Source: an uncultured Actinomycetes bacterium (GTDB lineage: Bacteria > Actinomycetota > Actinomycetes > S36-B12 > UBA5976). From it: DNA of 35,824 bases. The notes below the pieces were generated by a model. It ran no database searches and was not told where the DNA came from. It saw only the letters and a list, made by a program, of their open reading frames with translations. Below, piece by piece: positions 1 through 35,824 of the stretch. Position numbers and translations under genes: made by a program. How positions within the stretch are numbered: the first letter of the stretch is position 1; each line of letters begins with the position of its first letter. The DNA is taken from the NCBI GenBank assembly GCA_903892635.1, contig CAITJH010000047.1, positions 1 to 35,824 of the forward strand, read 5' to 3'.

Positions 1-31
1 ATGGCTGCCCCTTTTGTTATTTAGTTTGTGA

Positions 32-1663
32 TTACTCTGCCGCCATAAATGGATAGCCGTATTCCTTTGCAGGAACCATGGTTTCCTTGATGCTGCGTGC
101 GCTGCTCCAGCGATGCAAGTTCGCTGCGGCTCCGGCTTTGTCGTTTGTGCCTGATGCACGACCGCCACCGAATGGTTGCTGCCCAACGACAGCGCCAGTT
201 GGCTTGTCGTTGATGTAGAAGTTGCCAGCCGAGAAACGAAGCGCATGACTGATTTCATTGATTGCTGAACGATCCTGGGCAATGACGGCGCCGGTGAGTG
301 CGTACTTAGCGATGCCTTCCATTTCGTTCATGACGGTGCGCCAGTTGTTGTCTTCATAAACGTGCACTGCAAGAACTGGTCCGAAGTATTCGTCGGTAAA
401 GAATTCTGCTGTTGGATCAGTTCCAACGAGAACTGTTGGGCGAATGAACCAACCTTCGCTGCGATCGTAGGTTCCACCGGCAGCAACAGTGATTGTGCTA
501 TCCGCATGTGCGCGATCGATTGCGCCACTGACGCGGTTGAATGCCTTTTCGTCGATAACCGCAGTCATGAAGTTGCTAAAGTCGCTCGCGTGACCCTGCT
601 TGATTCCATCAACTTCAGCGAGGAAGTCATCTTTGATCGCATTCCACACTGAACGTGGAACATACGCACGCGAAGCAGCTGAACACTTTTGACCTTGGAA
701 TTCGAAAGCGCCACGAATCATTGCAGTGATCAAAGTGCGATGATCCGCGGACGGATGAGCAAAGATGAAGTCCTTGCCGCCAGTCTCGCCTACTAAGCGT
801 GGGTACGAGCGGTACTTCTCAATGTTGTTTCCAACTGTCTTCCACAAGTGTTGGAACACAGCGGTCGAACCAGTGAAGTGAATACCTGCAAGATCTGGAT
901 CAGATAATGCAACGTCAGAAACGGCAATTCCATCACCGGTCACCATGTTGATGACACCGGCTGGTAAACCTGCAGCTTCGAGCAAGTCCATCGTGATCGA
1001 TGCAGCAAGCTGTTGTGTTGGTGATGGCTTCCATACGACGGTATTACCCATCAAGGCAGGTGCGGTCGGCAGGTTGCCCGCGATAGCGGTGAAGTTAAAC
1101 GGCGTGATCGCGTAAACGAATCCCTCGAGTGGACGATGGTCGGTGCGGTTCCATACACCAGGTGATGACACTGGCTGTTCTTCCATGATCTGACGTGCAA
1201 AGTGCACGTTGAAGCGCCAGAAGTCAATGAGTTCGCACGAAGCATCGATCTCAGCTTGGAATGCAGTCTTGGACTGACCCCAAACTGTTGCAGCGAGAAC
1301 CTTCTCGCGCCATGGTCCAGACAACAAATCGGCAGCACGCAAAATCACGGCAGCACGCTCGTCGAATGGCAGATCGCGCCACATTGGTGCAGCAGCCTTC
1401 GCAGCAGCAATCGCCGCAGTCGCATCGGCGTGTGTTGAATTGCCAGTTACGCCAAGAACGCGTGAGTGCTCGTGCGGACTACGCACTTCAATGGGATCTC
1501 CTGAGGCCATCTTCTTGATGCCACCGATGACGTTTGGCAACTCATGTTGAGTTGTGACGATGTCGTTGATGGCAGCCTTTAAGCGTGCACGTTCTGGAGT
1601 ACCAGGTGCGAATGTGCCGATTGGCTCGTTGTACGGGGCGGGAACATGTGAAACAGCATCCAT
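32..1663 (-). CDS. pruA: L-glutamate gamma-semialdehyde (1-pyrroline-5-carboxylate) dehydrogenase
   Basis: This enzyme oxidises glutamate-5-semialdehyde (from P5C) to glutamate with NAD+, the second step of proline catabolism, in the cytoplasm. The 543-residue protein is a full-length aldehyde dehydrogenase of the PruA subfamily. The visible signatures are the TPFNFTAIAGNLPTAPALMG region near residues 187-206, the general-base Glu293 in VGETGGKDF, the nucleophile Cys327 in GQKCSAASR, and a C-terminal QPFGGGRASGTNDKAG segment typical of P5C dehydrogenases. The ATG at 1661-1663 has no clear ribosome binding site. It is divergent from the small gene at 1707, with only 43 bp between them. No proline dehydrogenase (putA/prodh) lies in the window; it may be beyond the left edge. 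No terminator is visible in positions 1-31. Confidence 0.95.
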   Translation of the reverse strand: MDAVSHVPAPYNEPIGTFAPGTPERARLKAAINDIVTTQHELPNVIGGIKKMASGDPIEVRSPHEHSRVLGVTGNSTHADATAAIAAAKAAAPMWRDLPFDERAAVILRAADLLSGPWREKVLAATVWGQSKTAFQAEIDASCELIDFWRFNVHFARQIMEEQPVSSPGVWNRTDHRPLEGFVYAITPFNFTAIAGNLPTAPALMGNTVVWKPSPTQQLAASITMDLLEAAGLPAGVINMVTGDGIAVSDVALSDPDLAGIHFTGSTAVFQHLWKTVGNNIEKYRSYPRLVGETGGKDFIFAHPSADHRTLITAMIRGAFEFQGQKCSAASRAYVPRSVWNAIKDDFLAEVDGIKQGHASDFSNFMTAVIDEKAFNRVSGAIDRAHADSTITVAAGGTYDRSEGWFIRPTVLVGTDPTAEFFTDEYFGPVLAVHVYEDNNWRTVMNEMEGIAKYALTGAVIAQDRSAINEISHALRFSAGNFYINDKPTGAVVGQQPFGGGRASGTNDKAGAAANLHRWSSARSIKETMVPAKEYGYPFMAAE

Positions 1664-1706
1664 TGGTACATACTGACAGCACTAGGCCCTTCAAGGACAG
1701 TTGAGT

Positions 1707-2072
1707 ATGAAAATTTGGATGCCGTGTTCGCCACATCAGGCAGCACAATTTGTCGCTAATGGCTCGCTCGAACTAGCTTCAGGCTTTGCCATCACGCCGC
1801 AGTGGGCGCAGGCAATCAATGATGACGACGAAGAATTCCTTGAGGACGTGATGCTTGATCAGGCCGGTCATCAAGAACGAGTGGTTATCGTTGCCCAGCT
1901 TGCCGCTGACATCGTGGACCCTGAAATTGGTGCCGTCACAGTAAGCGAGCCTTTATCCCTTAAGAAAGTGCACGCCTTTTTCGCCAAAAGCGATGCGACA
2001 GATGACGAGTTTTCGTGGTTTGGCCCAACGGAGGGTGCCAATCTCCTCGATTTCTTGGGTATTTCGGCCTGA
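1707..2072 (+). CDS. Small DUF6912-like actinobacterial protein of unknown function
   Basis: This is a 121-residue acidic protein without a signal peptide or membrane segment. Its pattern (AITPQWAQAINDDDEEFLEDV followed by an RVVIVAQL strand and a late DEFSWFGP segment) resembles the DUF6912 family of small actinobacterial proteins. I recall that family from its DEEELEY-like stretch and its final LLWY-type motif; the assignment is from memory and moderately sure. No catalytic motif is evident and the function is unknown. I chose the ATG at 1707 over the in-frame TTG at 1701 because AAGGA at 1693-1697 is 9 nt from the ATG but only 3 nt from the TTG. The gene ends 6 bp before the first CIRCE operator of groES. 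Confidence 0.7.
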   Translation: MKIWMPCSPHQAAQFVANGSLELASGFAITPQWAQAINDDDEEFLEDVMLDQAGHQERVVIVAQLAADIVDPEIGAVTVSEPLSLKKVHAFFAKSDATDDEFSWFGPTEGANLLDFLGISA

Positions 2073-2078
2073 CGCCTG

Positions 2079-2105
2079 TTGGCACTCGAGTTGACCGAGT
2101 GCCAA
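2079..2105. promoter_or_regulatory. CIRCE operator 1 (HrcA binding site) upstream of groES
   Basis: TTGGCACTC, 9 bp, GAGTGCCAA is a perfect inverted repeat. It matches the CIRCE consensus TTAGCACTC-N9-GAGTGCTAA except for a compensated A-to-G / T-to-C pair. Its spacer holds the -35 hexamer TTGACC at 2091-2096, so bound HrcA would block RNA polymerase. Confidence 0.93.
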
Positions 2106-2119
2106 TTCCTGCTTAGATT
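2091..2119 (+). promoter_or_regulatory. groES-groEL promoter
   Basis: A -35 box TTGACC (2091-2096) and a -10 box TAGATT (2114-2119) are 17 bp apart, a good SigA-type promoter. The -35 box lies inside CIRCE 1. The predicted start, near 2126, falls at the left arm of CIRCE 2. Confidence 0.75.
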
Positions 2120-2124
2120 TGGAC

Positions 2125-2151
2125 TTAGCACTCCGACCCGTCGGGTGCTAA
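2125..2151. promoter_or_regulatory. CIRCE operator 2 (HrcA binding site) upstream of groES
   Basis: TTAGCACTC (2125-2133), 9 bp, GGGTGCTAA (2143-2151) is the canonical CIRCE element with one mismatch in the right arm. It covers the predicted transcription start of the groE operon, 46 bp centre-to-centre from CIRCE 1. It would also sit at the 5' end of the mRNA. Confidence 0.95.
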
Positions 2152-2182
2152 AAAATCATCGAGTAATAACAGGAGTTAGACC

Positions 2183-2482
2183 ATGTCGGTCAACATTAAG
2201 CCACTTGAGGATCGCATCCTCGTACAGTCGTTGGAAGCCGAGCAGACCACCGCTTCAGGTTTGGTCATCCCTGATACCGCCAAGGAAAAGCCACAAGAGG
2301 GCACCGTCATTGCAGTGGGCCCAGGCCGCTTTGATGAATCAGGCGAAAAGCGTATTCCGCTCGACGTAAAGGTCGGCGACGTCGTTATCTATTCAAAGTA
2401 CGGCGGCACCGAAGTTAAGTACAGCGGTCAGGAATACTTGCTGCTCGCAGCTCGCGACATTCTTGCAATCGTCGAGAAGTAA
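2183..2482 (+). CDS. groES: Co-chaperonin GroES (Cpn10)
   Basis: GroES is the 10-kDa lid of the GroEL folding chamber in the cytoplasm. The 99-residue protein has the usual length. It begins with the family signature [11 protein letters not shown] and contains the mobile loop ending in TASGLVIP (about residues 22-30) that contacts GroEL. It ends in [15 protein letters not shown], as expected. The ATG at 2183 is preceded by AGGAG (2171-2175) with a 7-nt spacer. It is the first gene of a two-gene heat-shock operon with groEL, under two CIRCE operators, so HrcA repression is expected; hrcA itself is not in the window. A large hairpin separates it from groEL. Confidence 0.98.
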
Positions 2483-2496
2483 AGACCATTAGACAA

Positions 2497-2533
2497 ACGC
2501 GAGCGCTCCTGATTTTTCAGGGGCGTTTCGCGT
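2497..2533 (+). promoter_or_regulatory. Large hairpin between groES and groEL
   Basis: ACGCGA (2497-2502) pairs with TCGCGT (2528-2533), and CGCTCCTGA (2504-2512) pairs with TCAGGGGCG (2517-2525, one G-U pair) across a TTTT loop. About 15 pairs form with a small internal loop. No U-tract follows (GTCAAAACC), so it is probably not an efficient terminator. An mRNA processing, stability or partial attenuation element is likelier. It ends 22 nt before the groEL start and 11 nt before its ribosome binding site. Confidence 0.7.
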
Positions 2534-2546
2534 GTCAAAACCTTAG

Positions 2547-4184
<1,638 letters not shown>

Positions 4185-4192
4185 TTAGTTGT

Positions 4193-4238
4193 CCCAATAA
4201 AAAAATCCCTCCGAGCGATCGGGGGGATTTTTTGTTTA
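4193..4238. terminator. Bidirectional terminator, left copy of the 46-bp direct repeat
   Basis: AAAAAATCCCTCCGA and TCGGGGGGATTTTTT form a strong stem around a short loop, with an A-tract before and a T-tract after. It therefore serves both groEL (+) and the SIS gene (-). The same 46-bp unit recurs at 17430-17475 with two substitutions, both in or beside the loop (CG here, TA there). The last three bases (4236-4238) are the TAA stop of the minus-strand SIS gene. Confidence 0.93.
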
Positions 4239-5273
4239 CAACGTCATTGTCACTTTCGATAATCCGCGAGGTGCGTCAGGATTGTGCCCGCGTGTAATTG
4301 CCATTCTCACGATCACTTCTTGAAGCGCGATGATTTCAATCAATGGTGAAAGTTCGTCTGGAAGTGAATGATCGATCGCAAAACTTGCAGAGCCAAAATG
4401 CAATTGAGCCGATGGGCCAAAAACTATTAAGTTACTCGTCGCATCAGCGAGCCTTTCCAGTGTTGGAAGGATTGAGTTTTGTGCATCGCCGGCAGGGCAC
4501 ACTGCAATTACATGAGTATCACTTGCGACCATTGCCATTGGACCGTGCAACAAGTCCGCAGCACTAAATGCGTGAGCATCAAAATAACTTGTCTCCATTA
4601 TTTTGAGTCCCGCTTCAAGAGCAGAAGGTAACGAATAGCCTCGCCCAGTGAGAATCAATCGGTCTGTTGAAGCAAGGCGTAGGGCAAGTTGATCAAACTC
4701 GACGGTGCGCACTAAGACTGATCGACCAACGTTTGCCAATTCACGTGCTGGCTCGATGCTTTCATTGTTGAGTTTCTTGACAAGCAACCAGAGTGCAAGC
4801 ATCTGCGCCGAATATGACTTCGTTGCAGCGACAGCTGTTTCAACTCCAGCCATTACATCAATGTGAAGATCAACATTATGTGCCAAGGGGGACTCGGGAT
4901 TATTTGTAATCCCAAGAACAAGCGCTCCACCGGCCCGCGACAAGCGGGCAGTTTCGACCAGATCAGGAGAGCCTCCGCTTTGCGAAATCACGACCACCAA
5001 GGTGTTGGCTAATTGAGGCTTCGCTCCGTACACAGTGATTGATGACGGTGACATCAATCCAACAGGTAGTCCTAAGTCAATTTCACAGAGATACTTTCCG
5101 TACAGTGCAGCATGATCACTTGTGCCACGTGCTGCGAAGAGTACGAACTTCGGAGCGTAGTCACGAATCGCTTGAACTACTGGGTCAATTCGACTGGCTT
5201 GCTCAACTGAGCGATCGAAGGTAGCGGGTTGTTCCGCTATCTCGGCGCGCATAAAACTGCCTACTTCGGTCAT
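4236..5273 (-). CDS. SIS-domain sugar-phosphate deaminase/isomerase (NagB-II-like; possible deglycase)
   Basis: The 345-residue protein matches the isomerase half of GlmS and lacks the N-terminal glutaminase domain. It has two SIS domains. The first spans about residues 40-165, with ARGTSDHAALYGKYL, SQSGGS (98-103, phosphate binding) and TKSYSAQ. The second begins near 207, with GRGYSLPSALEAGLKIMETS and LLHGPMAMV, and the protein ends in PRGLSKVTMTL. This architecture is typical of NagB-II glucosamine-6-phosphate deaminases. Fructosamine-6-phosphate deglycases of the FrlB/FraB kind share the fold and are the main alternative. The ATG has AAAGG about 7 nt upstream. It is divergent from the GntR gene, whose likely start is 41 bp away, and is probably its regulatory target. 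Its stop codon lies in the left terminator repeat. Confidence 0.85.
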   Translation of the reverse strand: MTEVGSFMRAEIAEQPATFDRSVEQASRIDPVVQAIRDYAPKFVLFAARGTSDHAALYGKYLCEIDLGLPVGLMSPSSITVYGAKPQLANTLVVVISQSGGSPDLVETARLSRAGGALVLGITNNPESPLAHNVDLHIDVMAGVETAVAATKSYSAQMLALWLLVKKLNNESIEPARELANVGRSVLVRTVEFDQLALRLASTDRLILTGRGYSLPSALEAGLKIMETSYFDAHAFSAADLLHGPMAMVASDTHVIAVCPAGDAQNSILPTLERLADATSNLIVFGPSAQLHFGSASFAIDHSLPDELSPLIEIIALQEVIVRMAITRGHNPDAPRGLSKVTMTL

Positions 5274-5301
5274 GGGTGAACCTTTCGAGTCGTGGGTCTG
5301 G

Positions 5302-5307
5302 TACTTT
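5302..5307 (+). promoter_or_regulatory. -10 box for a leaderless GntR-regulator transcript
   Basis: TACTTT (TANNNT) ends 7 nt before the GTG at 5315, so transcription would begin at the start codon. No convincing -35 box was found. This supports starting the regulator at 5315 rather than at the GTG at 5276, which lies only 2 bp from the divergent SIS start. Confidence 0.5.
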
Positions 5308-5314
5308 TCGTTTC

Positions 5315-6109
5315 GTGACTGAAAATCAATCCAAGCTGCGGTACGAGATCGTCAAGGACATGATCCTTGGCATCATCGCTGACCAGCGCCTTCAACCGGG
5401 AGATCGACTTCCAACTTCGACTGAGTTGGCCGAACAATCCGGATTCAGTCTGATTTCGGTACGACGTGCATTGGACGAATTGGAACGAGCCGGACGTATC
5501 CAACGCCAACAAGGTGTTGGAACTTTTGTTGCGCAAAATCGCATCATGTCTGCGCCAGCTCGTACTGGTGAATTGTTGGAAACATTGGGTGGTCCTGATC
5601 ACGGGGCCAAACTCACAACCGAACTGGTCAGTATTAAAGCGGCGGTCCCTAGTTCGACGATCGCGGCCAACCTTCGTCTTGCTGATGGGCTTCCGGTTTG
5701 GGAAGTAGTTCGTCGCCGCATGCTCAGCGGCAAACCAATGATTGCTGAAACCGCTGTTATTCCGATGCAACTTGCTCCAACACTCGACGAAGAATGGCTG
5801 CGAGCTGGTAAATCGTTGTACGGACATCTGGCTACGAAGTACGGCTTGATTGATCAACATGAAGAACAATTTTTGGAAGTAACGGTGCCCACTTCTCACG
5901 AACGTGAGCAACTTGAATTGCCCACTCGCGAAAACATTGTTCGGGTGCGCGGTGTCAGCTATACCGAAGACGGCACTCCGTTCGACTGTTTCCAACAGAT
6001 TTATCCCGCCCGTCAGTTCGTGTTTTTTGTTTCTGGTTCCCAACAAAAACACCTACTGCCATCTGCAAATCCCAGTGATTGGAGTGTTACTCCACTGGGC
6101 AAAGGCTAG
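5315..6109 (+). CDS. GntR-family (HutC/UTRA) transcriptional regulator of the islet
   Basis: This is a DNA-binding repressor or activator, 264 residues from the GTG at 5315. The N-terminal winged helix covers about residues 5-75: KLRYEIVKDMILG, RLQPGDRLPTSTELAEQSG, SVRRALDELERAGRIQRQQGVGTFV. The rest is a UTRA ligand-binding domain (about 90-240) with VVRRRMLSGKPMIAETAVIP and a late VRVRGVSYTEDGTPFDCFQQIYPA. UTRA domains of this class often sense sugar phosphates; NagR/DasR relatives bind GlcNAc-6-P or GlcN-6-P, which suits the adjacent SIS enzyme. An in-frame GTG at 5276 would give a longer form (277 aa) and cannot be excluded. Its TAG stop lies inside a perfect palindrome at 6104-6124, a candidate operator. 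Confidence 0.88.
   Translation: MTENQSKLRYEIVKDMILGIIADQRLQPGDRLPTSTELAEQSGFSLISVRRALDELERAGRIQRQQGVGTFVAQNRIMSAPARTGELLETLGGPDHGAKLTTELVSIKAAVPSSTIAANLRLADGLPVWEVVRRRMLSGKPMIAETAVIPMQLAPTLDEEWLRAGKSLYGHLATKYGLIDQHEEQFLEVTVPTSHEREQLELPTRENIVRVRGVSYTEDGTPFDCFQQIYPARQFVFFVSGSQQKHLLPSANPSDWSVTPLGKG
6071..6099 (+). repeat. Imperfect hairpin at the end of the GntR gene
   Basis: CCCAGT (6071-6076) pairs with ACTGGG (6094-6099), and GGAGT (6081-6085) pairs with ACTCC (6089-6093). A GATT bulge and GTT loop remain unpaired. It lies in the last codons of the regulator, 4 bp before the palindrome, so two stems stand in tandem ahead of the aminotransferase promoter. Confidence 0.5.
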
Positions 6110-6124
6110 AAACGGTTTCTAGCC
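6104..6124. promoter_or_regulatory. Perfect 21-bp palindrome, candidate operator of the islet regulator
   Basis: GGCTAGAAAC and GTTTCTAGCC flank a single central G with no mismatch. It includes the GntR TAG stop (6107-6109) and lies 15 bp upstream of the -35 box of the aminotransferase promoter. No U-tract follows, so an operator is likelier than a terminator. Which regulator binds is not shown by the sequence. Confidence 0.55.
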
Positions 6125-6139
6125 AATTTGGTAAAAGTC

Positions 6140-6168
6140 TTGCCTAATCATTATGCAGAGTATAAGGT
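6140..6168 (+). promoter_or_regulatory. Promoter of the aminotransferase gene (leaderless)
   Basis: TTGCCT (6140-6145), 17 bp, TAAGGT (6163-6168). The predicted start falls at the GTG at 6176, 7 nt after the -10 box. This decides the start codon against the upstream TTG at 6128. Confidence 0.65.
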
Positions 6169-6175
6169 TACGAGC

Positions 6176-7531
6176 GTGACCACGACTGAATTCGATAAAG
6201 AATATGCCGAACTAGCAAAGCGCTCTGGTGAACTTTTCCAGCGCGCGAGCGAAATCATCCCTGGCGGTGCAGGCAGTAGTGCCCGTACACGCAAGTTTGG
6301 ATGGAAGCCATACCCACTCTTCATCAAAGATGGGTTAGGTTCCCGGATCACCGATGTCGATGGCAACGAATATATCGATTACCTACTTGGACTTGGTCCG
6401 ATGATTTTGGGGCACCGAAATCCAGTGGTAACCGAAGCTGTTGTCAATGCGATTCGTGACTATGGAACATGTTTCGGTTTGCCATACGAACTTGAAATTG
6501 AAGCAGCACAAAAAGTTGTTGATGCAGTTCCAAGTATCGAAATGGTTCGCTTCACGAACTCTGGTTCAGAAGCAGTGGGTTCAGCGGTACGTATTGCTCG
6601 AGCGGTAACGGGGCGGCGCTTGATCGTGCGTTTCGAGGGTCATTACCACGGCTGGCAAGACACGGTCTACTGGAGTAATCACGTAGACCCTAAGGAAGCT
6701 GGCCCTGCCGATCATCCTCGTCCAGTGCGATCAGGTCCTGGTGTTCCCCAAGAACTCGAAGACACATTGCTCGTACTGACGTGGAATGATCCAGAAAGTT
6801 TTGTGAAGTTGATGAAAGAGCGCGGTGAAGAAATCGCCGCAGTCATCACGGAGCCAGCTGTATTTAATACAGGTTGCATCCTTCCTGAGCCGGGTTATTT
6901 AGAACTGCTTCGTTCTGAAACAAAAAAGTACGGTTCGCTTCTGATCTTTGACGAAGTGATTACTGGATTCCGATTTGCTCGCGGTGGCGCTCAAGAATGG
7001 TTCAATGTCATGCCCGACATGACAACGATGGCCAAGGGCATTGGTGGTGGCTTCCCAGTTGCTGCAATCGGTGGCACTAAAGAAGTGATGAGCATTATTG
7101 CTGAAGGTCGGTACTCGCACTCAGGTACTTACAACGCGAATGTCATTCAGTGCGCTGCTGTGAGTGCAACTATGGACCTTCTCGCTGAGCCCGGCTTGTA
7201 CGAGCGCCAACGTGCATTGGGCTTCCGTCTTGCCGATGGCATTACCACGATGGCAGAAGACGCTGGTTTCCCATCGCGCATCGACGGAATTGGCACAGTG
7301 TTCCAACTGTGGTTCACTGAACATCCAATTCATAACTGGCGTGATGCAGAGAAGTATTCCAACGAAGAACTCTTCACGCAGTGGTACCAAGAAATGCTCA
7401 AGCGTGGCGTGCTGTTCCATCCAAGCCATCTCGAAAATCTATTCGTGTCACTAGTGCATACTGATGCTGACATTGATCGAACACTGGAGGCGGCTCAGGA
7501 TGCACTCACCGCAATGGCGCGTCGAGGATAG
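6176..7531 (+). CDS. Class III PLP-dependent aminotransferase, HemL-like
   Basis: The 451-residue protein belongs to the glutamate-1-semialdehyde aminomutase / class III aminotransferase family. Visible features (numbered from the GTG at 6176) are NSGSEA near 128-133 (phosphate binding), GHYHGW near 155-160, FDEVITGFR with the pyridine-binding Asp near 259, and the Schiff-base Lys near 287 in MAKGIGGGFPVAAIGG. True HemL belongs to tetrapyrrole synthesis, but here the partners are a sugar kinase, an SIS enzyme and a peptide transporter. An amino-sugar, amino-alcohol or omega-amine substrate is therefore more likely. The longer reading from 6128 is disfavoured by the promoter. It overlaps the downstream kinase by 32 nt, so the two are probably translationally coupled. 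Confidence 0.85.
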   Translation: MTTTEFDKEYAELAKRSGELFQRASEIIPGGAGSSARTRKFGWKPYPLFIKDGLGSRITDVDGNEYIDYLLGLGPMILGHRNPVVTEAVVNAIRDYGTCFGLPYELEIEAAQKVVDAVPSIEMVRFTNSGSEAVGSAVRIARAVTGRRLIVRFEGHYHGWQDTVYWSNHVDPKEAGPADHPRPVRSGPGVPQELEDTLLVLTWNDPESFVKLMKERGEEIAAVITEPAVFNTGCILPEPGYLELLRSETKKYGSLLIFDEVITGFRFARGGAQEWFNVMPDMTTMAKGIGGGFPVAAIGGTKEVMSIIAEGRYSHSGTYNANVIQCAAVSATMDLLAEPGLYERQRALGFRLADGITTMAEDAGFPSRIDGIGTVFQLWFTEHPIHNWRDAEKYSNEELFTQWYQEMLKRGVLFHPSHLENLFVSLVHTDADIDRTLEAAQDALTAMARRG

Positions 7532-8975
7532 TCACAACGTCTTCATTGGCCTCGATCTTGGAACCTCCGGTCTCAAGGGCCTAGCAGTTTCTGTCGATGG
7601 TCACGTTCTTGCACGAGGTCATTCAAGTTATGCGACTCATCGACCGCAAGCTGGAGCATCCGAGCAGGATGCGAATGAGTGGCTTAGCGCTGTATTCGAT
7701 GTTGTTACACAGTTAGCCAGGCAAGTTCCCAGTCAGCAGTGGGCGAGTATTGGACTATCGGGAATGATTCCCACATTGGTGTGCCTCGATAGTAAATATG
7801 AACCAGTTGGTCGAGCTATTACGTGGGAAGACGGACGTGCAGATGAGTTCGGAGACCAACTGCGAAGCTCCTATGGCGAACAGGCTCTGTATGAATTGAC
7901 GGGCCAATGGGTCGACGGTCGATACTTGCTTCCGATGTGGTCTCGACTGCGAGAAGTTGAACCTGAGCGCATTGCAAACACACAAGCAATCGCAGGAGCG
8001 AAAGACTTTATCTTCGCCAAACTCACAGGGCTTTTGGCAACCGACCCGAGCACCGCAACAGGTACAGGTTGTTATCGACTCAGTGATGGCACATGGGATG
8101 CAAAGGTATTGCAACTTGCAAGTTGCGAAGTAGCGTTGCCTGAAATCCTGCCGAGCACATACGCGCATGAATTAAGTGAGAGCGCTGCCAAGTGGCTAGG
8201 ACTTCCCATCGGACTTCCGGTATGCCTTGGCGCAGCCGACTCGGTCTTGGGTGCATTGGGCATGGGCGTAGACCAAGATGGCTCGATTGCTTATGTTGCA
8301 GGAACAAGCACGGTGATCCTTGGCGTGACTCGCAATGTTCCAATTGATCCGCTACATCGGTTTATTGTCACGCCAATGGCAACTGATAGCCTTTGGGGCG
8401 TCGAAATGGATTTGCTTTCGACTGGCGGTGCGATTCGATGGTTTGCAGGCTTACTTGGTCAATCCGACGAAGCTCAGGCGCTCGAATTAGCTGAGCAGGC
8501 AACATCAGAAAACCTTCCAGTATTTCTTCCGTATGTTGCACCGGGGGAGCAAGGAGCATTGTGGGATCCAACGTTGACCGGAACCGTTGTCGGTCTGGAG
8601 CTGTCTCATACTTCTGGTGATCTTATGCGCGCATTGATTGATGGCATCGTTTGTGAAAGCCTGCGATGCGTTGACGTACTTGAAGATATCGGATTTCCTG
8701 CGGGTACGTTAAGAGTTGCTGGTGGCAGCGCATTGAATCCGTGGTTCCGTCAGCAACTCGCAGATGCTACAGGTCGTGCAGTTGTTGCTCCAGTTGATGG
8801 TGATAGTGACTATTCAGCACTTGGGGCTGCCATGATCGCAGCATATTCACAGGCTCGTGAAATTACTCAAGCTGCTCAGGCGACAACAACAATTTCTGCA
8901 CGTACAAATAAACGAGACATTTGGCGTGAACGTTTTGATCGATATGACGCGATCCGTAAGGCAGCGCATCGATAG
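7500..8975 (+). CDS. FGGY-family carbohydrate kinase (xylulokinase-like)
   Basis: This is an ATP-dependent sugar kinase of the FGGY family, 491 residues. The N-terminal phosphate-binding motif is FIGLDLGTSGLKGLAVS (about residues 15-31). The ITWEDGRA segment near 108-115, the CLGAADSVLGALG catalytic-Asp region near 242-254, YVAGTSTVILG, and the C-terminal ATP-binding stretch RVAGGSALNPWFRQQLAD (about 403-420) followed by DYSALGAAMIAA are all present. The exact sugar cannot be read from the sequence. I chose the ATG at 7500 because GGAGG at 7486-7490 is 9 nt upstream; an ATG-type start further up at 7464 has no such site. It lies inside the end of the aminotransferase gene. An 84-bp gap with a possible promoter follows before the transporter genes. 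Confidence 0.88.
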   Translation: MHSPQWRVEDSHNVFIGLDLGTSGLKGLAVSVDGHVLARGHSSYATHRPQAGASEQDANEWLSAVFDVVTQLARQVPSQQWASIGLSGMIPTLVCLDSKYEPVGRAITWEDGRADEFGDQLRSSYGEQALYELTGQWVDGRYLLPMWSRLREVEPERIANTQAIAGAKDFIFAKLTGLLATDPSTATGTGCYRLSDGTWDAKVLQLASCEVALPEILPSTYAHELSESAAKWLGLPIGLPVCLGAADSVLGALGMGVDQDGSIAYVAGTSTVILGVTRNVPIDPLHRFIVTPMATDSLWGVEMDLLSTGGAIRWFAGLLGQSDEAQALELAEQATSENLPVFLPYVAPGEQGALWDPTLTGTVVGLELSHTSGDLMRALIDGIVCESLRCVDVLEDIGFPAGTLRVAGGSALNPWFRQQLADATGRAVVAPVDGDSDYSALGAAMIAAYSQAREITQAAQATTTISARTNKRDIWRERFDRYDAIRKAAHR

Positions 8976-8976
8976 A

Positions 8977-8995
8977 CGTTCATACAGACTGAACG
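8977..8995. repeat. Inverted repeat between the kinase and transporter genes
   Basis: CGTTCA (8977-8982) and TGAACG (8990-8995) flank a 7-bp spacer, directly after the kinase stop. It could be an operator half-site pair or a weak hairpin. No U-tract follows. Confidence 0.35.
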
Positions 8996-9024
8996 CCACG
9001 ATTGAATAACATATCTCAATTCCC

Positions 9025-9053
9025 TTGACGGTCGTATATGCGTCTGGTTCACT
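9025..9053 (+). promoter_or_regulatory. Possible promoter of the dipeptide-type ABC transporter genes
   Basis: A good -35 hexamer TTGACG (9025-9030) is followed 17 bp later by a poor -10, TTCACT (9048-9053). This would place the start at the ATG at 9060, again leaderless. The second base of the -10 deviates from TANNNT, so confidence is limited. Confidence 0.4.
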
Positions 9054-9059
9054 CATCTT

Positions 9060-10754
9060 ATGGTGAGTATGACAACTGAAAATCAAGAGTCGAATAATCA
9101 CGGTGGAATGCAGCGCCGAACATTCTTGCGAAGTGCTGCTTTGCTTGGAGTTGCCGCATCAGTCCCCGGCTTGCTCAGTGCGTGTGCTCCTCCGACAACA
9201 GCTGGTAGCTCGGGTAGCACTACAAAACTTCTCAAAGTCGGTTGGAAAAATGATATCGACACTTTCAACCCGTTCACCACAGTGACCACCGAAGCGATTG
9301 AAGTTCAGTCACTTATTTACGACAACTTGCTGCAGTATGGACTTGATCTAAAACCCGAACCAAGTTTGGCAACCGCGTCAAAAGCTGATGGCAACACAAT
9401 TACCTACACTCTTCGAGACGGCGTGACGTGGCATGACGGATCAGCATTAACTGCTGACGACGTTGTTTACACTTTTGATTTAATTGCAAAGAATCAACTT
9501 GGTATTAATGCGCAGTACCTTAAGGACCTCAAAACGGTCACTAGTCCGGATCCAAAGACTGTCGTTCTAGAATTCTCGCGACCACAAGCGTTTGATCCTG
9601 GTCTCGTTGTGCCAATTGTTCCGAAAGCAATTTGGTCCAAGATGACACCGAAGCAGATTGCGAAGTTTGATAACAGCACTCCTGTCGGTACAGGCCCATT
9701 CACTTTTGGTGCATGGAATAAAGGCCAGAATGTTTCCGTAGCGCGCAATGAAAAATGGTGGGGCACCAAGCCGGCCGCTGCTGGAGTGAGCTGGACTATT
9801 TACACCAATGATGATCTTCAAGCACAGGCGCTTAAGACAGGCGAGATTGACATCATTCCTCAGGTTCCGCCAACTGTCTTCACAGGGCTGCAAGGTGCTG
9901 ATGGAATTTCGACTGCGAATCTTGATTCATTTTCATTCCATCACATCGGTATTAACGTATCTGCGGACAAGAATTCAAAAGGCAACCCTCTCTTGCTCGA
10001 CAAGTCGGTGCGTCAAGCCCTCAGTTGCGCTCTAGATCGTAATCAAATTGTCCAGATCGCATACGCAGGATTGGCAAAGCCCGGTTCAGGTTTATTGCCG
10101 CCATCTTTTGGAGACTTCCACTACGAGCCAACTGCAGATGAGTTGCTAGACAACAACCCAACTAAGGCGAACCAGTTGCTTGATGCAGCCGGATACACAA
10201 AGAAAGATTCGAACGGAATACGTCAGTCTGCTGATGGAAAACCATTGTCATTTCGCATTATTGCGATCTCAACCACCACAGTTGACGTGCGTACTGCGCA
10301 GTTGTTCGTTGAGTCTGCGGCTAAAGTCGGTATTAAGTTAACGCTCACCACTTTGGACTCAGACACATTGGGCAGCACGGTTTACAACACCGATGGCCCA
10401 GATTGGGACATCTTCGTGTGGGGCTGGGATTCGGGAGTTTTTGATCCTGACTATCTACTAGGCGTCCCATTGACAAGCCAAATTGGCGGAAACAATGACG
10501 TTTTTTACTCCGATAAGGATTACGACGCCATGTACGACCAGCAAGCAACAGAGTTGGATCATGCGAAGCGTGTTGCTATCGTGCAAGCGATGCAAAAGAA
10601 ATACTACGAGGATTGCGCCTACATCATTCCGGTTTACCTCGACAAGCTTCAGGCCTATCGCAGTGCAAGTTGGAGTGGATGGAAGCAAACACCTGGCGGT
10701 GTCATCTTCAATTTCACTCGCGATAACTACCTGAAGGTGACTGCAGGAAGTTAG
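9060..10754 (+). CDS. ABC transporter substrate-binding lipoprotein, family 5 (peptide/nickel type)
   Basis: This 564-residue SBP_bac_5 protein is the extracytoplasmic receptor of the downstream Dpp-like transporter. The N-terminus carries a Tat-type lipoprotein signal: QRRTFLR at residues 18-24, a hydrophobic stretch, and the lipobox LSAC with the lipidated Cys at 42. The mature part shows WKNDIDTFNPFTTVTTEA, the family motif region YTLRDGVTWHDGSALTADDVVYTFD, and a late DWDIFVWGWDSGVFDPDYLL. Family members bind di- and oligopeptides but also some oligosaccharides and opines, so the fold does not fix the ligand. The start at ATG 9060 has no ribosome binding site; ATG 9069 is also possible. 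It is the first gene of the transporter operon. Confidence 0.93.
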   Translation: MVSMTTENQESNNHGGMQRRTFLRSAALLGVAASVPGLLSACAPPTTAGSSGSTTKLLKVGWKNDIDTFNPFTTVTTEAIEVQSLIYDNLLQYGLDLKPEPSLATASKADGNTITYTLRDGVTWHDGSALTADDVVYTFDLIAKNQLGINAQYLKDLKTVTSPDPKTVVLEFSRPQAFDPGLVVPIVPKAIWSKMTPKQIAKFDNSTPVGTGPFTFGAWNKGQNVSVARNEKWWGTKPAAAGVSWTIYTNDDLQAQALKTGEIDIIPQVPPTVFTGLQGADGISTANLDSFSFHHIGINVSADKNSKGNPLLLDKSVRQALSCALDRNQIVQIAYAGLAKPGSGLLPPSFGDFHYEPTADELLDNNPTKANQLLDAAGYTKKDSNGIRQSADGKPLSFRIIAISTTTVDVRTAQLFVESAAKVGIKLTLTTLDSDTLGSTVYNTDGPDWDIFVWGWDSGVFDPDYLLGVPLTSQIGGNNDVFYSDKDYDAMYDQQATELDHAKRVAIVQAMQKKYYEDCAYIIPVYLDKLQAYRSASWSGWKQTPGGVIFNFTRDNYLKVTAGS

Positions 10755-10766
10755 CGATATCTTTTT

Positions 10767-11735
10767 ATGAGCTACTTGCCACGCAAGACTTTGTTGCTCT
10801 TGGGATCGATCTTTTCGATCACGACGTTCAACTTCTTTCTTTTTCACGTCATTCCTGGCGACCCAATTAGGCTGATAGCACGAACTCAAAAACTTGATGC
10901 ACAACAAGTAGCTCAGTTGCGTAAAGATTACGGTCTAGATGGCTCGTTATTTTCCCAATACCTGACGTATCTAAAAAACTTGCTTCACGGTGATTTGGGC
11001 TATTCCTTTTCGTTGCATGAACCAGTGGCAACTGTTCTTTTTAGAGCGCTGGGACACACAGTCCTGTTGCTTACTTTCTCAACATTGATTGTTGTTGGCG
11101 CTGGTATTGCAATCGGCGTTTTTGCTGGTTCTCGTCAGGGATCTAAAAAAGATTCGATGACAGTTATTGGCGCGTTAGTTTTTTGGAGCATGCCAACATT
11201 CTGGGTTGGAATGCTCCTGGTCTTTATTTTTGGTGTGTGGTTTGCTGTGCTTCCTATTTCAGGAATCACAACTCCTAATGCTGTCTATCCAACCTATTTG
11301 TCTTACGTCTTGGATATTGGGCGGCATTTAATTTTGCCAACGTTAACTTTGGCGCTGGTTGACATCGCATTCTTTATTTTGATCACACGAACGGCAGTCG
11401 TTGAAGTAATGGGTGAGGATTACATGCTGACTGCACGCGGAAAGGGACTTCCTCGGCGGCGACTTGTTTGGCGTCACGGTGTTCGTAATGCGCTGCTGCC
11501 CGTACTGACCGCGTCGGCTCTGTACATCAGTGCACTCGTTGGCGGCGCTATCCAAGTAGAGGTTGTTTATTCATGGCCTGGCATGGGCTTGTTGATGTAT
11601 AACTCTGTTCTAGCGCGTGACTACCCAGTACTTGAAGCAACGTTCCTTGTAAGTTCAATTGTTGTTCTTCTCGCTAACTTCATCAGCGACATTATGTATC
11701 GCGTTCTTGATCCACGAGTGACGGTGTCTCAATGA
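10767..11735 (+). CDS. Dipeptide-type ABC transporter permease, DppB-like
   Basis: This 322-residue inner-membrane subunit has about six hydrophobic segments. The first (TLLLLGSIFSITTFNFFLFHVIPGDP) is followed by the family-typical extracytoplasmic LRKDYGLDGSLFSQYLTYLKNLLHGDLGYS. The cytoplasmic EAA loop that docks the ATPases is at GEDYMLTARGKGLPRRRL and HGVRNALLPVLT. It lies 12 bp after the binding-protein gene and overlaps the next permease gene by 4 nt (ATGA), so translation is probably coupled. Confidence 0.93.
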   Translation: MSYLPRKTLLLLGSIFSITTFNFFLFHVIPGDPIRLIARTQKLDAQQVAQLRKDYGLDGSLFSQYLTYLKNLLHGDLGYSFSLHEPVATVLFRALGHTVLLLTFSTLIVVGAGIAIGVFAGSRQGSKKDSMTVIGALVFWSMPTFWVGMLLVFIFGVWFAVLPISGITTPNAVYPTYLSYVLDIGRHLILPTLTLALVDIAFFILITRTAVVEVMGEDYMLTARGKGLPRRRLVWRHGVRNALLPVLTASALYISALVGGAIQVEVVYSWPGMGLLMYNSVLARDYPVLEATFLVSSIVVLLANFISDIMYRVLDPRVTVSQ

Positions 11736-12628
11736 GCGAACAATTTATTTCTGAGGTTGTGGCCGATGAAGCGCCACGCCATCGCAACCTATTCCAGCAG
11801 CTATGGTCAGACCGCATGGGCCGGGTAGGAATTATCATGACCATTGTCGTGCTTGTTGCTGCAATCGTCGGCCCAGTTATTTGGGCTTTTGATTCTTCTG
11901 CGGTCGGTGCTGATGCTTCCTCCATTTTGCAAGGACCAAGTTCAGCCCACTGGCTTGGAACTGATGAACTGGGCCGTGATGTCTTTAGTCAATTCCTTGA
12001 AGGGTCACGCGTTTCTTTGCTTGTTGGCGTGATGGCAACTTTGATTTCAACGATTATCGGCGCCGGTATAGGTATCTCATCTGGATATTTCACAGGACGA
12101 CTTGATACAACTCTCATGGCTGTCACTGATTTCTTTCTCGTGGTACCAGCGTTGCCATTGATGATTGCGATGGGTGCAATATTTGGTCAGAGTCTGACGA
12201 TCATCATTGCGATTATTGGCTTGTTGAGTTGGCCGCGAACAGCTCGGATTATTCGCTCACAAACATTGACACTTCGCGAACGTAAGTTTGTACCGCGGGC
12301 ACGTTCCTTAGGCGCAACGAACTGGCGCATTATTCGAACACACATCATTCCTCACGTTTTGCCGTTAATGGTTGCGAACACGATCTTGGTTGTCGCTGGC
12401 GCGATTCTTTCGGAAGCAACTCTGGCGTTCATCGGCCTCGGTGATCCAAACCGAATCTCGTGGGGGTCGATGTTGCATTTTGCATTCTCATCGGGAGCTG
12501 TTGGGCGCGGTGCATGGTGGTACTTCATGCCGCCCGGAATTGGCATTCTCATAATTGTGCTGGCTTTTACTTTGGTCGGGCATGCCTTTGATCGCATAAA
12601 TAATCCACGATTGAGAGATGCCGCATGA
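11732..12628 (+). CDS. Dipeptide-type ABC transporter permease, DppC-like
   Basis: This is the second membrane subunit, 298 residues. It begins with the N-terminal cytoplasmic segment and first membrane helix typical of DppC/OppC (LFQQLWSDRMGRVGIIMTIVV). The conserved HWLGTDELGRDVFSQFLEGSRVSLLVG follows, and the EAA loop is at KFVPRARSLGATNWRIIRTHIIPHVLP. Pairing with the DppB-like protein would form the transmembrane channel. Overlaps of 4 nt on both sides (ATGA) place it firmly inside the operon. Confidence 0.94.
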   Translation: MSEQFISEVVADEAPRHRNLFQQLWSDRMGRVGIIMTIVVLVAAIVGPVIWAFDSSAVGADASSILQGPSSAHWLGTDELGRDVFSQFLEGSRVSLLVGVMATLISTIIGAGIGISSGYFTGRLDTTLMAVTDFFLVVPALPLMIAMGAIFGQSLTIIIAIIGLLSWPRTARIIRSQTLTLRERKFVPRARSLGATNWRIIRTHIIPHVLPLMVANTILVVAGAILSEATLAFIGLGDPNRISWGSMLHFAFSSGAVGRGAWWYFMPPGIGILIIVLAFTLVGHAFDRINNPRLRDAA

Positions 12629-13605
12629 GCTTGTTAACGGTTCGGGATCTCAGCGTCCAATACGGAACAGTGCAAGGCGGCGTCCTTGCGGTAGATCGCG
12701 TTGATCTGACAATCAACCGGGGTGAATTTGTTGGATTGGCAGGTGAATCGGGGTGTGGCAAAACAACTCTGGCGATGTCGATACCGAACTTATTGCCAAA
12801 ATATGCATCAATCGTGTCAGGATCTGTTGAGTTTGAAGGCAAAGACATCGCGACGTTTAGTGAATCTGAACTCAATACATTGCGTTGGAAAGATGTTTCG
12901 GTAATTTTTCAAGGTGCGCTCAATGCATTGAACCCAGTTCAACGAATTGGTGACCAAATCGCAGAGCCCATCTTGATTCATGAACCGGGCACTTCACATG
13001 ACGAAGCTTGGCGGCGAGCCTGTGAGTTGTTAGAAGCTGTAGGAATTCCTTCGGCCCGTGCGAAAAGTTATCCTCATGAGTTTTCCGGTGGAATGCGTCA
13101 GCGCGTAATGATTGCAATGTCTCTGGCTTGCAAGCCGAAGCTCGTCATTGCGGACGAACCTATTACTGCTCTTGATGTGATGACGCAGGCGCAAATTCTT
13201 GATCTCTTACGTGAATTATCTACCTCATTTGATCTCTCGTTACTCTTGATTTCACATGACCTTTCGGTTCTTGCAGAGACGTGCGATCGCGTTCAAGTAA
13301 TGTACGCCGGCCGAGCAGCCGAAGCCGGAACAGCTAGTGAAGTGTTTGGCGCAGGCAATGCCGCACACCCCTACACGCGACGCCTATTGAACTCGTATCC
13401 AAACATCAATGGCGAGCGAGTATTCATTGACGGAATTCCGGGGTACCCACCGGATTTATCGCAGCCGCAAATTGGATGCAGATTTGCTGCGCGCTGTTCT
13501 GAAGCAATCGATGTTTGTCGGACAAGTGAACCTGATTTGGTTGCGATCTCTGCAACTCACTCGGTTGCGTGTCATCTTGCCGGGAAGTCGGTAACTCATG
13601 GATAG
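12625..13605 (+). CDS. Dipeptide-type ABC transporter ATPase, DppD-like
   Basis: This 326-residue ATP-hydrolysing subunit has Walker A GESGCGKTT (about residues 39-47), Q-loop VIFQGALNALNP, signature FSGGMRQRV, Walker B LVIADEPITALD and switch His in ISHDLSVLA. The C-terminal oligopeptide-transporter domain carries HPYTRRLLNSYP and four cysteines (GCRFAARC, DVC, VACH). In some characterised relatives this pattern binds an iron-sulfur cluster; whether this one does is inference. It overlaps both neighbours (4 nt before, 8 nt after). Confidence 0.95.
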   Translation: MSLLTVRDLSVQYGTVQGGVLAVDRVDLTINRGEFVGLAGESGCGKTTLAMSIPNLLPKYASIVSGSVEFEGKDIATFSESELNTLRWKDVSVIFQGALNALNPVQRIGDQIAEPILIHEPGTSHDEAWRRACELLEAVGIPSARAKSYPHEFSGGMRQRVMIAMSLACKPKLVIADEPITALDVMTQAQILDLLRELSTSFDLSLLLISHDLSVLAETCDRVQVMYAGRAAEAGTASEVFGAGNAAHPYTRRLLNSYPNINGERVFIDGIPGYPPDLSQPQIGCRFAARCSEAIDVCRTSEPDLVAISATHSVACHLAGKSVTHG

Positions 13606-14593
13606 TAATCAGCCAACTTTAGAAGTAACGAATCTCGTTGTTGAGTATTCTGCCAAGTCACGCTCGGGTCGTGGAGTTGAGGTTGCTCGCGCAGTTGATG
13701 GCGTTAATCTTTCGATCGCGTCTGGCGAGACACTTGCGATTGTCGGTGAATCCGGAAGCGGGAAATCGTCAATTGCGAATGCAATCATGCGGTTGATTGA
13801 CGTGGCCGATGGATCTATTTCGCTTGAAGGGCAAAATCTGCTCGACCTGAACGGTGCGCAACTTCGGACTGCCCGACGAAACTTTCAAATGATTTTCCAA
13901 GATCCCTTTGAATCGTTGGATCCTCGACGCACAGTGCTTGACACGGTTATTGAATCAATTGCAATTGCAGGAATCGCGAGTAGTCACGAAGATCAGAAGG
14001 CACTAGCCCTTCAGGCACTCGAAAACGTCGGACTCATCCCAGCAGAACGTGTTGGGGAGAGATATACATACCAACTTTCCGGTGGCCAACGTCAACGTGT
14101 TGCGATCGCAGCCGCTATGGTTCTCAAGCCTCGACTACTTGTTGCGGATGAACCTGTATCAATGCTCGACGTGTCATTACGTGCAGGTATTTTGCGCTTG
14201 ATGCAACAAATGAGTGAGCAGCTTGGTGTTGCAACCTTGTTCATCACTCACGATCTTTCGCTGGCATGGATGTATGCGGATCGAATTGCGGTGGTGTACC
14301 TCGGGCGAGTTGTTGAAGAAGCGTCAGCTGCTGAATTGATTACGTCACCGCAACATCCATACACCAAAGCATTGGTCTCGGTCATTCCAGTCCCAGAAGT
14401 TTCGACTCACGATAAGCGAATCGTGCTCACAGGGGAAATCCCGAATCCGACTGATATTCCTGCTGGCTGCCGCTTCCGTCCTCGTTGTCCGAAGTTCCGC
14501 GAACTTGGCGAGCCTGATGTATGTGCAACCCTTGATCCCAAACTAAAGTCAACAGATAACCATTACGTGGCCTGTCACTTCGCTGGCCAATAG
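13598..14593 (+). CDS. Dipeptide-type ABC transporter ATPase, DppF-like
   Basis: This is the second ATPase subunit, 331 residues. It has Walker A GESGSGKSS (about residues 50-58), Q-loop MIFQDPFESLDP, signature LSGGQRQRV, Walker B LLVADEPVSMLDVS and H-loop ITHDLSLAWMYADR. The C-terminal domain has HPYTKALVSVIP and a four-cysteine pattern (GCRFRPRC, DVC, ACH). It probably forms the nucleotide-binding heterodimer with the DppD-like protein. The ATG at 13598 lies 8 nt inside the preceding gene. Confidence 0.95.
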   Translation: MDSNQPTLEVTNLVVEYSAKSRSGRGVEVARAVDGVNLSIASGETLAIVGESGSGKSSIANAIMRLIDVADGSISLEGQNLLDLNGAQLRTARRNFQMIFQDPFESLDPRRTVLDTVIESIAIAGIASSHEDQKALALQALENVGLIPAERVGERYTYQLSGGQRQRVAIAAAMVLKPRLLVADEPVSMLDVSLRAGILRLMQQMSEQLGVATLFITHDLSLAWMYADRIAVVYLGRVVEEASAAELITSPQHPYTKALVSVIPVPEVSTHDKRIVLTGEIPNPTDIPAGCRFRPRCPKFRELGEPDVCATLDPKLKSTDNHYVACHFAGQ

Positions 14594-14601
14594 GAGCAAC
14601 A

Positions 14602-15759
14602 GTGGAATTCACCCGCGAGCAGGTCGTTGACCTGTTATCGACACTCGTCCGAATTGAATCCGTCACACCTTGGCTGATTGAAACTGGTAAGGGAGAACGC
14701 GCGCAAGCCGAGTATCTTGCAGAGTGGTTATCTGATACCTCACTTGAAGTGACTTTAGACGAAGTTCAGGATGGTCGTCCAAATTTACTTGTTCGACTTC
14801 GAGGAACTGGTGAAGGTCCGACCTTGTGCATCAATGCGCATGCAGACACTGTTGGCTATGGAAATTGGCCGACTCGTGCACTTGAGCCAGTCATCGAAGG
14901 GGATCGAATGATTGGCCTCGGTGCTGCAGATGACAAGGCAGGTTGCGTATCTGCGCTGCTTGCGGTCAGAGCACTTGCCGAAAATAACGTGAAGCTTAAT
15001 GGTGACGTCTTAGTTGCATGCGTCATCGATGAAGAAGGTGTTTCGATAGGTACCGAACACCTCGTTGCCAATCACAAGATGGACTATGCGATTGTGATCG
15101 AGCCAACTGGCCTACCAATTGCGATCACTGAACATCAAGGGTTTGGTTGGATCGACATTATTGTTCACGGTAAAGCCGCTCATGGCTCAGCTGCTGATGC
15201 AGGAATCGATTCCATCGTGCATATGGCTGAGGTTGTGACTCGGTTACATGAACTTGATGAGCGCGAGTGGGCACCGAACCCAGATCCCCTCAATGGTCGT
15301 ACCGTTTTTCATACAGGAACAATTCAAGGCGGAACTGATTACGCCACATACCCGAGCAAAACTGTGTTGGGGATTGAGATCGGTTCGCAACCTGGTGAAA
15401 CTCTTGATAATCGAATCGCAGACATCAACCAAATCTTTGCTGATATCACCGCAAAGTATCCAAACTTCCACGGCGAAATTGACGTGAAACTTAATCGCAA
15501 TCCTTTCGTAGGTGAAGGATTCGAGCTGCTGCTGGCCGCAATGAATAAAGCGGCAATTGAAGTTATTGGTAAACCTATGGCGCCTCAAGGCGAAAACTCG
15601 TGGACTGATGCCGCACTGTTGCAGGAAGCAGGAATTCCAACACTTCTTGTAGGCCCTGCAGGCGGTAACTACCATGCCGAAGATGAATGGGTATCTATTT
15701 CTGAGGTGGTTCAAATGACCGATATTCTTTACCGCACCATTATTGAACTGTTGAAATAG
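14602..15759 (+). CDS. M20-family metallopeptidase (ArgE/DapE/carboxypeptidase type)
   Basis: This 385-residue cytoplasmic dizinc amidohydrolase has all metal and catalytic positions in place. They are His80 in NAHADT, bridging Asp110 in GAADDKAG, base Glu144 and ligand Glu145 in VIDEEG, Glu167 in VIEPTG, and a final His in NYHAEDEW. The lid domain sits in between (about 178-290, with HGKAAHGSAADAG). Family members cleave amide bonds of dipeptides, N-acyl amino acids or carbamoyl groups. The GTG at 14602 has AGGAG (14592-14596) 5 nt upstream. Its position right after the transporter suggests it acts on the imported compound. Confidence 0.9.
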   Translation: MEFTREQVVDLLSTLVRIESVTPWLIETGKGERAQAEYLAEWLSDTSLEVTLDEVQDGRPNLLVRLRGTGEGPTLCINAHADTVGYGNWPTRALEPVIEGDRMIGLGAADDKAGCVSALLAVRALAENNVKLNGDVLVACVIDEEGVSIGTEHLVANHKMDYAIVIEPTGLPIAITEHQGFGWIDIIVHGKAAHGSAADAGIDSIVHMAEVVTRLHELDEREWAPNPDPLNGRTVFHTGTIQGGTDYATYPSKTVLGIEIGSQPGETLDNRIADINQIFADITAKYPNFHGEIDVKLNRNPFVGEGFELLLAAMNKAAIEVIGKPMAPQGENSWTDAALLQEAGIPTLLVGPAGGNYHAEDEWVSISEVVQMTDILYRTIIELLK

Positions 15760-15763
15760 ATCT

Positions 15764-17437
15764 ATGGACAGGTCGGCGCAAGCGGAAGCAGTTTTAGAAC
15801 GAATTGCGAACTTCGCTATAGAACTTACTCAAGGAACGCCGGTTCCAGGTGGAAGTGTTCGAGTAGTAGATCGCAATGGTTTAGTTGGCGAATTTGCCTT
15901 TGGCTATGCAGATGTCATTGCGCAGACTCCAGCTCGGCTTGATCATCGTTACGAAATAGGTTCAATCAGTAAGACTTTTACATCGTTACTGATCTACGCA
16001 CTGGTTGACGACAAACTCATTGACCTTGATGAACCTGTCACAACTTATTTGCCTTGGTTTGTCGGAGGTGAGCCAGATGCTCCGATGACCGCGCGCCATT
16101 TGTTGTCTCATACAGCTGGGCTAATTCTAGGTTCGGATCATATTCCTGATGAGCTCGCTCAAGTATGGGGAATGCGCAACCTTGCACGTAGTGGCGCTTT
16201 GGGCGAACGTTTCCACTATTCAAACCTCGGTTTCATGACGCTCGGAGCAATCGTGGAGGCGGTCACAGGTGACACTGTGGCTTCGCAACTTCGTCGCAGG
16301 GTCTTTGAGCCGATGGGCATTTCTGATGCTCGCGTCGGAGTAACACACGTCGATCATGCAACTATGGCAACGGGACACTGGCCATTACACGATGATCGGC
16401 CATGGACTGAAAACGACCCGCTTGCGCATGCTACGTGGTTTGAAGTGGCCTGTGCCGATGGAAACGTTGCTGCAAATATCCACGAATTAAGCGAACTAGC
16501 TCGCTTGATGCTGGGCGATGGAACATTAGATTCCCGCCGCATAGTCACTCAATCTGCGATGAATGAAATTGTTGCACCAAACGCCCCCACAGGCGAGGGC
16601 ACCGTTGAATGGGGAAATAGCCCAAAGGTTGATTCAAGTCGCTATGGGCTGGGCGTGAATGTCGAATTCATTGACGGCAATCATTGTGTAACGCATGGAG
16701 GTGGCATGGTTGGCTATGCAACATTCATGTTGGCCGATCGCACAAGTGGAATTGGCGTCGCAGTTCTCACAAATGGAAATGGCGATTATCCGGCAGCACA
16801 ATTAGTTGCACGCGTCACTCATCAGCAGTTTGTCGCGGAACTTTCCGGTCGAAGCGTTCCTGCATTGCCACCAACATCAGCACGACTGCTAGTGAGCGAG
16901 ATTTCAGAACAGCACCTAGGTGATTTCCATGGTGTTGCTCATGATGGAACACGATTATCATTGACCATTTCAAGCTTGGACGGAATTGTGCATGTTGAGT
17001 GCAAAGGTCAGCGGGCACCTGTGTATCGCACATGGACAGCTCGATTTGCGACCAGTCATCCTGATCTACGGCGATTCCATTTGCAGATCGTTGACGATTA
17101 CTGGACTTTTGGACCCTACGCACTACGTCGCTCAGAACGACCAGTTGTTGAATTAACTTCAGTTCAACAAGCTCTAGTAGGTCACTACCGATGTTATTCG
17201 CCGTGGTACACGAACTTTCGAATAATTGCTAGAGAGGGACAGTTGTATCTCGTAGCACCTGGGGGAGTGGAATCTCAGACTGAGGATTGCTTACTTATTG
17301 AACTCAATGACGGCGAATTTCGAATCGGGCAAGATCCATGGATGCCCGAACGATTATTAGTCGGCCCGATTGTTGGTGGACGGGCGATCTCAGTGATTCG
17401 TGATGGTTGCCTTTACTCAAGGTCGTTTACCCAATAA
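15764..17437 (+). CDS. Cytoplasmic serine hydrolase, class C beta-lactamase/DD-peptidase fold, with C-terminal extension
   Basis: The first ~345 residues of this 557-residue protein are a beta-lactamase-like domain. The catalytic Ser67-x-x-Lys70 is in SISK, the second motif is Tyr152-Ser-Asn, and the third motif His311-Gly-Gly is in THGGGMVGY. No signal peptide or membrane segment is seen, so it probably works inside the cell on imported material rather than on cell wall or as a resistance enzyme. The last ~200 residues form an extension of unrecognised beta-rich type. Relatives include D-aminopeptidases and esterases. It starts 4 bp after the M20 gene, with no clear ribosome binding site. 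Its TAA stop (17435-17437) lies inside the right terminator repeat. Confidence 0.85.
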   Translation: MDRSAQAEAVLERIANFAIELTQGTPVPGGSVRVVDRNGLVGEFAFGYADVIAQTPARLDHRYEIGSISKTFTSLLIYALVDDKLIDLDEPVTTYLPWFVGGEPDAPMTARHLLSHTAGLILGSDHIPDELAQVWGMRNLARSGALGERFHYSNLGFMTLGAIVEAVTGDTVASQLRRRVFEPMGISDARVGVTHVDHATMATGHWPLHDDRPWTENDPLAHATWFEVACADGNVAANIHELSELARLMLGDGTLDSRRIVTQSAMNEIVAPNAPTGEGTVEWGNSPKVDSSRYGLGVNVEFIDGNHCVTHGGGMVGYATFMLADRTSGIGVAVLTNGNGDYPAAQLVARVTHQQFVAELSGRSVPALPPTSARLLVSEISEQHLGDFHGVAHDGTRLSLTISSLDGIVHVECKGQRAPVYRTWTARFATSHPDLRRFHLQIVDDYWTFGPYALRRSERPVVELTSVQQALVGHYRCYSPWYTNFRIIAREGQLYLVAPGGVESQTEDCLLIELNDGEFRIGQDPWMPERLLVGPIVGGRAISVIRDGCLYSRSFTQ

Positions 17438-17475
17438 AAAAATCCCTCCGAGTAATCGGGGGGATTTTTTGTTTA
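17430..17475. terminator. Bidirectional terminator, right copy of the 46-bp direct repeat
   Basis: This is the same stem as at 4193-4238 (AAAAAATCCCTCCGA / TCGGGGGGATTTTTT) with AGTAA in place of AGCGA around the loop. It sits between the serine hydrolase (+) and whiB (-) and can stop both. The two copies are in direct orientation, 13,237 bp apart. Confidence 0.93.
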
Positions 17476-17480
17476 ACGGC

Positions 17481-17780
17481 TTAAGCCAGACGACTCTTCT
17501 TGCCGTCTAGGCGAGCGTAAATTTCTTGACGTTCTTCTTCGCTCAGTCCGCCCCATACGCCGTATGGTTCGCGTGACTTGATTGCAGCATCGCGGCACTG
17601 CGTTAGCACTGGGCAAGTTGCGCACACTGCCTTAGCTTGTGCAACGCGTCGCTCGCGTGCTTGTCCACGTTCGCCATCTGGATGGTAGAAAACGCCAGAG
17701 TCCATGCCACGGCATGCACTGTCGAGTTGCCAATCCCAGAAGTCGGCGTTTGGACCAGGAAGCCGAGTTACATCAGCCAT
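17481..17780 (-). CDS. WhiB-family [4Fe-4S] transcriptional regulator (WhiB/WhiD-like)
   Basis: This is an actinobacteria-specific redox- or NO-sensing regulator that works with the principal sigma factor. From the ATG at 17780 it has 99 residues. The four cluster cysteines are C23, C53, C56 and C62, in the Wbl pattern C-x29-C-x2-C-x5-C. The GVWGG turn is at 74-78 and the basic tail is DGKKSRLA. A longer in-frame reading from 17840 exists, but it would begin upstream of the predicted transcription start, so I reject it. A purine-rich AAAGGGTG precedes the chosen ATG. In the actinobacterial backbone whiB commonly sits between groEL and guaB, which supports the islet reading to its left. Confidence 0.93.
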   Translation of the reverse strand: MADVTRLPGPNADFWDWQLDSACRGMDSGVFYHPDGERGQARERRVAQAKAVCATCPVLTQCRDAAIKSREPYGVWGGLSEEERQEIYARLDGKKSRLA

Positions 17781-17823
17781 GTTTTCACCCTTTGATTTCG
17801 TACGGTTAGCCCCGATTGGTACT

Positions 17824-17851
17824 ATCTTAAACCGTTTCATAAGTTGGTCAA
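17824..17851 (-). promoter_or_regulatory. whiB promoter
   Basis: Read on the minus strand, TTGACC (17851-17846), 16 bp, TAAGAT (17829-17824). Predicted transcription start is near 17817, giving a 5' leader of about 35 nt before the ATG at 17780. Confidence 0.7.
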
Positions 17852-17879
17852 GCCATTTAGGTGAACAATTTATGAAGAG

Positions 17880-17888
17880 TTATCCACA
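17880..17888 (+). promoter_or_regulatory. Perfect DnaA box
   Basis: TTATCCACA matches the strict DnaA consensus and lies in the 157-bp whiB-merR intergenic region, upstream of both promoters. It is the only perfect copy I noticed. It is not an origin on its own; DnaA regulation of one of the flanking genes is possible, and so is chance. Confidence 0.4.
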
Positions 17889-17937
17889 GGATGGCCCTCA
17901 AGATGCGGTTATGCCCTGAATCCTCAACAATTGGTAC

Positions 17938-18900
17938 ATGTCCGATACAGCGCAAGCCCCAGAAGCAGGGCTAACTGTGTCTGCAGTCGCCAGTCGACTC
18001 GGCGTTGCGCCGGCCACTTTGCGCACTTGGGACCGCCGCTATGGGGTTGGTCCATCGGATCACAGTGAGGGTCAGCACCGACGTTACACGACTCGCGACC
18101 TCGAACGTTTGCTCCTGATGCGCCACGCAATTCTGCAGGGCTACCCACCAGCAGACGCAGCAAAGCTGGCACTGGCCGAAGAAAATGCACAAGATGCCAA
18201 CGCTGCCGAAACGCCATCGGAACCGTTTCGTGGTCTGAGCTTGGTCAGTGATGACGACGACACGAATGTGGTCATTGATTTAGAAGGACCACGCGCATCG
18301 ATTCGGGCTCTGAACCGAGCATCTTCCATGTTGGATGGCCAAGCTTGCGATCGCATCATTGGCAATCTGATCGAGCGCAACGGTGTTGTATGGACTTGGA
18401 TCAATGTGTTGTGTCCCGTGCTGAGTATGGCCGGCGAAAGCTGGGAACGTACGAACAGTGGCATTGAAGTCGAACACGTACTTTCTGAATCAATCATTAA
18501 CCAATTCCGCGTTGTCACGAGTGCTCTACAAGAGCCAACCAACGCCAAGCCAGTCTTACTCGCGGGTGCTCCAAACGAACTTCACACTTTGCCGCTTTAC
18601 GTCATTGCTGCCGGCCTAGCTGAACTGAATATCTCTGCCCGCATGTTCGGTGCCCGATTGCCTATCGAAGCATTGAGTAGCGCATTTGATCGTGTTGGTC
18701 CAAGCGCCGTCGTTATTTGGTCGCAAACTCGCGGTACTGCGGATGCTGCCGTCTGGGAAGCCTTGACTCAAATGCGCCACATGCCATTGCTAATGGCTGG
18801 CGGATACGGATGGCAAGAAGAAGATCTCCCGCAGGGCATCGAGCGTGGCATCGATCTGCAAAGTACGTTACTTTCGCTGGTTGCTGCCACCGGTCGGTAA
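17938..18900 (+). CDS. MerR-family regulator with CarH/LitR-like cobalamin-binding domain
   Basis: The 320-residue protein has a MerR winged helix at about residues 12-75 (VSAVASRLGVAPATLRTWDRRYGVGPS, then QHRRYTTRDLERLLLM). A linker follows, then a helical-bundle plus Rossmann-like B12 module. The bundle carries GESW169-x9-E179-H180, the W-x9-EH signature that caps adenosylcobalamin in CarH. The next domain has NELH216TLPL at the place of the lower axial His, then GLAELNISARMFGARLP. CarH and LitR are photoreceptors that release carotenoid genes in light. The residues are seen here; binding and light response are inference. The usual Gly three residues after the His is Pro219. The start codon context lacks a clear ribosome binding site. 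Confidence 0.85.
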   Translation: MSDTAQAPEAGLTVSAVASRLGVAPATLRTWDRRYGVGPSDHSEGQHRRYTTRDLERLLLMRHAILQGYPPADAAKLALAEENAQDANAAETPSEPFRGLSLVSDDDDTNVVIDLEGPRASIRALNRASSMLDGQACDRIIGNLIERNGVVWTWINVLCPVLSMAGESWERTNSGIEVEHVLSESIINQFRVVTSALQEPTNAKPVLLAGAPNELHTLPLYVIAAGLAELNISARMFGARLPIEALSSAFDRVGPSAVVIWSQTRGTADAAVWEALTQMRHMPLLMAGGYGWQEEDLPQGIERGIDLQSTLLSLVAATGR

Positions 18901-18912
18901 TCGGGTTTCCGT

Positions 18913-18941
18913 GTGACCACAGTGTCGCGATAGCCTAGAGC
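18913..18941 (+). promoter_or_regulatory. Possible guaB promoter
   Basis: GTGACC (18913-18918), 17 bp, TAGAGC (18936-18941) resembles a SigA-type promoter, but each hexamer has a deviation. An alternative -10 is TAGCCT (18931-18936). The leader would be about 60 nt. I saw no guanine riboswitch in it. Confidence 0.35.
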
Positions 18942-18947
18942 GCATAA

Positions 18948-20501
<1,554 letters not shown>

Positions 20502-20511
20502 GGGAGTAGTC

Positions 20512-21621
20512 ATGAGTGAAGTTGAAATTGGTCGTGGAAAACGCGGTCGTGTAACCTATTCATTCGACGACGTGTCGTTGGTCCCAAGTCGCCGTACCCG
20601 CGAAGCTAACTTGGTCAATCTGAATTGGAAGATTGATGCCTACACGTTTGAACACCCAGTCGTGGCCGCGCCAATGGATTCAGTTGTTTCACCCGAGACT
20701 GCAAAGACATTCTCGAATGCTGGTGGGCTTGCAATTTTGAACCTCGAAGGTGTGTGGACTCGTTATGAAAATCCAACATCACTGCTTGACGAAATTTCAC
20801 GACTTGATCCCGCTCAAGCAACCATTCGGCTGCAACAGATTTATGCAGAGCCGATCAAGGCCGAATTAATCACGCAGCGCATTCACGATATGCGCGACGC
20901 AGGAATCACAGTTGCAGGATCACTCAGCCCTCAACGCACGGCGCAATTTGCTAAGACAGTTGTTGACGCTGGCGTCGACATCTTTGTTATTCGTGGAACA
21001 ACCGTTAGTGCAGAGCACGTATCTGATGGCGAAGGTGCTTTAAACCTCAAGGAATTCATTTATGAACTCGATGTGCCAGTCATCGTTGGTGGCTGTGCAA
21101 CATACACCGCAGCCTTGCATCTGATGCGTACTGGTGCGGCCGGTGTTCTTGTTGGTTTTGGTGGCGGTGCTGCACATACAACTGCCGATGTGCTTGGTGT
21201 TCGAGTTCCAATGGCGAGTGCCGTTGCGGACGTTGCTGCTGCTCGACGTGATTACCTCGATGAATCTGGTGGCCGATATGTTTCGGTGCTTGCAGATGGC
21301 GCGATGGGCCGAAGCGGCGATGTCGCCAAGGCGATTGCAGTTGGCGCTGATGCCGTAGTCGTCGGTTCGCCATTTGCACGTGCCACAGATGCCCCTGGCA
21401 AGGGTCGCCACTGGGGTCTTGAAGCTACTCACGGTGATTTGCCGCGCGGTGAATTGAAGGACCTTGGCACAGGGGGAACCCTGCATGAAATTCTTCATGG
21501 TCCTTCGGCTACTTCTGATGGCAGCATGAATATTGTTGGAGCTTTGCGTCGTTCAATGGCTACTTGTGGTTATCAAGACCTCAAGGAATTCCAACGATGT
21601 GAAGTAGTCACACGCGCTTAG
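20512..21621 (+). CDS. guaB3: GuaB3-type IMP dehydrogenase paralogue
   Basis: This 369-residue TIM-barrel protein is related to IMP dehydrogenase but has no CBS domains; the MSEVEIGRGKRGRVTYSFDDVSLVPSRRTR start is typical of actinobacterial GuaB3. The active-site loop reads GFGGGAAH222TT where GuaB has [10 protein letters not shown], so the catalytic Cys is replaced by His. The NAD/IMP core (LADGAMGRSGDVAKAIAVGADAVVVGSP) remains. Its role in actinobacteria is unsettled as far as I know. Without the Cys a normal IMPDH reaction is unlikely, and a regulatory or different nucleotide role is possible. The ATG at 20512 follows AGGGGAG (20500-20506) by 5 nt. Confidence 0.93.
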   Translation: MSEVEIGRGKRGRVTYSFDDVSLVPSRRTREANLVNLNWKIDAYTFEHPVVAAPMDSVVSPETAKTFSNAGGLAILNLEGVWTRYENPTSLLDEISRLDPAQATIRLQQIYAEPIKAELITQRIHDMRDAGITVAGSLSPQRTAQFAKTVVDAGVDIFVIRGTTVSAEHVSDGEGALNLKEFIYELDVPVIVGGCATYTAALHLMRTGAAGVLVGFGGGAAHTTADVLGVRVPMASAVADVAAARRDYLDESGGRYVSVLADGAMGRSGDVAKAIAVGADAVVVGSPFARATDAPGKGRHWGLEATHGDLPRGELKDLGTGGTLHEILHGPSATSDGSMNIVGALRRSMATCGYQDLKEFQRCEVVTRA

Positions 21622-21642
21622 TGAAGTAATTATTGCGTACCG

Positions 21643-21648
21643 TAAAGT
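21643..21648 (+). promoter_or_regulatory. -10 box for a leaderless aldehyde dehydrogenase transcript
   Basis: TAAAGT (TANNNT) ends 6 nt before the ATG at 21655. No ribosome binding site is present. The -35 region is not clear. Confidence 0.5.
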
Positions 21649-21654
21649 GGCGGT

Positions 21655-23202
21655 ATGAGTTTGCAATCTTCTGTCATGCAGAACAATCCCTTGTTGCGTC
21701 ACATTGTGGCGACAAGTGGCGATTCGTTCCAGCCGATAAGCCCGATTCCAACAGAGGCTGTTGGTTCGATTCCATTGTCAGAAGAATCTGATGTGAAGAA
21801 TGCAATTTCTCATTCACGTACCGCATTTGAATCGTGGTCATACACCTCGATGGCTGAGCGTGAAAAAATCATGCGCAAACTGCAAAAGCTGATCATGCGT
21901 CAGCGCCATGAGCTACTTGATGTGATTCAGCGCGAGACTGGCAAAGCACGCGCACATGCACTCGAAGAACTCGTTCATACCGTCATGACGGCTCGCTTTT
22001 TGGAAAAGAACGCGGCTGACATCATCAAGTCTCGTGATCGCCATGGTGCTGTTCCATTCACAACCAAAACGACTGTCAATCACATGCCAATCGGTGTTGT
22101 TGGAATTATCGCGCCATGGAACTATCCATTCTCGCTCGCGATGATTGATGCACTTGCAGCGATCATGGCTGGTAACAGTGTTGTGCTTAAACCAGATTTA
22201 CAAACATCTTGGTCGGCTTTGCATGCCGTGCGCTTGCTCGAACTAGCAGGACTTCCCGAAGGTGTCATGACAGTTGTGACTGGTGAGGGCGAGACTGTCG
22301 GCAAGGCTTTGGTTGATCAGGCTGACTACGTATGTTTCACTGGTTCGACAGAAACGGGTCGCATCATTGCGCAACAAGTTGGCGAACGACTCATTAATGC
22401 CTCGCTTGAATTGGGCGGCAAAAACCCAATGATCGTGTGTAAAGATGCTGACATCGAACGATTCGTTGATGTGGCATTGAGTTCATGTTTCACATCAGCT
22501 GGTCAGTTGTGCGTGTCAACAGAACGTATCTACATTGATCGCGAAATTTTCGAACAGTTCAAGAATGCTTTTGTTACTCGTGTTAAGGAAATCAGTCTCG
22601 GCTCACACCTCGGGTGGGGCTATGACATGGGTTCAATCACATCCAAAGAGCAGTTAGAAAGAATCGATGCAGCTGTGAAGCAGGCTCGATCTGAAGGAGC
22701 AGTCATTGAATGCGGAGGACGCGTTCGTACTGACATCGGTCCACTTGTTTACGAGCCAACAGTTTTGACTCATGTGAATCGAACAATGGAAATTGCTCGA
22801 AAAGAAGTTTTCGGACCAGTCGTCTACTTGACGCCATTTGACACAATTGAAGAGGCAATCAAGATGAGCAATGACACCGGTTTTGGTCTCTCTGGTTCGA
22901 TCATCACGAGTAACAAAAAAGTTGCGTATGACATTGCGGCCGAAATGAATTGCGGCTCGGTCAACATCAATGAAGGGTTTGCTGCAACCTTCGGTTCTGT
23001 TGAAGCGCCGATGGGTGGAATGGGACAGTCAGGATCTGGTCGTCGTCAAGGACCCGAAGGCCTACTTCGCTTCACCGAAGCTCAGACCGTCTCGTTGCAA
23101 CGCGGCGCACTGGTATCGCGCAAGTTTGGCTCAAACGACAAGCGATGGGGACGCACTATGGTGCTTAAGCTTCGCCTGATGCGCCTGTTACACCTGCGTT
23201 AA
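21655..23202 (+). CDS. NAD(P)-dependent succinate-semialdehyde dehydrogenase-like aldehyde dehydrogenase
   Basis: It oxidises an aldehyde to the acid. The closest family I recognise is the actinobacterial GabD2-type succinate-semialdehyde dehydrogenase; the exact substrate is inferred. The 515-residue protein has GVVGIIAPWNYPFSLAMIDALAAIMAGNSVVLKP (about 147-180), general-base Glu252 in LELGGKNP, and nucleophile Cys286 in SAGQLCVSTER. The C-terminus is extended by a basic tail (KRWGRTMVLKLRLMRLLHLR), which could contact membrane or partner proteins. It is read in the same direction as guaB3 33 bp upstream, but has its own apparent promoter. A succinate product would feed the same pool that SucCD uses. 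Confidence 0.88.
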   Translation: MSLQSSVMQNNPLLRHIVATSGDSFQPISPIPTEAVGSIPLSEESDVKNAISHSRTAFESWSYTSMAEREKIMRKLQKLIMRQRHELLDVIQRETGKARAHALEELVHTVMTARFLEKNAADIIKSRDRHGAVPFTTKTTVNHMPIGVVGIIAPWNYPFSLAMIDALAAIMAGNSVVLKPDLQTSWSALHAVRLLELAGLPEGVMTVVTGEGETVGKALVDQADYVCFTGSTETGRIIAQQVGERLINASLELGGKNPMIVCKDADIERFVDVALSSCFTSAGQLCVSTERIYIDREIFEQFKNAFVTRVKEISLGSHLGWGYDMGSITSKEQLERIDAAVKQARSEGAVIECGGRVRTDIGPLVYEPTVLTHVNRTMEIARKEVFGPVVYLTPFDTIEEAIKMSNDTGFGLSGSIITSNKKVAYDIAAEMNCGSVNINEGFAATFGSVEAPMGGMGQSGSGRRQGPEGLLRFTEAQTVSLQRGALVSRKFGSNDKRWGRTMVLKLRLMRLLHLR

Positions 23203-23269
23203 TCGACGGCCCAAGTATTACGTCGAATCCGGACGATAACCCAGATGGCATCGCCACAAAGTTCGCTAA

Positions 23270-23275
23270 TAGGCT
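23270..23275 (+). promoter_or_regulatory. -10 box for a leaderless guaA transcript
   Basis: TAGGCT (TANNNT) ends 6 nt before the GTG at 23282, and no ribosome binding site is present. Confidence 0.5.
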
Positions 23276-23281
23276 TGTCAC

Positions 23282-24847
23282 GTGACCGATGCGCGCCCAG
23301 TACTCGTAGTTGATTTTGGTGCGCAATATGCGCAATTAATTGCTCGACGTGTTCGTGAAGCACGTATTTACTCTGAAGTTGTACCTAGTTCCATGTCGGT
23401 CGAGCACATGTTGGCCAAGCAACCATTGGCGGTAATTCTTTCCGGCGGTCCATCAAGTGTTTATGCCGAAGGTGCACCGCAAGTTGATCCTGCACTTTTT
23501 GATGCTGGAATTCCTGTGTTTGGAATTTGCTATGGCTTCCAAGCAATGGCCGCTGCACTTGGCGGCACGGTTGCCAAGACTGGATTATCGGAATTCGGCG
23601 CTACTGAACTTGAAGTGACTAACTCCGGCTGTCTTTTTGCGGGTTTACCTTCCACACAAAGCGTGTGGATGAGTCATGGTGATTCAGTGAAAGATGCACC
23701 TGAGGGATTTGCAGTGACTGCACAAACCGCCGGAGCTCCAGTTGCTGCCTTTGAAAATCTTGATCGAGGATTTGCTGGTGTTCAGTACCATCCCGAAGTC
23801 ATGCATTCAACGCATGGCCAAGCAGTGCTTGAACATTTCTTATACGACATTGCGAAGTTAACTCCAGACTGGACTCCGGCTGGAATTGTTGATGAGCAAG
23901 TGGCTCGCATCAAGGCGCAAATCGGTGACGCTCAAGTAATCTGCGGACTTTCAGGTGGCGTTGATTCAGCCGTTGCAGCTGCCTTGGTCCATAAGGCCGT
24001 TGGCGATGCACTGACTTGTGTGTTTGTCGATCATGGTCTGTTGCGCAAGGGCGAACGAGAACAAGTTGAACGCGACTATGTTGCCGCTACGGGAATCAAA
24101 CTTGTCGTCGTTGATGCAAGTGAACGTTTCCTTGCTGAACTTGCTGGAGTGACAGATCCCGAAGAAAAGCGTAAGACCATCGGTCGACTTTTTATTCGAG
24201 TGTTTGAAGATGCACAAAAGGCGTTAGTTGCCGAAGCCGGTGCAAACGGTAAGCCGATCAAGTTCCTTGTTCAAGGCACGTTGTATCCAGATGTTGTTGA
24301 AAGTGGCGGCGGTACTGGTGCCGCGACCATCAAGAGTCACCACAATGTTGGCGGACTTCCTGACGATCTTGATTTCGAATTGTGCGAACCGTTGCGTGAA
24401 CTGTTCAAAGACGAAGTACGTGCAGTCGGTCGTGAACTTGGACTTCCTGAAGCCATGGTGATGCGCCACCCATTCCCAGGACCCGGATTAGGCATTCGCA
24501 TTGTTGGAGCAGTTGATTTTGAGCGACTTGAAATTCTGCGTGCTGCAGATGCAATTGTGCGCGAAGAAACTACTCTGGCTGGACTAGATTCTTCGATCTG
24601 GCAATTCCCAGTCGTATTACTTGCTGATGTGCGCAGTGTTGGTGTTCAAGGTGATGGCCGTACCTATGGTCACCCCATTGTGCTTCGTCCCGTTTCAAGT
24701 GAAGATGCGATGACTGCAGACTGGACTCGGTTGCCTTATGACGTCTTGGCAAAGATTTCAACGCGCATCACAAATGAAGTGCGCGAAGTGAACCGTGTTG
24801 TGCTTGACGTTACAAGCAAGCCACCGGGCACCATTGAGTGGGAATAA
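23282..24847 (+). CDS. guaA: GMP synthase (glutamine-hydrolysing)
   Basis: It amidates XMP to GMP using glutamine and ATP, the step after GuaB. The 521-residue protein has the full two-enzyme architecture. The N-terminal class I glutaminase carries Cys83 in GICYGFQ, with His169 and Glu171 in YHPEV. The ATP-pyrophosphatase has the P-loop SGGVDS at 223-228. The C-terminal dimerisation/XMP-binding domain includes [12 protein letters not shown] and ends KPPGTIEWE. It starts with GTG at 23282, apparently leaderless. Confidence 0.98.
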
Positions 24848-24910
24848 GCAGTTTCTTGACGACTTTATGAATGTCGTTTCTCCATTGCACGATTAACGCA
24901 ATCGAACGGT

Positions 24911-24916
24911 TACTCT
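24911..24916 (+). promoter_or_regulatory. -10 box upstream of the small membrane protein
   Basis: TACTCT (TANNNT) ends 7 nt before the ATG at 24924, consistent with a leaderless transcript. A TTGCAC at 24885-24890 is too far (20 bp) to be a good -35. Confidence 0.45.
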
Positions 24917-24923
24917 AAAACAT

Positions 24924-25271
24924 ATGGATAACAATGCATTGTTCTACGTCATATTCGCAGTTCACATGGGTGGCATTTTGGCGCTGCTCCATGGCTTCTT
25001 TAGCCAGATGTCTAAAGAGACTAAGGGAATTCATTCAACCCAGTTCTATGGTGCGATCATTCAGGTAGTTACTGGACCGCTACTGCTGATGACAGCTGCA
25101 TCGGATGACAAATTTAATTCAGCATGGGTCGGTATCAAGTTCTCGGTAGCGTTGGCGCTACTCGTCACAGTTGTATTGGGCAAGCGCGCAACTGGAGACA
25201 CAAAGAAGTTCTGGTTAATTGCAGGAATCTTGACAATCACAAACTTGATTGTTGCGCTGGCTCCTCACTAA
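24924..25271 (+). CDS. Small four-helix integral membrane protein of unknown function
   Basis: This 115-residue protein has four predicted membrane helices, at about 6-26 (FYVIFAVHMGGILALLHGFF), 43-58, 68-86 and 95-113. The short loops include a lysine-rich GKRATGDTKKF between helices 3 and 4. Small membrane proteins of this kind occur beside guaA in other actinobacteria, but I know no function. It is transcribed alone and followed by a bidirectional terminator shared with the PIG-L gene. Confidence 0.75.
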   Translation: MDNNALFYVIFAVHMGGILALLHGFFSQMSKETKGIHSTQFYGAIIQVVTGPLLLMTAASDDKFNSAWVGIKFSVALALLVTVVLGKRATGDTKKFWLIAGILTITNLIVALAPH

Positions 25272-25281
25272 ATCTCATTTA

Positions 25282-25320
25282 AAAGGGCTGCATCTCGAGT
25301 GAGGTGTAGCCCTTTATTTT
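25282..25320. terminator. Bidirectional terminator between the membrane-protein and PIG-L genes
   Basis: AAAGGGCTGCATCTC and GAGGTGTAGCCCTTT form a 15-bp stem (two G-U or A-C type deviations) around a GAGT loop. It has T-rich sequence after it and A-rich sequence before it. Convergent genes end on both sides. Confidence 0.88.
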
Positions 25321-25328
25321 GCTGAGTT

Positions 25329-26063
25329 CTAGTCTGGCAATTTAATTTGTCGGAATGCCTCGGCAATTGTTCCTTCTGGAAGTCCTGCTGCTTCAGCTTG
25401 CATCGTTCCCCACATGCGAATCATCTCTTCGAGATTGTCCATGTGTGAGGTTTGGCTGTGATGCGCTCGTAGTGCGGCAATTTTCCGTTCAAACTGATGT
25501 GTAGTTTCGATCCAATGATTTGGTTCGTGAGTCGTGAATAGCCACAGCCACGAAACGGTCCACGCTTCGAGGCCTTCATCATTTCGTAGTTCAGGATAGG
25601 CGTAGGGATTTCGAACTGCTGGATAGAGCGCGCGAGTTGTCGCTTCACCTGCAGCCATGTGGTCAGGGTGACTTGCAGGCAAGCGTTCCCAATTTCGTTC
25701 TGGTGATTGTGTGATGACGAGTTGAGGTTGAACTTGGCGCATGACTCGAACTATGTCTCGTTGAACGTCATGGTTAGGCTCAAGATAACCGTCTTTATAG
25801 CCAAGGAATCGTACGTCGGTCACACCACAATTAGCGGCAGCAGCAATCTGTTCGGCACGACGGATGCTTGGAATCTGGCTACGGTCATAAGCGTCATCAA
25901 AGCCACCTGCATCACCATCGGTGCAGATGCAATAGGTCACGACTACGCCCGCATCAGTCAGATTAGCGACGGTGCCACCTGCACCAAAATCGACATCATC
26001 AGGGTGGGCGGTTACAACAAGCGCGCGAGTCACGCCTTCGGGAATTGAGAATGCTTCAGTCAC
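25329..26063 (-). CDS. PIG-L (LmbE/MshB) family N-acetylglucosaminyl deacetylase
   Basis: This 244-residue zinc-dependent deacetylase has the family motif AHPDD: metal ligands His20 and Asp23, base Asp22, followed by VDFGAGG. The third ligand His is in ASHPDHMAAGEAT. In actinobacteria this family includes MshB (GlcNAc-inositol deacetylase of mycothiol synthesis) and Mca (mycothiol-conjugate amidase). At 244 residues it is shorter than characterised MshB or Mca, so neither symbol is assigned. It starts with GTG; TAGAGT lies 8 nt upstream on the minus strand, suggesting a leaderless transcript. It is divergent from pcrA, with only 47 bp between the two starts. Confidence 0.85.
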   Translation of the reverse strand: MTEAFSIPEGVTRALVVTAHPDDVDFGAGGTVANLTDAGVVVTYCICTDGDAGGFDDAYDRSQIPSIRRAEQIAAAANCGVTDVRFLGYKDGYLEPNHDVQRDIVRVMRQVQPQLVITQSPERNWERLPASHPDHMAAGEATTRALYPAVRNPYAYPELRNDEGLEAWTVSWLWLFTTHEPNHWIETTHQFERKIAALRAHHSQTSHMDNLEEMIRMWGTMQAEAAGLPEGTIAEAFRQIKLPD

Positions 26064-26071
26064 GAGACCTA

Positions 26072-26077
26072 ACTCTA
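26072..26077 (-). promoter_or_regulatory. -10 box of the PIG-L gene
   Basis: Read on the minus strand TAGAGT (26077-26072), 8 nt before the GTG at 26063. It faces away from the pcrA -10 box within the same 47-bp gap. Confidence 0.45.
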
Positions 26078-26098
26078 CGCTCAGTCAGACCTAACGCC

Positions 26099-26104
26099 TA
26101 GAAT
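26099..26104 (+). promoter_or_regulatory. -10 box for a leaderless pcrA transcript
   Basis: TAGAAT (TANNNT) ends 6 nt before the GTG at 26111, and no ribosome binding site is seen. Confidence 0.55.
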
Positions 26105-26110
26105 TGCACA

Positions 26111-28321
26111 GTGACTGCTGACCTCCTTGATGATTTGAATGAACCTCAACGTCGAGCAGTCGTTCACGAGGGAACTCCGTTACTCGTTGTTGCAGGTGCC
26201 GGCTCGGGCAAGACTCGTGTACTCACTCGTCGCATTGCCTACCTTTTAAGCAATCGGAATGTGTCACCTGGCGAGATTCTTGCTATCACGTTCACGAACA
26301 AAGCAGCTGGCGAGATGAAGGAACGCGTGGCCGACATGGTCGGACCACGTGCTCGCGTGATGTGGGTGTCAACTTTTCACTCCGCTTGCGTGCGCATTCT
26401 TCGAGCCGAGGCACAGCGTCTTGGGCTGAAGTCAAACTTCACTATTTATGACACTCAAGACAGCGTTCGTTTGATGACGTTGATTGCCAAAGATCACAAC
26501 ATAGATATCAAGGCCTACAGCGCAAAGTATTTGCTGTCGTCCGTCAGCAATCTCAAGAATGAACTGATTGATCACGAGACTGCAGTTTCTCGGGCAAACA
26601 CTCCTCAGGAAGAAATTGTTGCCGAAGTTTATGGCGAGTATCAGCGACGTTTGATGCGAGCTAGTGCAGTCGACTTTGACGATCTGATCGGCCATACAGT
26701 TGCTTTGCTGCAAGCCTTCCCAGATGTTGCCGAGTACTATCACCGAAAGTTTCGACATGTACTCGTGGACGAGTATCAAGATACAAACCATGCGCAATAC
26801 ATGTTGGTCCGCGAACTTGTTGGCGCTGGCAAGGATGGGGTATCGCCGGCCGAACTTTGTGTTGTGGGTGACTCGGACCAGAGCATTTACGCATTCCGAG
26901 GTGCCAACATTCGCAATATTGTTGAGTTCGAACGCGACTATCCAAACGCGACAACAGTAGTGCTCGAGCAAAACTATCGATCAACACAAAATATCTTGTC
27001 GAGTGCGAATGCGGTCATTGAAAAAAATGCCAATCGTCCGAAAAAGAAATTGTGGACTGCTGAAGGTGATGGTCCAAAAGTCACGATCTACACCGCGGCT
27101 GATGAACATCACGAATCTGACTACATTGTGCGCACAATTGACGATCTCATTGACAACAATGAATATGCGTTCAAAGACTTTGCAATTATCTATCGAACTA
27201 ATAACCAATCTCGAAGCATTGAAGAAGTTTTTATTCGAAAAGGTATTCCATACAAGGTTGTAGGTGGAACTCGGTTCTACGAACGTAAAGAAATTCGAGA
27301 CGCGCTCGCTTACTTACGCGCAGTCGCTAATCCTGCAGACGATGTTTCCGTTCGACGAATTCTTAATGTTCCACGTCGAGGTATTGGCGACAAGGCCGAA
27401 GAGGCTGTGGAAATGTTTGCACGACGTGAGCGAATTACTTTTAGTGAAGCATTGAATCGCATTCCAGAAATTCATGCACTAGCCACTCGTTCGGCAACGG
27501 CGTTGACGGAATTCAATACCATGATCAATCACTTGCGCACTATGGATGATTCAGGTGCCGGACCTTCAGAAATCCTGATGAAGGCGATGGAAACGTCGGG
27601 CTATCTCAAAGAACTTTCAGCAAGTCGTGATCCTCAAGATGAAGTTCGAGTCGAGAACATTGCCGAACTTGAAAACGTCACTCGCGAATTCGAGGAACAG
27701 TTCCCTGCTGAAAACGAAGATGAACGCCCAGCAACGTTGTCGGACTTCTTGGAACGAGTTTCTTTGGTTGCGGATTCCGACGAGATTCCAACTGATGATG
27801 CCCATGGCGGCGTAGTCACATTGATGACTCTTCACACGGCTAAGGGTCTGGAGTTTCCAGTCGTCTTTGTTACGGGAATGGAAGACGGAGTATTCCCGCA
27901 CCAACGTGCATTGGGTTCTGCATCCGAACTCGAAGAAGAACGCCGACTTGCCTATGTTGGTATGACGCGTGCAATGCAGCGATTGTTCTTGACCCGAGCA
28001 TCTGCGCGTTCGACATGGGGTCAGCCCAATTACAACCCTGAATCAAGATTCCTTGCTGAGATTCCAGACGAGTTTGTTGAACGTCACGGCGAAGAAACCA
28101 AGGCGCTTGGTTTATCAGGCTCAAACTTTGACCGTCCACAAAAGCGTGATATTCAGGTGATGGTTCTCAATATTGGTGATCGAGTTTTACATGACAAGTT
28201 TGGAATGGGAACAGTCATTGCAACTGCCGGACATAACGACAGCGCTGAGGCAACGATTGATTTTAAGAGCGCGGGCCAAAAGAGACTGTTGCTGAGATAC
28301 GCGCCAGTTGAAAAACTGTAA
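26111..28321 (+). CDS. pcrA: ATP-dependent DNA helicase PcrA/UvrD
   Basis: This superfamily 1A 3'-5' helicase of DNA repair and replication-conflict resolution has 736 residues. The Q-motif is LNEPQRRAV (about 9-17) and Walker A is GAGSGKTR (29-36). Motif Ia is ITFTNKAAGEMKERV and Walker B is VDEYQDTN, followed by VVGDSDQSIYAFRGA. Motif IV is VLEQNYRSTQNI, motif V is VTLMTLHTAKGLEFPVVFVTGMEDGVFPH, and motif VI is EEERRLAYVGMTRAMQRL. The C-terminal tail ends in a Tudor-like RVLHDKFGMGTV segment that contacts RNA polymerase in PcrA. The TAA stop abuts the stop of the convergent M23 gene, with no base between them. Confidence 0.97.
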   Translation: MTADLLDDLNEPQRRAVVHEGTPLLVVAGAGSGKTRVLTRRIAYLLSNRNVSPGEILAITFTNKAAGEMKERVADMVGPRARVMWVSTFHSACVRILRAEAQRLGLKSNFTIYDTQDSVRLMTLIAKDHNIDIKAYSAKYLLSSVSNLKNELIDHETAVSRANTPQEEIVAEVYGEYQRRLMRASAVDFDDLIGHTVALLQAFPDVAEYYHRKFRHVLVDEYQDTNHAQYMLVRELVGAGKDGVSPAELCVVGDSDQSIYAFRGANIRNIVEFERDYPNATTVVLEQNYRSTQNILSSANAVIEKNANRPKKKLWTAEGDGPKVTIYTAADEHHESDYIVRTIDDLIDNNEYAFKDFAIIYRTNNQSRSIEEVFIRKGIPYKVVGGTRFYERKEIRDALAYLRAVANPADDVSVRRILNVPRRGIGDKAEEAVEMFARRERITFSEALNRIPEIHALATRSATALTEFNTMINHLRTMDDSGAGPSEILMKAMETSGYLKELSASRDPQDEVRVENIAELENVTREFEEQFPAENEDERPATLSDFLERVSLVADSDEIPTDDAHGGVVTLMTLHTAKGLEFPVVFVTGMEDGVFPHQRALGSASELEEERRLAYVGMTRAMQRLFLTRASARSTWGQPNYNPESRFLAEIPDEFVERHGEETKALGLSGSNFDRPQKRDIQVMVLNIGDRVLHDKFGMGTVIATAGHNDSAEATIDFKSAGQKRLLLRYAPVEKL

Positions 28322-29284
28322 TTAGCGGTTTGAGCCCCAAAGCCACGTTGCAGGATTTTGGAAATTTCCATCCTTAGTGACTTCGAGGTGTACGTGAGGT
28401 CCAGTGACGTTTCCCGTTGCACCAGACTTAGCAATTTCAGTACTTGGTAAAACGATGCCCGATGAAACTTCGATCTTGGACAAGTGGTTGTACGCAGTCA
28501 CGTAACCATCTGGGTGTTGAACTTCGATGCGATTGCCGTATGCACCAGCCCAACCGGCGAAGATGATTTTTCCTGCTGCGCATGGGTAGACACTGGTACC
28601 AACTGGTACTTGGAAGTCCAAGCCAGTGTGCCAGCCGAGTGACCATAAACTTCCACGCTGACCAAAACGAGCCGTCAGATTGTATGAACCATGAATTGGA
28701 GCACTACGTACGCCGATATCAGCAGCTTCTTGTGCGGCGAGCAGAGCCTGTGCCGCGTCAGCAGTTGCTTGTTCAGCCGCCGCCTTTTGTTGCTGTTGCA
28801 GAGCAACGAGCCTCTGGGCTTGGGTAGCGGCCTGTTGTTGAGCTTGATTAACGACCGCTGACAAATCATCAGTGGTCGTAGCAACAGCAGCAAGTGCACG
28901 ACGTTGGTTTGAATTAACAGTTGGGCTGGTGTCGATGACGGCATTGGGATCGGCGGCCGGATCAGCAGCATTGGATGCTTGGCTGATGTCTTGAACGTCG
29001 GTCAAAGTGGTGCGGTTGTCCGAGCGGCTTGCTGCTTGAGCACGAGTCGAAGCTGCCAAAGTAATTGTTGGCGAAACCGTTTGAGTGCCGCTTGTCGGAG
29101 CTGGATCGGCAAGAACAGTTGATTGATGTGACTGTGAATGTGCGATCGAACTGGAACCAGTGACCGCTACAGTGCCTACGCTGGCGATACTAAATAGCGC
29201 ACCAACGTGCTTATTGGCTGTGCGTGGCTTCTTTGGAGCAGCATGACGACCCGCTTTGTGGCGACCGCGCTCGGATGAACTCAC
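28322..29284 (-). CDS. Secreted M23-family (LytM) cell-wall peptidase
   Basis: This 320-residue protein begins with a basic N-terminus (RGRHKAGRHAAPKKPRTANKH), then a hydrophobic segment at about 27-45 (VGALFSIASVGTVAVTGSS) that is a signal peptide or anchor. A low-complexity Ser/Thr/Ala region follows, then a Gln/Ala-rich coiled coil at about 145-190. The LytM domain at about 205-315 has His219-x3-Asp223 (HTGLD) and His297-x-His299 (HVHLE) as zinc and catalytic residues. A first zinc His is not in the usual NGRxHxGxD context but in GWHTGLD, which is acceptable for the family. It probably cleaves peptidoglycan cross-links. It starts with GTG, with a weak TTAGG upstream. Confidence 0.92.
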   Translation of the reverse strand: MSSSERGRHKAGRHAAPKKPRTANKHVGALFSIASVGTVAVTGSSSIAHSQSHQSTVLADPAPTSGTQTVSPTITLAASTRAQAASRSDNRTTLTDVQDISQASNAADPAADPNAVIDTSPTVNSNQRRALAAVATTTDDLSAVVNQAQQQAATQAQRLVALQQQQKAAAEQATADAAQALLAAQEAADIGVRSAPIHGSYNLTARFGQRGSLWSLGWHTGLDFQVPVGTSVYPCAAGKIIFAGWAGAYGNRIEVQHPDGYVTAYNHLSKIEVSSGIVLPSTEIAKSGATGNVTGPHVHLEVTKDGNFQNPATWLWGSNR

Positions 29285-29299
29285 AACAAAAACCTAACA

Positions 29300-29328
29300 A
29301 AGTAGAGGTAAATCTTTATTTACTACTT
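29300..29328 (-). promoter_or_regulatory. Hairpin in the 5' region of the M23 peptidase gene
   Basis: GTAAAT (29308-29313) and ATTTAC (29318-29323) form a perfect stem around CTTT. It is extended by AAGTA (29300-29304) pairing with TACTT (29324-29328) past a GAG bulge. It lies 16-44 nt upstream of the GTG and could be leader structure or an operator. The leader appears too short to hold a full ydaO-type c-di-AMP riboswitch. Confidence 0.4.
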
Positions 29329-29463
29329 CATTTTTACCTTAATCTGGCCCTTAGGGGAAATGGATTCGGGGCTGATGGGGCAAAAGTGACATAACAGCCC
29401 GTGATACATCTCACGCCGTCCGAAAGGCCGAAAAAAAGCCCTGGAACTTGTGGCTCTAGGCCA

Positions 29464-29895
29464 ATGCCTGACACCATTGCACTTGTGACGGGAATCCGCG
29501 TTTTAGTGGGCAAGCCAGGGCTTGATGGTCATGATCGTGGCGCAAAAGTGATTGCCCGTGCCCTTCAGGATTCAGGTATTGACGTGTACTACACAGGTCT
29601 GCACCAAAGTGCGACCGACATTGTGGATGCTGCCGAAGAGCAAAAAGTGGACGCCATCGGCCTTTCTATTCTCTCTGGTGCTCATCTGACGCTGTTTCCG
29701 GCTGTGATCGAGTTGCTCAAACAACGAGGTATGGAAGACATTCCCGTTTTTGGTGGCGGGATCATTCCTGCCGATGATGTGCCTGTTTTGTTGGACAAGG
29801 GTGTCTCTCAAATTTTTCTGCCAGGAACTCCTGTCAGCGAAGTCGTTGAGTGGGTGAGCGACAATGTTCGCCCACGCGCTCAAACTGCAAACTAG
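29464..29895 (+). CDS. Stand-alone cobalamin-binding subunit (acyl-CoA mutase small subunit, IcmB-like)
   Basis: From the ATG at 29464 the 143-residue protein is a complete B12-binding domain. It contains the D-x-H-x-x-G motif (Asp21, His23, Gly26) within VGKPGLDGHDRGAKVIARAL, then GLSILSGAH and FGGGIIP. This closely matches IcmB, the small subunit of isobutyryl-CoA mutase, and the C-terminal domain of methylmalonyl-CoA mutase. The large catalytic subunit is not in the window, so the reaction cannot be fixed. The neighbour sucC makes a propionyl/methylmalonyl-to-succinyl-CoA link attractive. An in-frame GTG at 29401 would add 21 residues of unlikely, basic sequence. I favour 29464 because family members begin about ten residues before IRVLV. 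Confidence 0.88.
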   Translation: MPDTIALVTGIRVLVGKPGLDGHDRGAKVIARALQDSGIDVYYTGLHQSATDIVDAAEEQKVDAIGLSILSGAHLTLFPAVIELLKQRGMEDIPVFGGGIIPADDVPVLLDKGVSQIFLPGTPVSEVVEWVSDNVRPRAQTAN

Positions 29896-29900
29896 CGTGC

Positions 29901-29916
29901 TCACTAGTCTTAGTGA
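29901..29916. repeat. Short inverted repeat upstream of sucC
   Basis: TCACTA (29901-29906) and TAGTGA (29911-29916) surround a 4-bp loop. It lies between the B12 subunit and sucC, 35 bp before the sucC start, and could be an operator or a weak hairpin. Confidence 0.3.
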
Positions 29917-29951
29917 TGTACGTGTGTAACGAAAGAAAGTGACGTAAATAC

Positions 29952-31127
29952 GTGGATCTCTACGAGTACCAGGCCAAAGAATTATTTGCCGCACATCAAG
30001 TTCCAGTTGTTCCTGGTGTTGTGTGCACAACTGCCGAAGAAGCGAAGGCAGCTGCTGAAAAGATCGGCGGGCTCGTTGTAGTCAAGGCGCAGGTCAAAGT
30101 TGGCGGTCGTGGTAAGGCTGGCGGCGTAAAGCTCGCAAAGACTCCCGACGAAGCTTTCGAGCACGCAACAAATATTTTGGGACTCGACATCAAGGGTCAC
30201 ACCGTTCGAAAGATTCTCGTTGCCGCTGCGGCAGACATCGAAACTGAGTACTACGTATCTTTCTTGTTGGATCGCACAAACCGATCATTCCTAGCTATGG
30301 CATCAGTCGAAGGTGGCATGGAGATCGAGGAAGTTGCAGCGACAAAGCCTGAAGCCCTCGCAAAGATTCGCGTTGATGCAATCGAAGGTTGCACCAAGGA
30401 AAAGGCAACTGAGATTGTCGAAGCTGCAAACTTCCCTGCTGATGTACGCGATCAAATCGTCGACATCTTGCAGAATCTCTGGAACGTTCTTGTTAAGGAA
30501 GATGCAACACTTGTTGAAGTAAATCCACTTGCTAAGACTCCCGAAGGCGTAGTCCTTGCTCTAGATGGCAAGGTGTCGCTTGATGACAACGCCTCGTACC
30601 GCCACGAAGCACACGAAGCATTGGTTGATAATTCCGAAACAGATCCGATTGAATTGCGTGCGACTCAACTCGATCTGAATTACGTCAAGCTTGATGGCGA
30701 AGTAGGCATCATTGGAAATGGTGCTGGTCTTGTGATGTCAACACTCGATGTTGTCGCATACGCAGGAGAAGAATTCGGTGGCGTAAAGCCAGCGAACTTC
30801 CTCGACATTGGTGGTGGCGCAAGTGCGCAGGTCATGGCGAATGGCCTCGACATTGTTTTGGGTGATCCAGATGTGAAGGCAGTGTTCGTCAATGTATTCG
30901 GTGGCATCACAGCCTGTGACGCTGTCGCAAATGGAATTGTGCAAGCGGTCGCCATGCTCGCTGAACGTGGCGAACCAGTAACTAAGCCAATCGTGTGTCG
31001 CATTGACGGAAACAACGCAGCCGAAGGTCGTCGCATTCTTGACGAGTCAGGCATTGCACTCATTGAACGTGTAGAGACGATGGACGATGCAGCTCGCCGC
31101 GTCGCTCAACTAGCAGCAGGTAAGTAG
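29952..31127 (+). CDS. sucC: Succinyl-CoA synthetase (ADP-forming) beta subunit
   Basis: With SucD it converts succinyl-CoA to succinate, making ATP or GTP, in the TCA cycle. The 391-residue protein begins [19 protein letters not shown], the ATP-grasp start of the family. It has [21 protein letters not shown] near 44-64, [12 protein letters not shown] near 195-206, and the CoA/grasp end [14 protein letters not shown] and [13 protein letters not shown]. It starts with GTG at 29952, with only a weak GAAAG upstream. sucD follows after 6 bp. Confidence 0.97.
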
Positions 31128-31133
31128 GACGAC

Positions 31134-32000
31134 ATGGCAATTTTTCTCGACGACAACAGCAAGATTCTGGTTCAAGGTATGACTGGTTCCGAAGGAACCA
31201 AGCACACACGCCGCATGGTTGCTAGTGGAACGAACGTTGTTGCTGGTGTTACACCCGGCAAGGGCGGCAAAGAAGTTGATGGCATTCCAGTTTTTAATTC
31301 GGTTCAAGAAGCTGTAGCAGCTACTGGCGCCAACGTCTCGGTGGTTTTCGTGCCACCTAAGTTCACCAAGGGCGCCGTTATCGAAGCAGTAGACGCACAA
31401 GTTCCATTGTGTGTTGTTATCACCGAAGGTGTTCCAGTGCATGACACTGCTTACTTCTTCCAGTATGCGCAGAATGCAGGTACTACTCGTGTGATCGGAC
31501 CAAACTGCCCTGGCCTGATCAGCCCAGGAAAGTCGAACGCCGGAATTATTCCTGGCGACATCACGCAGTCAGGTCGCATTGGTCTTGTGAGCAAGTCCGG
31601 CACGTTGACCTACCAAATGATGTTCGAACTTCGCGACATTGGTTTTTCAACTTGTGTTGGTATCGGTGGCGATCCAATTATCGGTACGACACACATCGAT
31701 GCTCTTGAAGCATTTCAAAATGATCCAAATACCGAAGTCATTGTGATGATTGGTGAAATTGGTGGCGATGCCGAAGAGCGTGCTGCTGCATTTATCAAGG
31801 ACAACGTGACGAAGCCAGTTGTTGGTTATGTTGCGGGCTTCACTGCGCCTGAAGGCAAGACCATGGGTCATGCTGGCGCCATCGTTTCAGGTTCAAGTGG
31901 TACAGCTGCGGCAAAGCAGAGTGCACTCGAAGCTGTTGGCGTCAAGGTTGGCAAGACACCAAGCGAAGCCGCTCGCCTTGTACGCGAATTGCTCAAGTAG
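31134..32000 (+). CDS. sucD: Succinyl-CoA synthetase (ADP-forming) alpha subunit
   Basis: This is the partner of SucC, carrying the phosphorylated histidine. The 288-residue protein has the CoA-binding Rossmann domain ([26 protein letters not shown]) at about 10-45 and [12 protein letters not shown] at 122-133. The active-site His246 is in [11 protein letters not shown], the same number as in the E. coli enzyme. It is in an operon with sucC. A perfect inverted repeat starts 10 bp after its stop. Confidence 0.97.
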
Positions 32001-32010
32001 TTAGTCGTGT

Positions 32011-32035
32011 CACTTGCCGTTAACTACGGCAAGTG
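32011..32035 (+). terminator. Perfect 10-bp hairpin downstream of sucD
   Basis: CACTTGCCGT (32011-32020) and ACGGCAAGTG (32026-32035) pair perfectly around TAACT. There is no U-tract afterwards, so it may protect the sucCD mRNA end or reduce read-through rather than fully terminate. It covers a TTG at 32014 that would otherwise be taken as the start of the next gene. Confidence 0.5.
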
Positions 32036-32052
32036 CTGGCACGATTACTGAT

Positions 32053-33345
32053 GTGTCATCTGATCGTCGTCCCCCTGCGCGTCCGGTACGCCAATGGCGG
32101 CAGCCAGTACGCGAAGAACACATTGTTGAACATTCAGTTTCAGTAGCAAGTGCTTTAGGCACATTAGCCGCAGTCACACTTGGCTTTGTTGCATCGTTTG
32201 CGTTAGTGATGGGTGTGTGGCTTTTTGCAGCACACGGAAACGAATCAACCAGTCAGGTACTACGAGCATCAGGCATTTCATGGCTGAGCATTCAGTTAGT
32301 ACCTGTTGCGATTGGTAGCAACGTTCTTGGTTTGCTTCCGTGGGGATTCATCGTTATTCCGATGGCACTGTTGTGGAAATCGACGCATTGGACAATCAAG
32401 AGTGCACAACCAGAATCGGCGAAGGACTTTTGGCTCATCGTCGGGTGGGTTTCAGCGATTTACGTAGGTGCTGGCTCGTTACTCGCGCTGTTGTGTAGTA
32501 CGAATGATTTATCAGTGACATTGTGGCGTGCTGCAATTCATTGCGCCGTAGTTGCTTTGTGTATTTCTATTGCGTGCATCGTGACGTATGCACCATCGCG
32601 CACCATTTTGATAGATCCACTTCCTAAAGTCATCGTCGACGGTCTTCGTCCTGGTGCATTGGCTGCGATGTTTTTAGTGTTTGCAGGAGCAACCGCAACT
32701 ACAGCTGCGCTCGTTATTCATTTCACGGAAGTTCGCTCAGTAGCAACACTTATGGCGCCATCAATGATTGATGGATTGTTCCTAGCTCTGCTTGGTGTGG
32801 GGTATTTGCCAACGGCAGCTTTGTGGGGAATGTCGTATCTAATTGGACCCGGTTTCGCTATTGGTTCAAGTGCTGCGATTTCTGCGTCATCGGCAACTCC
32901 AGGACGACTCCCTGCATTTCCGCTTTTGGCGATGTTGCCCAGCGAACCTTTGCCACATGCCAAACTCATCATCATCGTTCCGATAATTGCTGGCATCGCA
33001 ATGTACCTATCCTTGCCACGTTTGCACTGGGCGGCGCAAGAGGTGACTTTTGGTGCGAGTCTGCGGCACATGTTGAGCGGATATGAACTTGCCGTGACTG
33101 TCGTTGCTGATTTTGTACTCGCTGTCATTGTTTTTGTTCTTTGCGCAGCGGCGAGTGGCTCACTTGGTACGAATCAACTTGTCTTTGTTGGACCTCGACC
33201 ATTTGAAGTGGCGACCAAAGCATTTGAGGTTTGTGGGCTTACGGCAGTCGTTCTCTTGGTCATCCCACGTTTCCTGATTTCGATGCTGTTTATTTTTCGG
33301 CATCGAGGCGAGCATGAAGCTCCGATTGTGGACGACTTAGACTAA
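32053..33345 (+). CDS. DUF6350-type polytopic membrane protein
   Basis: This 430-residue protein (from the GTG at 32053) has a basic N-terminal tail (RRPPARPVRQWRQPVREEH) and roughly eight to ten membrane helices, the first at about SALGTLAAVTLGFVASFALV. In the actinobacterial backbone the gene between sucD and purN encodes a DUF6350 protein, which matches length and topology. The helix pair LLGLLPWGFIVIPMALLW and the GLRPGALAAMFLVFAGATATTAAL stretch fit. Function is not established from sequence. A TTG start at 32014 lies inside the 10-bp hairpin stem and is disfavoured, but no ribosome binding site marks 32053 either. It ends 4 bp before purN. Confidence 0.72.
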   Translation: MSSDRRPPARPVRQWRQPVREEHIVEHSVSVASALGTLAAVTLGFVASFALVMGVWLFAAHGNESTSQVLRASGISWLSIQLVPVAIGSNVLGLLPWGFIVIPMALLWKSTHWTIKSAQPESAKDFWLIVGWVSAIYVGAGSLLALLCSTNDLSVTLWRAAIHCAVVALCISIACIVTYAPSRTILIDPLPKVIVDGLRPGALAAMFLVFAGATATTAALVIHFTEVRSVATLMAPSMIDGLFLALLGVGYLPTAALWGMSYLIGPGFAIGSSAAISASSATPGRLPAFPLLAMLPSEPLPHAKLIIIVPIIAGIAMYLSLPRLHWAAQEVTFGASLRHMLSGYELAVTVVADFVLAVIVFVLCAAASGSLGTNQLVFVGPRPFEVATKAFEVCGLTAVVLLVIPRFLISMLFIFRHRGEHEAPIVDDLD

Positions 33346-33349
33346 GTGT

Positions 33350-33937
33350 GTGAAGCCGCTGAAGCTTGTAGTACTTGCCTCAGGCTCTGGCACGCTTTTT
33401 CAGTCGCTGATTGATTCCCGTGACGAACTAGGAATCTCAATTGATGCTCTGATTTCTGATGTCCCGTGTGGCGCAAATGATCGAGCGAAAAATGCAGGCA
33501 TTATTTTTGAGCTCGTACCCATGCTCGACGATCGAGTTGAATGGGATCAAAATCTTTGTGCTGTGCTTAAGAAGTTTTCACCGGATTTGATTGTGTCGGC
33601 AGGTTTCATGCGAATTATTGGACCTGCTGTTCTCGCGGAGTTTCAGGGTCGCATTATTAATACTCATCCAGCGCTGTTGCCGCTGTTCCCTGGCGCTCAC
33701 GCGGTGCGTGATGCACTCGCTGCAGGAGCAACCGAGACCGGTTCAACAATTCATTTTGTTGATTCAGGTATGGATACTGGACCAGTCATCGCCCAGCAGG
33801 CAATCGACATCTTGCCAACTGATACCGAAGAGTCTCTCCACGAGCGCATTAAGAAAGTTGAGCGCGAATTGCTTGTTAATACCGTTCGTGAATTTATCGC
33901 GGGCTCAATCCACTATCCAGAAAGTTCACGCTCATGA
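33350..33937 (+). CDS. purN: Phosphoribosylglycinamide formyltransferase (GAR transformylase)
   Basis: It transfers a formyl group from 10-formyl-THF to GAR, step 3 of purine synthesis. The 195-residue protein has the usual length. It has the phosphate loop [11 protein letters not shown] (10-20), the catalytic triad Asn104, His106 ([12 protein letters not shown]) and Asp142 (MDTGP), close to the E. coli numbers 106, 108 and 144, and [10 protein letters not shown]. It starts with GTG and overlaps purH by 4 nt (ATGA), so the two are translationally coupled. Confidence 0.97.
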
Positions 33938-35493
33938 CTGAATCAAAAAAGATCCGTCGCGCACTCGTCAGTGTTTATGACAAAACAGGACTCGAGCAAC
34001 TTGCACGTGGTTTGAACGATGCTGGGGTAGCAATTGTGTCGACAGGTAGCACAGCTGCACAGATCGCATCACTCGGCATTCCGGTGACGGAAGTAAAAGA
34101 CGTGACAGGCTTTGCCGAATGCCTTGATGGTCGAGTGAAAACTTTGCACCCAGCAATTCACGGCGGCATCTTGGCGGACCTGCGCAATCCCGAACATGAA
34201 CGACAGATTCAAGAACTGGGTATTGAACCTTTCGATCTCGTTGTCGTTAATCTTTATCCGTTTACTCAAACAGTGGCTTCCGGTGCAACAACCGATGAAT
34301 GCGTTGAGCAGATTGATATTGGCGGGCCCGCAATGGTTCGGGCCAGTGCCAAGAATCATGCCAACGTGGCCATCGTTGTGAGTCCATCGCGGTACGAAGA
34401 AGTTCTAGCTGCCGTTGCCGGCAATGGATTCACCCTGAAACAACGCACAGCTCTTGCTCGCGATGCATTTCGTCATGTTGCTGCCTACGACGTTGCAGTT
34501 GCTTCGTGGTTGGGTTCGACATTGTTGGGTGAAGGCGAAGAATTACCAGCTTGGCTTGGTGGCATTTGGGAGCGTGCTCAAACATTGCGTTACGGCGAGA
34601 ATCCTCATCAGGATGCGGCGCTCTACATCGCCTTAGGTGGCCCTGACGGAATTGCTCAGGCTGAACAACTTCATGGCAAAGAGATGTCGTACAACAACTA
34701 TGTTGATGGCGATGCCGCACGTCGGGCCGCATACGATCACTCGGAACCAGCTGTGGCAATTATCAAACATGCCAACCCTTGTGGCGTTGCCGTTGGAGCG
34801 ACCATTGACGAGGCTTATGCGAAAGCGCATGCAACTGATCCAGTCAGCGCATTTGGGGGAGTAATTGCAACCAACCGTCCCGTGAATCGTGCGATGGCAC
34901 AAGCAGTATCAGAAGTGTTCACTGAAGTCATCGTTGCACCAAGTTTTGATGCGGATGCGTTGGAGTTACTTACTGCAAAGGCAAACATTCGGTTGCTTGT
35001 TGCAGCGCCCGTGGCAGATACACCTCGACCAGAGATGCGACCTATCTCAGGTGGCATGTTGTTGCAGACGCAAGATCGCTTGCAAGCTGCTGGTGATGAC
35101 AGTTCAACGTGGACTTTAGTTTCGGGTGACCCAGCTGATTCAGATACGCTGCGTGATTTGGAATTTGCATGGCGCGCTTGTCGCTGCGTGAAGTCGAATG
35201 CGATTTTGCTCGCTAAAGATCAGGGTGCTGTTGGTATCGGAATGGGACAAGTCAATCGTGTTGATTCTGCGCATCTGGCTGTTGATCGCGCCGGCGCAGA
35301 ACGTGCACGTGGAAGTGTTGCGGCCTCAGATGCATTTTTCCCTTTTGCTGATGGGCTTCAAGTACTTCTCGATGCGGGCGTGAAGGCAGTTGTGCAACCT
35401 GGTGGTTCGTTGCGCGATGAGGAAGTTTTTGCCGCTGCACGAGCCGCTGGAATCACAATGTATGTCACAGGCACTCGCCACTTCTTCCATTAA
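33934..35493 (+). CDS. purH: Bifunctional AICAR formyltransferase / IMP cyclohydrolase
   Basis: It catalyses the last two steps to IMP. The 519-residue protein has the N-terminal MGS-like IMP cyclohydrolase ([37 protein letters not shown]; about 1-190). The C-terminal AICAR transformylase has [13 protein letters not shown], the catalytic Lys-His pair in [20 protein letters not shown] and [12 protein letters not shown]. The ATG overlaps purN. Its product IMP is the substrate of guaB in this window. Confidence 0.98.
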
Positions 35494-35535
35494 CTGATGA
35501 CCGTCCAACGACGAACCTGACATGATTAGTCTGTT

Positions 35536-35808
35536 ATGAGAAAACTACTGCGCAAGCAATGGCCGCTTCTGTCGGTCTATGTGTTGTTGGCGATCAGTAT
35601 GGTGCTCGTAGTTTTCGTAGATTTCCGTGCAGGCGCAGTGCTGTTTGCTTCCAGTGTGTTATGGGCGTTTGTACTGCGATTTGTGCTCTCAGATCAAGCA
35701 GTTGGACTCCTGCGGATTCGCCGCCGCCGGATCGACTTAACGGTTCTTTTCGCATTAGGCATGCTGTTGCTCGTGCTGGCCTTGATAGTCCCACACCGCA
35801 ACTTATAG
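35536..35808 (+). CDS. DUF3017 small membrane protein
   Basis: This 90-residue protein has three hydrophobic segments, at about 10-28 (LLSVYVLLAISMVLVVFVD), 31-50 and 68-85 (LTVLFALGMLLLVLALIV). A basic cytoplasmic stretch RIRRRRID precedes the last helix. Position after purH, length and the LRKQWPLLSVY start fit DUF3017, a family known only from actinobacteria. No function is known to me. The ATG has no clear ribosome binding site. The window ends 16 bases after the stop. Confidence 0.85.
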   Translation: MRKLLRKQWPLLSVYVLLAISMVLVVFVDFRAGAVLFASSVLWAFVLRFVLSDQAVGLLRIRRRRIDLTVLFALGMLLLVLALIVPHRNL

Positions 35809-35824
35809 TCAGCCCGATGTGCGG

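Follow-up and report, generated by a model that had tools for sequence, protein, structure and literature searches.

Several regulators of the MerR family sense light through coenzyme B12. LitR of Streptomyces coelicolor is a coenzyme-B12 photosensor (PMC12705666). CarH operators overlap promoters and are made up of 11-bp repeats of the form nAnnTnnACAn (PMC8156234). The cofactor is not used throughout: CarA of M. xanthus retains the B12 motif but functions without B12 (PMC8156234), and LitR classes II, IV and V are reported not to have a complete B12 domain (PMC9758184). According to the authors of SignatureFinder, CtMerR, SasPcob and AbDPcob are devoid of H132, the bis-His light-state ligand of CarH, yet they are light-responsive (PMC11796333).

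We analyzed a stretch of 35,824 nucleotides (the window) from an uncultured Actinomycetes bacterium, the assembly of which has 1.68 Mb in 92 contigs and is 96% complete. It codes for a LitR/CarH-type MerR regulator, referred to as MerRB12 (Table 1). LitR/CarH proteins are a known kind of regulator; its genomic location, operator geometry and target set are new. We infer that MerRB12 binds adenosylcobalamin (AdoCbl), represses and responds to light, with AdoCbl being the light-labile co-repressor of a switch that acts on whiB, on the regulator gene itself and, in relatives, on rhodopsin. We assign a probability of about 60% to this reading.

Table 1. Features of the whiB/merRB12 region, with positions in the window.
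Feature	Position	Strand	Basis or remark
groEL	2556..4184	+	conserved neighbour upstream of whiB and merRB12; groES at 2183-2482
whiB	17481..17780	-	Pfam Whib, E 9e-24; start moved to ATG 17780 from listed 17840
whiB promoter (predicted)	17824..17851	-	-35 TTGACC (17846-17851), 16-bp spacer, -10 TAAGAT (17824-17829)
Left arm of putative operator	17830..17851	+	tandem 11-bp repeats DR1 AACCGTTTCAT and DR2 AAGTTGGTCAA; conserved in 93 non-redundant loci
Right arm of putative operator	17861..17882	-	second repeat pair, inverted, TAACTCTTCAT / AAATTGTTCAC, at an offset of exactly 31 bp
merRB12 (LitR/CarH-type MerR regulator)	17938..18900	+	Pfam, CarH alignment, orthologues, fold, tree
MerRB12 domain layout			HTH about 10-80; linker 91-115; four-helix cap and Rossmann cobalamin domain 116-320
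guaB (IMP dehydrogenase)	18972..20501	+	conserved downstream neighbour

Cobalamin site, fold and affiliation of MerRB12

The merRB12 reading frame is open throughout, starts with ATG and codes for 320 residues. Pfam assigns MerR_1 (E 3e-15) and, in the cap domain, B12-binding_2 with an E-value of only 0.008, which is under the family cut-off. The top NCBIfam model covering most of the protein (residues 12-295) is CarH (NF052513). The score of 67.9 bits compares with a cut-off of 400 bits for this equivalog, and thus MerRB12 is not a CarH in the narrow equivalog sense.

The top PDB sequence match found by phmmer is CarH from T. thermophilus (3whp, E 1.6e-14). The alignment pairs W169, E179, H180 and H216 of MerRB12 with W131, E141, H142 and H177 of CarH. 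The first-pass annotation had recognized the spacing of the CarH capping motif in W169-x9-E179-H180 and had placed His216 at the lower axial ligand; both assignments are borne out by this alignment. The distance from E179 to H216 is 37 residues, compared to 36 in CarH, which corresponds to a single inserted residue. Among the elements used by SignatureFinder, GxxW, EH and GxxxP are present, and GxxH is found without its Gly (NELH, with N213). This Gly is seen in 10 of 81 relatives and also in Streptomyces LitR. Two more positions differ from T. thermophilus CarH: E170 stands where CarH has H132, and the HxxG motif reads HxxP, with Pro at 219. Shared with that protein are the MerR-type HTH, the AdoCbl domain, the Wx9EH motif, the His as lower ligand, the fold and the use of 11-bp operator repeats.

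Orthologues were collected from the genomes of 60 relatives, and 30 sequences were aligned. A loss of W169, H180 or H216 in close homologues had been named as a finding that would refute the B12 or light sensor, but all three are invariant (30/30), as are G166, E179, G238, P242 and W261. In a wider set consisting of 80 named loci and the query (n=81), H180 and H216 are conserved in all 81 sequences, E179 in 80 and W169 in 77. When the 206 positions of the C-terminal domain are ranked by conservation, all seven CarH signature positions are among the first 26 (hypergeometric p 2e-7). As judged from the alignment, the cobalamin motif in MerRB12 exceeds chance. An orthologue from Actinomadura meyerae (L154:9971-11509) has His in place of W169; its gene is followed by a putative operator and an ECF sigma gene.

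The structure prediction that had been suggested gave a CarH-like cobalamin fold (AlphaFold AF2 model, built with orthologue sequences, pLDDT 87). The best matches of this model, obtained with Foldseek and VIA-align, are AdoCbl photoreceptors. Z-scores are 21 for photocobilins, 19-20 for CarH and 19 for CtMerR, with 17.5 for methionine synthase (MetH). CtMerR from Chloracidobacterium and photocobilins such as SasPcob, the top fold matches (Z 19-21), resemble MerRB12 in being devoid of the bis-His ligand. They differ in their output domains or genome context and share only 17-19% sequence identity with it.

Streptomyces LitR (class I) is closer. In a record from Streptomyces atratus, the gene order is ECF sigma, MerR, oxidoreductases, lycopene cyclase and crt genes, which we take to be the known litS-litR-crt arrangement. 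The LitR encoded in this crt cluster has the same residues as MerRB12 at Glu170, Pro219 and Trp261, and the pattern GxxWE..EH..ExH..P..W is common to both. Sequence identity to Streptomyces LitR is 42-47% (tblastn with a MerRB12 family member). In a single quick tree (FastTree), the Streptomyces crt-cluster LitR is nested within the MerRB12 clade (support 0.967), and CarH-like proteins with Gly219 are outside this LitR/MerRB12 clade. The Pro in place of the expected Gly had raised doubts concerning cobalamin binding. Because the Streptomyces crt-cluster LitR carries the same Pro, this residue is characteristic of the LitR branch of actinomycetes rather than a defect, and the doubt is removed. 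Streptomyces LitR, the gene of which belongs to a carotenoid cluster, has an ECF sigma gene as its target, whereas MerRB12 is encoded between whiB and guaB. The S. atratus litR/litS spacer also shows 11-bp tandem repeats; the putative operator of MerRB12 has another sequence and is located in the whiB promoter and, in relatives, ahead of rhodopsin genes. With MerRB12, the Streptomyces LitR photosensor would gain relatives in a conserved core locus.

MerRB12 might descend from LitR but have become independent of cobalamin or light, acting on the same operator and responding to a partner protein or to no signal at all. There are precedents in CarA from M. xanthus (PMC8156234) and in class II LitRs (PMC9758184), and this would be in line with the loss of Gly213 and with an assembly in which an adenosyltransferase of family PF01923 was not detected (see below). 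We consider it unlikely, as W169, E179, H180 and H216, residues with a known role in holding AdoCbl, are conserved across the order as strongly as the HTH core. In addition, a complete B12 domain is reportedly missing from LitR classes II, IV and V, whereas the prediction for MerRB12 shows the entire fold.

The whiB/merRB12 locus and its putative operator

The divergent whiB/merRB12 pair, flanked by groESL and by guaB-guaB3, recurs in almost every one of 80 named loci. These are mostly from Nanopelagicales and other actinobacterial MAGs; Motilibacter and Goodfellowiella are among those with whiB/merRB12 synteny. Rv3415c of M. tuberculosis may fill the same slot. The first-pass annotation had noted a position between whiB and guaB, away from carotenoid genes. 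In many loci, genes for a TPR protein and a BldM-like response regulator separate merRB12 from guaB. In most relatives, groEL directly adjoins whiB, and the region from 4236 to 17437 of the window therefore looks like an insertion. It carries SIS-domain, GntR, M20 peptidase and beta-lactamase-family genes and further ORFs. A megablast search of the neighbourhood against plasmids gave zero matches.

The whiB ORF as originally listed (17481-17840) is over-extended. A ribosome-binding site, AAAGGGTG, precedes the ATG at 17780, which probably is the start codon since, on the minus strand, the promoter follows shortly after 17840.

The spacer between whiB and merRB12 contains a putative operator of 53 bp (17830-17882), made up of one pair of 11-bp repeats and, 9 bp away, a second pair facing it. 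This differs from the operators of CarH, in which all repeats are in tandem (three in T. thermophilus, four in B. megaterium). Of 93 loci, 24 (about a quarter) have the inverted second pair at exactly +31 bp; the runner-up offset accounts for only 2 of the 93. DR2 (AAGTTGGTCAA) agrees with the CarH repeat nAnnTnnACAn at four of its five defined bases. When up to three mismatches are allowed, the whiB/merRB12 site is the sole occurrence in the source genome.

DR1 and DR2 overlap the spacer and the -35 element of the whiB promoter. On the whiB strand, the repeat pair contains the -35, which reads TTGA in 91 of the 93 loci; a TANNNT -10 lies 16-18 bp further on in 86, compared to 14 expected. Both repeats therefore fill the promoter spacer, which is the usual position for members of the MerR family. 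A putative operator of 11-bp repeats that overlaps a promoter is as in LitR/CarH class I. Because it fills the whiB promoter spacer, it is plausible that MerRB12 makes the core locus light-responsive. The classification of MerRB12 as a regulator of the B12/light-sensor type is well supported by conservation, fold, membership in the LitR clade and this CarH-like putative operator of 11-bp repeats.

MerRB12 itself is the likely binder of the repeats. They might instead be bound by another regulator (WhiB or a small HspR-like MerR protein) or simply be part of the whiB promoter, in which case they would be uninformative with respect to MerRB12. The whiB -35 element does fall inside DR2, and small MerR/HspR-like proteins are also encoded in these genomes. 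However, neither the spacer repeat DR1 nor the inverted pair at +31 is a promoter element. Relative to transcription, the element at rhodopsin genes is oriented the other way round from the element at whiB. The merRB12 gene of Actinomadura does not adjoin whiB, and here the element accompanies merRB12 and is located between it and an ECF sigma gene, two genes that make up a litR-litS-like pair. The element is absent from genome G040, which has lost merRB12 but kept the groEL-linked whiB. We regard binding by another regulator, or a role in the promoter only, as the least probable of the alternatives considered here.

For MerRB12 as an AdoCbl-dependent switch, we envisage the following mechanism. 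In the dark, the AdoCbl-bound protein would oligomerise via its cobalamin domains, so that its HTH domains could occupy the 11-bp repeats of the operator. As this covers the -35 element and the spacer, whiB would be held down and MerRB12 would be autoregulated. Blue-green light would cleave the Co-C bond and loosen the complex, permitting expression of whiB and merRB12. Where the same operator precedes rhodopsin, as in many relatives, rhodopsin would be part of the same switch.

The repeat element at rhodopsin genes of relatives

The element model was first scanned across 60 relatives. Besides whiB/merRB12, there was one strong intergenic site, which is located 99 bp before the rhodopsin start in genome G032. 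Weaker sites precede rhodopsin in G030, G035 and G019. In G010 (L045:4908-6213), the rhodopsin gene comes immediately after whiB in the same orientation, and the pair is divergent from merRB12 with a gap of 175 bp.

As the first rhodopsin match was post hoc, rhodopsin genes were sampled across the order, and new upstream regions were fetched. Among these 73 previously unused regions, which are not phylogenetically independent, 22 have a shuffle p of ≤0.005, and they represent 9 of 21 genera. With a score of at least 12, DR1 is followed by DR2 at exactly 11 bp in 19 of the 73 regions, while any other spacing occurs at most twice. These 19 repeat pairs have one orientation throughout, the one seen for merRB12. 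A score of at least 14 is reached by 15 of 73 rhodopsin regions. The controls, 1935 upstream regions, include 81 that score this high, almost all of them merRB12 starts. In many relatives, the element is positioned about 70-150 bp before the rhodopsin gene. The genes beyond the site vary when inspected by eye (JAMM peptidase, glutamate racemase, S4-domain protein), and the site therefore goes with rhodopsin. In genomes of the same genus, most rhodopsin promoters are devoid of the element. The recurrence of the element suggests that these bacteria tune light-related genes by a B12 light switch.

Genomes without MerRB12 could be expected to have no operator at rhodopsin, but this test proved too weak because nearly all rhodopsin genomes carry MerRB12, and there was one apparent exception. 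In G387, the rhodopsin repeat pair is kept and full-length MerRB12 was not detected.

MerRB12 could also report the level of AdoCbl, repressing when B12 is plentiful, with light not being the physiological signal. The conserved neighbours (whiB, guaB, groESL) are not light genes, the family also adjoins whiB in soil actinomycetes, and the bis-His ligand H132 is absent. The element is, however, found at rhodopsin promoters, the closest characterized relative, LitR, is a photosensor, and CtMerR is light-responsive even though it lacks H132 (PMC11796333). We regard a pure AdoCbl-level sensor as rather improbable, slightly more so than a regulator that has become independent of cobalamin.

A more far-reaching proposal is that a B12 light switch in the whiB-guaB core locus controls the WhiB redox regulator and rhodopsin genes in an order that includes the abundant freshwater Nanopelagicales, via a new operator geometry in which the 11-bp repeats form two pairs that face each other. 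This is tentative, the odds being slightly against it. Keyword searches of the open-access literature returned no LitR/CarH-type regulator linked to rhodopsin or whiB in freshwater actinobacteria. If the proposal is correct, one B12 sensor would link rhodopsin and a WhiB regulator to green light and to the supply of the vitamin, and a DNA site would have been named the function of which is directly testable.

In some rhodopsin upstream regions (for example L347, L357, L360 and L364), the repeat pair is followed by a further conserved string, CAACTTGCG, with (C/A)GTC located about 24 bp beyond it. This may represent an unusual promoter.

Carotenoid genes and corrinoid metabolism

In the source genome, crtB is located on a contig other than that of the window, and no repeat pair was found in the 14 kb around it. 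The typical LitR/CarH context, adjoining crt genes or an operator at such genes, is thus not found. In three relatives, the model matches 3.2 kb before crtB, but this was rejected as conserved coding sequence (codons of a KLAPKVGQ-like peptide), and no convincing operator emerged at crt genes. Other matches of the model are mostly within ORFs and look like chance. A rhodopsin gene was not detected in the source assembly, a MAG that is 96% complete and can miss genes. The first-pass annotation had recommended a genome-wide search for the operator at carotenoid or rhodopsin genes; this was negative for the genome's own crt genes, with no rhodopsin gene detected there, but positive for rhodopsin genes in relatives. 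From its view of MerRB12 as a B12 or light sensor, the regulator type stands, on the basis of conservation, fold, clade and putative operator, while the suggested link to carotenoids was not found. The interpretation given there has a better than even chance of being correct.

The cob(I)alamin adenosyltransferase family PF01923 was not found in the source assembly (96% complete) and is present in 56 of 60 relatives. The window codes for a stand-alone B12-binding domain protein (29401-29895, plus strand; PF02310, E 8e-24) that resembles the small subunit of acyl-CoA mutases. In many relatives, such a protein is encoded about 10-15 kb from merRB12.

On contig C13 of the source genome (L044 1-9000), an MttB-type methyltransferase, a corrinoid protein, an MTHFR-like protein and a RACo-type activator are encoded beside an IclR regulator. 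Judging from these annotations, the locus is devoted to corrinoid-dependent demethylation, indicating corrinoid use in the genome that codes for MerRB12.
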